DNA from: Rikenellaceae bacterium
GTDB lineage: Bacteria > Bacteroidota > Bacteroidia > Bacteroidales > Rikenellaceae
Assembly: GCA_015059845.1 (NCBI GenBank)
Contig: SUZR01000003.1
Location: 1-64,000, forward strand
Reading direction: 5' to 3'
Length of the DNA: 64,000 nt
The translations under genes and the position numbers were made by a program. Position 1 is the stretch's first letter; each line of letters starts with the position of its first letter. A model generated the notes under the pieces. That model had not been told where the DNA came from. It did no database searches and saw nothing but the letters and a program-made list of their open reading frames with translations. This document shows positions 1-64,000 of the stretch, in pieces.

Positions 1-1
1 G

Positions 2-61
2 TTATTTGAAGTTATGCAAAACGCAGAAGACCAAAACACTCTGTATATTGCTAATTCGTAA
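2..61 (+). CDS. C-terminal fragment of a CDS truncated by the window edge (…LFEVMQNAEDQNTLYIANS*)
   Basis: Open frame from base 2 to TAA at 59-61; too short to identify. Confidence 0.35.
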   Translation, partial: LFEVMQNAEDQNTLYIANS

Positions 62-205
62 CCCAATACATATTCAACTAAAAGGTCGTCATTCATTCTC
101 AATAATTTAGACCTTTTTCGTAACTTCCTACTGCAAAGATATAGCGATTTTTTACCTTTGCAATATGTTTTCAATCACTATTTTTTATCGCATCATAAGC
201 TATCC

Positions 206-1171
206 TTATATTGTCTCCGCCTCCGATATAAGATGCTCCACATACTCCACGTCGGTGCAGTCCTTAGCCATAACCATCTTCTCACTATCGAGCAGATACA
301 ACGCCGGAATAGCCTTCAGGTCATACAGGCGGTCACGTGTAATCACGCCACCCTTATCATAGGCGTTAATCCACGATGCGGGATAGTCGCTCAGATGCTC
401 GCGCCAAGCAACCAAATCATTGTCGGGATAGATTACAAGCACCTTAAATTTACCACGCTCCGACAACTCATTAAGCAGAGGCGAAGCCATCAGCTGCTCA
501 CGTATCTCGCGGCACATAGGACATCCGGGATTACTAATAAATATAAGTAGATAGTCGGCCTTGATACTATGCATACGTGCCGAGCGCTCCGTGGCAAGCG
601 TATATACAAAATCATTTGCCTTATGTCCTACCCTATTCTGCATCGCAACCTTGAGGTCAAACTCATACGGCATACGCTCATACTCATCATAATATGGCGA
701 CTTCACCGCCTGCTCCAGAACGGGGATATACTTCTCGTCGTTACGCAGTGGTGAGTTGGGGTCGTGCAACACCATATCCGACAACATCATAAAATAGTCG
801 AACATCTTACGCGATGTAGATGCTCGCTGCATAAGGCGTGACATCGCACTATGCGCCAACGAGTCGGGCACATAACCCGCCGCGTATATTGCAAAGGCCG
901 TAGCCATATGCGAGGTATCAACCTCGGCAATAAAGAGCGTATCCGAGAAATCGAACTTATCCCAGTAGTGATCCACCATATAGGCACGATGCTCCTCAGG
1001 GTTAAGCGTAGAGGGTGGCAGAGCGGGGATAAATTTTCTTACGGGCTTAACCATTGCGCCCTGCTCGGTAGCTGTATCTTTAGATTTATCACCTCCTCCG
1101 GCCTGCTGCCGACAAGCTGTCGCGCCACAAAAGGCAGCAACAACCAAGATGGTAATAATTGCGTGTTTCAT
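206..1171 (-). CDS. Thioredoxin-fold lipoprotein, DUF5106/TlpA-like (CPMC motif)
   Basis: Signal peptide with Cys (…CGATACRQQ), C-terminal FISNPGCPMCREIREQL redox motif. Confidence 0.7.
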   Translation of the reverse strand: MKHAIITILVVAAFCGATACRQQAGGGDKSKDTATEQGAMVKPVRKFIPALPPSTLNPEEHRAYMVDHYWDKFDFSDTLFIAEVDTSHMATAFAIYAAGYVPDSLAHSAMSRLMQRASTSRKMFDYFMMLSDMVLHDPNSPLRNDEKYIPVLEQAVKSPYYDEYERMPYEFDLKVAMQNRVGHKANDFVYTLATERSARMHSIKADYLLIFISNPGCPMCREIREQLMASPLLNELSERGKFKVLVIYPDNDLVAWREHLSDYPASWINAYDKGGVITRDRLYDLKAIPALYLLDSEKMVMAKDCTDVEYVEHLISEAETI

Positions 1172-1175
1172 ATCT

Positions 1176-3875
1176 CTATATATTATATTTACTCTTCACT
1201 GCACGGGCATTCACCACAAAACGCAACGGTTTTCCGTTACCCTGAACGCGGTAGATGCCATCGGTATAAATCGTAGCCGTTGTATTTACGGGAATTGTCA
1301 CCTCCAATATAATACGGTTATGGCTGCGGCTGCGACTGCGATGCCACGCCGAGCTAATCACACCTCGCACCGACTTAAACGAAGCCTCTGCCCACTCCAT
1401 CTCCTCGGGGAAATGGGGACGAATGATTATATTCTCGAATCCGGGCTGCGACTCATCGTAGTTAATACCAGCCAAATCGCTCTGCATCCACGCTGCGATA
1501 TCACCAAAGAAGACGTGGTTAGCTGAGGAGTCGGCAAAATTATCGCGTATAGCCCACGTCTCAAGTGGCGTGGTAAATCCATTCTCTATCCAATTACCCC
1601 ACGACGGACGGCGTGTCTGCGTGGCAAGGCGATAAGCCGTCTCGACATAGCCATACTTCACAAGCATACGCAGAGCATATTTGCTTCCCAGCAGACCGAA
1701 ATCACAAATATAGCCTCCGCTGACAACGGCCTCGTTCAGGCGCGCAGCAACCAACTTCTCCATCTCCTCGGGCGCAATACCCAAAGCCAGCGGCAATGCT
1801 TGTGCCGTAATTTTTCCGATGGAGTATATACCCGTTGTGCGGTCTAAATATTTATTATTTATAAGCTCGCGCAGAACGATAGCTTTTGTCTCATACTTTG
1901 ACGAATCGGATCCCAACAGCTCGGCAAATCGTGCCATAAGCAGATTGTCGTAGTAGTAGAAGCAGGTAGTTGTAAAATCGGTAGGTGTTTGTGTCTTATA
2001 GTAGCACCAATCACCAATACCATACGTCACCGTACCCTCCTCATTCTCTCGCTGGGCCAGATATTGCAAATAACGCTCCGCAACGGGATATATCTTCTCG
2101 ATGGCTCGCTTGTCGCCATAATAGTTATACAACGCATTGGGGATAATAAACATTGCTGCATCCCACACGGGGCCAATCCAATCGTCATAACCCCACCCTG
2201 CACTTGGAATAATGCCCGAAATAGAGCCATCAGCACGCTGATTATCAATAAAATCGTCAATCCACTTCTCGTAGGCGAGGATTGCATCATAATTCGTCAA
2301 TGCGATATCAATACTTACGTGCGCATCGGCCGTCCAGCCATTCTTCTCGCGATGCGGGCAGTCGGTCGGAATACCATACAGATTGCTAAGATATGAACGA
2401 CGCACGGCACGCCACAATTTATTCATCATCTCGTTCGACGAGCGGAAATCACCCACCGACTCCACATCGGTATGCAGGAAGTGTGCCTTCAGGCTGTTAC
2501 GACTAAGCTCAATGGGCTTATCAGCACGCACCGTGACATACTGAAATCCGTTATAGTGGAATCGTGGAGTAAACTCCTCCAACGTATCTCCCTTTAGGAT
2601 AAACACATCCTGCTGGAACGAGGCATCGCCCACCTTCTCGGCGTAGATAGCAATATTACCCATCTCCACCGTGGAGTCCGCCTTCAGCAACTCGCCGTGC
2701 TCCATCTCGATACGTGTACCTGCCTCACCACGAACATTGAGCGTGCAGACGCCTGCCATATTCTCGGCAAACGTAAAGACATACTCCCTATCCGAAATCT
2801 GCTTCATTGCCGTAGGCTCCACCGTTTCGCTTGCACGGATTGGTGGCATCTGCTGCGCAACCAGCAGCGACGAGGGTGCAGCACACTCCACAGCCGCCGC
2901 AAAGGAGCTATCATCCACCTGCGCATCGTCCCAGCCCTCAACCTCGCAACGTGCGTCAATAATATCGCCTGCGTAGATTACATTACCGAGTACCTCGCCC
3001 GTAGCTGTTCGCCACGATGCATCCGACGCAACAACATCCTTGCCGCCATCCTTATACTCAATCTGCAACTCGCAAATCATACGGGGACGATTACGCCAGC
3101 GGGCATCCTCATAATCCCACACGCTCATACCCGTATATTCGTTGTAGAATCCATTGCCGAGCGTTGTGGTGATTACATTCGCACCCTCGCGGACAAGTTC
3201 TGTCACATCGTGAACGAGGTAGAGATTGCGCTTATCGTAATGCGTAAATGCGGGATTGAGCCAATCATCCGAAACGCGCTTGCCATTAATCTTCGCATCG
3301 TAATATCCTGCGGCACTGATATATAGTCTTGCCGAGGCGATATCTCCCTTCGCCATAAAACGTTTGCGGAACATCGGTGCGGGCTGATAATTCTTATCGT
3401 ACGAATCGGTAATCCAGCGCCCCTGCCACTTATGGTCGTGCAGTTTTGCCGTCGAAAACCACGCAACGGGAGAACATAAAATCTCTCGGCCCAAATTATT
3501 GTACACCCTCACCTGCCAGCAATATCTGCTCTCAGCCTTCAACCCATCTGTCGGCAACACCACATAGGGGCGTGAAGTACGCACGCGGCCACTTGCAGCA
3601 ACACACTGCGCAACATCTGACAGTGCCTGCTCCGACTCGGCCACGCGCACCTCAACGCTACGCTGAGTAAAGCCAGAGAGCGCATCATTGAGTTGATAGA
3701 CCCAGGTAAATCGAACCTGCTCGCCATCGATTGCAACAGGCTCCGCAGAGTACTCGCAACGCATATTCACAACCTCCATCTGCTCATACGAACGGCACGA
3801 GGCAAGCAGCAAGCAACATCCCAGGACGATGCTCGCAAGGCGTAAAATCGAATGGCAAAGGAATGAAATTCTCAT
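1176..3875 (-). CDS. Alpha-L-rhamnosidase (GH78-like) lipoprotein
   Basis: Lipoprotein signal MRISFLCHSILRLASIVLGCCLLLASC; TDCPHREKNGWTADAH and WGNWIENGFTTPLETWA motifs typical of GH78; start moved from 4037 to the ATG at 3875, which begins the signal peptide. Confidence 0.85.
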   Translation of the reverse strand: MRISFLCHSILRLASIVLGCCLLLASCRSYEQMEVVNMRCEYSAEPVAIDGEQVRFTWVYQLNDALSGFTQRSVEVRVAESEQALSDVAQCVAASGRVRTSRPYVVLPTDGLKAESRYCWQVRVYNNLGREILCSPVAWFSTAKLHDHKWQGRWITDSYDKNYQPAPMFRKRFMAKGDIASARLYISAAGYYDAKINGKRVSDDWLNPAFTHYDKRNLYLVHDVTELVREGANVITTTLGNGFYNEYTGMSVWDYEDARWRNRPRMICELQIEYKDGGKDVVASDASWRTATGEVLGNVIYAGDIIDARCEVEGWDDAQVDDSSFAAAVECAAPSSLLVAQQMPPIRASETVEPTAMKQISDREYVFTFAENMAGVCTLNVRGEAGTRIEMEHGELLKADSTVEMGNIAIYAEKVGDASFQQDVFILKGDTLEEFTPRFHYNGFQYVTVRADKPIELSRNSLKAHFLHTDVESVGDFRSSNEMMNKLWRAVRRSYLSNLYGIPTDCPHREKNGWTADAHVSIDIALTNYDAILAYEKWIDDFIDNQRADGSISGIIPSAGWGYDDWIGPVWDAAMFIIPNALYNYYGDKRAIEKIYPVAERYLQYLAQRENEEGTVTYGIGDWCYYKTQTPTDFTTTCFYYYDNLLMARFAELLGSDSSKYETKAIVLRELINNKYLDRTTGIYSIGKITAQALPLALGIAPEEMEKLVAARLNEAVVSGGYICDFGLLGSKYALRMLVKYGYVETAYRLATQTRRPSWGNWIENGFTTPLETWAIRDNFADSSANHVFFGDIAAWMQSDLAGINYDESQPGFENIIIRPHFPEEMEWAEASFKSVRGVISSAWHRSRSRSHNRIILEVTIPVNTTATIYTDGIYRVQGNGKPLRFVVNARAVKSKYNI

Positions 3876-4067
3876 ATATTCAGCTATTTCAAATTGTATG
3901 CATATTTTCCATCTGCGACAAAAGATATCAAATATGCGTTTGCACACTACAAATATAGGCAAAAAGCACGTCTTGTAAAAGCTTTTTTCGCCTCCAATTT
4001 CATAAAAAAACGCATAAAAAAGGGTTATGCGAAACATAACCCCATATTATCCAAACAATAACCCGTT

Positions 4068-4973
4068 TTATCCCACTCTACGATACTCCTTGGGCGACAT
4101 ACCCACTCTGCGTTTGAAATATTTTCCGAAGAAGGTTTGCGACGGGAAACTCAGCTCATCGCTAATCTGCTGCACGGTCATATTGGTTGACTTAAGCAAA
4201 GCGCGTGCCTCCAGCACGACAGTACGCTCAATCCACTCGGCAGCCGACGAGCCCGTACACTCCTTCACCACACGCGAGAGATAGCGTGGCGTGATGCAGA
4301 GTATATCGGAGTAGAACTTAAGCTGTCGCTCCTTGCGGAAGTTCTCCTTAACAAGTCCCAAGAACTTCTTGGTAAGCACGTCGGCATTGGTGCGCGGCTT
4401 CTCCTCAGCACTATTCTCGCGTATGTGATGCGAGCTATAAAATACAGCCATCATCATATGCTGCACCACCTGCATACGGTATGGGTTATTCTTATCCTGC
4501 AAGCAACGACGAATACCATTGAGAATCATCTCTGCTGCGTGAGTAACATTATCTTCCTCAGAAAGATGCTCAATAGGGTCGTGGGAACCCAATCTCAAAG
4601 GCACAGAGCCGTTAATATACACAAGCAGATCCTCCAAAAAGCGCTTCGACATCAACACGATATGTGCATCAAAATCGGGGCTTATCTTGTTAATCTCGAC
4701 AATATGTCCGGGGGCTATTTTTACAATATTCAGCGGCTCGGAGAGTTCATACTCCTCCATATCAATCTTTATGGTAGCACTACCCGATGTATGCTGTACC
4801 ATCATATAAAAATCGAACTTATGCGGATTATTCATCGTCTCCACCTGAAAAGGCATATCGGCCAACAAATCGGGAATCACCTCCGAATAACGGAATATAG
4901 CCAGCTCGTTCTCAATGCTGTCCACATTACTAAAAGCCTCCAACTGAGGCAACCAATCAAAATATTGTATCAT
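4068..4973 (-). CDS. AraC family transcriptional regulator
   Basis: C-terminal AraC HTH (LSFPSQTFFGKYFKRRVGMSPKEYRR). The track start at 5015 is a TTG lying inside a -7-like box, so the ATG at 4973 (MIQYFDWLPQ) is preferred. Confidence 0.85.
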   Translation of the reverse strand: MIQYFDWLPQLEAFSNVDSIENELAIFRYSEVIPDLLADMPFQVETMNNPHKFDFYMMVQHTSGSATIKIDMEEYELSEPLNIVKIAPGHIVEINKISPDFDAHIVLMSKRFLEDLLVYINGSVPLRLGSHDPIEHLSEEDNVTHAAEMILNGIRRCLQDKNNPYRMQVVQHMMMAVFYSSHHIRENSAEEKPRTNADVLTKKFLGLVKENFRKERQLKFYSDILCITPRYLSRVVKECTGSSAAEWIERTVVLEARALLKSTNMTVQQISDELSFPSQTFFGKYFKRRVGMSPKEYRRVG

Positions 4974-5012
4974 TTTTACACTAAAAATATTGTTTTTCCA
5001 CTTATTCACCAG

Positions 5013-5020
5013 CAAAAGTA
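5013..5020 (-). promoter_or_regulatory. Bacteroidetes-type -7 element TACTTTTG upstream of the AraC gene
   Basis: TAnnTTTG match on the minus strand with TTGC about 19 nt upstream. Confidence 0.5.
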
Positions 5021-5194
5021 GTCAAAAAGTTGCATTTTGCAAGAATATGTGTACTTTTAGAACAATCACTCAAACATAAATTCTTGAAATAGCACTTTTA
5101 CACCACTGCACACTAAAAATTGTATTTCCACGTAACAATTTATTATATTAACGACGGTAACACAATAATAGTATTATATAGCGCGTATTTTTTG

Positions 5195-5202
5195 TATCTT
5201 TG
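5195..5202 (+). promoter_or_regulatory. Bacteroidetes-type -7 element TATCTTTG, 8 nt before the MATE ATG
   Basis: TAnnTTTG match; no clear -33 TTTG. Confidence 0.5.
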
Positions 5203-5210
5203 TCGCAATT

Positions 5211-6608
5211 ATGAGATTATTTTCGACATATAGGAGTTTTTACAAGGAGAACCTGCAGCTGGCTTTCCCCGTCATACTGTCGCAAATCGGTCAGATTACC
5301 GTCCAGATGGCCGACACAGCTATGGTGGGTAACTACGGAGGCGACGACCCCACGCCGCTGGCAGCCGTATCCTTTGCCACAAATCTGTTTTATATCATAT
5401 TCATCACCTCACTCGGCCTAACCTTCGGCCTTACACCTCTCGTCGGTGAGCGTTTTGCACAGAAGCGTGACAGGCACGTGCGCGAGTTGTTGCAGAATGG
5501 ATTTTTGCTCTACTCGCTCATTGGTGTTATGGCTACGCTGGTTCTCATCGCATCGCGCGGAGTGTTTCCGATAATGGCTTCGCTGATGATGGGCGATGGT
5601 GGCGATGGCTCTATTTCGGGTGTGGTGGATATGGCTCTACCCTACTATGACACACTGATTTGGAGTATGTTCCCCGTAATGATATGGGGCACGATAAAGC
5701 AATTTCTCGAGGGTGTGGGCAACACGCGCGTGGCGATGGTTACAATCATCGTGGCAAATACGGTGAATATCCTGCTGAACTGGGTTTTTATCTTTGGCAA
5801 GTGCGGTTTTGAGCCTATGGGAGCTTTAGGAGCGGGTTATGCCACACTTATCTCGCGTATCCTGCAGTGCTTGATGATGGTTATATATTTCTTCCGCGCC
5901 AAGCGTTTCCGCATCTACACCGAGGGACTGCTCAAGCGCTCGATGATTAAGTTCCGCCGCATAGCCGAGATATTGAAGGTGGGAATACCCATCTCGTTCC
6001 ATATGTTTATGGAGGCGAGCGCCTTTGTCGTGGCCGGCATTATGGTTCTGGCGTTTGGTGCCGCTTCTGTTAGTGCCTACCAGATTGGTGTGAATATGAT
6101 GAACCTGACGTTTATGATTGTCATTGCCATCGGCTCCTCTACAACCATCCTCTGCTCGCACATCTACGGCAACAGGGACTTCTCTCGTCTGCGTCGCACC
6201 GTTTATGCAGCCTACCAGATGGGCCTGCTGTGGAATATCTCGGTAGCAACACTCTTCGTAGCGTTCAGATACCAGATTCCCACGCTCTTCACGACAAATG
6301 TGCAAACCATCGAGATTACGGCCGATATGCTGATTTTCATATCGTTATTCCAAGTATCCGACTGCTTGCAGGCCATCTCAATCAGTATTATGCGCGGTTT
6401 GCAGGATGTCAAAGTACTGATGCCCATTGTATTCGTATCGTATGTAGTGATAAATATCCCCGTTGCCTATCTGCTCGCCTTCGTGTGCGGTTTTAAGACA
6501 AACGGACTCATTATGGGCTTCATCGTAGGATTGTCGTGCTGTGCCGTGATGACCATACGACGAGTGAGAAAGAATATAAAGCGACTGGAAATGAGTGTCG
6601 AAAATTAA
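5211..6608 (+). CDS. MATE family efflux transporter
   Basis: 465 aa polytopic protein, YKENLQLAFPVILSQIGQITVQMADTAMVG N-terminus typical of MATE. Confidence 0.92.
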   Translation: MRLFSTYRSFYKENLQLAFPVILSQIGQITVQMADTAMVGNYGGDDPTPLAAVSFATNLFYIIFITSLGLTFGLTPLVGERFAQKRDRHVRELLQNGFLLYSLIGVMATLVLIASRGVFPIMASLMMGDGGDGSISGVVDMALPYYDTLIWSMFPVMIWGTIKQFLEGVGNTRVAMVTIIVANTVNILLNWVFIFGKCGFEPMGALGAGYATLISRILQCLMMVIYFFRAKRFRIYTEGLLKRSMIKFRRIAEILKVGIPISFHMFMEASAFVVAGIMVLAFGAASVSAYQIGVNMMNLTFMIVIAIGSSTTILCSHIYGNRDFSRLRRTVYAAYQMGLLWNISVATLFVAFRYQIPTLFTTNVQTIEITADMLIFISLFQVSDCLQAISISIMRGLQDVKVLMPIVFVSYVVINIPVAYLLAFVCGFKTNGLIMGFIVGLSCCAVMTIRRVRKNIKRLEMSVEN

Positions 6609-6645
6609 AAAAAAATTCATACCTTTACAAAAATTTTCACATACG

Positions 6646-8097
6646 ATGAGTTGTAACCATAATTGTACAAAAAAACATATACCCGAACCTGGTCGTGGAT
6701 TTACCGTTTGCGACTGCACAGCCGACCTGTGCGTAGAGCCCGTAGAGGGCTGCTATAAGTTGCACGAGACGCCCTGGCTGGAGGAGTATCCAGATAACAT
6801 TCCGACCGACATTTTCGAGGTTCGTTTCAAGAATACACGCCGCTCATACTATAAGAATGTCAACAATCTCCAGCTCAAGCGTGGCGATATCGTGGCTGTA
6901 GAGGCATCTCCGGGTCACGATATTGGTATTGTTTCGCTCACGGGCGATATGGTGGCCAAGCAGATACGCCGCACGGGATTCACGCCCTTCAATGGCGAGT
7001 ACAAGAAGATTTACCGCAAGGCTAAGCCCTACGATATTGAGCGTTGGCAGGAGGCTATCGCGCTGGAGCACGACACGATGATTCAGTCGCGCCAGATTGC
7101 TGCCGAGATGGGTCTGGATATGAAGATTGGCGACGTAGAGTATCAGGGCGATAAGATTAAGGCTATCTTCTACTATATTGCCGAGGGTCGTGTCGATTTC
7201 CGCGAGCTTATCAAGGTCTTCGCCGAGCGATTCCATATCCGCATCGAGATGAAGCAGATTGGTGCCCGTCAGGAGGCTGGTCGCATCGGAGGTATCGGAG
7301 CCTGCGGACGCGAGCTTTGTTGTGCATCGTGGGTGTCAAGTTTTTCGAGCGTAACGACCAACGCCGCCCGCGTGCAGGATATATCACTCAATCCGCAGAA
7401 GTTGGCAGGACAGTGCTCGAAGCTGAAGTGCTGCTTGATGTACGAGTATGACGTATATGCCGATGCACGACAGAAGTTACCCCGCGTGCGCGAGCCGCTA
7501 CAGGCAATGGATGGTGAGTATTATCTCGTAAAGACCGATATTCTGGGTCGCACGATGTCGTTCAGCAGCAGCAAGGATGCTATGGTTAACGTCGTGACTA
7601 TCCCCACATCGCGTGTCCGCGAGATTATCGCAGCCAACCGCGCTGGTCGCAAGGTAGAGTCTATCATCGACAAGGATAATATGCCCACCGTGGAGGAGCC
7701 TACATTCCGTACCGAGGAGGATAGCATCACACGCTTCGACAATCAGAACAAGCGCCGTCGCAATCGTAACCGCCGCGACAAGGATTCTCGTCAGCGCCAG
7801 CCTAAGGCAGTTGATGCAGCAGCTACACCTCAGGAGGGTGAGCAGCCGCAGGAGGAGCGCCGTCGTGACGACCGCAGACGTCAGCGTCCCAACCGTCAAA
7901 ATCGCCACACGAACGACAATCAGGAGAACAATGCTCAGCAGGCAGAGAGCAACAATGCTGAGCCTCGTGAGAGTCGTGAGCCACGCGAAAATAGAGAGCG
8001 TCGTGACCGCCGCCGTAATAACCGAGGCCGTGGCCGTGGCGAGTGGCATAAGCGCGAGGGTGAGAAGGGTGAAAATTCGGGAAATAACGAGCAATAG
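6646..8097 (+). CDS. PSP1 domain protein (RicT/YaaT-like) with long Arg/Asn/Glu-rich C-terminal tail
   Basis: GGIGACGRELCCASWVSSFSSV…QKLAGQCSKLKCCLMYEYDVY PSP1 signature; ATG at 6646 preferred over 6595, which overlaps the MATE gene. Confidence 0.9.
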   Translation: MSCNHNCTKKHIPEPGRGFTVCDCTADLCVEPVEGCYKLHETPWLEEYPDNIPTDIFEVRFKNTRRSYYKNVNNLQLKRGDIVAVEASPGHDIGIVSLTGDMVAKQIRRTGFTPFNGEYKKIYRKAKPYDIERWQEAIALEHDTMIQSRQIAAEMGLDMKIGDVEYQGDKIKAIFYYIAEGRVDFRELIKVFAERFHIRIEMKQIGARQEAGRIGGIGACGRELCCASWVSSFSSVTTNAARVQDISLNPQKLAGQCSKLKCCLMYEYDVYADARQKLPRVREPLQAMDGEYYLVKTDILGRTMSFSSSKDAMVNVVTIPTSRVREIIAANRAGRKVESIIDKDNMPTVEEPTFRTEEDSITRFDNQNKRRRNRNRRDKDSRQRQPKAVDAAATPQEGEQPQEERRRDDRRRQRPNRQNRHTNDNQENNAQQAESNNAEPRESREPRENRERRDRRRNNRGRGRGEWHKREGEKGENSGNNEQ

Positions 8098-8098
8098 G

Positions 8099-8542
8099 AT
8101 GCATACTCTCTGCAAAGCACTATTTTTGGCTATGGCGATATTGCTATTAACCCAATGTCGTATGGCCGAATGTAACGTCGTTATGGCTGATGTAGATATT
8201 GACGATTGGAGCGATGAGGCAACAATATCGTACATCAATCAGGAGGATGCAACCGATTATGACCTAAACATCACGCTACACGTTAACCGCCGTTTCAAGG
8301 CTCACGAGTTGGAGTTAGAGATTACCACAATGACTCCCGACTCACTGCGATACAGCGAGCGTGTAACGCTACCCGTAAACGTCACTTGGGATAATCCCTC
8401 CGTCGCTACGTGCGATGTAGAGCTACCCTATCGTCAAAATGTACATCTGCGCCGCAAGGGCGTTTATAATATGGTCATCACCCCGCAGCAGAGTGTCGTG
8501 GGCGTGGAGGCCGCAGGAGTAAACTTTCAAAAGAAGAGATAA
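8099..8542 (+). CDS. gldH: GldH-like gliding motility lipoprotein, divergent
   Basis: Lipoprotein signal (LLLTQC), beta-rich ~125 aa domain (YDLNITLHVNRRF…), immediately 3' of PSP1; in-frame ATG at 8099. Confidence 0.6.
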   Translation: MHTLCKALFLAMAILLLTQCRMAECNVVMADVDIDDWSDEATISYINQEDATDYDLNITLHVNRRFKAHELELEITTMTPDSLRYSERVTLPVNVTWDNPSVATCDVELPYRQNVHLRRKGVYNMVITPQQSVVGVEAAGVNFQKKR

Positions 8543-8544
8543 CT

Positions 8545-9303
8545 ATGGGAAAAGATAAACTCAAACGATTTGCCGAGAACCTTACATTCGAGTGTATGGT
8601 ACAACCCGAGTTCGAGGATATTTTCCACAAGGACCACCCCTTGAAGGGTCGCTGGCACGAGGAGTTCTTCCACAACGACAACCCCATCATTCTGGAGCTG
8701 GGCTGTGGCAAGGGCGAATATACTATCGCACTGGCCGAGCGTAACCCCGATGCCAACTACATCGGCGTGGATATTAAGGGTGCGCGTATGTGGCGCGGAG
8801 CCAAGACCGCTACGGAGAACGGTATGAAGAACGTGGCATTCCTGCGTACTCGTATCGAGTTTATCAATTCGTTCTTTGCCGAGGGCGAGGTAGCCGAGAT
8901 TTGGATTACCTTCCCCGACCCGCAGCTCAAGACCCGCCGTGCAAAGAAACGCCTTACATCGCCTATCTTTTTGGAGTACTATGCGCAGTTCCTCGCGGCT
9001 GATGGTTGGATTAATCTCAAGACCGACTCACAGCACCTCTACGGCTATACTAACGAGGTAGTACGCCACTTCTCATTGCCGTGCGAGGCTTCGAACAACG
9101 ACATCTACGGTACGGGCTATGCCGATGCCGACCTCTCGGTCAAGACCGCCTATGAAACCAAGTTCCTGCAGCGCGGCCTGCCCATCACCTACACACGTTT
9201 CTCGCTGGCTGGTGGCCGCGAATTCCCAATGTTCGAGTGGGAGGAGGACGAAAAATTGGAGAAAGACAACGAGGAGGCTCGCATCGGAATAAGCAAGTGC
9301 TAA
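8545..9303 (+). CDS. trmB: tRNA (guanine-N7-)-methyltransferase
   Basis: ELGCGKGEYT SAM motif, ITFPDPQLKTRRAKKRL. Confidence 0.93.
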   Translation: MGKDKLKRFAENLTFECMVQPEFEDIFHKDHPLKGRWHEEFFHNDNPIILELGCGKGEYTIALAERNPDANYIGVDIKGARMWRGAKTATENGMKNVAFLRTRIEFINSFFAEGEVAEIWITFPDPQLKTRRAKKRLTSPIFLEYYAQFLAADGWINLKTDSQHLYGYTNEVVRHFSLPCEASNNDIYGTGYADADLSVKTAYETKFLQRGLPITYTRFSLAGGREFPMFEWEEDEKLEKDNEEARIGISKC

Positions 9304-9330
9304 ATATCTAAAAAACACAGATTATATCGT

Positions 9331-9537
9331 ATGAAAATAGTGAAAAGTATTATTTTATACTTTCTGTTGTTAATCGTTATGATTATTTGCGGAACTGCTG
9401 TTTTAAAGATATACGATTGGATATTAGGCTTGGACATCGATAATATTTGGACAGCAGGCTTCAAGGTCGGCTTTATTGCTTGGGGGCTTATGTTGATATA
9501 CGGATATTATCGCCACTTTAGAAACAGGAAAAGTTAA
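9331..9537 (+). CDS. Small two-TM hypothetical membrane protein
   Basis: 68 aa ORF with two hydrophobic stretches. Confidence 0.5.
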   Translation: MKIVKSIILYFLLLIVMIICGTAVLKIYDWILGLDIDNIWTAGFKVGFIAWGLMLIYGYYRHFRNRKS

Positions 9538-9556
9538 TACAGAAGTCGTCACAAAA

Positions 9557-9589
9557 AAACGAGGTTCGAACAGTGTTCGAACCTCGTTT
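9557..9589. terminator. Bidirectional terminator hairpin between convergent genes
   Basis: aaacgaggttcgaac-a-gtgttcgaacctcgttt near-perfect palindrome flanked by A and T runs. Confidence 0.8.
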
Positions 9590-9604
9590 GATTTATTTGA
9601 GTTA

Positions 9605-9796
9605 TTACTCCTCCTGGCGGTAAGTGTGCTCAACGTAGATAGCGTGCTGCATCTGCTCGCGCTTTGCAATTGAGGGCTTTGTGAAGTACTGACGACGACG
9701 CAACTCCTTCAAAACACCTGTACGCTCATACTTACGCTTAAACTTCTTGAGGGCCTTCTCGATATTCTCTCCCTCCTTAACGGGCATAATAATCAT
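9605..9796 (-). CDS. rpsU: 30S ribosomal protein S21
   Basis: PVKEGENIEKALKKFKRKYERTGVLKELRRRQYFTKPS. Confidence 0.95.
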   Translation of the reverse strand: MIIMPVKEGENIEKALKKFKRKYERTGVLKELRRRQYFTKPSIAKREQMQHAIYVEHTYRQEE

Positions 9797-9917
9797 AATC
9801 TTATTCTTTTTTTATTTTTGTTATTTTAATTTTCTTTTGTTTGCGGCTATAAGTGGCCAACTTTGCTGCGGGGTAAAGAACCTTGTTCCTCAATCCCAAA
9901 AAAAACGAAAAATCAAT

Positions 9918-11030
9918 CTACTCGGTGGCACGAGTGCCAAATCGAAGATACGGAGCCAAACGTTTGGCTTCCTCCTCGGATAATATGTTTTGCTCTATCA
10001 ACTCTTCGATTCTACTCCAACCTCCTTTCAATTGTCGTTGTTTAATAATTCGCCTCAGTGCCCGCGCCGACACATAAGGATGACGACCTAACTCTTTCGG
10101 ACCCGCAAAGTTAATATCAATTTTTGAAATAACGAAACTATCGCAACAAATTTTCGGCAAAATTTTCTCGAAATTGCTCTCTGTGACCGTTTTCAGCTCG
10201 GCAATTTGCTCCACGGAGTGGTATCCACCCAATAGATTTCGATATTTTACGATTTCCGCTGCGCTCTTCGGCCCTATGCCATCGATGGCAACCAACGCCG
10301 CCGAATCGGCCGAATTAATATCAATAAGGTTGGTTGCAAACTCTGGCAACTCACACTCAGGCGTTGGTTTATCATCCGTACAGACAATGGCAGCATCCAC
10401 AGAGAAGATGATATACGGAATAATCTTTTCTGCCATCTCCTCGCTCACCACATAGCAGCGGCGAAACTGCTCGGCCGAACGGATACCGCCACTCGCATCA
10501 CGATAGCGAAGAATAACATCTGCCTGCTTTGGAGAGAAGCCCCACAGCGCAAGATAGGCCGCCGATACGGTATCGAGAGAAAACCGCTCGGGCGTAAACG
10601 ATATCTTATTCTCGGAGATGGGATTACGAGGTATCGTGTTTTCACGAAATGCAGGGCGTGAATTACTCCGCTCGGTATATGGTCTGGGAGCGAGGGAATC
10701 GGCTATAATGATATATGGTTTTAGCAGAGTATACAACGAGTCGGTCATACCCGACACCTGCGTTAAATCCTCCTCTATACGATACACCTTACCATATCGT
10801 CGCCAGCGGACGATACCTGCTGCTACGGCTGTCGGAACGCCCGATTCTCGCAACTGCTCATACTCAAAACTATTTGGGTCAAAAGGCTGAAGCACAACCT
10901 CCTGCTCGCTCGATGTCATAAGCGCCGGCTTGTCTATCACATCAATTAAGATAGCCAGCATCAGAACTATCAATAACAACGGCAGCAGAGTCAGCACTCC
11001 ACGACGCTCCACCTGGTCAAATAGTTTCAT
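9918..11030 (-). CDS. Helix-hairpin-helix (ComEA-like) membrane-anchored protein
   Basis: Repeated HhH motifs (LIDINSADSAALVAIDGIGPKSAAEIVKYRNLLGGYHSVEQ) after one N-terminal TM. Confidence 0.85.
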   Translation of the reverse strand: MKLFDQVERRGVLTLLPLLLIVLMLAILIDVIDKPALMTSSEQEVVLQPFDPNSFEYEQLRESGVPTAVAAGIVRWRRYGKVYRIEEDLTQVSGMTDSLYTLLKPYIIIADSLAPRPYTERSNSRPAFRENTIPRNPISENKISFTPERFSLDTVSAAYLALWGFSPKQADVILRYRDASGGIRSAEQFRRCYVVSEEMAEKIIPYIIFSVDAAIVCTDDKPTPECELPEFATNLIDINSADSAALVAIDGIGPKSAAEIVKYRNLLGGYHSVEQIAELKTVTESNFEKILPKICCDSFVISKIDINFAGPKELGRHPYVSARALRRIIKQRQLKGGWSRIEELIEQNILSEEEAKRLAPYLRFGTRATE

Positions 11031-11040
11031 AACTTATGTT

Positions 11041-12894
11041 TTACCACTCAGCCTTGGCTGAGAGCCACAGTTTACGATAACGACGCGAGGGCGACTCAAT
11101 CATCTCGCCCAAGCCATACTCCGCCCAACGCTTGTCCACCATATGGATAGTTTCGGTCGAGGACATCACAACATTCGGGAAACGTGCAGGGTTATCCCCC
11201 ACCCCAGGGTGTTTGCTACGCGCGTCAAGCAACAGCTCGCCAGAGGGTAATATCTCCACATCGCGGCGTGGGTCGCTATTGGCCATAGCCAACCACAGAA
11301 GGTCATTTGCGGTCATCGCCCCAGCTGCTTGATAATCAAACAGAGCGATATACTTCATCCCGTCTATATTATTGTGCTTAAGATATGCCTTTACGTCAAC
11401 CTCTACGGGGCGGCTCTCCTCAGCAAAGAGCAACAGCAGACCATACTCCTCAACAAAGCGCGTGTCGAACAGCGCCACGCCACCACAAGGCTCAGCCGTA
11501 CGCGGTGCCACGATAGGCTCTATGGGCGAATTGATATCAATATCGGTAAGGTCAACAGCCAGTTTACCACCAAAGCCGCACGTTGCCGTCGCGTGGTCCA
11601 ACACATCCAAAATACCCTCTGCGCGAATCACATCACGCCTCACATCGGCACGGCGCAGCAGACGGCCCAGCATCGCAAACTCGCGGATATTATGCTCGGC
11701 CGAGGCGACCACCATATATTTATTAAACATCATCTGCCCCGCACCCCACAGCGACTGCGCCACCTTATGCGACTGGCCCTCATATCGTTTATCTATCGAC
11801 ACAACGGCCAGGTTGTGCGCCGTACCCTCGATAGGCATCCATAAATCGCGCACCTCAGGCTGCACGGCAAGTCGTATCGGAGCAAGGAAAATCTTCTCGG
11901 TAGCCTCAGCGATATAGGCATCCTCCTGCGGCGGCACGCCCACCACCGTAGCGGGATATATTGCATCGCGGCGATGCGTAATACAGGTAACGTGAAAACG
12001 AGGATATAAATCTTTCAGAGAGTAGAAACCCGTATGGTCGCCAAAATCGCCCTCCACAGCCTTCTCCTCCGCAGGGTCAACATAACCTTCGATAACGAAA
12101 TCACAATCAGCAGGAATACGAATATCGCACGTCAAGGCCTTCACCAGCTTCACGGGCTTCTGGCGCAGGAATCCCGCCAACAGATACTCGTCCATATTAT
12201 CGGGCATAGGAGCCGTAGCGGCATAGGTATATGCAGGGTCACCGCCCAAAGTCACCACAACGGGCATCTTTTGTCCCAGGCGTTTATAGGCATCGTAGTG
12301 ACGCGCACCCGTCTTATGGATGTGCCAATGCATACCCGTTGTGCGCTTATCAAAGCGCTGCATACGATACATACCGACATTGCGCATACCCGTCTCAGGG
12401 TCAACGGTGTTAACCATCGGCAGCGTTACAAACGCTCCGCCATCGCACTCCCACGAGTGTAGCAACGGCAGACGTTCCAAATCGACCTCATCGCCCTGCC
12501 ACACAACCTGCTGACACTCACCACGACCCGACATACTCTGCGGAAACCATTTAGCCACATCAGCCAGCAGCGGTAACATACGCATCTTCTCCCACAGCGA
12601 GCCCTTCGGAGAGAGAGCATCGCCAAGAAGTGCAGAGATTCTATCACCAATATCGTCAAGCGACTCCACACCCAGCGCCATCGCTATACGGCGAGAAGAG
12701 CCCATCATATTGGTTATGACAGGGAACTCCGTACCCGTATTTTCAAACAAGATAGCCTTGCCGCCACCCTCCGACTTTACCACGCGGTCGGTAATCTCGG
12801 CAATCTCAAAGCGGGTGCTGACGGGCGCTTTAACCCTTACCAGCTCCCCCTCGCGCTCCAAGCGGGCAATATATTCTCGCAGGTTTTTATACAT
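11041..12894 (-). CDS. ubiD: UbiD family decarboxylase (menaquinone/ubiquinone-type)
   Basis: 617 aa; VVGVPPQEDAYIAEATEKIFLAPIRL and EGDFGDHTGFYS typical UbiD motifs. Confidence 0.9.
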   Translation of the reverse strand: MYKNLREYIARLEREGELVRVKAPVSTRFEIAEITDRVVKSEGGGKAILFENTGTEFPVITNMMGSSRRIAMALGVESLDDIGDRISALLGDALSPKGSLWEKMRMLPLLADVAKWFPQSMSGRGECQQVVWQGDEVDLERLPLLHSWECDGGAFVTLPMVNTVDPETGMRNVGMYRMQRFDKRTTGMHWHIHKTGARHYDAYKRLGQKMPVVVTLGGDPAYTYAATAPMPDNMDEYLLAGFLRQKPVKLVKALTCDIRIPADCDFVIEGYVDPAEEKAVEGDFGDHTGFYSLKDLYPRFHVTCITHRRDAIYPATVVGVPPQEDAYIAEATEKIFLAPIRLAVQPEVRDLWMPIEGTAHNLAVVSIDKRYEGQSHKVAQSLWGAGQMMFNKYMVVASAEHNIREFAMLGRLLRRADVRRDVIRAEGILDVLDHATATCGFGGKLAVDLTDIDINSPIEPIVAPRTAEPCGGVALFDTRFVEEYGLLLLFAEESRPVEVDVKAYLKHNNIDGMKYIALFDYQAAGAMTANDLLWLAMANSDPRRDVEILPSGELLLDARSKHPGVGDNPARFPNVVMSSTETIHMVDKRWAEYGLGEMIESPSRRYRKLWLSAKAEW

Positions 12895-12899
12895 TATAT

Positions 12900-14210
12900 T
12901 TATTTTGTTTTCAGCGGCTCATACGGCACGCGATACTTTTCGTCAAGTGTAAGTATTGCTCCCTCGTGCATAGCCTTGTCCGCAAGCAATGCAAACTGCG
13001 TAGCGTAATATGACTCCTCCAGCACCTTCTCGGGCTGCTTGCCTGTAATTACGGCGTGGATAAAGGCCTCCAGCAGCTCCTTTGAGCCATCGGCCTCGGC
13101 ACCCACTGAACTCTCACCCGTAACCACCTTCACGTTAGCCATAATAGGCATACCCGGCGCCAATGCGCTGGTCTCGGCAGCCCACGACGTGCCGGCAAAT
13201 ACAGAGTTACTCATCACGCCATTCTCAATCTGCTCCACCAGCTGATGCATACCGCTACCCTTCGGTGCAGACTCATCGGTATAGTGCATACCCGTAACGA
13301 GGTCAATAGTACCCTTCGAGCCGAGAATCTGCTCACCCATACCGAAGTGCTTATTCGAGATGATTGACTCGAAGGTCATATTCACACCATTCGGATAGGT
13401 GAAGATAGCTGTAACACAGTCATATACATCACGCTTATCCACCTTATTCCAATGAATCAGGCTACCCGAGCCCATAACCTTCTCGGGCAACATACCCATA
13501 GCCCACGAGCCATTCTGCAGCTGGTGGCAGGCAAGCTCGGTCATCAGGCCACGCGAGTAGTCGCTATACAATCGCCAATTTATATGGCGCTCCAACTCGG
13601 GCGAGGGCACCTCACGTCGCCAGTCGTTATTGCGATACCAGTAATTTCTAACACCCACAACATCGCCAATCACGCCCTCGTGAATCATCTGCATAGCCTT
13701 GATATACTTGGGGTCAAACAGACGCTGCTGACCGATGAACAACACGCCACCCAGCTCCTTACGCAGGTTATAGACCTCCAGAGCCTCATCCAGCGTGAAG
13801 GCCATCGACTTCTCGCAGAATACGCGCTTACAGGCACGCAGTGCATCCATAGTCATACGGCCGTGCAGGTACAACGGGGTCGCAATAATCACGCCCTGCA
13901 CATTTTTATCCTCCAGCAGACGGCGGTAATCGTCATACTGCTTTGCCTGAGGGTAGTACTGCACTGCATCCTCCAGATGGGGTCGGTAGTTATCACACAA
14001 GGCAACAACCTCAACCTGAGGCATCTGCAACAGGTGATTGATATGGAACATACCGCGTGAGCCGGTACCAATAATACCTATACGGGCCTTCTCTCCACTC
14101 ACCTCCTGCTTGGCCTTCTCGCTACACGACTCCAACCACGGAAAGAGCGACAACACCGCTCCGGCAAATCCCATACGTCCACAATCGGACAGAAATTCTT
14201 TTCTATTCAT
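12900..14210 (-). CDS. Gfo/Idh/MocA family oxidoreductase with N-terminal export signal
   Basis: IGIIGTGSRGMFHINHLL Rossmann motif, FCEKSMAFTLDEA; N-terminal MNRKEFLSDCGRMGFAGAVLSLFPWLESC. Confidence 0.88.
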   Translation of the reverse strand: MNRKEFLSDCGRMGFAGAVLSLFPWLESCSEKAKQEVSGEKARIGIIGTGSRGMFHINHLLQMPQVEVVALCDNYRPHLEDAVQYYPQAKQYDDYRRLLEDKNVQGVIIATPLYLHGRMTMDALRACKRVFCEKSMAFTLDEALEVYNLRKELGGVLFIGQQRLFDPKYIKAMQMIHEGVIGDVVGVRNYWYRNNDWRREVPSPELERHINWRLYSDYSRGLMTELACHQLQNGSWAMGMLPEKVMGSGSLIHWNKVDKRDVYDCVTAIFTYPNGVNMTFESIISNKHFGMGEQILGSKGTIDLVTGMHYTDESAPKGSGMHQLVEQIENGVMSNSVFAGTSWAAETSALAPGMPIMANVKVVTGESSVGAEADGSKELLEAFIHAVITGKQPEKVLEESYYATQFALLADKAMHEGAILTLDEKYRVPYEPLKTK

Positions 14211-14264
14211 TTTATTTGGCGCTAATATATCTTTTATACTAATATTTAGGTAACCTGTTAATTA

Positions 14265-14378
14265 AGGCATACCCTGCGGCTTCCAGCCGCATATACAACT
14301 CCTACCCACCCCCTAAATCCCCCGCCTCAGGCAGGGGACTTTGGTCGCTACGCTCCAGAGGTTGCAGGACCAAAGGTT
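14265..14378 (-). repeat. Three-hairpin intergenic element, family 2, copy 1
   Basis: Reverse complement of region matches 26307-26418 and 27701-27808: CTTTGGTC…GACCAAAG, CCCCTGCC-TGA-GGCGGGG, GCGGCT-gga-AGCCGC, ending GGTATGCC. Confidence 0.85.
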
Positions 14379-14392
14379 ATAATAATATTTTT

Positions 14393-15256
14393 CTACAACT
14401 CACGACTCTCGGTCAAGCCTCCCTCGCGGCAATACAACTCCGTTACCCGATAGCCATCGTACTGCTTCATTATCTCCGTTCGCTCCGCACGTGGCGCAGC
14501 ATACAATGCCGTTGACAACACCTCAGCCACCAATGCAGAGCGTCCCTCAACCAGAATAAGCTCCTCGCCAGCAACAGTTCCGCCCGTACGAGGGTTGACA
14601 ATATGGTACTCCCCACGCGTAGTACGCCCCGAAACAGACATTGCACTATCGCAGAGATGCACCTCGCGGGCCATAACACCCGACACGCGTGTATGCTCCA
14701 CGCCTACCGGCCACCACTCACCATAAGGATGATGACCGATGGCTGCCACCGAGCTATTTCCAAAATTTATGACAGCCGACTCTACGCCTGCATCCGTAAC
14801 CATCTTACGCACGCGCTCCAGCGCAAAGCCTTTGGCAAAGCCTCCCATATCGAGTGCTACACCCGAGGAGGTATATCGCACCGTATGTTTATCGGGGTTA
14901 AGCATATAGCTCACCTGCCCCTTAACCGAAGTATCGGTGGCCACATCGAAGTATCCTGCCGTACCTCGCCGAAAAGCCTCGCACAGCTCAAGCGCTAAAA
15001 AAAGTTCGTCGTCAACCTCGACCTCCTGCGTTGCGGCACGGGTATTCAGCACGGCCAGCGGACTACGGCTATCGAAACGGTTGAAACGTCGCTCCATAGC
15101 CTTCACCTCCGCCTCAAGCTGCTGTGCCAACTCACGACCTGCGCACTCCTGCTGCCCCACGGCGACCATCTCAATACGTGTATGCATAGCATAAAACGAG
15201 ATGTAAGTCACGGGGTAAAGAGGATTCTTCGTGCTATATTGAAACTCCAGAGCCAC
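14393..15256 (-). CDS. apbE: FAD:protein FMN transferase (ApbE family); start is GTG at 15256 or ATG at 15187
   Basis: VALDMGGFAKGFALERV, HIVNPRTGG. Confidence 0.85.
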   Translation of the reverse strand: MALEFQYSTKNPLYPVTYISFYAMHTRIEMVAVGQQECAGRELAQQLEAEVKAMERRFNRFDSRSPLAVLNTRAATQEVEVDDELFLALELCEAFRRGTAGYFDVATDTSVKGQVSYMLNPDKHTVRYTSSGVALDMGGFAKGFALERVRKMVTDAGVESAVINFGNSSVAAIGHHPYGEWWPVGVEHTRVSGVMAREVHLCDSAMSVSGRTTRGEYHIVNPRTGGTVAGEELILVEGRSALVAEVLSTALYAAPRAERTEIMKQYDGYRVTELYCREGGLTESREL

Positions 15257-15258
15257 GG

Positions 15259-15492
15259 CTATTTACCCATCAAGTGTCGCACGATACGCCAAGCAATACG
15301 CACAAGCAACAATAATCCGTAGAGCAGCAGAGATGTCACCACCACATACCCTATCTGGGTAAAAATTTCATACCACGGAGCCTGAAACTTAATTATAGCA
15401 GCCCAGTTAATGATGTTTGCCACGACAAAGCACGCCAACCAAATCTTCAGTTCACGACGCTTCACGGCGGCTGTAATAACGGTATCCTTCAT
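15259..15492 (-). CDS. Small two-TM hypothetical membrane protein
   Basis: 77 aa, hydrophobic, tightly packed in the same-strand cluster. Confidence 0.6.
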   Translation of the reverse strand: MKDTVITAAVKRRELKIWLACFVVANIINWAAIIKFQAPWYEIFTQIGYVVVTSLLLYGLLLLVRIAWRIVRHLMGK

Positions 15493-15504
15493 ATTTAACT
15501 GTTA

Positions 15505-16827
15505 TTATCGTTTATTCAACTCCTTGATTTTCAAGTTGCGGTAATAGACCAAATCGTTATGGTCCTGCAAAAGAATATGTCCGCCATCGCCACCGGCAAA
15601 GTTCTTCACCTCGGCAAACTTACTGTGCGATAGCAACGTCTGCCACATATCCCCCGCCTTCTCATACGAAAGAATCTTCACGCCATTGAGCCAATGCTCA
15701 ACCTTATTGCCACGCACCACGATACGAGCCGTATTCCATCCATAATGGTCGGCTATCTTCCAGCCCTGCGCGGGGATAATATCGTAGAGCGAGCCAAGAC
15801 GGCGATTACCCTTAAAGCCCTTCTTTGCATCGGGGTGGTTATCGTCGTCCAGAATCTGGAACTCGCAGCCAACGCTGCCATTCTCCGAGATAAAATATTT
15901 TATGCCGCTATTTGCACCCTTCGTAAGTTTGAAATCAACCGAAAGCTCAAAGTCGTGATACTTCTTCTCTGTGATGATATCGCCAGCGCCCGACTGAGCA
16001 TTGATAATCAGCTCGCCATCCTTCACAGCCCAACCCTTCGACATATCGTTCTTGGGGTCGCGACTCTTCCAGCCCTGCATATCCTCTCCGTTCCAGAGTA
16101 GTGTCCACCCCTCAGCCGCCTCACGTGCCGAGAGGTAGTTGGCAACGTGGTTTACCTGTGGGATAGAGCCAATCTCAGGCGATAGCTCCTGTTCCAAATC
16201 TGTGGTTTTGATGAAGATATTTCGCCAGCTTACACGGCGACCTATGAGAGATGTGTTTTTGCCAATCTCGTGTACCTGCAAGGCGATAAAACCCTTTGCA
16301 TCGGCATCGTCAATCATATCCACCGTAGGCTTGCCGTTGAGCCACACCCTGATATGATTTCCAACAGCCTCCACACGCACCTTATTCCACTCACCCACAA
16401 GGTAGTTGCGCTCAATCTGCGGCTGATTATAGAGCCAGCCACGGCGCTGCTCGTCGTATATAAAAGCGGTTGTGGCGGGAGAATCTATCTCAAACTGATA
16501 GCCATACACAACGCCATCGCGGTAATCCTTATCCGAGTGGCTGCGAAGCTGCACGCCTGAGTTCACACCCTCGTCGGCCTTGAACTCAAACTCCAGAATA
16601 AAATCACCATACTCGGCCTTCGTTGCAAGGAATGTATTAGGCTGTCCCTTGGTGCAGAGGCCTACGATAGCCCCATCCTCAACCTTATATTGAGCCTTAC
16701 CGCCCAACTTTGTCCAGCCACTGAGATTACGGCCATTAAATAGAGCCGTCCACCCCTCACGCTCCTGAGCCTGCGATGTGCACAGCATAGACAAGGTGCA
16801 CAACAGCAATAAAATAGATTTCTTCAT
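15505..16827 (-). CDS. Exported two-domain DUF1080 (3-keto-glycoside hydrolase-like) protein
   Basis: Signal peptide, tandem GWTALFNGRNLSGW / GWTLLWNGEDMQGW domains. Confidence 0.85.
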   Translation of the reverse strand: MKKSILLLLCTLSMLCTSQAQEREGWTALFNGRNLSGWTKLGGKAQYKVEDGAIVGLCTKGQPNTFLATKAEYGDFILEFEFKADEGVNSGVQLRSHSDKDYRDGVVYGYQFEIDSPATTAFIYDEQRRGWLYNQPQIERNYLVGEWNKVRVEAVGNHIRVWLNGKPTVDMIDDADAKGFIALQVHEIGKNTSLIGRRVSWRNIFIKTTDLEQELSPEIGSIPQVNHVANYLSAREAAEGWTLLWNGEDMQGWKSRDPKNDMSKGWAVKDGELIINAQSGAGDIITEKKYHDFELSVDFKLTKGANSGIKYFISENGSVGCEFQILDDDNHPDAKKGFKGNRRLGSLYDIIPAQGWKIADHYGWNTARIVVRGNKVEHWLNGVKILSYEKAGDMWQTLLSHSKFAEVKNFAGGDGGHILLQDHNDLVYYRNLKIKELNKR

Positions 16828-16870
16828 CTTCTAAAAGTCAAAATTTCGACGAAGCGGGTCGCCGTTATAG

Positions 16871-17836
16871 CTACAACTTAATATCGTAAATCTGTATTAC
16901 GCCCTCCAGCTGCCCTGCCTCGTTGGTCACCAACAACGAGTTAACCTTGTGGCGAGTCATCATCTTCTCGGCCTCGATAAGTTTGGCGTGGGCACTGATA
17001 GTCTTGGGCGAGCGTGTTGCGATGTCGATAGCCTTGATGTTGAAGAAGTCGCTCTGGCGGCTCTCCATTGCACGGCGCAGGTCGCCATCGGTAACAATAC
17101 CCTCAATGCTATCCTCATCGCAGATGATAATCAAGCCCAAGCCACCGCGGGTCATAGCGTGAATCATCTCCGTTGATGTGCAATCCATACCGACAACGGG
17201 GAGGTCACTCTTACGCATCACATTACCTACGGTCATAAGCAGACGACGACCCAGACTGCCACCCGGATGCAGACGCGCAAAATCCATCGAGGTGAACTCA
17301 CGAGCCTTCATCAGCGCAATAGCCAGCGCATCACCCAGCGCCAACTGCGCCGTAGTAGAAGATGTGGGGGCAAGGTGGAGAATACAAGCCTCCTCCTTAA
17401 CACCTGTATCGAGGTGAATATCCGAATTCTTTGCCAATGTTGACTCGGCATTGGCGGTAATAGAAATCAGAACATTATGATTCGAGTGAATGAACGGCAC
17501 AATCTTTAGCACCTCGTCCGTCTCACCCGAATGAGAGAGTGCCAGCACAACATCCTCGGGCGAAATCATACCCAAATCACCGTGAAAAGCCTCGCCAGGG
17601 TGGAGATAGAAGCTCGGTGTACCCGTACTTGCCAGCGTAGCGGCAATCTTACGGCCTACAAGACCCGACTTACCCATACCTGTGATGATAACCTTACCGC
17701 GGCAAGCCAAGATACTATTTACCGCCCCGATGAACTCATCGCCGAGCAGGTTTGCCATATTATTTAGAGCCTCGGCCTCAACCGCGAGTGTGCGGCGAGC
17801 CAAATCGAGAATCTCTTGAGAAGTTAATGTACTCAT
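16871..17836 (-). CDS. kdsD: D-arabinose-5-phosphate isomerase (KpsF/GutQ family, SIS + CBS)
   Basis: VIITGMGKSGLVGRKIAATLASTGTPSFYLHPGEA..HGDLGM. Confidence 0.93.
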   Translation of the reverse strand: MSTLTSQEILDLARRTLAVEAEALNNMANLLGDEFIGAVNSILACRGKVIITGMGKSGLVGRKIAATLASTGTPSFYLHPGEAFHGDLGMISPEDVVLALSHSGETDEVLKIVPFIHSNHNVLISITANAESTLAKNSDIHLDTGVKEEACILHLAPTSSTTAQLALGDALAIALMKAREFTSMDFARLHPGGSLGRRLLMTVGNVMRKSDLPVVGMDCTSTEMIHAMTRGGLGLIIICDEDSIEGIVTDGDLRRAMESRQSDFFNIKAIDIATRSPKTISAHAKLIEAEKMMTRHKVNSLLVTNEAGQLEGVIQIYDIKL

Positions 17837-17860
17837 ATTTAGGTTTTACTTTTTCTGTTA

Positions 17861-18610
17861 TTATAATAGGCTCTTCACTACGCCCTCCAAATCCTCCAAA
17901 CGCAACATATTAGGGCCATCGCTCAAGCCCTTGTCGGGGTCGGGATGCACCTCAAAGAAGAAGCCATTCGCACCAAAAGCCTTGGCTGCCTGCGCCATAG
18001 CGGGCACAAATTCACGGTTACCGCCCGTCTTACCTCCCGCAGCACCTGGACGCTGAACGCTATGCGTGCAATCCATAACTACCGTAGAGGCAATCTTCAG
18101 CATATCGGGGATATTGCGGAAATCGACAATAAGATTATTGTATCCAAACATATTTCCGCGCTCGGTGAGCCACACCTCCTTGGCACCCGACTGCACAGCC
18201 TTCTCATAGGGGAACTTCATATCCTCACCCGAGAGGAACTGCGCCTTCTTGATATTCACCGTGCGACCCGTCTTTGCAGCAGCGACCAGCAAATCGGTTT
18301 GACGGCACAGGAAAGCAGGAATCTGAATAACATCTATCACCTCACCTGCGGGTGCTGCCTGCCACGCCTCGTGAATGTCGGTACAGAGCTTCAAGCCCCA
18401 CTTCGACTTAACATCTGCGAGCATCTGCAAACCCTTATCCAGCCCCACGCCACGATACGACGAGAGCGAAGTGCGGTTGGCCTTATCGAACGAAGCCTTG
18501 AAGATAATCTCCGTACCCAGATTTTTATTTATCTCTACCAATCGAGCTGCCACCGTATCCAGCAACTCGGCCGACTCAATGACGCAAGGTCCTGCTACAA
18601 TTTTTATCAT
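17861..18610 (-). CDS. kdsA: 3-deoxy-8-phosphooctulonate synthase
   Basis: IVAGPCVIES…FKASFDKANRTS; ATG at 18610 preferred. Confidence 0.93.
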   Translation of the reverse strand: MIKIVAGPCVIESAELLDTVAARLVEINKNLGTEIIFKASFDKANRTSLSSYRGVGLDKGLQMLADVKSKWGLKLCTDIHEAWQAAPAGEVIDVIQIPAFLCRQTDLLVAAAKTGRTVNIKKAQFLSGEDMKFPYEKAVQSGAKEVWLTERGNMFGYNNLIVDFRNIPDMLKIASTVVMDCTHSVQRPGAAGGKTGGNREFVPAMAQAAKAFGANGFFFEVHPDPDKGLSDGPNMLRLEDLEGVVKSLL

Positions 18611-18637
18611 ATTCGTTATCGTTATATAACTCAAACC

Positions 18638-18669
18638 AATTTTGAATTATGAATTTTGCATTTTCAAAA
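18638..18669. repeat. AT-rich AATTTTGAATTATGAATTTTGCATTTTC iteration spanning the kdsB stop
   Basis: Internally repeated GAATTTTG/GAATTATG words; encodes the last residues KMQNS* of KdsB. Confidence 0.5.
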
Positions 18670-19411
18670 ACGCCTCGGCACGCTGCAAATCCTCGGGGGT
18701 ATCGATACCCACAGTCTCCACATTCGAGATGCCGACACCTATCTTGTAACCGTTCTCCAACCATCGCAACTGCTCCAACGACTCAGCCAGCTCCAGCGGT
18801 GACTGCGCAAGCGATGTCACCTCGCGCAAGACATCAGCACGGAAGGCATACATACCTATATGTTTATAATAGGTTTGCGTTTTGAGCCACTGCTCGCGCT
18901 CCACACCACGCAGATAAGGGATAACCGAGCGTGAGAAATATATCGCACGCGACTGCTTATCCAGCACCACCTTCGGCGAGTTGGGATTCTCCAATGCGGC
19001 CAAGCCATCCTCCTCAGTGAAGGGTTTTACCAGAGTGGCAATATCGGTCGCCTCATCCTCAAAGCAGGCCATTATGGCCTTTAGCTGCGAGTGAGCGATA
19101 AAAGGCTCATCGCCCTGCACATTGATTACCACATCGAACTCCTCGCCCTGCTTCTGATACGCCTCCCAGCAACGGTCCGTACCGCTCTTATGATTCGCAG
19201 AGGTCATAACCACACGACCACCAAAAGCCTCAACGGCATTGTATATGCGCTCGTCGTCGGTAGCAACAACCACATCCTCGACTACGCCCGCCACCTGCTC
19301 ATACACGCGTTGTATCATAGGCTTACCACCCAGCAATGCAAGGGGCTTGCCAGGAAAGCGCGTCGAAGCGTAACGCGCAGGAATGATGACAATGAATTTC
19401 AACGGTTTCAT
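18647..19411 (-). CDS. kdsB: 3-deoxy-manno-octulosonate cytidylyltransferase
   Basis: IIPARYASTRFPGKPLA, DEPFI motif. Confidence 0.94.
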   Translation of the reverse strand: MKPLKFIVIIPARYASTRFPGKPLALLGGKPMIQRVYEQVAGVVEDVVVATDDERIYNAVEAFGGRVVMTSANHKSGTDRCWEAYQKQGEEFDVVINVQGDEPFIAHSQLKAIMACFEDEATDIATLVKPFTEEDGLAALENPNSPKVVLDKQSRAIYFSRSVIPYLRGVEREQWLKTQTYYKHIGMYAFRADVLREVTSLAQSPLELAESLEQLRWLENGYKIGVGISNVETVGIDTPEDLQRAEAFLKMQNS

Positions 19412-19418
19412 ATCTTCT

Positions 19419-21839
19419 CTATTTCAATGCCAATGCCAAAACCTCCTCAATGCGCTTAACATAGTGGAATGTAAGGCCGGCAACATACTCCGACTTAATC
19501 TCCTCGACATCCTTGCGGTTATCCTCGCAGAGAATAATCTCCACGATACCGGCACGCTTGGCCGCCAGAATCTTCTCCTTAATACCGCCCACGGGCATAA
19601 CACGGCCACGCAACGTCATCTCGCCCGTCATTGCAATACGCTCCTTAACCTCACGACCTGTGAATGTCGAAACAATTGATGTAACGAGCGTGATACCTGC
19701 CGATGGGCCATCCTTCGGAATAGCACCCTCGGGAACGTGGATATTAAGATTTTTCTTCTCGAACATCTCGGCCGCAATGCCAAGCTCCTCGTGGTGTGCC
19801 TGCACCCACTCGTAACCGATGGTTGCCGACTCCTTCATCACATCGCCAAGATTACCCGTAAGATTCAATGCGCCCTTTCCAGGGGTGAGAACAGACTCAA
19901 CGTAAAGGATATCACCGCCAACCGAGGTCCACGCAAGACCAGTAACAACACCAACCATACCAGCAATCTCATACTCGTCGTTGCGGAACTTAGCCTTACC
20001 CAGAATCTTCTCCAGGTCGGCAGCCGACAGCTCGGGAGCAAAGGCCTCCTCGAAGGCTATCTGCTTAGCACGTGCGCGGGCCAACTTTGCAATATGCTTA
20101 TCGAGCGAACGAACACCCGACTCGCGGGTATAATCGGCAATAATCTTCTCGATGATAGCCGATGGGAGAATCAACTCCTGCTCCTTCACGCCGTGCGCCT
20201 CACACTGCTTGCGCACAAGGTGCTGCTCGGCAATCTGGATTTTATCCTCGAGGATATAACCAGGAATGTTAATCATCTCCATACGGTCACGCAACGCGGG
20301 ATTAATAGCGCCGATATCGTTGGCCGTAGCGATGAACAATACCTTCGAGAGGTCATACTCCGTATCCAGATAGTTATCGTGGAAGGTGGTATTCTGCTCG
20401 GGATCCAGCACCTCCAGTAACGCCGATGAGGGGTCACCGTGGTTGCTCACCGTAATCTTATCCACCTCATCGAGGATGATGACAGGATTTGACGAGCCGC
20501 AACGCTTGATGGTCTGAATAATACGACCCGGCATAGCACCGATGTATGTGCGGCGGTGGCCGCGAATCTCGCTCTCATCGTGCAGACCGCCCAACGAGAT
20601 ACGTCCGAACTTACGGCCCAAAGCCGTAGCCACCGAACGACCCAGCGAGGTCTTACCAACACCCGGAGGGCCATACAGGCAGAGGATGGGTGACTTCAAA
20701 TCGCCCTTGAGCTTAATAACGGCCAGATGCTCAAGGATACGGTCCTTAACCTCCTCCAAACCGAAGTGGTCGTCATCGAGCTGCTTACGAGCGCACTCCA
20801 AATCGAGGTTATCCTTGGTAACATCGTTCCACGGAAGCTCGAGCATCAACTGCAGATAGGTCATCTGCACTGAGTACTCCGCAACGGCGGGATTCAGGCG
20901 CTCAACCTTCGCAAGCTCCTTCTCGAAGAGCTCGCCAACCTCCTTCGACCAATTCTTCTTGGCAGCAGCCTCACGCATCTGGTCAATCTCGGCATCGGCC
21001 GTATCGCCCAGCTCGTCCTGAATGGTGCGCATCTGCTGCTGGAGATAGTAGTCACGCTGTTGCTTGTCTATCTCGCGCTTCACCTTCTCCTGAATCTCAT
21101 TCTTCAGCTCGGCCATCTGCTGCTCACGCACCAGAATCTCCAATAACTTACGGGCACGAGCCAGCAGACCAGGAGCCTCCAGCAGAGCCTGACGGTCCTC
21201 GTCCGAGAAATCCATATTTGAGCATACGAAGTTGATAAGGCCACGCGGTGAGTCGATATTCTTCAACGCAAAGACAGCCTCCTTAGGCATTACGGGCGAG
21301 ATATTAATAATATTGAGCGTAACCTCACGCACCGAGTCAACCAATGCCTGAAACTCTACATTACCCTCGTCGGGCTGCGAGTCGCGGATGGTACGCACGG
21401 TAGCCTTCAGGTAGGGCTCCGACTGCAAGTACTCGCCCACCTCAATCTTCTCCAGACCGCTCAGAATAACGGTCAGATTGCCGTTGGGCATCTCCAATAT
21501 CTTGATGATACGGGCAGCCGTACCAACCTTGTACATATCGTTGGGTGAAGGGACCTCAACCTCGGTCTCACGCTGCAGAACAGCACCTAAAAGTCCGTGT
21601 GCGGCGTTGACATCACGCACGAGCTTTATGCTCTTCTCGCGGCCAACGGTAATGGGGGTAATTGCACCCGGGAACAAAACTGAACTACGCAACGACAGAA
21701 TAGGCAACGCCTCGGGGATATTTACCTCCTCCACAATATCGTCGCCACTGGTAATAATGGGCACCACCTGATGTCTGCCGTCGAGCAATTCAGGCATAGC
21801 GTCCAAATCTGTTAAATCAATATTTTTCTTCTTATCCAT
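19419..21839 (-). CDS. lon: ATP-dependent endopeptidase Lon
   Basis: LYGPPGVGKTSLGRSVA, PKDGPSAGITL catalytic Ser. Confidence 0.97.
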   Translation of the reverse strand: MDKKKNIDLTDLDAMPELLDGRHQVVPIITSGDDIVEEVNIPEALPILSLRSSVLFPGAITPITVGREKSIKLVRDVNAAHGLLGAVLQRETEVEVPSPNDMYKVGTAARIIKILEMPNGNLTVILSGLEKIEVGEYLQSEPYLKATVRTIRDSQPDEGNVEFQALVDSVREVTLNIINISPVMPKEAVFALKNIDSPRGLINFVCSNMDFSDEDRQALLEAPGLLARARKLLEILVREQQMAELKNEIQEKVKREIDKQQRDYYLQQQMRTIQDELGDTADAEIDQMREAAAKKNWSKEVGELFEKELAKVERLNPAVAEYSVQMTYLQLMLELPWNDVTKDNLDLECARKQLDDDHFGLEEVKDRILEHLAVIKLKGDLKSPILCLYGPPGVGKTSLGRSVATALGRKFGRISLGGLHDESEIRGHRRTYIGAMPGRIIQTIKRCGSSNPVIILDEVDKITVSNHGDPSSALLEVLDPEQNTTFHDNYLDTEYDLSKVLFIATANDIGAINPALRDRMEMINIPGYILEDKIQIAEQHLVRKQCEAHGVKEQELILPSAIIEKIIADYTRESGVRSLDKHIAKLARARAKQIAFEEAFAPELSAADLEKILGKAKFRNDEYEIAGMVGVVTGLAWTSVGGDILYVESVLTPGKGALNLTGNLGDVMKESATIGYEWVQAHHEELGIAAEMFEKKNLNIHVPEGAIPKDGPSAGITLVTSIVSTFTGREVKERIAMTGEMTLRGRVMPVGGIKEKILAAKRAGIVEIILCEDNRKDVEEIKSEYVAGLTFHYVKRIEEVLALALK

Positions 21840-21918
21840 ATTTACACTATTTCACGATTACAAAAGTAATAATTTTTAGCCATACTTCATACCAAATTTA
21901 ACAGATTGTTAATAACTC

Positions 21919-21935
21919 ACACCCCTAAGGGGTGT
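21919..21935 (+). terminator. Hairpin ACACCCC-taa-GGGGTGT followed by TTTT upstream of the antiporter gene
   Basis: Perfect 7-bp stem, 3-nt loop, T-run; function uncertain. Confidence 0.4.
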
Positions 21936-22147
21936 TTTAGGACTATTTTTCGGTCATTTTCACACTCTTTACGACTCAAATTTCCGACCAAACAATCCCC
22001 GACAACGGCGAATCACAATGAGCAACTGCCGCATAACTTTCTATATTTCGGAACGATTTATGAAAGAAACAATTTTTCGGTCATTTTACTATACGAAAAT
22101 TCAACTTTTTTTATTATTTTCGCAGCGGAAAATAAAATAGGTTTTTT

Positions 22148-23449
22148 ATGCATCAAATTGAACTATGGGCACTTATCCCATTTGCTCTAATGTTGGCCAG
22201 CATTGCGGTTTTGCCGCTCGTGGCCGAACATTGGTGGGAGAATAATCTCCACAAACTTTACGTCGCTTTGGGTCTTGCTTTGCCGGCAAGCATCTATCTG
22301 GTTTTGAACGATATGGGCAGCAACCTTGAGCATCAGATGCTCTTCGACTATCTGCCTTTCATCATTCTGCTTGGCGCATTATTTGTCGTTACGGGCGGAA
22401 TACATATCTGCGGAGATATACAAGCGCGACCTATAAACAACACGCTGATTATGGCTATCGGCTTCCTGTTAGCCTCGTTTATCGGAACAACGGGAGCCGC
22501 TATGTTGATGATTCGTCTGCTTATCGAGGTCAACCAACAACGTAAACACAAAGTACACACCATACTCTTCTTTATCGCCTTGGTTGCAAACTGTGGAGGT
22601 GTATTAACGCCGCTGGGCGACCCCCCATTGTTCCTGCTCTATCTGCGTGGTGCGGAGTTTTCGTGGTTTATGCACCTGATGCCCGAGTGGTTGTTCGTGG
22701 GTGTGATACTGCTTGTGCTTTATCTCTTAATCGACCAGTTCTACTACTACCGCAAGGAGGAAACGGTAGATATTATGGCCGATGTACACTACAAGCGCCC
22801 CATCAAAATTTCGGGTTTGATTAACGTTATCTACCTTATTGGAATCATCCTTGCGGTGTCATTCCTCAACCCATCGTATATCCCCGAAATGGGCGACCAT
22901 CACGCGCCGATTTATGTACGTTTTTTACGTGAAATAGTACTTGCGGTAATCGCTGCATTATCTTGGATTACAACTAAAAAGAAGATACGTCAGCACAACA
23001 AGTTCTCGTGGGACCCTATTATCGAGGTGGCATACCTTTTCATCGGTATTTTTGCTACGATGACACCCGCTTTGATATACCTCAATGCCCACGCTGCAGA
23101 GCTTGGCTTGGATAAACCTTGGCAGTTCTTCTACTGCTCAGGAGCGCTCTCTGCCTTCCTTGACAACTCGCCTACGGCCGTTGCTTTCCACACCGTAGCG
23201 CAGGGTCTGCCCACAGCTGCGGGTACGGTTTTGGAGGCAGGTATTGATGTAATGTTATTGCGAGCCATAGCTTTGGGTTCGGTATTCTTCGGTGCGATGA
23301 CATATATCGGAAATGGACCCAATTTTATGGTTAAGGCTATTGCCGAGCAGAGCGGAATAAATATGCCGAGTTTCTTCGGTTATATGATTCGATTCTCGCT
23401 GGTTATCCTGCTGCCGATATACATTTTAACACAACTTATTTTCTTGTAA
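22148..23449 (+). CDS. Sodium:proton antiporter (NhaD/citrate transporter superfamily)
   Basis: 433 aa polytopic; GGVLTPLGDPPLFLLYL and SAFLDNSPTAVAFH motifs. Confidence 0.85.
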   Translation: MHQIELWALIPFALMLASIAVLPLVAEHWWENNLHKLYVALGLALPASIYLVLNDMGSNLEHQMLFDYLPFIILLGALFVVTGGIHICGDIQARPINNTLIMAIGFLLASFIGTTGAAMLMIRLLIEVNQQRKHKVHTILFFIALVANCGGVLTPLGDPPLFLLYLRGAEFSWFMHLMPEWLFVGVILLVLYLLIDQFYYYRKEETVDIMADVHYKRPIKISGLINVIYLIGIILAVSFLNPSYIPEMGDHHAPIYVRFLREIVLAVIAALSWITTKKKIRQHNKFSWDPIIEVAYLFIGIFATMTPALIYLNAHAAELGLDKPWQFFYCSGALSAFLDNSPTAVAFHTVAQGLPTAAGTVLEAGIDVMLLRAIALGSVFFGAMTYIGNGPNFMVKAIAEQSGINMPSFFGYMIRFSLVILLPIYILTQLIFL

Positions 23450-23466
23450 TAAATACAACCATAAAT

Positions 23467-23492
23467 AAATCCCGGCTGCGAGGTCGGGATTT
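23467..23492 (+). terminator. Rho-independent terminator after the antiporter gene
   Basis: aaatcccg…cgggattttttatttt. Confidence 0.8.
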
Positions 23493-23527
23493 TTTATTTT
23501 TCTATATGTCATTTCGGTTTTTATTCG

Positions 23528-23535
23528 TATATTTG
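23528..23535 (+). promoter_or_regulatory. -7 box TATATTTG upstream of valS
   Basis: TAnnTTTG match ~70 nt before ATG. Confidence 0.5.
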
Positions 23536-23606
23536 CAAGTTGTACGCGCATAACACGCGCGCACGAGAAAAAGCAGAGGAATCAATAACAAAATATACAA
23601 CAGATT

Positions 23607-26231
23607 ATGGTAGCAGACAAGTACACACCACAAGATATCGAATCGAAGTGGTATGAGTATTGGATTGACAACAAACTTTTTCACTCGGAGCCTGATGCTC
23701 GCGAGCCCTACACAATAGTTATCCCACCCCCCAACGTAACGGGTATGTTGCATATGGGTCATATGCTTAACAACACGTTGCAGGACGTTTTGATGCGTCG
23801 CGCACGCCAGATGGGCAAGAACGCCTGCTGGGTACCGGGCACCGACCACGCATCAATCGCTACCGAGGCAAAGGTTGTAGCAAAGCTCGCAGCCGAGGGT
23901 ATCAACAAGGCTGACCTTTCACGCGAGGAGTTTCTGGCTCACGCTTGGGAGTGGAAGGAGAAGCACGGCGGCATTATCCTCAAGCAGCTGCGCAAGCTGG
24001 GTGCTTCGTGCGACTGGGACCGCACCTGCTTTACGATGGATGAGGCTCGCACCGAGAGCGTAATCAAGGTATTCTGCGACCTCTATGAGAAGGGTAAGAT
24101 TTACCGCGGTGTACGTATGGTAAACTGGGACCCCTCGGCAAAGACCGCCCTCTCGGACGAGGAGGTAATCTACAAGGAGTCTCAGGGTAAGCTCTACTAC
24201 CTGCGCTATATGGTCGAGGGCACAGACCGCTATTTGGTTGTGGCTACAACACGCCCCGAGACTATTTTGGGTGATACTGCCGTATGTTTGAATCCCAACG
24301 ACGAGCGCTACAAGGATATCCCCGAGGGTGCGCGTGTAATTGTTCCGCTGGTAGGTCGTTCGGTGCCCATCATCCGCGATGAGTATGTAGATATCGAGTT
24401 CGGTACGGGTGCGCTGAAAGTTACCCCCGCACACGATGTGAACGACTATATGTTGGGCGAGAAGTACAACCTCGAAACTATTGACATCTTCAACGACGAC
24501 GGCACAATCAACGATAAGGTTGGTATGTACGTAGGTATGGACCGCTTCGAGTGCCGCAAGGTTATTGAGGGTGACTTGCAGGCTGCAGGCCTGATGGAGA
24601 AGGTAGAGGCTTACACCAACAACGTAGGTTACTCAGAGCGTACAGGCGTGGCTATTGAGCCCAAGCTCTCAATGCAGTGGTTTATGTCAATGCAGGAGAT
24701 TGCCAAGCCCGCGACAAAGGCCGTTTTGGAGGACTCTATCAAGTTCATCCCCGCCAAGTATAAGAACACATATCGCCACTGGATGGAGAACATCAAGGAT
24801 TGGTGTATCTCACGTCAGTTGTGGTGGGGTCAGCGTATCCCCGCATACTACCTGCCCAAGGGTGGCTACGTGATTGCCCCCACAGCCGAGGAGGCTTTAG
24901 AGAAGGCACGCGAGAAGGCTCAGGACCCCACATTGCAGATGAGCGATTTGCGTCAGGACGAGGATGTATTGGATACCTGGTTCTCATCGTGGTTGTGGCC
25001 CATCTCTGTATTTGACGGTATCCGCAACCCCGACAACGAGCAAATTCGTTACTACTACCCCACTTCGGACCTTATCACCGGCCCGGATATCATCTTCTTC
25101 TGGGTGGCACGTATGATTATGGCCGGCTATGAGTATCGTGGCGAGAAACCCTTCGGAAATGTATATTTCACAGGTATCGTACGCGATAAGCTGGGCCGCA
25201 AAATGTCGAAGCAGTTGGGTAACTCACCCGACCCGCTCGATTTGATTGCCAAGTATGGCGCTGATGGTATGCGTGTAGCGATGATGCTCTCATCATCGGC
25301 AGGTAACGACGTGATGTTCGACGAGGCACTCTGCGAGCAGGGCCGTAACTTCGGTAATAAGATTTGGAACGCCTACCGCCTTATCTCTATGTGGCAGGTT
25401 GACGAGCAGCTGGCACAGAGCGAGAACAACCGTCTGTCGGTTGAGTGGTTCGGCCATACACTCTCGAAGGCTATCGTTGAGATTAACGACCTGTTCGAGT
25501 CATACCGTATCTCGGAGGCGTTTATGCGCATCTACAAGCTCTTCTGGGACGAGTTCAGCGGCTGGTACCTGGAGATGGTGAAACCCGCATATCAGCAGCC
25601 CGCCGACAAGGCAACGATGGAGGCTACACGCCACTACTTCGATATGTTGATGCGTCTTGTTCATCCCTTTATGCCCTTCATTACAGAGGAGATTTGGCAG
25701 GATTTGGCCGAGCGCAAGCAGGGCGAGTCAATTATGTATGCGCCTATGCCCGTAGCTGAGGAGGTTAATGAGGCTCTGCTGGCACGCTTTGCTCTTGCTA
25801 CGGAGGTTATCACAAGCATCCGTAACGTACGCAAGCAGAAGAACATCGCACAGAAGAATGTTCTTACGCTTAACGTTATCGAGGACGAGAACTACCCCAA
25901 GGAGTATGCTCCCGTAATTGCCAAGATGTGTAACCTTGAGGCCATTGAGGCTATCACCGAGAAGGACCCCACAGCCGACGCCTTTATCGTTAAGACCACG
26001 CAGTACTTCGTTCCTATGGGCGACCAGATTGACGTGGAGGCCGAGATGAAGAAGCTCACCGACGAGCTCACATATCTGGAGGGATTCCTGGCAAGCGTAA
26101 TGAAGAAGCTCTCGAACGAGCGTTTCGTACAGTCTGCACCCGAGAAGGTTGTTGCCAACGAGCGTGCTAAGCAGTCGGACGCTGAGGCTAAGATTGCAGC
26201 CATCAAGGAGCGTATGGCTGCGTTGAAATAA
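23607..26231 (+). CDS. valS: Valyl-tRNA synthetase
   Basis: [36 protein letters not shown]-terminal coiled coil. Confidence 0.97.
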
Positions 26232-26245
26232 TTTTTCTTTAATAT

Positions 26246-26290
26246 CATCGTACCCGTGAGCCAGCGAAAGGTGGCGGGTGCGATGTTTTT
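26246..26290 (+). terminator. valS terminator hairpin
   Basis: catcgtacccg…cgggtgcgatg followed by ttttt. Confidence 0.65.
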
Positions 26291-26306
26291 ATTTATATCT
26301 CACAAG

Positions 26307-26418
26307 CTTTGGTTCTCCGACAATGGAGTCGCTTGCGACGACCAAAGCCCCTGCCTGAGGCGGGGGTGCGTGGGTGGGTCAGATTTGTAAATGCGGCCAG
26401 CGGCCGCAAGGTATGCCT
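26307..26418 (+). repeat. Three-hairpin intergenic element, family 2, copy 2
   Basis: CTTTGGTT…CGACCAAAG, CCCCTGCCTGAGGCGGGGG, GCGGCCAGCGGCCGCAAGGTATGCC. Confidence 0.85.
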
Positions 26419-26453
26419 AATGTTGTGAGATTAGCAACTTATAACGATTGACT

Positions 26454-26909
26454 ATGCCAGATGTAACTATATACACCGACGGTGCTGCGCAGGGCAATCC
26501 CGGGCGTGGAGGCTATGGCGTTGTGCTTCTGTCGGGACCTCATCGCAAGGAGCTCTCGGCAGGCTATCGCCTGACGACAAACAACCGTATGGAGTTATTG
26601 GGTGTATGCGTAGCTCTTGAGGCGCTGAAGTTCGAGGGTACAAACGTCACGCTCTACTCCGACTCGAAGTATGTCGTCGATGCGGTGAATCAGCGCTGGG
26701 TGTTTGGCTGGGAGCGCAAAGGCTTTGCGGGGAAGAAAAATCCCGACCTATGGATGCGCTTTTTGCGTGTCTATCGCCGTCACCACGTTCGTTTCATCTG
26801 GGTCAAGGGGCACGCCTCAACGGCTGAGAACAATCGTTGTGACGAGTTAGCCGTGGCAGCTGCCAATAGTGGCGATTTAATGGAAGATACAGGATATAAT
26901 CCCGAATAG
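26454..26909 (+). CDS. rnhA: Ribonuclease HI
   Basis: IYTDGAAQGNPGRGGYGVVL, DSKYVVDAV, VKGHASTAENNRCDELA; ATG at 26454 (track start 26448 is TTG). Confidence 0.94.
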   Translation: MPDVTIYTDGAAQGNPGRGGYGVVLLSGPHRKELSAGYRLTTNNRMELLGVCVALEALKFEGTNVTLYSDSKYVVDAVNQRWVFGWERKGFAGKKNPDLWMRFLRVYRRHHVRFIWVKGHASTAENNRCDELAVAAANSGDLMEDTGYNPE

Positions 26910-26910
26910 T

Positions 26911-27687
26911 ATGAAACTCACCCTCTTAGGCACAGGAACATCACAGGGCGTACCCGTCATCGGATGCCGATGCGAGGTGTGTTGCTCGACGGATAGTCGT
27001 GACAACCGCCTGCGCACCTCGGCGATGATTGAGGTAGAAGGCAAATGTATTGTCATTGACGCGGGGCCCGATTTCCGACAGCAGATGTTACGTGCCGATG
27101 TGAGAAGATTGGATGCAATCCTCCTCACCCACGAGCATAAGGACCATACGGGCGGCTTGGATGATGTGCGGGCATTTAACTTTGTGGACTACCCCACGAT
27201 TCGTCCCGTTGACATCTACGCCACAGCACGCACGATGGCCTGCATACGCAAGGATTACGACTATGCCTTTGCGACAAACAAATATCGTGGTGTGCCCGAG
27301 ATACGTCTGCACGAGATAGATGGTGTGACTCCATTTGATGTTAAGGGAGTGGAGATTATACCCATTGCGGGCAAGCACTCTGCGCGCTTCGAGGTTACGG
27401 GCTATCGCTGTGGTAAGCTGGCCTATATGACCGACTTCAAGACCTTGTGCGAGGGTGAGATTGAGAAGCTGCGCGGCGTGGAGGTGCTGGTGATAAATGC
27501 TCTGCGTTTCAAGCCGCACGACTCGCATTTCAGCGTAGATGAGGCTTGGAATATTATCCGAGAGGTGAAACCCCGCAAGGCGTACCTCACACACCTGTCG
27601 CACGAGATAGGCCTGCACGCCACATCTGCCGAGCGACTACCCGAGGGCGTGGAGTTGGCATACGATGGACTCACGATTGAGATATAA
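26911..27687 (+). CDS. MBL-fold metallo-hydrolase (PhnP-like)
   Basis: LLGTGTSQGVPVIGC, LTHEHKDHTGGLDD. Confidence 0.88.
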   Translation: MKLTLLGTGTSQGVPVIGCRCEVCCSTDSRDNRLRTSAMIEVEGKCIVIDAGPDFRQQMLRADVRRLDAILLTHEHKDHTGGLDDVRAFNFVDYPTIRPVDIYATARTMACIRKDYDYAFATNKYRGVPEIRLHEIDGVTPFDVKGVEIIPIAGKHSARFEVTGYRCGKLAYMTDFKTLCEGEIEKLRGVEVLVINALRFKPHDSHFSVDEAWNIIREVKPRKAYLTHLSHEIGLHATSAERLPEGVELAYDGLTIEI

Positions 27688-27700
27688 ATGGGATAATACA

Positions 27701-27808
27701 ACCTTTGGTTCTGCAACCTCGGAGCGTTAGCGACCAAAGTCCCCTCCGAGGAGGGGATTTAGGGGAGGGTCAGATTTGCAAATGCGGCCAGCGGCCGCAA
27801 GGTATGCG
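27701..27808 (+). repeat. Three-hairpin intergenic element, family 2, copy 3
   Basis: CTTTGGTT…CGACCAAAGTCCCCTCCGAGGAGGGGATTTAGGGGAGGGT…GCGGCCAGCGGCCGCAAGGTATGC. Confidence 0.88.
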
Positions 27809-27854
27809 AGAATAAGACCGAAACAGATTTAAGAGTACAATAAATAATTATTAT

Positions 27855-28673
27855 ATGGCAAACAAATTAAACGGCAAGGTGGTAGTTATCACCGGAGCAT
27901 CGTCAGGTATCGGTGCGGCTATGGCACGCGAATATGCGAAAATGGGAGCAAAGGTTGTTCTCGGCGCACGTCAGGGCGATAAGCTGGAGCAGATGTGCAA
28001 AGAGATTGAGGCCGCAGGAGGCAAGGCCGCTTGGTGTGTAACTGATGTTACAAAGCAAGAGGATTGCGAGCGACTGATAAAGAGAGCCGTGGAGGCCTTC
28101 GGCGGAATAGATGTTATGATTTGCAACGCAGGAATCTCAATGCGCGCGCTGTTCGACGACTTGGACCTCAGCGTAATGCATCGTCTGATGGATGTAAATT
28201 TCTGGGGTACGGTATATTGCACCAAGTATGCTCTGCCCTACCTCCAGCAGTCAAAAGGCTCGCTGGTGGGCATATCATCCGTAGCGGGTATTCACGGCCT
28301 GCCCGGCCGTACGGGTTACTCGGCATCTAAGTTTGCAATGACAGGCTTTCTGGAGACCATCCGCGTGGAGAATCTTAAGAAGGGGCTGCACGTAATGGTT
28401 GCCTGCCCGGGCTTCACCGCCTCAAATGTACGTTTCTCGGCTCTTACGGCTGACGGCTCACAGCAGGGTTCAACACCCCGCGAGGAGGGTAAGATGATGA
28501 CCGCCGAGCAGGTTGCACACATCGTGGCTCGTGGCATTGCACGCCGCAAGCGTCTGTGCCTGATGGAGATTGAGGGACGTGCTACGCACTTCGTGAAGAA
28601 GTTTGCTCCAGACTTGGTGGATAAACTCTTCTACTATGTGATGTCAAAGGAGCCCGATTCACCCTTCAAATAG
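27855..28673 (+). CDS. SDR family oxidoreductase
   Basis: VVITGASSGIGAAMA, SVAGIHGLPGRTGYSASKFA. Confidence 0.93.
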   Translation: MANKLNGKVVVITGASSGIGAAMAREYAKMGAKVVLGARQGDKLEQMCKEIEAAGGKAAWCVTDVTKQEDCERLIKRAVEAFGGIDVMICNAGISMRALFDDLDLSVMHRLMDVNFWGTVYCTKYALPYLQQSKGSLVGISSVAGIHGLPGRTGYSASKFAMTGFLETIRVENLKKGLHVMVACPGFTASNVRFSALTADGSQQGSTPREEGKMMTAEQVAHIVARGIARRKRLCLMEIEGRATHFVKKFAPDLVDKLFYYVMSKEPDSPFK

Positions 28674-28692
28674 TAATCAAACGCCAGCCGAT

Positions 28693-29835
28693 ATGAAAAA
28701 ACGCCTCGAATCGTTAGACGTCCTGCGCGGTGCCGACCTCTTCTTTCTGGTGGCACTTGGCCCTATTATGGGAAAGATTGCCTCGGCAGCCAATGCCGAG
28801 TGGCTTGATAAGGGTATGTGGATTTTCCACCACGTTGCGTGGGAGGGTTTCTCACCGTGGGATATTATTATGCCTCTGTTTATGTTTATGGCAGGAGCAA
28901 CCATCCCCTTTGCTATGGAGCGCTATCGCCGCGAAGGTGACAAGAGAGCCGCATTGTGGCGCATAGCACGCAGAGTTGTAGTATTGTGGATATTCGGTAT
29001 GATGTGCCAGGGAAATCTGTTGGCACTCGACCCTAACCGCATATATCTATTTACCAACACCTTGCAAGCCATTGCCGTAGGTTATGCCGTAGCGGCTGTG
29101 ATGTTTTTATTCACACGCCTGCGCACACAAATCGTTGCGGCCGTACTGCTCTTGCTGGCTTATTGGGCGGCAATGGAGTGGGTAGAGGTTGTGATTGGCA
29201 ATGTGTCGTTTGAAAGATTTGGTGGCGGAGATTACTCTCCCGAGCATAACTTGGCAGAGTGGGTTGACCGTGAAGTTTTGGGCCGCTTCCGCGACCACGC
29301 AACAGTAGAGAATGGCGTTGTTGTTTGGAGCAAGAGCTATCACTACACGTGGATTTTGAGTAGCCTCACATTTGCCGTAACGGGTTTGTGCGGTATGTTT
29401 GCGGGCAAGATTGCCAAGAGCGAGATGACCGAAAAGCGCAAGTTGCAGTGGTTGTTTGGCGCGGGTGCTGCGATGGTGGCAGTATCGCTGATTTGGAGTA
29501 TCTGGATGCCGATTATTAAGATAATATGGACCTCGTCGATGGCTCTGTTTGCAGCTGGAGTGTCGTTCATCCTGCTTGGCATATCATACTACTTCGTAGA
29601 TTACAAGGGTTACAACAAGAATATCACGTGGCTCAAGGTTTATGGTATGAACTCCATCGCGGCATATATGTTGACGCAGATTGTAAACTTCCGAGGCGTC
29701 GCAGACTCTATATTTTACGGTTTGGAGCAGTATATGGGCGACTGGTACAACCTGCTGCTGACGCTTGCGCAGGTCGGCACGATATACCTTATATTATACG
29801 TAATGTACCGAAAAAAGATATTCCTAAAGGTATAA
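28693..29835 (+). CDS. DUF5009 / heparan-alpha-glucosaminide N-acetyltransferase-like membrane protein
   Basis: RLESLDVLRGADLFFLVAL, SPWDIIMPLFMFMAGATIPFAM; polytopic. Confidence 0.8.
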   Translation: MKKRLESLDVLRGADLFFLVALGPIMGKIASAANAEWLDKGMWIFHHVAWEGFSPWDIIMPLFMFMAGATIPFAMERYRREGDKRAALWRIARRVVVLWIFGMMCQGNLLALDPNRIYLFTNTLQAIAVGYAVAAVMFLFTRLRTQIVAAVLLLLAYWAAMEWVEVVIGNVSFERFGGGDYSPEHNLAEWVDREVLGRFRDHATVENGVVVWSKSYHYTWILSSLTFAVTGLCGMFAGKIAKSEMTEKRKLQWLFGAGAAMVAVSLIWSIWMPIIKIIWTSSMALFAAGVSFILLGISYYFVDYKGYNKNITWLKVYGMNSIAAYMLTQIVNFRGVADSIFYGLEQYMGDWYNLLLTLAQVGTIYLILYVMYRKKIFLKV

Positions 29836-29842
29836 ACTAAAA

Positions 29843-29870
29843 AGGGTGTCTAACACAAGTTAGCACCCTC
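29843..29870 (+). terminator. Hairpin AGGGTGTCTAAC-acaa-GTTAGCACCCT downstream of the DUF5009 gene
   Basis: Near-perfect stem 8 nt after stop; shared with 44171-44200. Confidence 0.65.
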
Positions 29871-30071
29871 TAATTTTGAGAAATTGTATAACAAGAGCTA
29901 TTTTAAGAACACTTTTCCTCCTCGCGGCTCGGCAAAGAGTACAAGCACTCTCTGCGCTCGCTCCGCAGCGTCGGTTGAGGCTGGTCGAAGCCCGAAAAAG
30001 CGGAGTTTACTCGACGTAAATGAGCATTTTGAGGGCAAGCCAGATGACAAAAGAGCCTTGTTAGACAGTTT
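29844..30071. repeat. Intergenic TIR element, family 1, copy A (long form)
   Basis: aaattgtataacaag (29881) vs cttgttagacagttt (30057-30071) imperfect inverted repeat; core GTTTACTCGACGTAAATGAGC; homologous to 44172-44330 with ~70 bp extra. Confidence 0.8.
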
Positions 30072-30091
30072 CTTTTATCATATTAAGGAAT

Positions 30092-32128
30092 CTACTCCGC
30101 CTTTCGCAGCACGACAGCAGTTCGCGGCGTGTTGTAAATCTTAATGCGGGGATACAACTCGCCATCCTCGCCCTCAACGTTGAACGAGAAGTGCTCCTCG
30201 CCCAATGTCTGACGGCCCAGACCGCCAAAACGTTTCTCATCCGTTGAGAGGACAACCTCATACTTACCAGCCTCGTGTACAGGCAGCTCATAGTCGGGAA
30301 TGGCAGCCTCCGTATGCCAGTTCATTACAAATATCAGGTCGCGGTGCGAATAGACCATAGTCTTATTCTCCTCATCCATCAGCAGGTTATACGGATAGCC
30401 ATCCGACAGCACCTCACGCTCCTTCATAAGTTCAATCATCGCCTCGTCAAAGTCGGCCAAGAACTCGTAACGCAGGAAGCCGTTATCGCGCAGTGACCAC
30501 TGACGACGTGCATAGTTGCACGACCATCCGTTACCCTCACGCGGGAAGTCAATCCACTCGGGATGACCGAACTCGTTACCCATAAAGTTAAGGTACGCCT
30601 CACCGCCCGTAGAGATTGTGAACAAGCGAATCATCTTATGCAGGGCCATACCTCTATCCATCACGGGCGACTCGAATGCGCGGTCCATACCATCATACAT
30701 CAGGCTATCCAGCAGGCGGAACGCAATGGTCTTATCACCCACCAGCGCCTGGTCGTGCGACTCGGCATAGGCCACAGTCTTAACCGACGGCAGACGGTTG
30801 GTCATAATGCTCCACATCTCCCATATATTCCAATCCTCGTCGGGTGTATCCTTCAGCATACGAATCCAGAAATCGGGAATAGCCATACCCAAGCGGTAGT
30901 CGAAGCCCACACCGCCATCCTCAGCCGTGCAGCACATACCCGGCATACCACTCACATCCTCGGCAATGGTTACAGCCTGCGGACGGAAGTCGTGCACAAG
31001 GCGGTTGGCCAAAGTAAGATATGTAACGGCATCGAGGTCAACACCCTCATCGAAGAATTTTTCACGCGAATCAAAATCGATATATCCGCGGTGGTAATAC
31101 AACATCGAGGTCACGCCATCGAAGCGGAAGCCATCGAAATGGAACTCATCGAGCCAATACTTCACATTCGACAGAAGGAAGTGCTCCACGCCACCCTTGC
31201 CGTAATCGAAAATCATCGAATCCCAATACTGCTGATAGCCAGCCTCGCCCGGCTTCGAGTAATGGTGACCCGAGCCATCAAGGTCGAGAATACCCTCATT
31301 CAGATTCTTCACATAGTGGGCGTGCACCAAATCCATAATAACAGCAATACCCATACCGTGCGCAGTATCAATCAGTCGCTTAAGTTCCTCGGGTGTACCG
31401 AAGCGTGACGAAGGAGCAAAGAAGTTCGACACGTGGTAACCAAACGAGCCGTAATATGGGTGCTCGGCGATAGCCATCAACTGAACGGCGTTATATCCCG
31501 CCTTCTTGATGCGTGGCAGAATCAACTCGGTAAACTCATTATATGTTCCTACCTTCGCCTCCTCCTGCGCCATACCGACGTGCGCCTCGTAGATAAGCAA
31601 GTCCTTCGCGGGAGCGCCAGCAAAATCCGTGTGCTGCCACTCGTACGGCTTCTCAGGATTCCAGAATTGTGCGGTATAGTTCTTCGACTCCTCATCCTGC
31701 ACCACGCGTGTAGCATAGGCGGGGATACGGTCGTGCCAGCCATTCTTACCGTGAATATGCAACTTATAGAGCGAGCCGTGCGTCAGCAGGTGGCCATACA
31801 TAGCCTGCGGCAGGAAGATACTCCAAACACCATCGGCACTCTTATTCAGGCGCAACTGCGTACGTTGCCACGAGTTGAAGTCGCCAAAAATAAAGACATC
31901 ATACGCCTCGGGCAGCCACTCACGGAACCACCATCCATCCAACGTATCGTCCCACTGCCAACCGTAATAGCGGTAGCCATTGGCATAATCCACAATCGAG
32001 CCCGCCTGCTGCTCAATAGCCTCCATACGGCGCATATAACGATTGTGACGGTCAGCCACTTTGTCGGCCACAGGGTGCAGCCACTCGTCGCGTTCGACCA
32101 TTGGCAAAAGTGTTTTCACGTTTTCCAT
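30092..32128 (-). CDS. glgB: 1,4-alpha-glucan branching enzyme (GH13)
   Basis: FDGFRFDGVTSMLYYHRG, AESHDQALVGDKT, MGNEFGHPEWIDFPREGNGWS; ATG at 32128. Confidence 0.93.
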   Translation of the reverse strand: MENVKTLLPMVERDEWLHPVADKVADRHNRYMRRMEAIEQQAGSIVDYANGYRYYGWQWDDTLDGWWFREWLPEAYDVFIFGDFNSWQRTQLRLNKSADGVWSIFLPQAMYGHLLTHGSLYKLHIHGKNGWHDRIPAYATRVVQDEESKNYTAQFWNPEKPYEWQHTDFAGAPAKDLLIYEAHVGMAQEEAKVGTYNEFTELILPRIKKAGYNAVQLMAIAEHPYYGSFGYHVSNFFAPSSRFGTPEELKRLIDTAHGMGIAVIMDLVHAHYVKNLNEGILDLDGSGHHYSKPGEAGYQQYWDSMIFDYGKGGVEHFLLSNVKYWLDEFHFDGFRFDGVTSMLYYHRGYIDFDSREKFFDEGVDLDAVTYLTLANRLVHDFRPQAVTIAEDVSGMPGMCCTAEDGGVGFDYRLGMAIPDFWIRMLKDTPDEDWNIWEMWSIMTNRLPSVKTVAYAESHDQALVGDKTIAFRLLDSLMYDGMDRAFESPVMDRGMALHKMIRLFTISTGGEAYLNFMGNEFGHPEWIDFPREGNGWSCNYARRQWSLRDNGFLRYEFLADFDEAMIELMKEREVLSDGYPYNLLMDEENKTMVYSHRDLIFVMNWHTEAAIPDYELPVHEAGKYEVVLSTDEKRFGGLGRQTLGEEHFSFNVEGEDGELYPRIKIYNTPRTAVVLRKAE

Positions 32129-32175
32129 AGCAATAATTTGATTGATACTTATACAAATATAATAAAATTTTTCCG

Positions 32176-32183
32176 TATATTTG
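32176..32183 (+). promoter_or_regulatory. -7 box TATATTTG upstream of the peptide transporter gene
   Basis: TAnnTTTG match. Confidence 0.45.
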
Positions 32184-32276
32184 CCCAAATTAAATTATTC
32201 TGAGCACTTATTTGCCAGGATTTAGCGATTTTGAGTAAATAACTTTTAACAATTAATAACTTAAAACACTTTTTCT

Positions 32277-33794
32277 ATGTTCAAAGGACATCCTAAGGGC
32301 CTATACGCCCTTGCCCTTGCTAACACAGGTGAGCGTTTCGGCTACTACACTATGTTGGCAGTCTTTGCTCTGTTCTTGCGTGCTAACTTCGGTTTGGACG
32401 CTGGTGTAGCAGGTGCAATCTACTCTACATTCCTCGGCTTGGTATATTTTATGCCCCTGTTTGGTGGTATTGCAGCCGATAAGTTTGGTTTTGGTAAGAT
32501 GGTAACCATCGGTATCACCATTATGTTTGTCGGCTATCTGTTGCTCTCGTTCCCGTTGGGTGGCGACACCGTGGCTATGATTGCTATGTTGGCCGCATTG
32601 CTCTTCATCTCGGTTGGTACGGGTCTGTTCAAGGGTAACTTGCAGGTTATGGTTGGTAACCTCTACGACGACCCCAAGTACGCTGACAAGCGCGACTCAG
32701 GCTTCTCTATCTTCTATATGGCTATCAACATCGGTGCCTTGTTTGCACCCACCGCAGCCGTTAAGATTAAGGAGTGGGCTGAGACTTCACTCGGTTTCTC
32801 GGGCAACGACGCTTACCACTTCTCATTTGCTGTGGCTTGCGCATCGCTCATCGCATCAATCGCTATCTACTACATCTTCCGCTCTACATTCCGTCACGTA
32901 GAGGGTGGTAAGGGCAAGAAGGGCGAGGCTGCTCAGGTGGAGGATAACCTCACACCCGCCGAGACTAAGGCTCGTATGACCGCTTTGTTCCTTGTGTTTG
33001 CCGTTGTAATCTTCTTCTGGATGGCATTCCACCAGAACGGTTTGACACTTACATACTTCGCTGACGAGTTCACCGAGAAGACATCTGAGGGTCTGCAGAG
33101 TATGGCATTCAACGTATGGAACTTGGTCGCTATCATCATTGCTGTATATGCTGGTTTCTCTATTTTCCAGAGCGAGTCGGCTAAGGGTAAGATTACATCT
33201 ACTGTAATTGTTGCATTGGTCGTAGCTTACCTTGCATATCAGTACGCTAACATCAGCGGTACAGTAGCTGTTAGCGCACCTATCTTCCAGCATTTTAACC
33301 CCTTCTATGTTGTGGCTTTGACTCCCGTATCGATGGCTATCTTCGGTGCACTCGCTAAGCGTGGTAAGGAGCCCTCAGCACCCCGCAAGATTGCTTACGG
33401 TATGTTGGTTGCAGCAGCAGGTTTCGCTGTTATGGCATTCGGCTCTATGGGCTTGCTTACTCCCGATGCACAGGCAGCAGCTGGCGAGGCTGGCAGATTC
33501 GTATCTGCAAACTGGTTGATTTCAACCTATCTGGTATTGACCTTCGCTGAGTTGTTGCTCTCACCGATGGGCATCTCATTCGTATCGAAGGTTGCTCCTC
33601 CCAAGTATAAGGGTATGATGATGGGTTGCTGGTTCGTGGCAACTGCGTTGGGTAATATGCTCGTAGCTGTGGGTGGCTTCCTCTGGGGCGGTCTTAACCT
33701 TACAGTTGTATGGTCAGTATTTATCGCATTGTGCCTCATCTCAGCACTGTTTATGTTCGTTATGATGAAGCGTCTGGAGAGCGCTACAAAGTAA
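32277..33794 (+). CDS. POT family peptide MFS transporter
   Basis: ANTGERFGYYTMLAVFALFL, GNLQVMVGNLY, FSIFYMAINIGALFAP. Confidence 0.92.
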   Translation: MFKGHPKGLYALALANTGERFGYYTMLAVFALFLRANFGLDAGVAGAIYSTFLGLVYFMPLFGGIAADKFGFGKMVTIGITIMFVGYLLLSFPLGGDTVAMIAMLAALLFISVGTGLFKGNLQVMVGNLYDDPKYADKRDSGFSIFYMAINIGALFAPTAAVKIKEWAETSLGFSGNDAYHFSFAVACASLIASIAIYYIFRSTFRHVEGGKGKKGEAAQVEDNLTPAETKARMTALFLVFAVVIFFWMAFHQNGLTLTYFADEFTEKTSEGLQSMAFNVWNLVAIIIAVYAGFSIFQSESAKGKITSTVIVALVVAYLAYQYANISGTVAVSAPIFQHFNPFYVVALTPVSMAIFGALAKRGKEPSAPRKIAYGMLVAAAGFAVMAFGSMGLLTPDAQAAAGEAGRFVSANWLISTYLVLTFAELLLSPMGISFVSKVAPPKYKGMMMGCWFVATALGNMLVAVGGFLWGGLNLTVVWSVFIALCLISALFMFVMMKRLESATK

Positions 33795-33808
33795 TAAATA
33801 TCAACGCA

Positions 33809-33846
33809 AAAATAAAACCCTCGCTTTTCGGCGAGGGTTTTATTTT
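33809..33846. terminator. Bidirectional terminator
   Basis: aaaataaaaccctcgc-ttttcg-gcgagggttttattttt. Confidence 0.85.
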
Positions 33847-34238
33847 TATTTCTTATTATCTACCGAATTACCTTGAATGGTTATTAATCTCACCTCGGTA
33901 GATTCGTTAGAGTAGATTTGAATAGCCTTATGGAAGATTCCCGGCTCAACCTTGTGGGGCTCGTACTTAATCTTAATTACGGCCGCCTCACCCGGCATCA
34001 CGGGCTTACGGGAATAGACCACCGACATACAAGAACAAGACTTCGTAATCTTCTTGATGACAAGCGGGGCATCGCCTTTATTTACAAAACGGAACTCCTT
34101 AACCAAATCACCACCCTTGCGCGGCACATCACCAAAGTCGTGCGTAACGCGGTCGAAGACCATTATCGGGCGCGTTGCCTGCGCATAGGCACACGCAACG
34201 GCCACAATAAACAATATAGAACAGAGTACTCTTCTCAT
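33846..34238 (-). CDS. DUF1573 domain-containing exported protein
   Basis: HDFGDVPRKGGDLVKEFRFVNKGDAPLVIKKITKSCSCM. Confidence 0.88.
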   Translation of the reverse strand: MRRVLCSILFIVAVACAYAQATRPIMVFDRVTHDFGDVPRKGGDLVKEFRFVNKGDAPLVIKKITKSCSCMSVVYSRKPVMPGEAAVIKIKYEPHKVEPGIFHKAIQIYSNESTEVRLITIQGNSVDNKK

Positions 34239-34243
34239 CTTGT

Positions 34244-34924
34244 TTAATTGAGTTTGAAGTTATAGGTAATCGTTCCTCCCTGCACAAAGCTGCGGCTCTC
34301 GGTAAAGCGGGCACGCTTCGCCGCGGCAATAGCTGCCGCAATCAACGCCGCATCGGACGATGTAGAGCCCTTAGGCTCGTAAGCTGCGCTTGTCACACGG
34401 CCGTGCTGGTCCACTGCAACACGAATGACAATCTTACCACTCGCATTACCCGGATATGACGGAACGGGCAGGTTACCCACCAATCCACGTCCACGCAGAC
34501 CCTCATCCAGCTGGTCGTTACCGACAGGATTCAAGCCTCCGCCATCGCCACTCGCCAGGTTCTCATCACCCTCGCGTGCATAGGGGTTACCCAAATCCTC
34601 CGGCTCGTCAACGCCACCCTTGTTGCTGTGGAAGATAGCTCGACGGTTAACCGTCTGCGTCTTCTCGTCCGTACCACTCACCTGCTGCGAATTCTGATTT
34701 GTCGTAGAGAGTCGTTCGTGACGCGGGGCCTGCGTAGTGATTACGGGCTTGGGCTTCTCGCGCGGCTCATCGACAATCTCGATAATCATCATCTCGGGAA
34801 TCTCCGTAATGGTTATTGGTATATATGTAAGGAACAACAATGCAGCGACGATGACGACGTATGCCACAGCGGCTACGCCTCCATAGAGTTTAGGTCTGTC
34901 GTCTTTTTCGTCGTAATAGTTCAT
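34244..34924 (-). CDS. TonB family energy transducer
   Basis: N-terminal TM, EKPKPV linker, C-terminal IRVAVDQHGRVTSAAYEPKGSTSSDAALIAAAIAAAKRARF. Confidence 0.85.
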   Translation of the reverse strand: MNYYDEKDDRPKLYGGVAAVAYVVIVAALLFLTYIPITITEIPEMMIIEIVDEPREKPKPVITTQAPRHERLSTTNQNSQQVSGTDEKTQTVNRRAIFHSNKGGVDEPEDLGNPYAREGDENLASGDGGGLNPVGNDQLDEGLRGRGLVGNLPVPSYPGNASGKIVIRVAVDQHGRVTSAAYEPKGSTSSDAALIAAAIAAAKRARFTESRSFVQGGTITYNFKLN

Positions 34925-34967
34925 AATTTAACTGTTTGGATTATTGAAATCCTGCTATTTTCAGCCA

Positions 34968-35282
34968 TTAATCGGCCTCTTCGTCAAGTGCTTCTATAAG
35001 AAAACTGACAGGACGGAAGCCATCATTGCACGATATCATCGCAGAATGAGGATTCTTCATCCATCCATCATAGAAATTACCGCCACCGTGTGCCAATGTC
35101 ATAACAAACGATGACATCGACTCCCACGCGCTTTGACACAAGCCTTCGGGGCGCTGCCAACCATTGGCTATAAACACCTGACCCTCGCACATATCGCAAG
35201 CGTGTTCGATAGGGTTTTCGTACTGCGCCATCAAATCCTCATACGAGGCTCGACGCACAACGGTTATTCTACATTTCTTCAT
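34968..35282 (-). CDS. TIGR04076-like Cys-containing small protein
   Basis: CRITVVRRASYEDL…CDMCEGQVFIANGWQRPEGLCQSAWESM; ATG at 35282. Confidence 0.75.
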   Translation of the reverse strand: MKKCRITVVRRASYEDLMAQYENPIEHACDMCEGQVFIANGWQRPEGLCQSAWESMSSFVMTLAHGGGNFYDGWMKNPHSAMISCNDGFRPVSFLIEALDEEAD

Positions 35283-35326
35283 ACCATAGCACTTTAACAA
35301 GGCCTATAAAAGCCTCTTTCGACGCA

Positions 35327-35731
35327 TTAGGGCTGCGTAGCGGCTATAAGTTTATAACCGTTATCCTTGGCGATATTCATCACCTGTACAATCTCATCCC
35401 ACTCGACTGTCTTATCGGCGTGCAGCGAGATGGTAGGCTCCTCCTGGTCGGCCAAACGCGCCTGCAAGGCACGCTCAATACCCTGACGCGAACCAACATT
35501 CTCCAGCTCCACATAGTAACGATACTGGCCGCCACCAGCATCCTGAATAGATACGGTGGTAATTGCCTTATCCTTGAGCTGATTTGCGCTCTTCGGTAGC
35601 ATCAGCTTCACGGCGTTGGGGTTGATAAGCGTCGTGGCTATAATCATAAAGATCAACAGCAGGAACATCAAGTCGGTCATAGACGATGCAGAGTAAGAGC
35701 TGTCAACCTTCGATCCTCTCTTAATTGCCAT
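35327..35731 (-). CDS. exbD: Biopolymer transporter ExbD/TolR
   Basis: SMTDLMFLLLIFMIIATTL, ISLHADKTVEWDEIVQVMNIAKDNGY. Confidence 0.92.
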   Translation of the reverse strand: MAIKRGSKVDSSYSASSMTDLMFLLLIFMIIATTLINPNAVKLMLPKSANQLKDKAITTVSIQDAGGGQYRYYVELENVGSRQGIERALQARLADQEEPTISLHADKTVEWDEIVQVMNIAKDNGYKLIAATQP

Positions 35732-35737
35732 AGCTGA

Positions 35738-36439
35738 TTATTTATTTACAGGTTGATTCAAAATATCCATAAATGCTATTGAGTTCGCCTCCATCTGGAA
35801 CACCAGCTTCTCGATGCGTGCCACCAGATAGTTATAGCCGAAATATGCGGGGATACCCACAACAAGGCCCGCTACGGTCGTAACCATCGCAACGTACATA
35901 CCGCCTGACAAGAGTGACATATCAACCGTACCACCTGCGGCAGCCATATCCATAAAGGTCTGCACCATACCGATAACCGTACCCAAGAAACCAATCATCG
36001 GCGCACCACCGGCAATAGTAGCCAAGAAAGGAAGGCCATTCTCCAGCTTCGACACCTCGAGGTTAGCTACGTTCTCGATAGCGGTCTGGATATCGCTCAT
36101 CGGGCGGCCGATGCGCTCGATACCCTTCTCAATCATACGAGCAATAGGGGTATTTGTCTTGCGGCAGAGGTCAACAGCTGCGCGAATCTTACCATCAGAG
36201 ATATAGTCGCGGATACGATTCATAAAGTTCATATCCAAACCTGAAGCCTTGCGAATAGCCATATAACGCTCAACAAAGATAAAGACAGTCACACCGCCCA
36301 AAATCAAAAGCGGCCACATCAACCATCCACCCTTCATAAAGAGCTCCCAAAGACCCATACGAGTTACCTCATCGGTGGCTGCAGCAGCAACCTCTCCTGT
36401 TGCGGCTGCCGTCTGGGCAGCCTGAATAAAATCGATCAT
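35738..36439 (-). CDS. exbB: MotA/TolQ/ExbB proton channel
   Basis: GLPFLATIAGGAPMIGFLGTVIGMVQTFMDMA. Confidence 0.93.
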   Translation of the reverse strand: MIDFIQAAQTAAATGEVAAAATDEVTRMGLWELFMKGGWLMWPLLILGGVTVFIFVERYMAIRKASGLDMNFMNRIRDYISDGKIRAAVDLCRKTNTPIARMIEKGIERIGRPMSDIQTAIENVANLEVSKLENGLPFLATIAGGAPMIGFLGTVIGMVQTFMDMAAAGGTVDMSLLSGGMYVAMVTTVAGLVVGIPAYFGYNYLVARIEKLVFQMEANSIAFMDILNQPVNK

Positions 36440-36478
36440 AATTTTTTCTTTTAATTTATTTAAGTTTACTAATTATCT

Positions 36479-39400
36479 CTATTTTGACTCTTGCCTAAAC
36501 GAGTTGGCACGTCGCAACGAATCTATGCGGTCACGCACCGTGCGTCGCCACGCAACAGAATCGGCTCTGAATGCGGATGTTGCACTATCGCGGCGAATCG
36601 TTGCAGCAGCCGCTGCGGCAGAGTCCTCACGTATGCGGTTGTAAAGATACTCATTTTCGCCCGAACGTTCAAGCGAATCGGCCTCACGCAGCACGCGCTC
36701 CTCGGCGGCACGCTCCTCGGCCTGCATCTGCTCACGCTTACGACGGCTCATAAAACGCTCCTTCACGCGGCGCTTCAGGTCGGCCCAATTATTAAAGTCC
36801 TCCTTATAATATATACCTACGCCTGTCTCCTGCAGACCCTGGTTCTCGTCAAAGCGGTCGATGGTCTGCGTGAAGCCCCTCAGTTTCAAGGCTCCTGCGC
36901 GGTCTATGAGCCACGTGATATAGGCCTCACCCATAAAACTGGACATATTACTACTCTGCGCCATCTTGTTATCCACAAGATAGTTACCCTCCAGTTCCAC
37001 CAGCAGACGGTCGTTGACAAGGCTCTTCGAGAATCCGAAGTCAATCTCATCGCTCGTCAGCTCCGACTTAGGACGATAACGCAGGATGATGTTATAATCA
37101 TCGCTCGATAGCCAGTTGCTCAACTGATTCGAGAGCAACTCAAATCCCGTCGTAGCAGAGGCCGAAGCGCCAATATTCGACGAGGTGGATGCATCCGAAT
37201 AGAACGAGCCACTCACCAGCAGATACATAAACTGCGTAGCTATCGACTGCTGGTTATTCAAGAGGTTGGCCACGGCATTCTGAATCTCCGAGTCGGCATT
37301 TGGCACCTTGATGTCGAACGTTACCGTCGGCGCCGTAAGACGCTCGGTAAGGTTGATAATACACTCCACGGGCACAGCTCGCGTAACATTATCCAGCGTA
37401 GTAGATGACAACAGCGGCTGCAGCGAAGCCTTGAGTTTATATACGGCGTCAATATTCAGGCGTGCATCCAACGGGTCACCCGTCCACTGGATGGTAGAAC
37501 CACTATTAATAACGAATAGCTTGTTGATAATATTTTGCAGCGTAAAGAGGTAACTACCCTCGGTGATGGTGTAGTCGCCATACATATCAAATATATTAGA
37601 GCTTGGCACAATACGCATATTGAGCGTACCATTACCACGACCCTTGATGATATCACCAACGGTCGGGTCGATAACCAGCTGTACCTCGGTATTGGGCGTA
37701 GCGGTGAGTTCAATATTTATCGACATATTGCTTGCTGACGATGCGGTGCGGCGTGTACGACGCTCGAAGGCCATCTTCTTTCGCACGAGGTAGTTCGTAG
37801 AGTCAATCTCCACGCCGGGCTGCTCGAAGACAACAAAATCGGCCGAGGCGGCGTCACTCTTACCCGAGAGGGGCATATAGAAGTGAGAGTCGCCCTCGGT
37901 AGTACCCACAATATCGAGGTATGTACCCTTCTTGCTACCCGTCACCGTAGCCGTACCCGAAGCATAGACCTTACCGTAGAAGAGGTCGTTCTGTTGCGCC
38001 GTAGTGTTCAGCGCTATCATATTACGAGGCGCAACACGTATATCGTATGCTATGTTCGACAGGTGCTCAAGGCTCAAATCCATCGACAGCAGACCGCTAT
38101 TGTTCTCGGCGTCATATACGCGAACATTCGAGGCTCGGAAGTGGTTATTCTCCACCTTAACGGTAGCACGCGGAACGGTGTAGCGAACGTGTGTAAAGTC
38201 AATCATCGTAGAGATATTAGCCACATCCACCGTACCGTTCAACTTAGCCATACGTCCCTCGCCCGAGAGCTGCAAACGTGCATCGGCACGACCCTCCGTA
38301 CCCGACACAACACCCTTGAGCATAGGGTCGAGCATCAACATCGGCAGGTTGTTGAGTGTACCCTCAACGAAATATCTCTTCGATGCGGGCGAGTAGTAAC
38401 CCTGCGCAATATTACGACCCGTACGGGCATTATCCAACTCCACCCTGATACGCTGGCGCTCCAAATCCCAACGCGAATCGACGTGCAACGGAGCTACGGC
38501 ATAGCCATTAACCTTCAACGAATCGATATTGATATCGGCCGTAACCTCCCCTCGGCCCAAAGCAGCCTTCATAGAGGCAACGCCGTTACCCAGCGCCTCA
38601 ACATTATATCCCATTCTGGTTGCAAAGGCGGTAAAGGGTCCCAGCTCAAAGTCACGCATACGCACCGTAAGCGAATCCTCACGACTACGCGACGCTACGC
38701 CCGAGAGGTGCAGTTGCTGACGGTCGTTGGCAACCATAAAGTTATTTATCTCCACACGCGAGGTGTCGATACTAATCTTATCGGATGTTATGCGCCACTG
38801 ATTTCGTGCCACATTAATGGTTGCGGGATAGAGCGTGACATCCACGCGCGGCATACCCGTAGGCTCCACGCGGCGCAGTTGCGCCATCAATGCCATCACG
38901 CCCGAGAGTGAGTCGGCCTTATCGTCAAAGCCCGCCGAGAGCAACACGCGGTCGTTCTTCGCTCCGCCCATAATAGATAGCTGCGGCAGATGTACCATAC
39001 CCGAGTACAAATCCTCCGAACGCAGGTACATAGCCAGCGAGTCGCCCTGATTAGTAACGTTGACATTCAGCTTCGTGGCCAACATCTTCTTACGCTCCAC
39101 ATAATCCGACTCGGCACGCAACGTGAGGTGGTTCGAGGCGGGATTCATCATAAAGTTGATTTTCGAGCCCGGAGCCAGCTGCAAGCCCTCGGTTATGGCA
39201 TTCAGCAACGGGTCGATATTCTTCACCGTAGCCGACAGAGCCGAATAACCATCATCCTCGCTTGTATTCACGTATGCACTATCGAATTGCAGGCCGGGGA
39301 GATATTTCGACATCGCCGTCTTGAGGTATGAGATAATCTCGGCATAGCTCGTAGGGCCTGTAAATGTTGCATCCACGAAATCGGATGTAAGTTCCAGCGA

Positions 39401-41200
39401 ACGGCGATTATCGGTATTGCGGGCTGCGAGTTTCACCGAGCCCGAAGCCAGTGTATCGGCATTATAGATATAGCGGCCCTTATCAAGTGATAGCGAGCCG
39501 TTCATATCATCCAGCGAACGACCAACGGCATACAACGATGCGTTAAAACCGATGCGAGAGATAGAGTCGCGTCGGTTGATATTCATAGCGTGCAGGTCGG
39601 CATCGGCTACGCTCAACTCCAAATCATATACAGGACTCTGGTAGTTCATATCGGCCGAGCCCTTTAGCCTGAAGTTTATAGGGCGTCCCGTACTTGCGAC
39701 CTCACCCGTAAAGCTACGGTTTACAACAAGACCATTTACATTTATATCCTCGTAGTCGCACTCATTGAACTCAATCTGCTCGACATCACCCTTAAGACGG
39801 CCATACAACCCCGTCTGCTTGGAGGTATTTCCATTAAACGAAACACTACCCGTCACATAGCCCAGCGAAGGCACCTGCAACAGACGTCCCAGCTGCAGAT
39901 GGCGCAAATCAGCCTGCGCAACCAATGTAGAGCGTGCAGGCTCGCCCTCAACGCGCTCCATAGGACGACGCTCGGCAGTAAAGGTAGCATTTCCCGCCTC
40001 GGTGGTAAGCAGTGCCTCGGCATCGAATTCATTGAATCCGCCATCGAAACGGCCTGCACAGATAATCTCACCCGCAGCGTCCGAGATAGAGAGCACCTTG
40101 TCGGGGAGCTGTCGGCCCGTGATACCGCCCAGCATCCACGCTATATCATCCTCGGTGGTGGTAAGACGCTTAAGATTCAGATTCATCACACCTCGGCGCA
40201 CGTTAGGCAGACCACGCAGACGTACATCGCCGTGCAGCGAGCTGCTCTTACCGAACTTCAGGTCGTGTACCGCAACGTTAAGGTCGGCCACCGTACCCTT
40301 CACCGTGGCACTGGCATCGCGCACCATAACATTCCACGGCAACATACGCGGTGCAAAATGAGCAACATCGGATGAGGATACCGTACTCTTGTAAAGCTCG
40401 CCCTCGATTCTTACGTTCTGGATAAAATCTTTATATGCCGCCCAATCCTCGCCACGCAAAACAAGCGATTTGATTCTCACATCCGAGTGAGCCGCCATAA
40501 CCTCAAAGTCGCGCAAGTCAATCACGCCCTTGTCAATGAGGAAGTGACCCGTAAAGTTCTGCACCATAAAGCCACAATGCTCCACAGCCGAGAAGTTACG
40601 GATATAACCGCCGATGCGACCTCCGTCAAGCGTGAAGTCATCCACCAACGCCGAGATATGTTCAACGTGCATATCGCCATAGTCGATACCATAACTCGGA
40701 TGACGATGTTCGTGCTGCTCGATAATGACATTTACATTTTGCAGAAGCACATCCTTCACCTTGAGCGAGAAATCACTCTTCTTATCATTATCCTTTTTTG
40801 AGAGTCGTTGTACAACCTGCTTGATATTCATCACGCCCTCGGGTGTCTCGCGGATGTTGAGATACGCATCAGCAATGGTACCGTTACGCAACGTGATGCC
40901 TCGCGTGCCATCGAAGCGCGAAAGAAAAACTTTCAATCGGCCCACATATATAAGCGTATCCTGCTGATAATCCTCAACATACAATCCCTCAACGCGCACA
41001 CTACCCAAAGCACCCAGACGAATGTGGTCAATCTCCACGCGAGTATCCAACTTCTTGGAAACGAACGACGTAGCACGGTCAACGAGGAAGTTCTGCACAG
41101 ATGGTAACTCTACGACCAAAGTGAGCACAATGGGGCAAAATATCAGAAACAATAGCGTAACTGATAGCACCTTTAACAATATTTTCGTAACTTTGCGCAT
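36479..41200 (-). CDS. tamB: AsmA/TamB-like translocation and assembly module protein (1573 aa)
   Basis: N-terminal TM, long beta-repeat body, C-terminal DUF490 features (GSYLFTLQNIINKLFVINSGSTIQWTGDPLDARLNI). Confidence 0.9.
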   Translation of the reverse strand: MRKVTKILLKVLSVTLLFLIFCPIVLTLVVELPSVQNFLVDRATSFVSKKLDTRVEIDHIRLGALGSVRVEGLYVEDYQQDTLIYVGRLKVFLSRFDGTRGITLRNGTIADAYLNIRETPEGVMNIKQVVQRLSKKDNDKKSDFSLKVKDVLLQNVNVIIEQHEHRHPSYGIDYGDMHVEHISALVDDFTLDGGRIGGYIRNFSAVEHCGFMVQNFTGHFLIDKGVIDLRDFEVMAAHSDVRIKSLVLRGEDWAAYKDFIQNVRIEGELYKSTVSSSDVAHFAPRMLPWNVMVRDASATVKGTVADLNVAVHDLKFGKSSSLHGDVRLRGLPNVRRGVMNLNLKRLTTTEDDIAWMLGGITGRQLPDKVLSISDAAGEIICAGRFDGGFNEFDAEALLTTEAGNATFTAERRPMERVEGEPARSTLVAQADLRHLQLGRLLQVPSLGYVTGSVSFNGNTSKQTGLYGRLKGDVEQIEFNECDYEDINVNGLVVNRSFTGEVASTGRPINFRLKGSADMNYQSPVYDLELSVADADLHAMNINRRDSISRIGFNASLYAVGRSLDDMNGSLSLDKGRYIYNADTLASGSVKLAARNTDNRRSLELTSDFVDATFTGPTSYAEIISYLKTAMSKYLPGLQFDSAYVNTSEDDGYSALSATVKNIDPLLNAITEGLQLAPGSKINFMMNPASNHLTLRAESDYVERKKMLATKLNVNVTNQGDSLAMYLRSEDLYSGMVHLPQLSIMGGAKNDRVLLSAGFDDKADSLSGVMALMAQLRRVEPTGMPRVDVTLYPATINVARNQWRITSDKISIDTSRVEINNFMVANDRQQLHLSGVASRSREDSLTVRMRDFELGPFTAFATRMGYNVEALGNGVASMKAALGRGEVTADINIDSLKVNGYAVAPLHVDSRWDLERQRIRVELDNARTGRNIAQGYYSPASKRYFVEGTLNNLPMLMLDPMLKGVVSGTEGRADARLQLSGEGRMAKLNGTVDVANISTMIDFTHVRYTVPRATVKVENNHFRASNVRVYDAENNSGLLSMDLSLEHLSNIAYDIRVAPRNMIALNTTAQQNDLFYGKVYASGTATVTGSKKGTYLDIVGTTEGDSHFYMPLSGKSDAASADFVVFEQPGVEIDSTNYLVRKKMAFERRTRRTASSASNMSINIELTATPNTEVQLVIDPTVGDIIKGRGNGTLNMRIVPSSNIFDMYGDYTITEGSYLFTLQNIINKLFVINSGSTIQWTGDPLDARLNIDAVYKLKASLQPLLSSTTLDNVTRAVPVECIINLTERLTAPTVTFDIKVPNADSEIQNAVANLLNNQQSIATQFMYLLVSGSFYSDASTSSNIGASASATTGFELLSNQLSNWLSSDDYNIILRYRPKSELTSDEIDFGFSKSLVNDRLLVELEGNYLVDNKMAQSSNMSSFMGEAYITWLIDRAGALKLRGFTQTIDRFDENQGLQETGVGIYYKEDFNNWADLKRRVKERFMSRRKREQMQAEERAAEERVLREADSLERSGENEYLYNRIREDSAAAAAATIRRDSATSAFRADSVAWRRTVRDRIDSLRRANSFRQESK

Positions 41201-41277
41201 ACAACAATGGTCATAAAACTTACAAATGTAAATATTTTTCTATTAAAAATAGAAAAAAAACGCTTAAAAGCACTAAT

Positions 41278-42306
41278 ATGGATATAACAATTCTCGGTAT
41301 CGAGTCCTCTTGCGACGACACTTCGGCTGCTGTGATACGCAACACGACGCTACTTTCGAACGTAATTGCATCTCAAGCCGTACACGTAAAATATGGCGGT
41401 GTGATACCTGAGCTCGCCTCGCGTGCCCACCAGCAGAACATCATTCCCGTAGTTGACACGGCCCTCAAAGAGGCGGGTGTCACTGCAGACAAGATTGATG
41501 CAATCGCCTTCACGCGTGGTCCGGGACTGCTCGGCTCGCTGCTTGTAGGCACATCGTTCGCCAAAGGTTTAGCCATTGCAAATAACATTCCGATGGTGGA
41601 GGTAAACCACTTGCAGGGACATATTCTCTCGCATTTTGTTGACCTGCCCGACCGAGAGTTGCCACACCCCTCGTATCCATTCCTCTGTCTGCTCGTAAGT
41701 GGCGGACATACACAGATTGTGAAGGTTTCATCTCCGCTTGAGATGGAGATTATCGGCACAACCATTGACGATGCGGCTGGCGAGGCGTTTGACAAGTGCG
41801 CCAAGGTGATGGGACTACCCTACCCCGGAGGCCCCGTTATTGACCGTCTGGCAAAGGAGGGTAATGCCGAGGCGTTCTCGTTCGCAAAGCCCCACGTGAA
41901 GGGTGAGTTCGACTACTCATTCTCTGGCCTGAAGACATCGTTCCTCTACACTCTGCGCGATGCTGTTGCCGAGGACCCCGACTTCGTGGAGAAGCACAAG
42001 GCAGACCTCTGCGCATCACTGCAAAAGACCATTATCGACATCTTACTTGATAAGTTAATTAAAGCCACCAAGCGTCTGGGTATAAAGGATGTAGCCATAG
42101 CAGGCGGTGTATCCGCCAACTCTGGTCTGCGTGAGGCTGTGGCCGAAGCTGGACGTCGTCGCGGATGGCGTACATTTATTCCCGAATTGAAGTTCACGAC
42201 CGACAATGCGGCAATGATTGCAATATCGGGTTACTACCGCTATCGTCAGGGGATGATTTCGGGACTCGACGTCTCACCCGTAGCTCGATTGGAGGAGATT
42301 TTATAA
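41278..42306 (+). CDS. tsaD: tRNA N6-adenosine threonylcarbamoyltransferase
   Basis: GIESSCDDTSAAV, AFTRGPGLLGSLLVG, NHLQGHILSHF. Confidence 0.97.
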   Translation: MDITILGIESSCDDTSAAVIRNTTLLSNVIASQAVHVKYGGVIPELASRAHQQNIIPVVDTALKEAGVTADKIDAIAFTRGPGLLGSLLVGTSFAKGLAIANNIPMVEVNHLQGHILSHFVDLPDRELPHPSYPFLCLLVSGGHTQIVKVSSPLEMEIIGTTIDDAAGEAFDKCAKVMGLPYPGGPVIDRLAKEGNAEAFSFAKPHVKGEFDYSFSGLKTSFLYTLRDAVAEDPDFVEKHKADLCASLQKTIIDILLDKLIKATKRLGIKDVAIAGGVSANSGLREAVAEAGRRRGWRTFIPELKFTTDNAAMIAISGYYRYRQGMISGLDVSPVARLEEIL

Positions 42307-42307
42307 C

Positions 42308-42343
42308 AAAAAAGCCTGCCTAAATCGTTAGGCAGGCTTTTTT
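42308..42343. terminator. Strong bidirectional terminator
   Basis: aaaaaagcctgcctaa-atcg-ttaggcaggctttttt perfect stem. Confidence 0.92.
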
Positions 42344-42367
42344 ATATCACTCTATCAATCTTACTAC

Positions 42368-42805
42368 TTAGTAATCGTAGCGCACAAAGTTTCCATTCTG
42401 GTCAAAATGGATATCCACACCTGTATTCAACTCCACCTCAAAGCCACGCTCTCTATCGATTGAGATAATCATTGCACCAGGATGATTATCCGCCACATAA
42501 GTAGAAATCGAAGCGGGAATAATCGAAGCAGGAACACCCTTTTGATAATTCTCAACCTCATCCCACTCCCCACTCTTTGAGATACCAAGACGAGTGCCAT
42601 CATTAAGAAGAATCTCGAAGTCGTAAGATTTACCACTATAATCCTTTATCACATTCAAAATCTCAGTGCCAGGGAAATGCACCTGAACAAATGAAGTAAC
42701 CTCGCCTGGGAGATTCGATGCAGGAACAACCTCATCACCCTTCTCGCATCCTACAAAGGCAAACAACATCGTCGCCATTGCCAACATTGATATCAACTTT
42801 TTCAT
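42368..42805 (-). CDS. PepSY-like putative lipoprotein
   Basis: Lipobox LFAFVGC; repeated IxxYVxxHxPGxxIxxI-type PepSY-like units. Confidence 0.65.
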   Translation of the reverse strand: MKKLISMLAMATMLFAFVGCEKGDEVVPASNLPGEVTSFVQVHFPGTEILNVIKDYSGKSYDFEILLNDGTRLGISKSGEWDEVENYQKGVPASIIPASISTYVADNHPGAMIISIDRERGFEVELNTGVDIHFDQNGNFVRYDY

Positions 42806-43004
42806 ACTGTTAATCTTTTAATTTGTTTATCTTTTCATCACAAAACTATTATACGATTCTGAAATGAATTTGAATTATATTGTCAAGTTCGTTTTTTCTT
42901 ATTATGCCACAATTTTGTAGTAACACTCGCCTTTTATCTTCTACCAATCGTGCCGATTTATAGATTTTTACAACATCATAATTCCGTTTTAGAATATTTT
43001 TTCA

Positions 43005-43012
43005 TATATTTG
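43005..43012 (+). promoter_or_regulatory. -7 box TATATTTG for the nitronate monooxygenase-like gene
   Basis: TAnnTTTG; implies that the track start at 42950 is too early. Confidence 0.5.
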
Positions 43013-43084
43013 CACAAACGAATTTGCAAAACTCGAAATATGCAGGTCTATATTACACCTGCGCAACAAAAATTATACAAACAG

Positions 43085-44164
43085 ATGAAAACATTGAAAA
43101 TCGGAGACCTGCTTGCCAAAGTACCCATTGTGCAGGGAGGTATGGGCGTAGGCATCTCGCTGTCGGGGCTTGCCTCAGCCGTAGCCAATGCTGGCGGTGT
43201 AGGAGTTATCTCAACGGCTGGATTGGGCGTCATTTATAACAACTTTTCAAAGAATTTTAACGAGGCGAGTATCCACGGTCTGCGTGAGGAGCTGCGCAAA
43301 GCACGCGAGAAGACTAAGGGAATCGTTGGCGTAAACATTATGGTTGCGCTCACAAACTTCGCCGATATGGTCAAGACCTCTATCGAGGAGAAGGCCGACA
43401 TCATCTTCGCAGGTGCTGGTCTGCCACTCAACCTCCCATCGTTCCTTAAGGCGGACTCTACCACGAAGCTGGCACCCATCGTATCGTCGGCACGTGCGCT
43501 GAAGGTTATCTGCCGTCGTTGGATAGGTGAGTATAGTTATGTGCCTGACGCTGTGGTGGTAGAGGGACCGAAGGCTGGTGGTCACTTAGGTTACTCGCAC
43601 GAGCAGCTTAACGACCCCGCATACTCGCTCGAGACCATCGTTCCCGAGGTTGTGGAGACGGCTCGCGAAATTGGCAAGAAGCACGACAAGCATATCCCCG
43701 TAATCGCTGGAGGCGGTATCTATACGGGTGAGGATATAGTTAAGTTTATGGGTCTCGGAGCTGACGCAGTGCAGATGGGTACGCGCTTTGTCACCACCGA
43801 GGAGTGCGACGCTTCGGATGACTTCAAGCAGAGTTATCTCGATGCGAAAAAGGAGGATATCGAGATTATCCAGAGCCCTGTCGGTATGCCCGGCCGAGCC
43901 ATCCGCAACTCGTTCCTCGACAAGGTGAAGGAGGGTCTTAAGCAACCGAAATCGTGTCCCTTCGACTGCATCAAGACGTGTGACGTAACACACTCGCCAT
44001 ACTGCATTATGCTAGCACTCTACAACGCCTTCAAGGGCAAGATGGAGAATGGTTATGCCTTTGCCGGGTCGAATGCTTGGCGCTCAGAGAGGATTATGAG
44101 TGTCAAGGAGTTGATAAACTCACTTAAAGAAGAGTTTGATGCAAAAATTAAATCGATGATGTAA
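43085..44164 (+). CDS. Nitronate monooxygenase / 2-nitropropane dioxygenase family (FabK-like) protein
   Basis: PIVQGGMGVGISLSGLASAVANAGGVGVIS, PVIAGGGIYTGEDIVKFMGLGADAVQMGTRFV. Confidence 0.88.
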   Translation: MKTLKIGDLLAKVPIVQGGMGVGISLSGLASAVANAGGVGVISTAGLGVIYNNFSKNFNEASIHGLREELRKAREKTKGIVGVNIMVALTNFADMVKTSIEEKADIIFAGAGLPLNLPSFLKADSTTKLAPIVSSARALKVICRRWIGEYSYVPDAVVVEGPKAGGHLGYSHEQLNDPAYSLETIVPEVVETAREIGKKHDKHIPVIAGGGIYTGEDIVKFMGLGADAVQMGTRFVTTEECDASDDFKQSYLDAKKEDIEIIQSPVGMPGRAIRNSFLDKVKEGLKQPKSCPFDCIKTCDVTHSPYCIMLALYNAFKGKMENGYAFAGSNAWRSERIMSVKELINSLKEEFDAKIKSMM

Positions 44165-44170
44165 TAATAA

Positions 44171-44200
44171 GAGGGTGTCTAACTTTTGGTTAGCACCCTC
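44171..44200 (+). terminator. Hairpin GAGGGTGTCTAAC-ttttg-GTTAGCACCCTC
   Basis: Near-perfect stem 6 nt after stop. Confidence 0.7.
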
Positions 44201-44330
44201 TTATTTTGAGAAATTGTATAACAAGAGCTATTTTTAAGCTGGTCGCAGACCGAGAAAGTGCAGTTTACTCGGGCGTAAATGAGCATTTCGAGGGCAAGCC
44301 AGATGCCAAAAGAGCCTTGTTAGACAGTTT
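44172..44330. repeat. Intergenic TIR element, family 1, copy B
   Basis: aaattgtataacaag (44211-44225) vs cttgttagacagttt (44316-44330); core GCAGTTTACTCGGGCGTAAATGAGC. Confidence 0.82.
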
Positions 44331-44335
44331 CATTT

Positions 44336-45766
44336 TTACATAAAGCCAAAACGGCTAATCTTGGCTGGCCGCTCAAAGACAGCCTCCTGCTCCACAATAC
44401 CCGTCAGCACATCGGCAGCATCGTGCCAGCGGTTGGAGTTGAAGTCACGGCGATACCCCATCAGGTGGGCATACATATCGGGCCAGCACTGCGCCCATCC
44501 ACGCGGGAAACGGATATTATGCACAACCGTAGCCGAATGTGAGAGGATGCGCGCCTGCTTATTGGCGCTCTGGTGAAACCAATCAATCTTCACACGTGGC
44601 ACAAGACGCTGCACAGCTCGCGCAAAGCCGCGACCGCCATTATTGCTCTCAATCAGAGCCGAGCGCACCTCGGAGCGTTGCAACATATCGGCAACAAGTT
44701 TTTCGGTAACCTCCATAGGCTCACGCGAATAGACCACATCCAGCACATAGACCACGCCATCGGCATCCACAGCATACGACACCGAGCATAGATAGTCATC
44801 ACCCATATCGGCCGTATCGGTATAGTTTGCTCGGCGGACAATATGGTCGGGCAAGGTATCCCACTCGGCAAAGCCATCTCCATAGAGCAGTCCGCCACGT
44901 GACGAGGGACGCCCCTGATACATAGCCTCAAAACGCATAGGGTCCAATCTTCGCTTAGCCTCAAGCAACTCCGCACTCTGCCGCTCAGGCCACAAAGCCT
45001 CACCCACCTCACGAGGGTCAATCTCGGTCGGAGAGCCACTCTTTATCGCCTCAAAATTGAGGTAGAGCCATCCACCCGCCGCAACACGCCCAATATCCGC
45101 CCACTGGCGCAACTCAATACACGGCTCAAGTCGCAGCAGCGTACCAATCAAATCCTCCTCGTGCCAACGGGTAAAGACAATCAGCTCCTGCGAGTCGTTA
45201 TGCATACGCGTTCGCACAACCGAGGTGTACCACTCCCAGCAATTCTCGCGTATAAGGGGCGAGTTGGCCTCCATCGCATCCTTATAGAGGTCGTCAAGAA
45301 TAAAGCAATCTACCCTATTTCCCGTAAGCGAGCCCTCACGCCCAACGGAGAGCAATCCGCCCTCGTGGTCGATAACCTCAAATTCATCCGTAGTACGAAT
45401 ATATGACGATTGTCGGCCCAATGACTTTATGCGTGTTTTGGAAAATATTTCGCCATATTCAGAACTATCGATAATACGCTGCACACGGCGGTTAAACTTG
45501 CTGGCCAGCGATGCTGAATAGGAGGCGATAGAGAGTCGCAAATCGGGGTTTAGACCCAACATATAGGCGGGCAACAATGTGCTGGCGCCCACACTCTTAC
45601 CGTGCTGCGGAGGCATAGAGACTATAAGTTTGCGTATTCGCCCAGCAGCAAACTCCTCAAGCAGACGATAATAGGTTTCGTGAAAGGTTTGACACTCCAA
45701 AAAGGGATATACATTTTTGGCAAAATTGGAAAAATTTATACTATTACTCTTCATCACTCTACTCAT
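44336..45766 (-). CDS. Phage-type terminase large subunit (ATPase + nuclease), no neighbouring phage structural genes
   Basis: Walker A SMPPQHGKSVGAS, Walker B VDCFILDDLYKD, FTRWHEEDLIGTLL, nuclease-like DTADMGDDYLCSVSY…ALIESNNGGRGFARAV. Confidence 0.88.
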   Translation of the reverse strand: MSRVMKSNSINFSNFAKNVYPFLECQTFHETYYRLLEEFAAGRIRKLIVSMPPQHGKSVGASTLLPAYMLGLNPDLRLSIASYSASLASKFNRRVQRIIDSSEYGEIFSKTRIKSLGRQSSYIRTTDEFEVIDHEGGLLSVGREGSLTGNRVDCFILDDLYKDAMEANSPLIRENCWEWYTSVVRTRMHNDSQELIVFTRWHEEDLIGTLLRLEPCIELRQWADIGRVAAGGWLYLNFEAIKSGSPTEIDPREVGEALWPERQSAELLEAKRRLDPMRFEAMYQGRPSSRGGLLYGDGFAEWDTLPDHIVRRANYTDTADMGDDYLCSVSYAVDADGVVYVLDVVYSREPMEVTEKLVADMLQRSEVRSALIESNNGGRGFARAVQRLVPRVKIDWFHQSANKQARILSHSATVVHNIRFPRGWAQCWPDMYAHLMGYRRDFNSNRWHDAADVLTGIVEQEAVFERPAKISRFGFM

Positions 45767-45769
45767 TGA

Positions 45770-46057
45770 TTAAATATACTCACGCATCTCATTGAACGAG
45801 AAATTATTTATCACCTCCTGCCCGTCAATAAAGGTGTGAAACTCCCACCACACGGGAACGATGTCGCTGATGAGCGAGGCCATACGCCCCTCGGGGTACT
45901 GCTCCTCGTGGCGATACACTACGGCCGAGAGAACGACGTGGCACAGCACATCCTCCCACTCCATATCAAACGAGCCATTGTAATAACCTCGGTGGCCGAC
46001 CTGCTCGATAATCCTTGCGGCCACCTCTCGATAAAGTTCAGGTAAAACGTCATACAT
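45770..46057 (-). CDS. 95 aa hypothetical protein, cotranscribed with the terminase
   Basis: ORF 3 nt upstream of the terminase ORF, same strand. Confidence 0.65.
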   Translation of the reverse strand: MYDVLPELYREVAARIIEQVGHRGYYNGSFDMEWEDVLCHVVLSAVVYRHEEQYPEGRMASLISDIVPVWWEFHTFIDGQEVINNFSFNEMREYI

Positions 46058-46114
46058 AATTGAAAATGTTTAATTTTTGATTGTTTTTCGTTTGTTTATT
46101 CAAAATAAATTGCT

Positions 46115-46122
46115 TAACTTTG
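46115..46122 (+). promoter_or_regulatory. -7 box TAACTTTG with -33 TTTG at 46091-46094 for the S24 repressor
   Basis: 20-bp spacing matches the Bacteroidetes promoter architecture. Confidence 0.65.
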
Positions 46123-46136
46123 CAATGCAAATATAA

Positions 46137-46149
46137 TTCAAATATTGAA
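46137..46149. promoter_or_regulatory. Candidate repressor operator TTCAA-ata-TTGAA
   Basis: Perfect dyad just downstream of the predicted start site in the divergent intergenic region. Confidence 0.4.
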
Positions 46150-46182
46150 CTTTTATACTGCAGAATACAATTATTTGATATA

Positions 46183-46196
46183 GTATTTTCTAATAC
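46183..46196. promoter_or_regulatory. Second dyad GTATT-ttct-AATAC before the repressor start
   Basis: Perfect 5-bp arms, 7 nt before ATG. Confidence 0.35.
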
Positions 46197-46203
46197 ATAC
46201 GCT

Positions 46204-46875
46204 ATGGAAAGCAAGGTAAAACTTATACGCAAAGAGCTAAAGATGACACAAGAGCAATTAGCTCAGCGACTTGGAATCGGCAAAGCTGCCCTCTCAATGA
46301 TTGAAACAGGCAAGTGTGGCCTATCCACTCGCAACAAAAATATATTAGTTCAAGATTTGAACGTAAACCCCGATTGGCTCGAGACAAGCAAGGGCAATAT
46401 GTTCAACGCTGAACCCGACCTTACAGCTTTCCGACTCCGCACCGACAACTCGCTACCGATGCAGAGCGTGCCCCTCTACTCGATTGAGGGAACAGCTGGA
46501 CTTGTACCGCTATTCAACGACCAGGCATCCAACAAACCTATAAACTTCATTCACATCCCCAACCTGCCCAAGTGCGACGGTGCAATCTATGTTTCGGGCG
46601 ACTCAATGTATCCCCTGCTCAAGAGCGGCGATATTGTTCTCTACAAGCAGCTGCATAATATAGAGGATATCTTTTGGGGCGATATGTATCTGCTCTCTAT
46701 CGACCTCGAGGGCGAGGAGTATATCGTGGTGAAGTATATTCAGAAGTCCGAGCGCGAGGGTTACGTGAAACTTGTAAGCCAGAATCCCCACCACGCCGAC
46801 AAGGAGATTGAGGTTAGCCGCATACGCGCCATTGCGCTGGTTAAGGCGAGCATACGAATGAACTCTATAAGATAA
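46204..46875 (+). CDS. XRE HTH + S24 (LexA-like) repressor
   Basis: MTQEQLAQRLGIGKAALSMIETGK HTH; IEGTAGLVPLF (Ala-Gly), SGDSMYPLLKSGD, IVVKYIQ. Confidence 0.9.
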   Translation: MESKVKLIRKELKMTQEQLAQRLGIGKAALSMIETGKCGLSTRNKNILVQDLNVNPDWLETSKGNMFNAEPDLTAFRLRTDNSLPMQSVPLYSIEGTAGLVPLFNDQASNKPINFIHIPNLPKCDGAIYVSGDSMYPLLKSGDIVLYKQLHNIEDIFWGDMYLLSIDLEGEEYIVVKYIQKSEREGYVKLVSQNPHHADKEIEVSRIRAIALVKASIRMNSIR

Positions 46876-47780
46876 TGGGTAACAAAACCATATACCATAT
46901 TATCGCCATCGTAACGGCTGCAATATGGGGTACAACATTCATCTCGTCGAAGATTCTGCTCGAACACGGTCTATCACCTGCCGAGATTATGATTCTGCGC
47001 TTCGCTATGGCATACGTCTGTATGTTGCCATTCTGGCGCGGAGGGCTGCTGGCCAAGAGTTGGAGAGATGAGCTGCTGATGGTTATCTTAGGCATAACGG
47101 GTGGCTCGATGTACTTCCTGCTGGAGAATACCGCTCTGGTATATACGCAGGCGTCGAATGTGGCCATTATCATCGCCTCCACGCCACTGCTCACCACGCT
47201 GGCCGTACACTTCATCTCACGACAAGAGAGGGCCGACAAACGGCTATACGTCTGCTCGCTGCTATCGCTTGTGGGCGTTGCGCTGGTGGTGCTGAATGGA
47301 GAGTTTATCCTGAAGCTGAGCCCTATGGGCGACCTGCTGACGTTGGGTGCTGCCGTGATGTGGGTTATATACAGCATCATCGTCCTGAAGTTAGAGGGCA
47401 AGTACCACCCACTGATGATTACGCGCAAGATATTCTTCTACGGCGTGCTGACCCTTGCGCCCTACTTTCTGTTTGAGCCGTGGAGCGTGGAGTGGCAGAT
47501 GCTGGCAGACAAGACTGTGGCGGGGAATCTGCTGTTTTTGGGTATTGTGGCCTCGCTTATATGTTACTGGTCGTGGAATATCGTTATCGAGAAGCTGGGC
47601 GCTATACACGCCACAAACTACCTATATATAAACCCTATAGTGGCGATGATTACCGCCTATGCAGTCCTGCACGAGCGCATCACACCGCTGGCTATTGTCG
47701 GTACGGCGCTGATTTTATTGGGTGTCTATATGGCCGAGAGGAAAAAAAGTGGCCGTCAGGAGGATAACGAAACGAATTAA
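46875..47780 (+). CDS. DMT/EamA family transporter
   Basis: IWGTTFISSKILLEHGLSPAEIMILRF, 10-TM pattern; start overlaps repressor stop (TAATG). Confidence 0.9.
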   Translation: MGNKTIYHIIAIVTAAIWGTTFISSKILLEHGLSPAEIMILRFAMAYVCMLPFWRGGLLAKSWRDELLMVILGITGGSMYFLLENTALVYTQASNVAIIIASTPLLTTLAVHFISRQERADKRLYVCSLLSLVGVALVVLNGEFILKLSPMGDLLTLGAAVMWVIYSIIVLKLEGKYHPLMITRKIFFYGVLTLAPYFLFEPWSVEWQMLADKTVAGNLLFLGIVASLICYWSWNIVIEKLGAIHATNYLYINPIVAMITAYAVLHERITPLAIVGTALILLGVYMAERKKSGRQEDNETN

Positions 47781-47843
47781 GAAGTATCTTTGTGAAACTA
47801 AAACTAAAACATCATAAACTTAAATAATTCGGAATCGAATATT

Positions 47844-49688
47844 ATGGAAAATCTTAATGCGAAGGAGTTAAAAGATGTTGTAATCCGTTTCTCGGGCGAC
47901 TCGGGTGACGGTATGCAGCTCACAGGAACACTCTTCTCGAATACATCGGCTCTCGAGGGCAAGGGTATCTCTACCTTCCCCGACTACCCCGCCGAGATTC
48001 GCGCACCGCAAGGTACGGTAGCAGGAGTATCTGGTTTTCAAGTACACATCGGCTCTGGTGAGGTGACTAACCCGGGCGACTTCTGCGACGCGCTGGTGGC
48101 AATGAACCCCGCAGCGCTGAAGGCCAACCGCAAGTGGCTGAAGAAGGATGCTACAGTAATTATCGACGGCGACACCATCACCGAGGAGAACCTCAAGAAG
48201 GCTGGCTTTGCCACACTCGACCCCATCACGGAGCTGGAGCTGGAGGGATACAACATCGTAATCCCCGACATCACCTCTATGACACGTGCAGCGTTGGCTG
48301 ATATGGGGTTGGACAACAAGTCGGTTGTGAAGTGCAAGAATATGTTTGCGCTTGGCATCTGCTTCTACATCTACAACCAGAGCGAGGAGTATGCAAAGCG
48401 TTACATCGACTCTAAGTTTGCAAAGAAGAATCCTGCCGTGGCCGAGGCCAACAAGCGCGCCATCGATGCAGGCTACAACTACGCTGCAAATACACATCAG
48501 TTCGCAAATACATATCGCATTGCCGAGTCACCAAAGCAGAAGGGTACATACCGCTCAATCAACGGTAACGTAGCCACCGCGTGGGGATTCATCGCGGCGA
48601 GCGAGAAGTCGGGTCTTCCCCTCTTCTGTGGCTCATACCCCATCACCCCCGCAACGGTTATTCTGGAGGAGCTGGCAAAGCACAAGAACTTAGGTGTCAA
48701 GACCGTACAGGCCGAGGATGAGATTGCAGGTATCTGTACATCTATCGGTGCGGCCTATGCTGGTAACTTCGCTGTGACAACAACATCTGGTCCTGGTCTT
48801 TCGCTCAAGAGCGAGGCTATGGGTCTGGCCGTGATGGCTGAGCTGCCGCTGGTTGTGGTTGACGTTCAGCGTGGTGGCCCCTCAACGGGTCTGCCTACAA
48901 AGACCGAGCAGAGTGATTTGATGCAGGCTCTCTATGGTCGTAATGGCGAGTGCCCCGTGGTTGTTGTGGCGGCCTCTTCGCCCAGCGACTGCTTCCACTA
49001 CGCATTTATGGCCTCGAAGATTGCTATGGAGCATATGACTCCCGTAATTCTGCTGACCGATGGCTTCATAGCTAACGGCTCCGAGCCGTGGCGCATCCCC
49101 TCTATGGCCGACTACCCCGCAATCTGCCCGCCTATCGTTGATGCAGTTGCCGAGGGTGAGGAGTTCAAGCCCTACGCACGCGGTGAGAATCTGGCTCGCG
49201 GCTGGGCATTCCCCGGTAAGGCTGGCTTACAGCACCGTATCGGTGGCTTGGAGAAGGACCACCTGCGTGGTACAATCTCATACGACCCCGCAAACCATCA
49301 GGAGATGACTCGCACACGCGCCGCAAAGGTGGCAAAGGTTGCTGACGAGTTGCCTACGCCCGAGGTTATGGGCGCTGCGGATGCCGACGTATTGGTTATC
49401 GGCTGGGGTGGTACGAAGGGTCACCTGCAGACCGCCGTACGCGACTTGCAGGCAGAGGGCAAGAGCATTGCTCACCTCCACTTCAACTACCTTAATCCCC
49501 TGCCCTATGGCGTGGAGGAGCTCCTGAAGGGTCATAAGCACATCATCGTCTGTGAGCTTAACGAGGGTCAGTTTGCTGCGTACCTGCGTCAGACATTCCA
49601 GAACTACACATTCCTGCAGTACAACAAGACCGAGGGTCAGCCCTTTACCATTGTTGAGCTGAAAGAGAAATTCAATTCATTACTCTAA
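47844..49688 (+). CDS. korA: 2-oxoacid:acceptor oxidoreductase subunit alpha (gamma-alpha fusion)
   Basis: IRFSGDSGDGMQLTGTLF, YPITPATVILEEL, QAEDEIAGICTSIGAAYAG. Confidence 0.93.
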   Translation: MENLNAKELKDVVIRFSGDSGDGMQLTGTLFSNTSALEGKGISTFPDYPAEIRAPQGTVAGVSGFQVHIGSGEVTNPGDFCDALVAMNPAALKANRKWLKKDATVIIDGDTITEENLKKAGFATLDPITELELEGYNIVIPDITSMTRAALADMGLDNKSVVKCKNMFALGICFYIYNQSEEYAKRYIDSKFAKKNPAVAEANKRAIDAGYNYAANTHQFANTYRIAESPKQKGTYRSINGNVATAWGFIAASEKSGLPLFCGSYPITPATVILEELAKHKNLGVKTVQAEDEIAGICTSIGAAYAGNFAVTTTSGPGLSLKSEAMGLAVMAELPLVVVDVQRGGPSTGLPTKTEQSDLMQALYGRNGECPVVVVAASSPSDCFHYAFMASKIAMEHMTPVILLTDGFIANGSEPWRIPSMADYPAICPPIVDAVAEGEEFKPYARGENLARGWAFPGKAGLQHRIGGLEKDHLRGTISYDPANHQEMTRTRAAKVAKVADELPTPEVMGAADADVLVIGWGGTKGHLQTAVRDLQAEGKSIAHLHFNYLNPLPYGVEELLKGHKHIIVCELNEGQFAAYLRQTFQNYTFLQYNKTEGQPFTIVELKEKFNSLL

Positions 49689-49700
49689 AACACTTTGGCT

Positions 49701-50732
49701 ATGGCAGAATATAAATATACTCCTGCGGATTTCAAGAGCGACCAGCAAGTTAAGTGGTGCCCAGGCTGTGGCGACCACGCCATCCTGAATGCCGTACAGC
49801 GTGCTATGCCCGAGGTGGCAGATGCGTTGGATATTCCGCACAATAAGTTTACCTTCGTTTCGGGTATCGGTTGCTCGTCACGATTCATCTACTATATGAA
49901 AACCTTCGGTTTCCACACCATTCACGGCCGCGCAAATGCCGTGGCTACGGGAATCAAGGTTGCAAACCCCGACCTCTCGGTATGGGTATGTTCGGGCGAT
50001 GGCGACTCGCTGGCCATTGGTGGTAACCACTTTATCCACGCCATCCGTCGTAACATCGACCTCAATATGATTCTCTTCAACAACGAGATTTACGGTCTTA
50101 CAAAGGGTCAGTACTCGCCCACCACAAAGCTGGGTAAGATTACCAAGACCTCGCCCTATGGCACCGTGGAGAAGCCATTTAACCCCGGCGAGCTGGTGAT
50201 TGGCGCTAAGGGTACGTTCTTTGCCCGCACCATTGACGCGGAGGTTATGCTCACCAAGGATTGTCTGGTAGCGGCCGCAAAACATAAGGGTATGGCCGTT
50301 GTAGAGGCGCTGGTGAACTGCGTTATCTTCAACGACAAGACACACGCCGCATTTGCCGCCGACAAGGCTACACGTACCGAGAATACCATCACGCTGCGTC
50401 ACGGAGAGAAGATGCTCTTCGGCAAAGCGATGAACAAGGGACTTGTATTTGAGAATATGCGCCTGAAGGTTGTTACCGTAGGCGAGGATGGCTACACCGA
50501 GGCGGATGTACTCACGCACGATGCACACTGCGAGGATACCACGCTGCACTCGATGCTGGCGGCAATGAAGTGGCCCGAGTACCCCGTAGCTGTGGGTGTA
50601 ATACGCGACGTGGAGGATGCGAACATCTACGATCAGAGGGTTGAGCAGCAGGTTGCTGAGGTGAAGGCCTCATCGAAGATTTGCTGCGTAGATGATTTGC
50701 TCCGCTCAGGCGAGACGTGGGAGATAAAGTAA
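49701..50732 (+). CDS. korB: 2-oxoacid:ferredoxin oxidoreductase subunit beta
   Basis: KWCPGCGDHAILNAVQ, GDGDSLAIGGNH; ATG at 49701 (track start 49695 is TTG). Confidence 0.94.
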   Translation: MAEYKYTPADFKSDQQVKWCPGCGDHAILNAVQRAMPEVADALDIPHNKFTFVSGIGCSSRFIYYMKTFGFHTIHGRANAVATGIKVANPDLSVWVCSGDGDSLAIGGNHFIHAIRRNIDLNMILFNNEIYGLTKGQYSPTTKLGKITKTSPYGTVEKPFNPGELVIGAKGTFFARTIDAEVMLTKDCLVAAAKHKGMAVVEALVNCVIFNDKTHAAFAADKATRTENTITLRHGEKMLFGKAMNKGLVFENMRLKVVTVGEDGYTEADVLTHDAHCEDTTLHSMLAAMKWPEYPVAVGVIRDVEDANIYDQRVEQQVAEVKASSKICCVDDLLRSGETWEIK

Positions 50733-50760
50733 ATCTATTGGAGCTTACGCTCAATTCATA

Positions 50761-50797
50761 AAAAAAGGTGCTACGGAAATCCGTAGCACCTTTTTTT
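50761..50797. terminator. Strong bidirectional terminator
   Basis: aaaaaaggtgctacgg-aaat-ccgtagcaccttttttt. Confidence 0.92.
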
Positions 50798-50811
50798 ATA
50801 ATACCTCTCTT

Positions 50812-52299
50812 CTACCTAAGTTGCATAACCTCCTTGATACCCAGCGTATCATACATCTGCTGCAACTCCTCCTCATTGCGGTCCGAGACAACCAGCAGGC
50901 GGTCGCCAACGGCCAGCTCGGTACTGCCGCGCGGCACGAAGTAGTTGCCATCGCGCGAAATCATCACAACCAATGTATTATCGGCAATATCTATATCACG
51001 CAGCGTGTTACCTCCGCTGAGCATCGAGTCCGTTACACTTATCTCCGAGAAGTTGCTCTTGATGGAGTCGGGAATACCCACCTTAAAGAGCGGCTCCTTC
51101 TCCTCAAAAGCCAATCCCAGCCAGTTGGCCATACCGCTGACAGTTGTACCCTGCACCAGTAGCGATATAAGCGTACCCATAAAGACAACGTTAAAGATAA
51201 GTCGTCCATCACCTACGCCCTCCACGATAGGATAGGTAGCGAAGATGATAGGCACAGCTCCACGCAATCCCACCCACGAGATATAGAATCGGGCCTTAGT
51301 CGAGAAACGCCTAAAGGGTGCAAGTGCCAGAAAGACCGACACGGGACGAGCCACAAGAATCATAAAGGCTCCCACGGCTCCGCCCAACAGCAGCACCTCG
51401 GGCTGCAACAGCTCGCGCGTATTAACCAGAAGACCTATGACGAGGAACATAACAATCTGCGCCAGCCACGTGAAGCCATCAAAGAAGGTCACAAGGTTTC
51501 CGCGGTGCGCAATCTTGTAGTTACCCACAACAAGGCCTGTGATATATACAGCCAGATAACCATTACCCCACAGTAGCGTGGTGAAGGAGAACGAGAAGAA
51601 TACGAAGGCCAGCAACAGAACAGAGTAGAGCGACGCATTATTCTTGATATTGATACGATTTATGGTGAAAACCGCCAGGCGGCCTATACCATATCCCAAA
51701 GTACAACCGACCAACATCTGAACAATGAATTGCAACACACTCTCGCCCCAGCCGGCACCCATACCCTCGTTCATCACCACCGACACCATCAGCACGGTAA
51801 GCATATAGGCCATCGGGTCGTTACTACCACTCTCCAGCTCAAGCAACGGACGCAGATTCTGACGCAGTCCCTGCTTCTTGGTTCTGAGTATCGAGAAGAC
51901 CGACGCAGAGTCGGTAGAGGCCATTGTTGATGCCAACAAAAGAGCCACGGGGAACGACAGAGCCAAGCCAACCCATCCTGAGAAGAAGTAGATAAACACT
52001 CCGCACAGCAGGGCCGTCATAGCCACACCCACGGTAGCCAAGACTACACCCGGGCCAAGTATAGGTTTTATCTCGGAAAACTTAGTATCCATACCTCCCG
52101 AAAAGAGGATAATACACAGCGCCAGCATACCGATGAACTGGGTGAACTCGAATGACTCGAAGCTGATAAACTTCAGTCCAAAGACCATACCGACACCCAA
52201 GAACAGCAGCAACGCTGGAGCACCAAAACGATATGCCACCTTACCAGCCACCACGGCCACAAAGAGCAACATCGCCCAAACCAATAAAATATTCTCCAT
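50812..52299 (-). CDS. Potassium/proton antiporter (CvrA/NhaP2-like, CPA1 + TrkA-C)
   Basis: LFSGGMDTKFSEIKPILGPGVVLATVGV, TMASTDSASVFSIL, C-terminal DRLLVVSDRNEEELQQM. Confidence 0.88.
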   Translation of the reverse strand: MENILLVWAMLLFVAVVAGKVAYRFGAPALLLFLGVGMVFGLKFISFESFEFTQFIGMLALCIILFSGGMDTKFSEIKPILGPGVVLATVGVAMTALLCGVFIYFFSGWVGLALSFPVALLLASTMASTDSASVFSILRTKKQGLRQNLRPLLELESGSNDPMAYMLTVLMVSVVMNEGMGAGWGESVLQFIVQMLVGCTLGYGIGRLAVFTINRINIKNNASLYSVLLLAFVFFSFSFTTLLWGNGYLAVYITGLVVGNYKIAHRGNLVTFFDGFTWLAQIVMFLVIGLLVNTRELLQPEVLLLGGAVGAFMILVARPVSVFLALAPFRRFSTKARFYISWVGLRGAVPIIFATYPIVEGVGDGRLIFNVVFMGTLISLLVQGTTVSGMANWLGLAFEEKEPLFKVGIPDSIKSNFSEISVTDSMLSGGNTLRDIDIADNTLVVMISRDGNYFVPRGSTELAVGDRLLVVSDRNEEELQQMYDTLGIKEVMQLR

Positions 52300-52352
52300 A
52301 TATAAACCTAATCTTTATTACCTAAAAATATCGTCCCCGCGACTCCTGCACA

Positions 52353-52853
52353 TTACTGCACAATCTTTACTTCATCAACCGGTCGCAACTCAAGGTCGAA
52401 GTACTCGAACACCTGCGCGGCACAGAATCCGCTGCGAGGTGATGAGTAGATAACCACCGTCACGGCAGATACCCCATCGTCGGGAAGCGAGCGCAAGGTA
52501 GTAAAATCTCCTTTACGCACCAAATCTCGGACGTGAGAACTGCGCTCTTTGACGAATTTAAGTTCCTCTTTTTTCAAAAAGCAACCATCTTGCACGTGCC
52601 ACGGACTATTGCTATTGCCGCTCAAACGCACAACACATATAACAACACCAACTGCAACAAACACCGCACCGAACAATACTACGGCCGACTTCAGGTTGGC
52701 ATACTCGGCCTCGGCAGGAATCATACTGTTCAAAACCAGCATAACCACACCCACAATCGCTACAAGCATCGGCACTGTCACCGGCTTGCGACGTGGTTGC
52801 ACAACGCCTCCAGGCAAGGCATACAACGCCTCGCACATATCATAATGTTTCAT
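52353..52853 (-). CDS. Hypothetical membrane protein
   Basis: 166 aa with two hydrophobic segments. Confidence 0.55.
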   Translation of the reverse strand: MKHYDMCEALYALPGGVVQPRRKPVTVPMLVAIVGVVMLVLNSMIPAEAEYANLKSAVVLFGAVFVAVGVVICVVRLSGNSNSPWHVQDGCFLKKEELKFVKERSSHVRDLVRKGDFTTLRSLPDDGVSAVTVVIYSSPRSGFCAAQVFEYFDLELRPVDEVKIVQ

Positions 52854-52951
52854 TTTTGTATTTTTACGAATAGACTTTTTTGAGGGCTCAGCCCTCGGTG
52901 GGGCAAGCGCCCCGATGGAGTGTATAACAAAAATGCTACCTTACTCCAAAG

Positions 52952-53069
52952 AAGTTGCATAGCAAGAGAGATTCTTATGCCCTCGCGCTCCGAGCAACCG
53001 CAGTTTACATACTGCAAATGAGGATTGAGAGCAGAAGAGAAACACCAAAATCGCCTTGCTATACAGCTT
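52952..53069. repeat. Intergenic TIR element, family 1, copy C (diverged)
   Basis: aagttgcatagcaag (52952-) vs cttgctatacagctt (53055-53069); GCAGTTTACATACTGCAAATGAGG core aligns with copy B at the same offset. Confidence 0.72.
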
Positions 53070-53152
53070 CTGTATTTCCCAAATTTACATACACTCACCC
53101 ACGCGACCATCGCTGACGGCCACGGGATGCATTTCCGCAATATGTCTATTGG

Positions 53153-53548
53153 CTAAATACGTAGTCGGCACAACGCATACAGATAGTAGGCCACGCGCAG
53201 TGACGACTTGAAAAGATTAAATTCAAATAATCGGGTTAAATGGCCTGCGTGACACTCTGGAATGGCCTGCAGCAGGCTCTTTGTGTGCGACTCGTGACGC
53301 GAACGCACATTGTTATTTAGTGAAGTTAGGTTGTTTTGTCCAACCGTAAAAGAGCTGCGAGAGGTGCGCAACAGCATATCGCTGTTATACTCTCTACTAC
53401 ATATCAGCTCCTCAACATAGCCATTGTCGATGCTCTCCGTCACCACATAATCGTGCGTATGAACACCTGCCGACGTCTGCCCATCATCGAGATGAGAGAG
53501 GCCGAAGAGCGCCACAAGCACAAAGAGTATGTAGTATAGTTGCTTCAC
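53153..53548 (-). CDS. Hypothetical small exported protein (GTG start)
   Basis: 131 aa, N-terminal hydrophobic segment MKQLYYILFVLVALFGLSHL. Confidence 0.5.
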   Translation of the reverse strand: MKQLYYILFVLVALFGLSHLDDGQTSAGVHTHDYVVTESIDNGYVEELICSREYNSDMLLRTSRSSFTVGQNNLTSLNNNVRSRHESHTKSLLQAIPECHAGHLTRLFEFNLFKSSLRVAYYLYALCRLRI

Positions 53549-53550
53549 CG

Positions 53551-54396
53551 CTATTGAGGTATAAATGTGTATGTTATGGTTCCGCTATGGCGTGCGGGAG
53601 CCGTATTGTCAATATTAAACAACGATGCACGTGCAGCCTTGAGTGCCTCCTCCCGCATACGCTCATCACCGCCCGAAACCACTCGTGCCGAGATAACCTC
53701 GCCACCATTGTTCAGCACAACGGCAACCTCCACCTGACCACCCGCCTCGCACTTATAGGCAGGAATCACCAAATCGCGCTTGGTACGCACGGGATCTTTG
53801 AACGAATATCGCACCGTCACGCCACCCTTATACTTCGCATCTTGACTCTTCGAGTTCTTACCCTGCTCGGAGGGTTTGTCGCGCTCAGCGTCAAGTATCG
53901 ACTGCGCCTCGGCCAGACCCGCCTCATAAGCGGCACGATTGGCAGCCATACCGGCCGCAATATCCTTTGCCGACTCGTTTATCTCCGAGGTGTTTGTGCC
54001 ACGGTCATCACGCAGATTCTCATTCAACAGCGCATCGTTCGACATACGGTTACGCACCGCCGACCAATCTATATCCTGCTGCTGTTTTAGCTCTATCTCA
54101 CGCTCCAGACGCTCTTTCTCGGCCTCCAGTTCGGCCAGGGTCTTCAAATCGACATATATGCCCTGCATATGGGGTCGTGAGCCGATAGCAATTTTCGAGG
54201 CGAAAAATATAATTCCGAGAATAAGATAGGCAATAACCATCACACTCAGACCCAAACGATGGTCATACGCCCACTCGCCGGCATCCTGCTTGCGGTCATC
54301 AAAGGGCAAGCGCATACGCGGACGTCGAGGACGCGGCTGTAGTCTATTTGGGACTTCAGCACCACTATTTGGTCTTTTTGGCTCGTTATTTGTCAT
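53551..54396 (-). CDS. TonB-like C-terminal domain protein with one TM
   Basis: TM segment GLSVMVIAYLILGIIFFASK, coiled coil, C-terminal GGQVEVAVVLNNGGEVISARVVSGGDERMREEALKAARASLF. Confidence 0.7.
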   Translation of the reverse strand: MTNNEPKRPNSGAEVPNRLQPRPRRPRMRLPFDDRKQDAGEWAYDHRLGLSVMVIAYLILGIIFFASKIAIGSRPHMQGIYVDLKTLAELEAEKERLEREIELKQQQDIDWSAVRNRMSNDALLNENLRDDRGTNTSEINESAKDIAAGMAANRAAYEAGLAEAQSILDAERDKPSEQGKNSKSQDAKYKGGVTVRYSFKDPVRTKRDLVIPAYKCEAGGQVEVAVVLNNGGEVISARVVSGGDERMREEALKAARASLFNIDNTAPARHSGTITYTFIPQ

Positions 54397-54455
54397 TTAG
54401 TATACTCCATTCTCATAAAACTAGTGCAAAAGTACGTTTTTTTTCGGAATTTTAG

Positions 54456-54463
54456 TATCTTTG
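54456..54463 (+). promoter_or_regulatory. -7 box TATCTTTG upstream of lpxC-fabZ
   Basis: TAnnTTTG match. Confidence 0.5.
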
Positions 54464-54526
54464 TGGAGTTTATTATCAGTCGCGGATAATAGTTTATTAG
54501 TAAATTACCAACAAACTTAATAGAAT

Positions 54527-55924
54527 ATGCAGACTAAACAACAGACCCTTGCTGCTCCGATTTCATTCTCGGGCAAGGGGTTACACACCGGAGTGACGGT
54601 AAATATGACGGTCAATCCGGCTGCTGATAATAATGGCATAGTTTTCCGCCGTATAGATTTGGAGGGTACACCTACCGTACCTGCACTTTGCGAATATGTT
54701 ACCGACACCTCACGTGGCACAACCATCGAGAAGGGCGCTGCAAAGGTAAGCACCATCGAACATATCATCTCGGCTCTCTGGACTATGGGCGTGGATAACG
54801 CTGTGATTGACATCGACGGCCCCGAGACCCCCATTATGGATGGCTCGGCACGCGAGTATGCCGACAAGATTCAAGAGGTAGGTCTCATAGAGCAGAAGGC
54901 TGCACGCAAGTACTACGAAGTAACCGAGAAGCAAGTATATACCATTCCCGACAAGGGCGTGGCAATCATCATCTACCCCGACGACGAGTTCACCGTATCG
55001 GTTCACGTTGACTACAACTCGAAGGTTGTCGGCAACCAGTACGCGACGCTCGATATGTTCAATGAGTACAAGGAGAATATCGCTCCCTGCCGTACATTTG
55101 TATTCCTGCACGAGCTGGAGCCGCTGCTCAAGATGAACCTCATCAAGGGCGGTGATCTGGACAACGCTATCGTGGTTGTTGAGAATCCCGTATCGGATGA
55201 GCAGCTAAACCACCTAAAGGAGATTTTCGGCAAGGACGATATCCGTGTTACGGGCGGTTATCTGAACAACCTGCAGCTGCGCGCCAGAAACGAGTTGGCC
55301 CGCCACAAGCTCCTGGACCTGCTCGGCGACTTTGCTCTCTTGGGTATGCGTATCAAGGGCCGCGTATGGGCATCACGTCCCGGCCACTATGCAAACACTG
55401 AGTTTATGAAGCAGCTCATCACCACCATCCGCCGCGATGGTGAGAAGCCTGCTTTCAAATACAACCCTGCGAAGAATCCTATCCTGGATGTTAACGATGT
55501 TCGCAAATTGCTCCCCCACCGCTATCCTTTCCTTTTGATAGACAAGGTGTTCCACTTGGACGACAAGTCTATTGGAGCTATTAAGAACATCACCGTAAAC
55601 GAGCCTCAGTTCACTGGCCACTTCCCCGAGGAGCCCGTTATGCCGGGCGTACTGCTTGTGGAGGCTATGGCACAGGCTGGAGGTGTTATCGTGCTGAAGA
55701 ATGTGGAGAATCCCGAGGAGTACTCAACATACTTCCTGCGCATAGATGGCGTTCGTTTCAAGCGCAAGGTTGTACCTGGAGATACCCTGCAAATCGAGGC
55801 TCACATCATCGAGCCTATACGCCGCGGTATCGCTTCAATTATCGGTAAGATATTTGTAGGCGGTCAATTGGCTTGCGAGGCAACTCTTATGGCACAGATT
55901 GTGAGAAATAAGAAACCTGAATAA
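54527..55924 (+). CDS. lpxC-fabZ: Bifunctional UDP-3-O-acyl-GlcNAc deacetylase / 3-hydroxyacyl-ACP dehydratase
   Basis: LpxC: SGKGLHTGVTV, LGDFALLGMRIKGRVWASRPGH; FabZ: LLPHRYPFLLIDKV, GHFPEEPVMPGVLLVEAMAQ. Confidence 0.95.
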   Translation: MQTKQQTLAAPISFSGKGLHTGVTVNMTVNPAADNNGIVFRRIDLEGTPTVPALCEYVTDTSRGTTIEKGAAKVSTIEHIISALWTMGVDNAVIDIDGPETPIMDGSAREYADKIQEVGLIEQKAARKYYEVTEKQVYTIPDKGVAIIIYPDDEFTVSVHVDYNSKVVGNQYATLDMFNEYKENIAPCRTFVFLHELEPLLKMNLIKGGDLDNAIVVVENPVSDEQLNHLKEIFGKDDIRVTGGYLNNLQLRARNELARHKLLDLLGDFALLGMRIKGRVWASRPGHYANTEFMKQLITTIRRDGEKPAFKYNPAKNPILDVNDVRKLLPHRYPFLLIDKVFHLDDKSIGAIKNITVNEPQFTGHFPEEPVMPGVLLVEAMAQAGGVIVLKNVENPEEYSTYFLRIDGVRFKRKVVPGDTLQIEAHIIEPIRRGIASIIGKIFVGGQLACEATLMAQIVRNKKPE

Positions 55925-55933
55925 AATATATTT

Positions 55934-56725
55934 ATGATTAGCAACTTGGCATACGTTCATCCCGACGCAAAGTTGGGCGAGAACGTTACTGTAGAACCTT
56001 TCGCATACATTGCAGGCGACGTTGAGATTGGCGACGGCTGCTGGATTGGCCCGTCGGCAGCGATTCACGACGGCGCACGTATTGGTAAGAATTGCAAGAT
56101 TCACTCGTTTGCATCGGTGGCCTGCACCCCGCAGGATTTGAAGTTCCGTGGCGAGAAGTCAACAGCCGTAATCGGTGACAACTGCGAGATTCGCGAGTGC
56201 GTAACCATCAGCCGTGGTACCGCATCAAAGGGCACCACCATCATCGGCTCAAACAACCTTATTATGGCCTATGCTCACGTGGCACACGACTGCGAGGTGG
56301 GCAGCAACTGCGTCATTGTAAATGGCGTATCGCTGGCTGGCGAGGTTGTGGTTGGCGACTGGGTAGTTATCGGCGGTCACACTGCCGTACACCAGTGGGT
56401 GCGTATCGGCGACCACGCAATGATTCAGGGTATGTCGGGCGTAACGAAGGATGTACCTCCCTACATCACCGCATCAAACGATGGTCACTATGCCGGCATC
56501 AACAAGATTGGACTTTCACGTCGTGGCTTTACCCACGAGCAGATTATGGCCATACACGATGTTTGCCGCATTATGTTCCAGAGTGACTTGAACTACATCA
56601 ACGCTTGCGATAAGGCTGAGGCCGAGTTGCCACAATCTCCCGAGCGCGACTACCTGATTGGCTTTGTCCGCTCATCTGAGCGCGGATGCATCAAGCCCTA
56701 TCAGAAGAAGGCTAAGGCAGAGTAA
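55934..56725 (+). CDS. lpxA: Acyl-ACP--UDP-GlcNAc O-acyltransferase
   Basis: Hexapeptide repeats, IHSFASVACTPQDLKFRGEKS. Confidence 0.95.
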   Translation: MISNLAYVHPDAKLGENVTVEPFAYIAGDVEIGDGCWIGPSAAIHDGARIGKNCKIHSFASVACTPQDLKFRGEKSTAVIGDNCEIRECVTISRGTASKGTTIIGSNNLIMAYAHVAHDCEVGSNCVIVNGVSLAGEVVVGDWVVIGGHTAVHQWVRIGDHAMIQGMSGVTKDVPPYITASNDGHYAGINKIGLSRRGFTHEQIMAIHDVCRIMFQSDLNYINACDKAEAELPQSPERDYLIGFVRSSERGCIKPYQKKAKAE

Positions 56726-56814
56726 TCAACTGATAATCAGTTAAAATATTTAGGCTGTCTGGCAATGTCGGACGGCCTTTTTTCATACAACCAAACTTAT
56801 AACCTTATAGACCT

Positions 56815-57720
56815 ATGAGAAAGATTATTTTTGCTATCGTTATGGCTTGCTTCATCGCCCCAGCCATAGCACAACAGACCTCACAGGAGGAGCAGATAAG
56901 AGCGTGGATGCGCAACCAGAGCCGCATCGAGGAGAAGACTATTCACAGCACGATTCTGGGCGCTGACCGCAACTATACGGTATATCTTCCTGCGGGTTAT
57001 GAGAGCCAGACCGACCGCACATATCCCGTGCTATACCTGCTTCACGGAATGAACGGCACAAACAAGGATTGGGCTGACCGTGGCCACCTGAAAGATGTTA
57101 TGGACCAGCTGCGTGCCGCAGGTGAGGTATGCGATATGATTGTTATCTCGCCCAATGCTGGAGGCCCTATCGGTGAGGGATATTGGAACGGATACTTCGA
57201 CACCGAGGGTTGGGCCTACGAGCGTTTCTTCTACGAGGAGTTCCTGCCGACTGTTGAGAAGCAGTATCGCATAAAGGCCGACAAGGCTCATCGCGCAATC
57301 GCCGGCCTGTCGATGGGTGGCGGTGGCTCTACATCATACGCACAGCGTCACGCCGATATGTTCTGCGCTTGCTACGCAATGAGCGCTCTGATGCACCTGC
57401 CTGCACCTCGTGAGGCTGCGCCCAAGAATGACAAGGATAAGATGTGGCACCTGACATACACGGCCAACAAATACAGCTGCGTAGAGTATGTAAAGAGTGC
57501 TGACGAGGCGACAAAGCAGGCACTGCGCACCGTGGCGTGGTATGTAGATTGTGGTGATGATGACTTCCTTTTCGACTGTAATATGGATTTCATCGCTGAG
57601 ATGCGCAAGGCGGGTGTGCCCTACCAACTTAGAGTACGTGATGGCGCACACACGTGGGAGTACTGGCACTCGGCTCTCTATGAGGCATTGCCTTTCGTTA
57701 CGCGAGTTTTCGAGAAGTAG
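56815..57720 (+). CDS. Exported alpha/beta-hydrolase esterase (esterase D/feruloyl esterase-like)
   Basis: Signal peptide, YPVLYLLHGMNGTNKDW, AGLSMGGGGS nucleophile, DGAHTWEYWHSAL. Confidence 0.88.
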   Translation: MRKIIFAIVMACFIAPAIAQQTSQEEQIRAWMRNQSRIEEKTIHSTILGADRNYTVYLPAGYESQTDRTYPVLYLLHGMNGTNKDWADRGHLKDVMDQLRAAGEVCDMIVISPNAGGPIGEGYWNGYFDTEGWAYERFFYEEFLPTVEKQYRIKADKAHRAIAGLSMGGGGSTSYAQRHADMFCACYAMSALMHLPAPREAAPKNDKDKMWHLTYTANKYSCVEYVKSADEATKQALRTVAWYVDCGDDDFLFDCNMDFIAEMRKAGVPYQLRVRDGAHTWEYWHSALYEALPFVTRVFEK

Positions 57721-57750
57721 ATACCTATATATAATATTTTAGGAAAAATG

Positions 57751-57781
57751 TTTGCATTGTAGTTTTTTTTCACTATTTTTG
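57751..57781 (+). promoter_or_regulatory. Promoter for the rimP-nusA-infB operon: -33 TTTG (57751) and -7 TATTTTTG (57774-57781)
   Basis: 19-bp spacer, matches the Bacteroidetes TTTG/TAnnTTTG architecture. Confidence 0.7.
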
Positions 57782-57813
57782 CAGCGTGAATAAAGGAGTA
57801 AGGGGACGAGTGA

Positions 57814-57961
57814 GTCCCCTTATTTCGTACAAGTGGGTCAACCGATTGGCTGAAGGCTAAGGAGTTGAAGGTTGAGAGGAGGTCCCTTATTTCGCACAAG
57901 TGGGTCAACTGATTGGCTGAAAGCTAAAGAGTTGAAGGTTGAGAGGAGGTCCCTTATTTCG
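57814..57961 (+). repeat. 67-bp tandem repeat (two full units plus edge) in the predicted rimP leader
   Basis: Units 57821-57887 and 57888-57954 are 63/67 identical (4 transitions); next TATTTCG at 57955. Confidence 0.92.
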
Positions 57962-58046
57962 TAGTATTATGTTAGCTTACAGCGCACAAGTGTTTCTTTT
58001 ATTAGTGTAAGTAAGCCCCTTTTAATAGAAAAATTTTGACCAAAAT

Positions 58047-58514
58047 ATGATAGATTGCCAGAAAATATTGGAGATTGCCGACCGCGAGCTTGCGGGAACA
58101 GATTTGTTTACAGTTAGTTGCAAATGCACACCTATGAACGAGGTGGAGCTTCTTATCGACAGCGACACGCACGTCACCATCGAGCGTTGCGCCGAGCTGA
58201 GCCGCACCATTGAGGCGGAGTTTAACCGCGACGAGGAGGATTTTTCACTGACAGTAGCATCGGCAGGTATCGGCTCGGAGCTGAAGAACATTCGCCAATA
58301 TCGTAAGCTCATTGGTCAGTCGGTCGAGGTGTTGCTCCTCAGTGGTGTGAAGATTCTTGCCAAGCTTGATGCCGTCTCTGACGAGGGTATCACCATCTCA
58401 TACGAGGAGAAGCAGGCCGTAGAGGGCAAGAAGCGCAAGGTACTCGTTAATGTTGAGCGAACTTTCAGCTTCGAGGAAATCAAGTACACTAAAGAGTATC
58501 TCGACTTTAAGTAG
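58047..58514 (+). CDS. rimP: Ribosome maturation factor RimP
   Basis: 155 aa directly upstream of nusA; VELLIDSDTHVTIERCAELSRTIE…YRKLIGQSVEVLLL. Confidence 0.92.
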   Translation: MIDCQKILEIADRELAGTDLFTVSCKCTPMNEVELLIDSDTHVTIERCAELSRTIEAEFNRDEEDFSLTVASAGIGSELKNIRQYRKLIGQSVEVLLLSGVKILAKLDAVSDEGITISYEEKQAVEGKKRKVLVNVERTFSFEEIKYTKEYLDFK

Positions 58515-58551
58515 AAAACAAATAACAAAAAATAGATAAAAAAACTCACAA

Positions 58552-59784
58552 ATGGAAAACTTGAATTTGATCAGCAACTTTGCCGAGTTCAAAGAGCTGA
58601 AAAACATCGACAAGGCTACTATGATTGGCGTATTGGAGGATGTATTCCGCCACGCCCTGCAGAAGCAGTTTGAGAGCGATGAGAATTTCGACGTAATCAT
58701 CAACCCCGAGAAGGGCGACCTGGAGATTTGGCGTAACCGCGTGGTTGTAGAGGATGGTGCTGTTGAGAACCCCAACACACAGATTGCCGTATCGGAGGTT
58801 AAGGAGATTGACTCTACGTATGAGGTGGGTGACGAGTATTCAGACCAGATTAAGATGAATCAGTTTGGTCGTCGTGCTGTTCTCTCTTTGCGCCAGAATC
58901 TGGCATCACGCCTCCTGGATTTGGAGAAGGCCAACATCTATGAGAAGTACTCGGAGAAGGTTGGTGAGATTATCACAGGCGAGGTTTATCAGGTATGGAA
59001 GCGCGAGGTATTGCTCCTCGACGACGATGAGAATGAGTTGATTCTCCCCAAGTCGGAGCAGATTCCCAACGACTTCTACCGCAAGGGCGACACCATCAAG
59101 GCTATCGTAAAGAGCGTGGAGATGAACAACAACCAGCCACGCATTATCCTCTCACGTACCGCTAACCAATTCCTCGAGCGTCTGTTCGAGCAGGAGGTAC
59201 CTGAGATTTTCGACGGTCTTATCACCATCAAGAACATCGTTCGTATCCCCGGCGAGCGCGCTAAGGTTGCCGTAGAGTCTTACGACGAGCGCATCGACCC
59301 CGTAGGTGCTTGTGTGGGTGTTAAGGGCTCACGTATCTACACCATCGTCAAGGAGCTTCGCAACGAGAACATCGACGTTGTGAACTACACAACCAACGCT
59401 CAGCTTATGATTCAGCGTTCGTTGAACCCCGCAAAGATTTCATCTATCACAATCGACGAGGAGCGCAAGACCGCATCGGTATATCTCAAGCCCGATCAGG
59501 TATCATTGGCTATCGGTAAGGGTGGTTTGAATATCCGCCTCTCGAAGATGCTTACAGGCTACGACATCGACGTATATCGCGAGATTGAGGAGGAGGATGT
59601 TGCATTGACCGAGTTCGCAGACGAGATTGACTCTTGGATTATCGACGCCCTGAAGGCTGCCGGCTGCGACACTGCAAAGAGCGTATTGGAGCTCTCAGTT
59701 GAGGAGGTTGCAACACGTGCCGACCTTGAGGTAGAGCAGGCTGAGAAGGTTATCGAGATTCTTAAGGCCGAGTTCGAGGAGTAA
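58552..59784 (+). CDS. nusA: Transcription termination/antitermination factor NusA
   Basis: PRIILSRT, DPVGACVGVKGSRI, AIGKGGLNIRLSKMLTG. Confidence 0.96.
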   Translation: MENLNLISNFAEFKELKNIDKATMIGVLEDVFRHALQKQFESDENFDVIINPEKGDLEIWRNRVVVEDGAVENPNTQIAVSEVKEIDSTYEVGDEYSDQIKMNQFGRRAVLSLRQNLASRLLDLEKANIYEKYSEKVGEIITGEVYQVWKREVLLLDDDENELILPKSEQIPNDFYRKGDTIKAIVKSVEMNNNQPRIILSRTANQFLERLFEQEVPEIFDGLITIKNIVRIPGERAKVAVESYDERIDPVGACVGVKGSRIYTIVKELRNENIDVVNYTTNAQLMIQRSLNPAKISSITIDEERKTASVYLKPDQVSLAIGKGGLNIRLSKMLTGYDIDVYREIEEEDVALTEFADEIDSWIIDALKAAGCDTAKSVLELSVEEVATRADLEVEQAEKVIEILKAEFEE

Positions 59785-59819
59785 AAGTTTAACATTTAGC
59801 ATTAGAGAGGAATCACAAT

Positions 59820-62555
59820 ATGACAAATAACAGAAAGATAAGACTTATTCAGGTAGCAAAGGAGTTTAAGGTGGGTTTGAACACCATCACAGACTTCCTC
59901 CTGAAGAAGGGCATCAACAGCGACGGCTCACCCAACTCATTGGTAAGCCCCGAGGTATATGCCGTTCTGGAGAAGGAGTTTGGCTCTAACCGCTCCATTA
60001 CAGGTAAGGAACGTGATAATATACGCGAGAAAATCTCTCTCGGCAAGAAGGAGTCGGTAACAATCAACTCATCGAAGCAGGAGCAGGCCGAGGAGCAGGA
60101 GGTTATCATCAAGAGCAATATCATCAGCGTAAAGGATGAGGTACCCCAGCCTAAGATTCTGGGCAAGATTGACCTCAATCCCAAGAAGCCTGAGCCGCAG
60201 CCCGCAAAGCCGCAGCCTGCACCCGCTCCCGCGAAGGAGGAGCCTAAGAAGGTTGAGCCCGCACCTGCACCCGCTCCCGTAGTGAAGGAGCAGGCCGCAA
60301 AGGTTGAGCAGCCTAAGCAGGAGAGCGTCGCTGAGCAGCCCAAGAAGGACAACGTATTCCGCCCCAACCAGACACAGCTGGCTGGCCCGCAGATTCTCGG
60401 TACGATGGATGTATCGGGTATGGTTCCTGGTGGCAAGCACAAGCGTAAGCGTCTGGAGAAGGAGAAGGTTGACGTAAACAAGCAGGGCAAAAACGGCGGC
60501 AAGGAGCAGAAGCAGGAGAACAACAACAAGAAGAATAAGGGCCAGCAGCAGAATCAGAATCAGCAGCAGGGTCAGCAGAACCAGCCTAAGCCGGGCGAGG
60601 GTCGTCGTAACAAGAAGAAGGAGAAGCACCAGCCTAAGCCCGTGGTACGCCCCGAGGTTAGCGACGAGGAGGTATCAAAGCAGATTAAGGATACCCTGGC
60701 TCGCTTGACAGCCAAGGGTGCGAAGAACAAGGGCGCGAAGTATCGTAAGGAGAAGCGTGATGAGATTCGCGAGAAGATGTCTGAGGAGATGGAGCGCGAG
60801 CAGATGGAGCGCTCGGTACTGAAGGTGACGGAGTTCGTAACCGTAAGCGAGTTGGCTACGATGATGAACGTGTCGCCGATGGAGGTTATCTCGGCTTGTA
60901 TGAACCTCGGCCTGATGGTATCTATCAACCAGCGTCTGGACGCAGAGGCTTTGGTTGTTGTGGCTGAGGAGTTCGGCTTCAAGACCGAGTTCGTAACCGT
61001 AGATGTTGCCGAGGCCATCGAGGAGGAGAGCGACAGCGAGGAGGATTTGGTATCACGTCCCCCCATCGTAACGGTTATGGGTCACGTTGACCACGGTAAG
61101 ACTTCGCTTTTGGATAACATCCGTAAGACTAACGTCATCGAGGGCGAGGCCGGAGGTATCACACAGCACATCGGTGCTTACTCTGTGAACTACAATGGCC
61201 AGAAGGTTACCTTCCTTGACACCCCCGGTCACGAGGCATTTACCGCTATGCGTGCCCGTGGTGCGAAGATTACCGACGTGGCAATCATCATCGTGTCGGC
61301 TGACGACCACGTGATGCCCCAGACCGTGGAGGCTATCAACCACGCACAGGCCGCAGGCGTTCCGATGGTATTCGCCATCAACAAGATTGATAAACCCGCA
61401 GCCAACCCCGAGCACATCAAGGAGCAGTTGGCACAGATGAACTACCTCGTAGAGGAGTGGGGAGGTAAGTACCAGAGCCAGGATATCTCGGCTAAGAAGG
61501 GTATGAACCTCGACAAGCTCTTGGAGAAGGTATTGCTGGAGGCCGAGATGCTCGACCTGAAGGCTAACCCCAACAAGAAGGCTCAGGGTAGCGTCATCGA
61601 GTCAACGCTGGACAAGGGTCGCGGTTATGTGGCTACGATTATGGTACAGAGTGGTACGCTGCACGTAGGTGATGTATTGCTCTCGGGTACATATACAGGT
61701 CGTGTGAAGGCTATGTTCGACGAGAACGGTAAGAAGGTAACAGCAGCAGGCCCCTCAACTCCCGTACAGGTATTGGGTCTGAATGGCGCACCGCAGGCTG
61801 GTGACAGCTTCAACGTTATGGAGGACGACCGCTCAGCACGCGAGATTGCCAACAAGCGTGAGCAGTTGCAGCGTATGCAGGGTATTATGACGCAGAAGCA
61901 CATCACTCTGGACGAGATTGGTCGTCGTATCGCTATCGGCTCATTCAAGGAGTTGAACATCATCGTGAAGGGTGACGTGGACGGCTCTGTGGAGGCTATG
62001 ACAGGCTCGCTTATCAAGCTCTCGAAGGAGACCGTACAGGTGAATGTCATCCACTCGGCCGTAGGTCAGATTTCGGAGTCGGACGTATTGCTCGCAACAG
62101 CATCGAACGCCATCATCGTCGGTTTCCAGGTGCGTCCCTCAGCCGCAGCACGTCGCACGGCAGAGAAGGAGGAGATTGAGATTCGTTTGTACTCAATCAT
62201 CTACGATGCGGTGAACGACATCAAGGACGCTATCGAGGGTATGTTGGAGCCCGTGATGAAAGAGGTTATCACCTGCTCTATCGAGGTTTTGGAGACTTTC
62301 AAGATTTCAAAGGTGGGTACCGTAGCAGGATGCGTCGTACGTGAGGGTAAGTTGCAGCGCAACACACCGATTCGCGTGATTCGTGACGGTATCGTAATCT
62401 ACACCGGTAAGCTCGGCTCACTGCGCCGCTTCAAGGACGACGTGAAGGAGGTAACCGTAGGTCAGGATTGCGGCCTTAACATCGAGTCATACAACGATAT
62501 CAAGGTCGGCGATATTGTCGAGGGTTACGAGCAGGTAGAGGTAAAGAGAAAGTAA
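59820..62555 (+). CDS. infB: Translation initiation factor IF-2
   Basis: [38 protein letters not shown]; low-complexity N-terminal linker. Confidence 0.97.
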
Positions 62556-62558
62556 ATT

Positions 62559-62594
62559 TCTCAATTCAAAATTCAAAATGATTTTGAATTGAGA
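62559..62594. repeat. 13-bp perfect inverted repeat TCTCAATTCAAAA…TTTTGAATTGAGA after infB
   Basis: 10-nt loop ttcaaaatga; AT-rich dyad 3 nt after infB stop. Confidence 0.85.
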
Positions 62595-62642
62595 CAACAA
62601 CAGAATGTAACACACAAAAACATAAACTAACCAAACAAAAAA

Positions 62643-63959
62643 ATGGCACAGATTAAGTTTACAACGGCAGAAGAGGCCGTTAAGGTAATCAAGTCAGGTG
62701 ATCACATTCACCTCTCATCAGTAGCATCAGCACCTCAGTGCTTGATTAAGGCTATGTGCGAGCGTGGCCGCGCAGGCGAGCTTAAGGATGTACACATCCA
62801 CCACCTCCACACCGAGGGTCCTGCACCCTACTCAGAGCCTGAGTTCGAGGGTGTATTCCAGCTCGACTCATTCTTCGTAGGTGGCAACGTACGTAAGACC
62901 ACACAGGCAGGTTATGCTGACTATATTCCTATCTTCCTGAGCGAAACTCAGAAGCTCTACCGCACAGGCGCTGTTCCCTGTAACGTAGCAATGATTCAGG
63001 TATCTACTCCCGACCAGCACGGTTACGTATCATTGGGTACATCGGTAGATGCTACATTGGCAGCTGTTGAGTGCGCTGACCACGTTATCGCTGTTGTGAA
63101 CAAGTATGTTCCCCGCGCATTTGGTGACGCTATGATTCACTCATCGAAGATTGATTTGTTCGTAGCTGACGACCAGCCCCTTGAGGAGGCTCACTTCACC
63201 GCACCTAACGAGGTAGAGGTTAAGATTGGTAAGTACTGCGCAGAGCTTATCGAGGATGGCGCTACACTTCAGATGGGTATTGGTGCTATTCCTAACGCTG
63301 TATTGGCTCAGTTGGGCGGCCACAAGAACTTGGGTATCCACACCGAGATGTTCGCTGATGGTGTACTTCCCTTGGTTGAGGCAGGCGTTATCAACGGCGA
63401 GGCTAAGAACATCGATAAGGGTAAGATGGTATCTACCTTCTTGATGGGTTCACAGAAGGTTTATGACTTCATCCACGATAACCCCGGCGTTATGATGATG
63501 GACGTAGGCTACACCAACGACCCCTTCATCATCGCTAAGAACGACAAGGTTACAGCAATCAACTCTGCACTTCAGGTTGACCTCACAGGTCAGGTATGTG
63601 CTGACTCACTCGGTCGTAAGTTCTACTCTGGTGTAGGTGGTCAGATCGACTTCATCTATGGTGCATCACTCTCTAAGGGCGGTAAGGCTATCATTGCTAT
63701 GCCCTCAATCACAAACAAGGGCGTATCGAAGATTGCTGACGCACTGAACGAGGGTGCAGGTGTTGTTACTACACGTAACCACATCCACTGGTTCGTAACC
63801 GAGAATGGTGCTGTTGACCTCTATGGCAAGAGCCTTCAGGAGCGTGCGCGCTTGATTATCTCAGTTGCTCACCCCTCAGCACAGGAGGCTTTGGATGAGG
63901 CTGCGTTCAACCGCTACGGCTCACACCACCACTATATCAAGGGTTATATGGGCAAGTAA
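62643..63959 (+). CDS. Acetyl-CoA hydrolase/CoA-transferase (4-hydroxybutyrate/butyrate CoA-transferase-like)
   Basis: MGIGAIPNAVLAQL, LGIHTEMFADGV (catalytic Glu motif), GVGGQIDFIYGASLSKGGKAIIAMPS. Confidence 0.88.
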   Translation: MAQIKFTTAEEAVKVIKSGDHIHLSSVASAPQCLIKAMCERGRAGELKDVHIHHLHTEGPAPYSEPEFEGVFQLDSFFVGGNVRKTTQAGYADYIPIFLSETQKLYRTGAVPCNVAMIQVSTPDQHGYVSLGTSVDATLAAVECADHVIAVVNKYVPRAFGDAMIHSSKIDLFVADDQPLEEAHFTAPNEVEVKIGKYCAELIEDGATLQMGIGAIPNAVLAQLGGHKNLGIHTEMFADGVLPLVEAGVINGEAKNIDKGKMVSTFLMGSQKVYDFIHDNPGVMMMDVGYTNDPFIIAKNDKVTAINSALQVDLTGQVCADSLGRKFYSGVGGQIDFIYGASLSKGGKAIIAMPSITNKGVSKIADALNEGAGVVTTRNHIHWFVTENGAVDLYGKSLQERARLIISVAHPSAQEALDEAAFNRYGSHHHYIKGYMGK

Positions 63960-64000
63960 TCGGATTACCGAAAATATATGTAAAGCCTTCCCGCTTGGGA

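Follow-up and report, generated by a model that had tools for sequence, protein, structure and literature searches.

The stretch of Rikenellaceae DNA considered here (the window, 64,000 nucleotides of contig SUZR01000003.1) carries three copies of an intergenic repeat of about 110 bp, which raises the question of whether these are transcribed RNA structures acting on the genes beside them or non-autonomous mobile DNA. Copy 1 (14265..14378, minus strand) lies between the genes for ApbE and a Gfo/Idh/MocA protein, copy 2 (26307..26418, plus strand) between valS and the RNase H gene rnhA, and copy 3 (27701..27808, plus strand) between the genes for an MBL-fold protein (Lactamase_B_2) and an SDR; the positions, strands and neighbours are as given in the original prediction. 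The core pattern ACCAAAGYCCCY..GGGG matches the window at these three copies only, copy 1 being listed twice, with 0.00 matches expected by chance. It had been allowed that an existing Rfam family might already describe the element, yet in the window every family stays below its gathering score, the best sub-threshold match being PhotoRC-I (18.7 bits against 45).

Three copies proved to be far too low a count. A search of the home genome (2.09 Mb, 92.6% complete) with a single copy as query gave 39 matches at E<=1; tightening the threshold to E<=1e-3 leaves 36 and to E<=1e-4 leaves 34. Approximately 120 distinct copies were read across Alistipes, the sequence read in the other genomes consisting of stretches around element copies. 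When a 20-base degenerate core pattern was compared with 84,980 species genomes, 97 of the 100 matches listed were in Alistipes or other Rikenellaceae, and the window genus is therefore taken as Alistipes; the other three matches listed, in Micromonospora, Methylosinus and Spirochaetaceae, look like chance. Several of the home-genome copies stand in tandem, 130-200 bp apart. Examples in which the repeated unit, including flanking DNA, is of about that length are found on contigs C14 (103306/103478/103641), C1 (62968/63172) and C12 (64055/64226/64409) of that genome (G000).

To trace the history of the three sites, 15 sister genomes were searched with the window stretch and the junctions were read. 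All three sites lack the element in every comparable sister genome, with the genes conserved and the intergenic gaps short: the site of copy 1 is empty in G015, G014, G001 and G010, that of copy 2 in G001, G015, G024, G020, G019 and G007, and that of copy 3 in G015, G005, G003, G002 and G001. As these sites are empty in sister species, the three copies are insertions. Full-length copies in other Alistipes genomes are about 187-192 bp long, with terminal inverted repeats (TIRs) of the GATTATATAC type and 8-bp target duplications that are mostly exact. The recently spread copies of G014, mostly 186-187 bp, have the ends GGTGATTATATACCAAATTACAC...GTATGTAAGCACC and lie between direct repeats, among them CCTATTTT, TAAATAAT, TATTACAA, ATAAATAA and ATATAATG. 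Scoring of ten copies (those of G014, one from A. sp. SC0368 and one of the JAMPGH type) found an exact 8-bp duplication in 7/10 and agreement at 7/8 bases or better in 8/10, while none of the mismatched pairs of flanks was exact. In A. senegalensis JAMPGH, where the TIR is GACGATTATATACYTTGATGTACC / CCCGATTATATACTTTGATGTACC, duplications are exact in 5/11 distinct insertions and agree at 7/8 bases or better in 9/11; these 11 were counted from 20 rows, most of which gave the same insertions on both strands. The suggestion of a non-autonomous mobile repeat is thus supported by the empty sites, the TIRs, the 8-bp target duplications and the genome-wide copies.

Among the JAMPGH copies, four (L211, L220, L231 and L240) are longer versions of 260-266 bp, in which the third strand described below is separated from hairpin B by an extra insert of about 70 bp (GCGTTCCGCTTCTGCTGTGGCGGTTCGGCAATCC...). 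A pair of TIRs 780 bp apart in the same genome proved, from reading of the sequence, to be two copies of the element around an ordinary gene. Comparison of Rfam with the loci carrying TIR-bearing copies identified only a tRNA (RF00005, 53.5 bits, E 3e-9) at 553-636 of the JAMPGH locus L177; the copy at this locus starts at about base 757, and the tRNA is hence an upstream neighbour outside the element.

The copies of the window genome look old, with ends mostly eroded and cores still about 80-93% alike. Their TIRs are mostly unrecognisable, the left ends not being significant and the right ends marginal, although that of locus L026 is clear, and the target duplications of the window copies are unreadable. 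A candidate 14-bp duplication at copy 1 (AAATATTAkTATAA) is unsupported genome-wide (direct-repeat permutation p = 0.24), as is the presence of TIRs of the G014 type in all home-genome copies. Inverted complementarity is in weak excess when the two flanks of one and the same copy are compared (permutation p = 0.014). Some short inverted complementarity, specific to individual copies, can be seen in the flanks of loci L002-L026, for instance ATCTCACAA/TTGTGAGAT at copy 2.

What has been conserved within the element was addressed by aligning 60 non-identical copies from many Alistipes genomes. Three hairpins are evident, termed A (GG-A-GC(n)GC-GA-CC), B (C-rich/G-rich) and C, of which 96.4% of cells are paired and 13 pairs have changed on both sides. 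There are 91 cells in which both sides have changed, against 23.9 in shuffled alignments (0/500 reaching the observed value), and the signal collapses when the partners are slid relative to one another; by covariation, structure is supported in all three. The three-stem layout holds in so far as A, B and C covary, but the first stem had been taken as CTTTGGT/ACCAAAG, and covariation is absent from this outer stem. The two halves behave differently, the 3' one being invariant and the 5' one freely variable, and the observed pairing (64.8%) equals that of shuffled copies (64.4%). The first hairpin is instead the inner one, well formed in copy 2 (GGAGTCGC tt GCGACGACC, 26325..26343, plus strand) and minimal in copies 1 (GGAGC gta GCGACC, 14343..14356, minus strand) and 3 (GGAGC gtta GCGACC, 27721..27735, plus strand).

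Hairpin C is TGCGGCTGGAAGCCGCA in copy 1 (14275..14291, minus strand) and TGCGGCCAGCGGCCGCA in copies 2 (26392..26408) and 3 (27783..27799), both on the plus strand. The change from T-A to C-G reported within this stem is real, the pair being CG in 36, UA in 12 and UG in 5 of the 60 family members. In other species hairpin C is replaced by different sequences that still form a hairpin. Hairpin B lies at 14318..14338 in copy 1 (minus strand; TCCCCTGCC tga GGCGGGGGA, the Watson-Crick part of a putative triplex), at 26348..26366 in copy 2 (plus strand; CCCCTGCC tga GGCGGGGG) and at 27740..27757 in copy 3 (plus strand; TCCCCTCC ga GGAGGGGA). Covariation of hairpin arms alone could come from template-switch mutation at quasi-palindromes.

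The strongest further signal in the core is a G-rich tract directly after hairpin B, which is the mirror image of the 3' arm of that hairpin and covaries with it. Across 111 copies, the bases at arm position x and tract position y are C and T in 81, A and A in 26, A and T in 3, and C and C in 1; the G runs of arm and tract are of equal length in 106/111; and the closing T-A pair and a third A are both present in 55 and both absent in 55, with one exception. Taken together as a strict mirror rule, this describes 102/111 copies, against an average of 32.3 when tracts are shuffled among all copies and 68.3 ± 3.7 (maximum 82) when they are shuffled within genomes. In the window, the tract of copy 3 (AGGGGAGGGT, 27761..27770, plus strand) is a perfect mirror of the arm across TTT and fits the triplex motif at 8/8 positions; that of copy 1 (AGGGGGTGGGT, 14304..14314, minus strand) mirrors the arm with a T opposite a C-G pair, and its fit requires this T.C-G and a T.G pair; and that of copy 2 (GTGGGTGGGT, 26370..26379, plus strand), where the G run is broken by one T, has one interrupted position and is an exception to the rule. 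A mirror, as opposed to a direct or inverted repeat, is needed for an antiparallel purine-motif third strand, whereas alternative Watson-Crick pairing or template switching would not produce one.

As the copies are of common ancestry, these covariation counts are not independent events, and only the shuffling tests, including the one within genomes, and the diversity of arm types bear on this. It could be argued that the coupled changes reflect nothing beyond a few founder types that spread without structural selection, given that all copies are related and that two main subtypes, CCTCC and CCTGCC, dominate. This appears unlikely: position x/y, G-run length and the closing A vary separately, yet the mirror is kept in six fully concordant combinations of the three, the within-genome shuffles fall far short of the observed fit, and many different arms in other genera follow the same code.

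These other genera were found with the pattern GTCCCCN{4,16}GGGGATTTAGGGG, which is present in 38/396 Bacteroidota genomes (21/172 genera), the home genome included, while a backward control gave 0. For 47 distinct variants from outside Alistipes, the bases after the fixed pattern were scored by a triplex code of G over G and A or T over A, and obey the mirror at 92.8% of positions, compared with 62.2 ± 3.4% (maximum 73.6%) when the tails are shuffled among hairpins. Related hairpins elsewhere in the phylum thus obey the same triplex rule that describes the covariation of hairpin B and its third strand in Alistipes. Two such hairpins were also seen in inverted orientation about 20 bp apart at one locus (L285; G415 C12:673993/674036), a REPIN-like doublet.

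The same variants bear on whether the G-rich tracts are kept for some other fold, either a G-quadruplex, for which the Alistipes tracts GGxGGGG..GGGGyGGG could give four G runs, or a switch in which the tract is an alternative Watson-Crick partner of the C-rich arm, CCCTCC also being able to pair with the downstream GGAGGG. Both are unlikely. Relatives in the phylum, CCCCTCTCGAGAGGGGATTTAGGGGTGTGT among them, obey the rule with two G runs only, which excludes a G-quadruplex as a general explanation, and a switch needs a direct rather than a mirror repeat and leaves the equal run lengths and the third A unexplained.

A transcribed cis-regulatory or RNA-processing element, such as a leader or intercistronic RNA whose plus-strand structure acts on the neighbouring genes, is close to the other reading that the original prediction offered. 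It has in its favour the strong covariation of the hairpins, the conservation of unpaired linkers and a T.G (U.G) pair in hairpin B, conserved in 51/60 copies, that would suit RNA better than DNA. Orientation was tallied, from a simple codon-usage gene caller, at 26 non-redundant home-genome loci: 14 copies run with the genes between co-directional neighbours, 6 run against them, 4 lie between divergent genes and 2 between convergent genes. The 14 loci leave a mild excess of copies that run with the genes, which speaks for the RNA reading, but orientation is not fixed, and a leader role argued from fixed orientation loses its basis; the mixed tally makes the three window copies a biased sample. 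Nor is position fixed, the next start codon being 37-180 bp away, mostly 37-97, at the 14 gene-direction loci. In addition, the downstream genes are unrelated, the sites are empty in sister species, the element has the ends of a mobile element in other species and the window contains no Rfam match above a gathering score. Finally, the mirror tract is of no help to RNA pairing, and purine-motif triplexes are stated not to form in RNA (PMC4666352). The structured core therefore stands, by covariation, but the mirror third strand suggests a DNA triplex and not an RNA leader, which we regard as improbable.

The element is in our judgement probably an Alistipes MITE, the core of which comprises hairpins A, B and C and a class II purine-motif intrastrand triplex third strand. 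On this account the repeat would be non-coding and would depend for its movement on a DDE transposase supplied in trans, one that recognises TIRs of the GATTATATAC type and makes 8-bp target duplications. The core would be a single-strand folding module made up of the three hairpins, with the G-rich tract after hairpin B folding back along the purine arm as a reverse-Hoogsteen, antiparallel third strand, according to a code of G over G-C, A (or T elsewhere in the phylum) over A-T, and T over C-G. The covariation suggests that a triplex is maintained, presumably at the level of DNA rather than RNA; it would form most likely in single-stranded DNA, during replication or transposition, and the structure itself is probably what selection keeps. 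As a first guess, the fold may cause replication pausing that favours transposition.

The identity of the transposase is suggested by two relics. In JAMPGH a TIR, CCCATCTATATACTTTGATGTACC, has exactly the sequence of the right end of the MITE from SC0368, and directly inside it begins a broken transposase gene that matches PF12762 (DDE_Tnp_IS1595) at 1.7e-11; a fragment of its relative is present in G019, about 430 bp away from a TIR-like end. An 8-bp target duplication also agrees with IS1595. The IS1595 family is nearly absent, most of the genus being without it, and no intact partner with the ends of the element was found in the genomes searched, only truncated relics; no TIR was found around an intact-looking IS1595 gene in G005, and a search of viral contigs gave no relative of the protein. 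As no intact partner was found, we infer from the two relics that an IS1595-type transposase was the driver and has now decayed in most of the genus, from which the intact element seems to have been lost. Decayed IS1595-type transposase genes adjoining ends that match those of the MITE lie at loci L270 (G041 C1 662000-665000) and L390 (G019 C5). ISL3, another candidate driver, was rejected, the family being nearly absent from the genus. Least probable by far is a repeat of the REP/REPIN type that owes its mobility to a RAYT (Y1_Tnp) transposase. This would match a palindromic, intergenic, many-copied and partly tandem repeat and the presence of RAYTs in 16/16 tested motif-bearing genomes of other families, but the REP-like label fails in this sense because Y1_Tnp is absent from the home genome and 24 other genomes of the genus (0/25), the motif lies within about 1.5 kb at 0/30 RAYT loci of motif-bearing relatives, and TIRs with 8-bp target duplications are not known as RAYT features.

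In comparison with known systems, the element has the properties of a MITE, being multicopy, short and non-coding, with TIRs, a target duplication of fixed length and presence or absence at orthologous sites. It resembles IS1595-family MITEs in its TIRs, 8-bp duplications, lack of coding sequence, length below 300 bp and an IS1595 relic inside the same end; it differs in that its core is a conserved fold, beyond leftover ends, and in that no intact partner IS was found. BOX, RUP, ERIC and Correia elements are structured bacterial MITEs of a similar kind, likewise short, mobile and intergenic, with RNA-like hairpins close to genes, but their sequences are unrelated to the Alistipes element, and we know of no third-strand mirror tract described for them. 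With REP/REPIN repeats it shares a palindromic, extragenic and multicopy character, but the 25 genomes of the genus searched lack RAYTs, and the element has TIRs and target duplications. It is therefore ordinary as a MITE and unusual in its triplex-type core with a covarying third strand.

The closest parallel to this core is with the class II purine-motif intrastrand triplex repeats of E. coli, known as BoxC, PIT or TM_ECO (Hoyne and Maher; Holder et al. 2015, PMC4666352). A single strand of TM_ECO folds as a triplex in vitro, whereas neither double-stranded DNA nor footprinting in vivo showed a stable triplex; the repeats are associated with genomic instability and have no known function (PMC4666352). 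TM_ECO is described from Proteobacteria, and neither Bacteroid* nor Alistipes appears as a word in the main text of that paper (PMC4666352). Both are multicopy intergenic repeats with a 5' C-rich arm, a loop, a G-rich arm, a short loop and a mirror G-rich third strand. By sequence the Alistipes core belongs to the class II intrastrand triplex motif (G.GC / A(T).AT), within which folding in vitro is known for TM_ECO only. It has another sequence and other arm lengths, such that the TM_ECO pattern CCCTCNCCCN3-6GGGNGAGGGN3GGGNGAGGG (PMC4666352) does not match the window copies, the arms of which are TCCCC(T)xCC. It is furthermore embedded in a MITE with TIRs and 8-bp target duplications, is flanked by two more covarying hairpins and has documented natural covariation of the third strand. 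No report on Alistipes MITEs or Bacteroidetes intrastrand triplexes was found in a limited collection of literature.

A broader reading would give the triplex an active role in mobility. Throughout Bacteroidota, selection would then keep intrastrand triplex hairpins as single-stranded DNA structures used by mobile repeats, for example to stall forks or to mark single-stranded target or donor DNA, and the widespread BoxC/PIT/TM repeats known from other phyla would be what is left of such elements. This is offered only tentatively, and we hold it to be doubtful. Intrastrand triplex repeats of the BoxC/PIT/TM type have been known for decades without a function, a route of spread or evidence that the register of the third strand is kept. 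What is new here is that the third strand covaries with the hairpin across many copies and genera, within a mobile element whose ends and target duplications can be read. Whether the triplex is real and selected is thereby opened to direct tests on natural variants, and the class is extended to Bacteroidota, including Alistipes, which is common in the gut.
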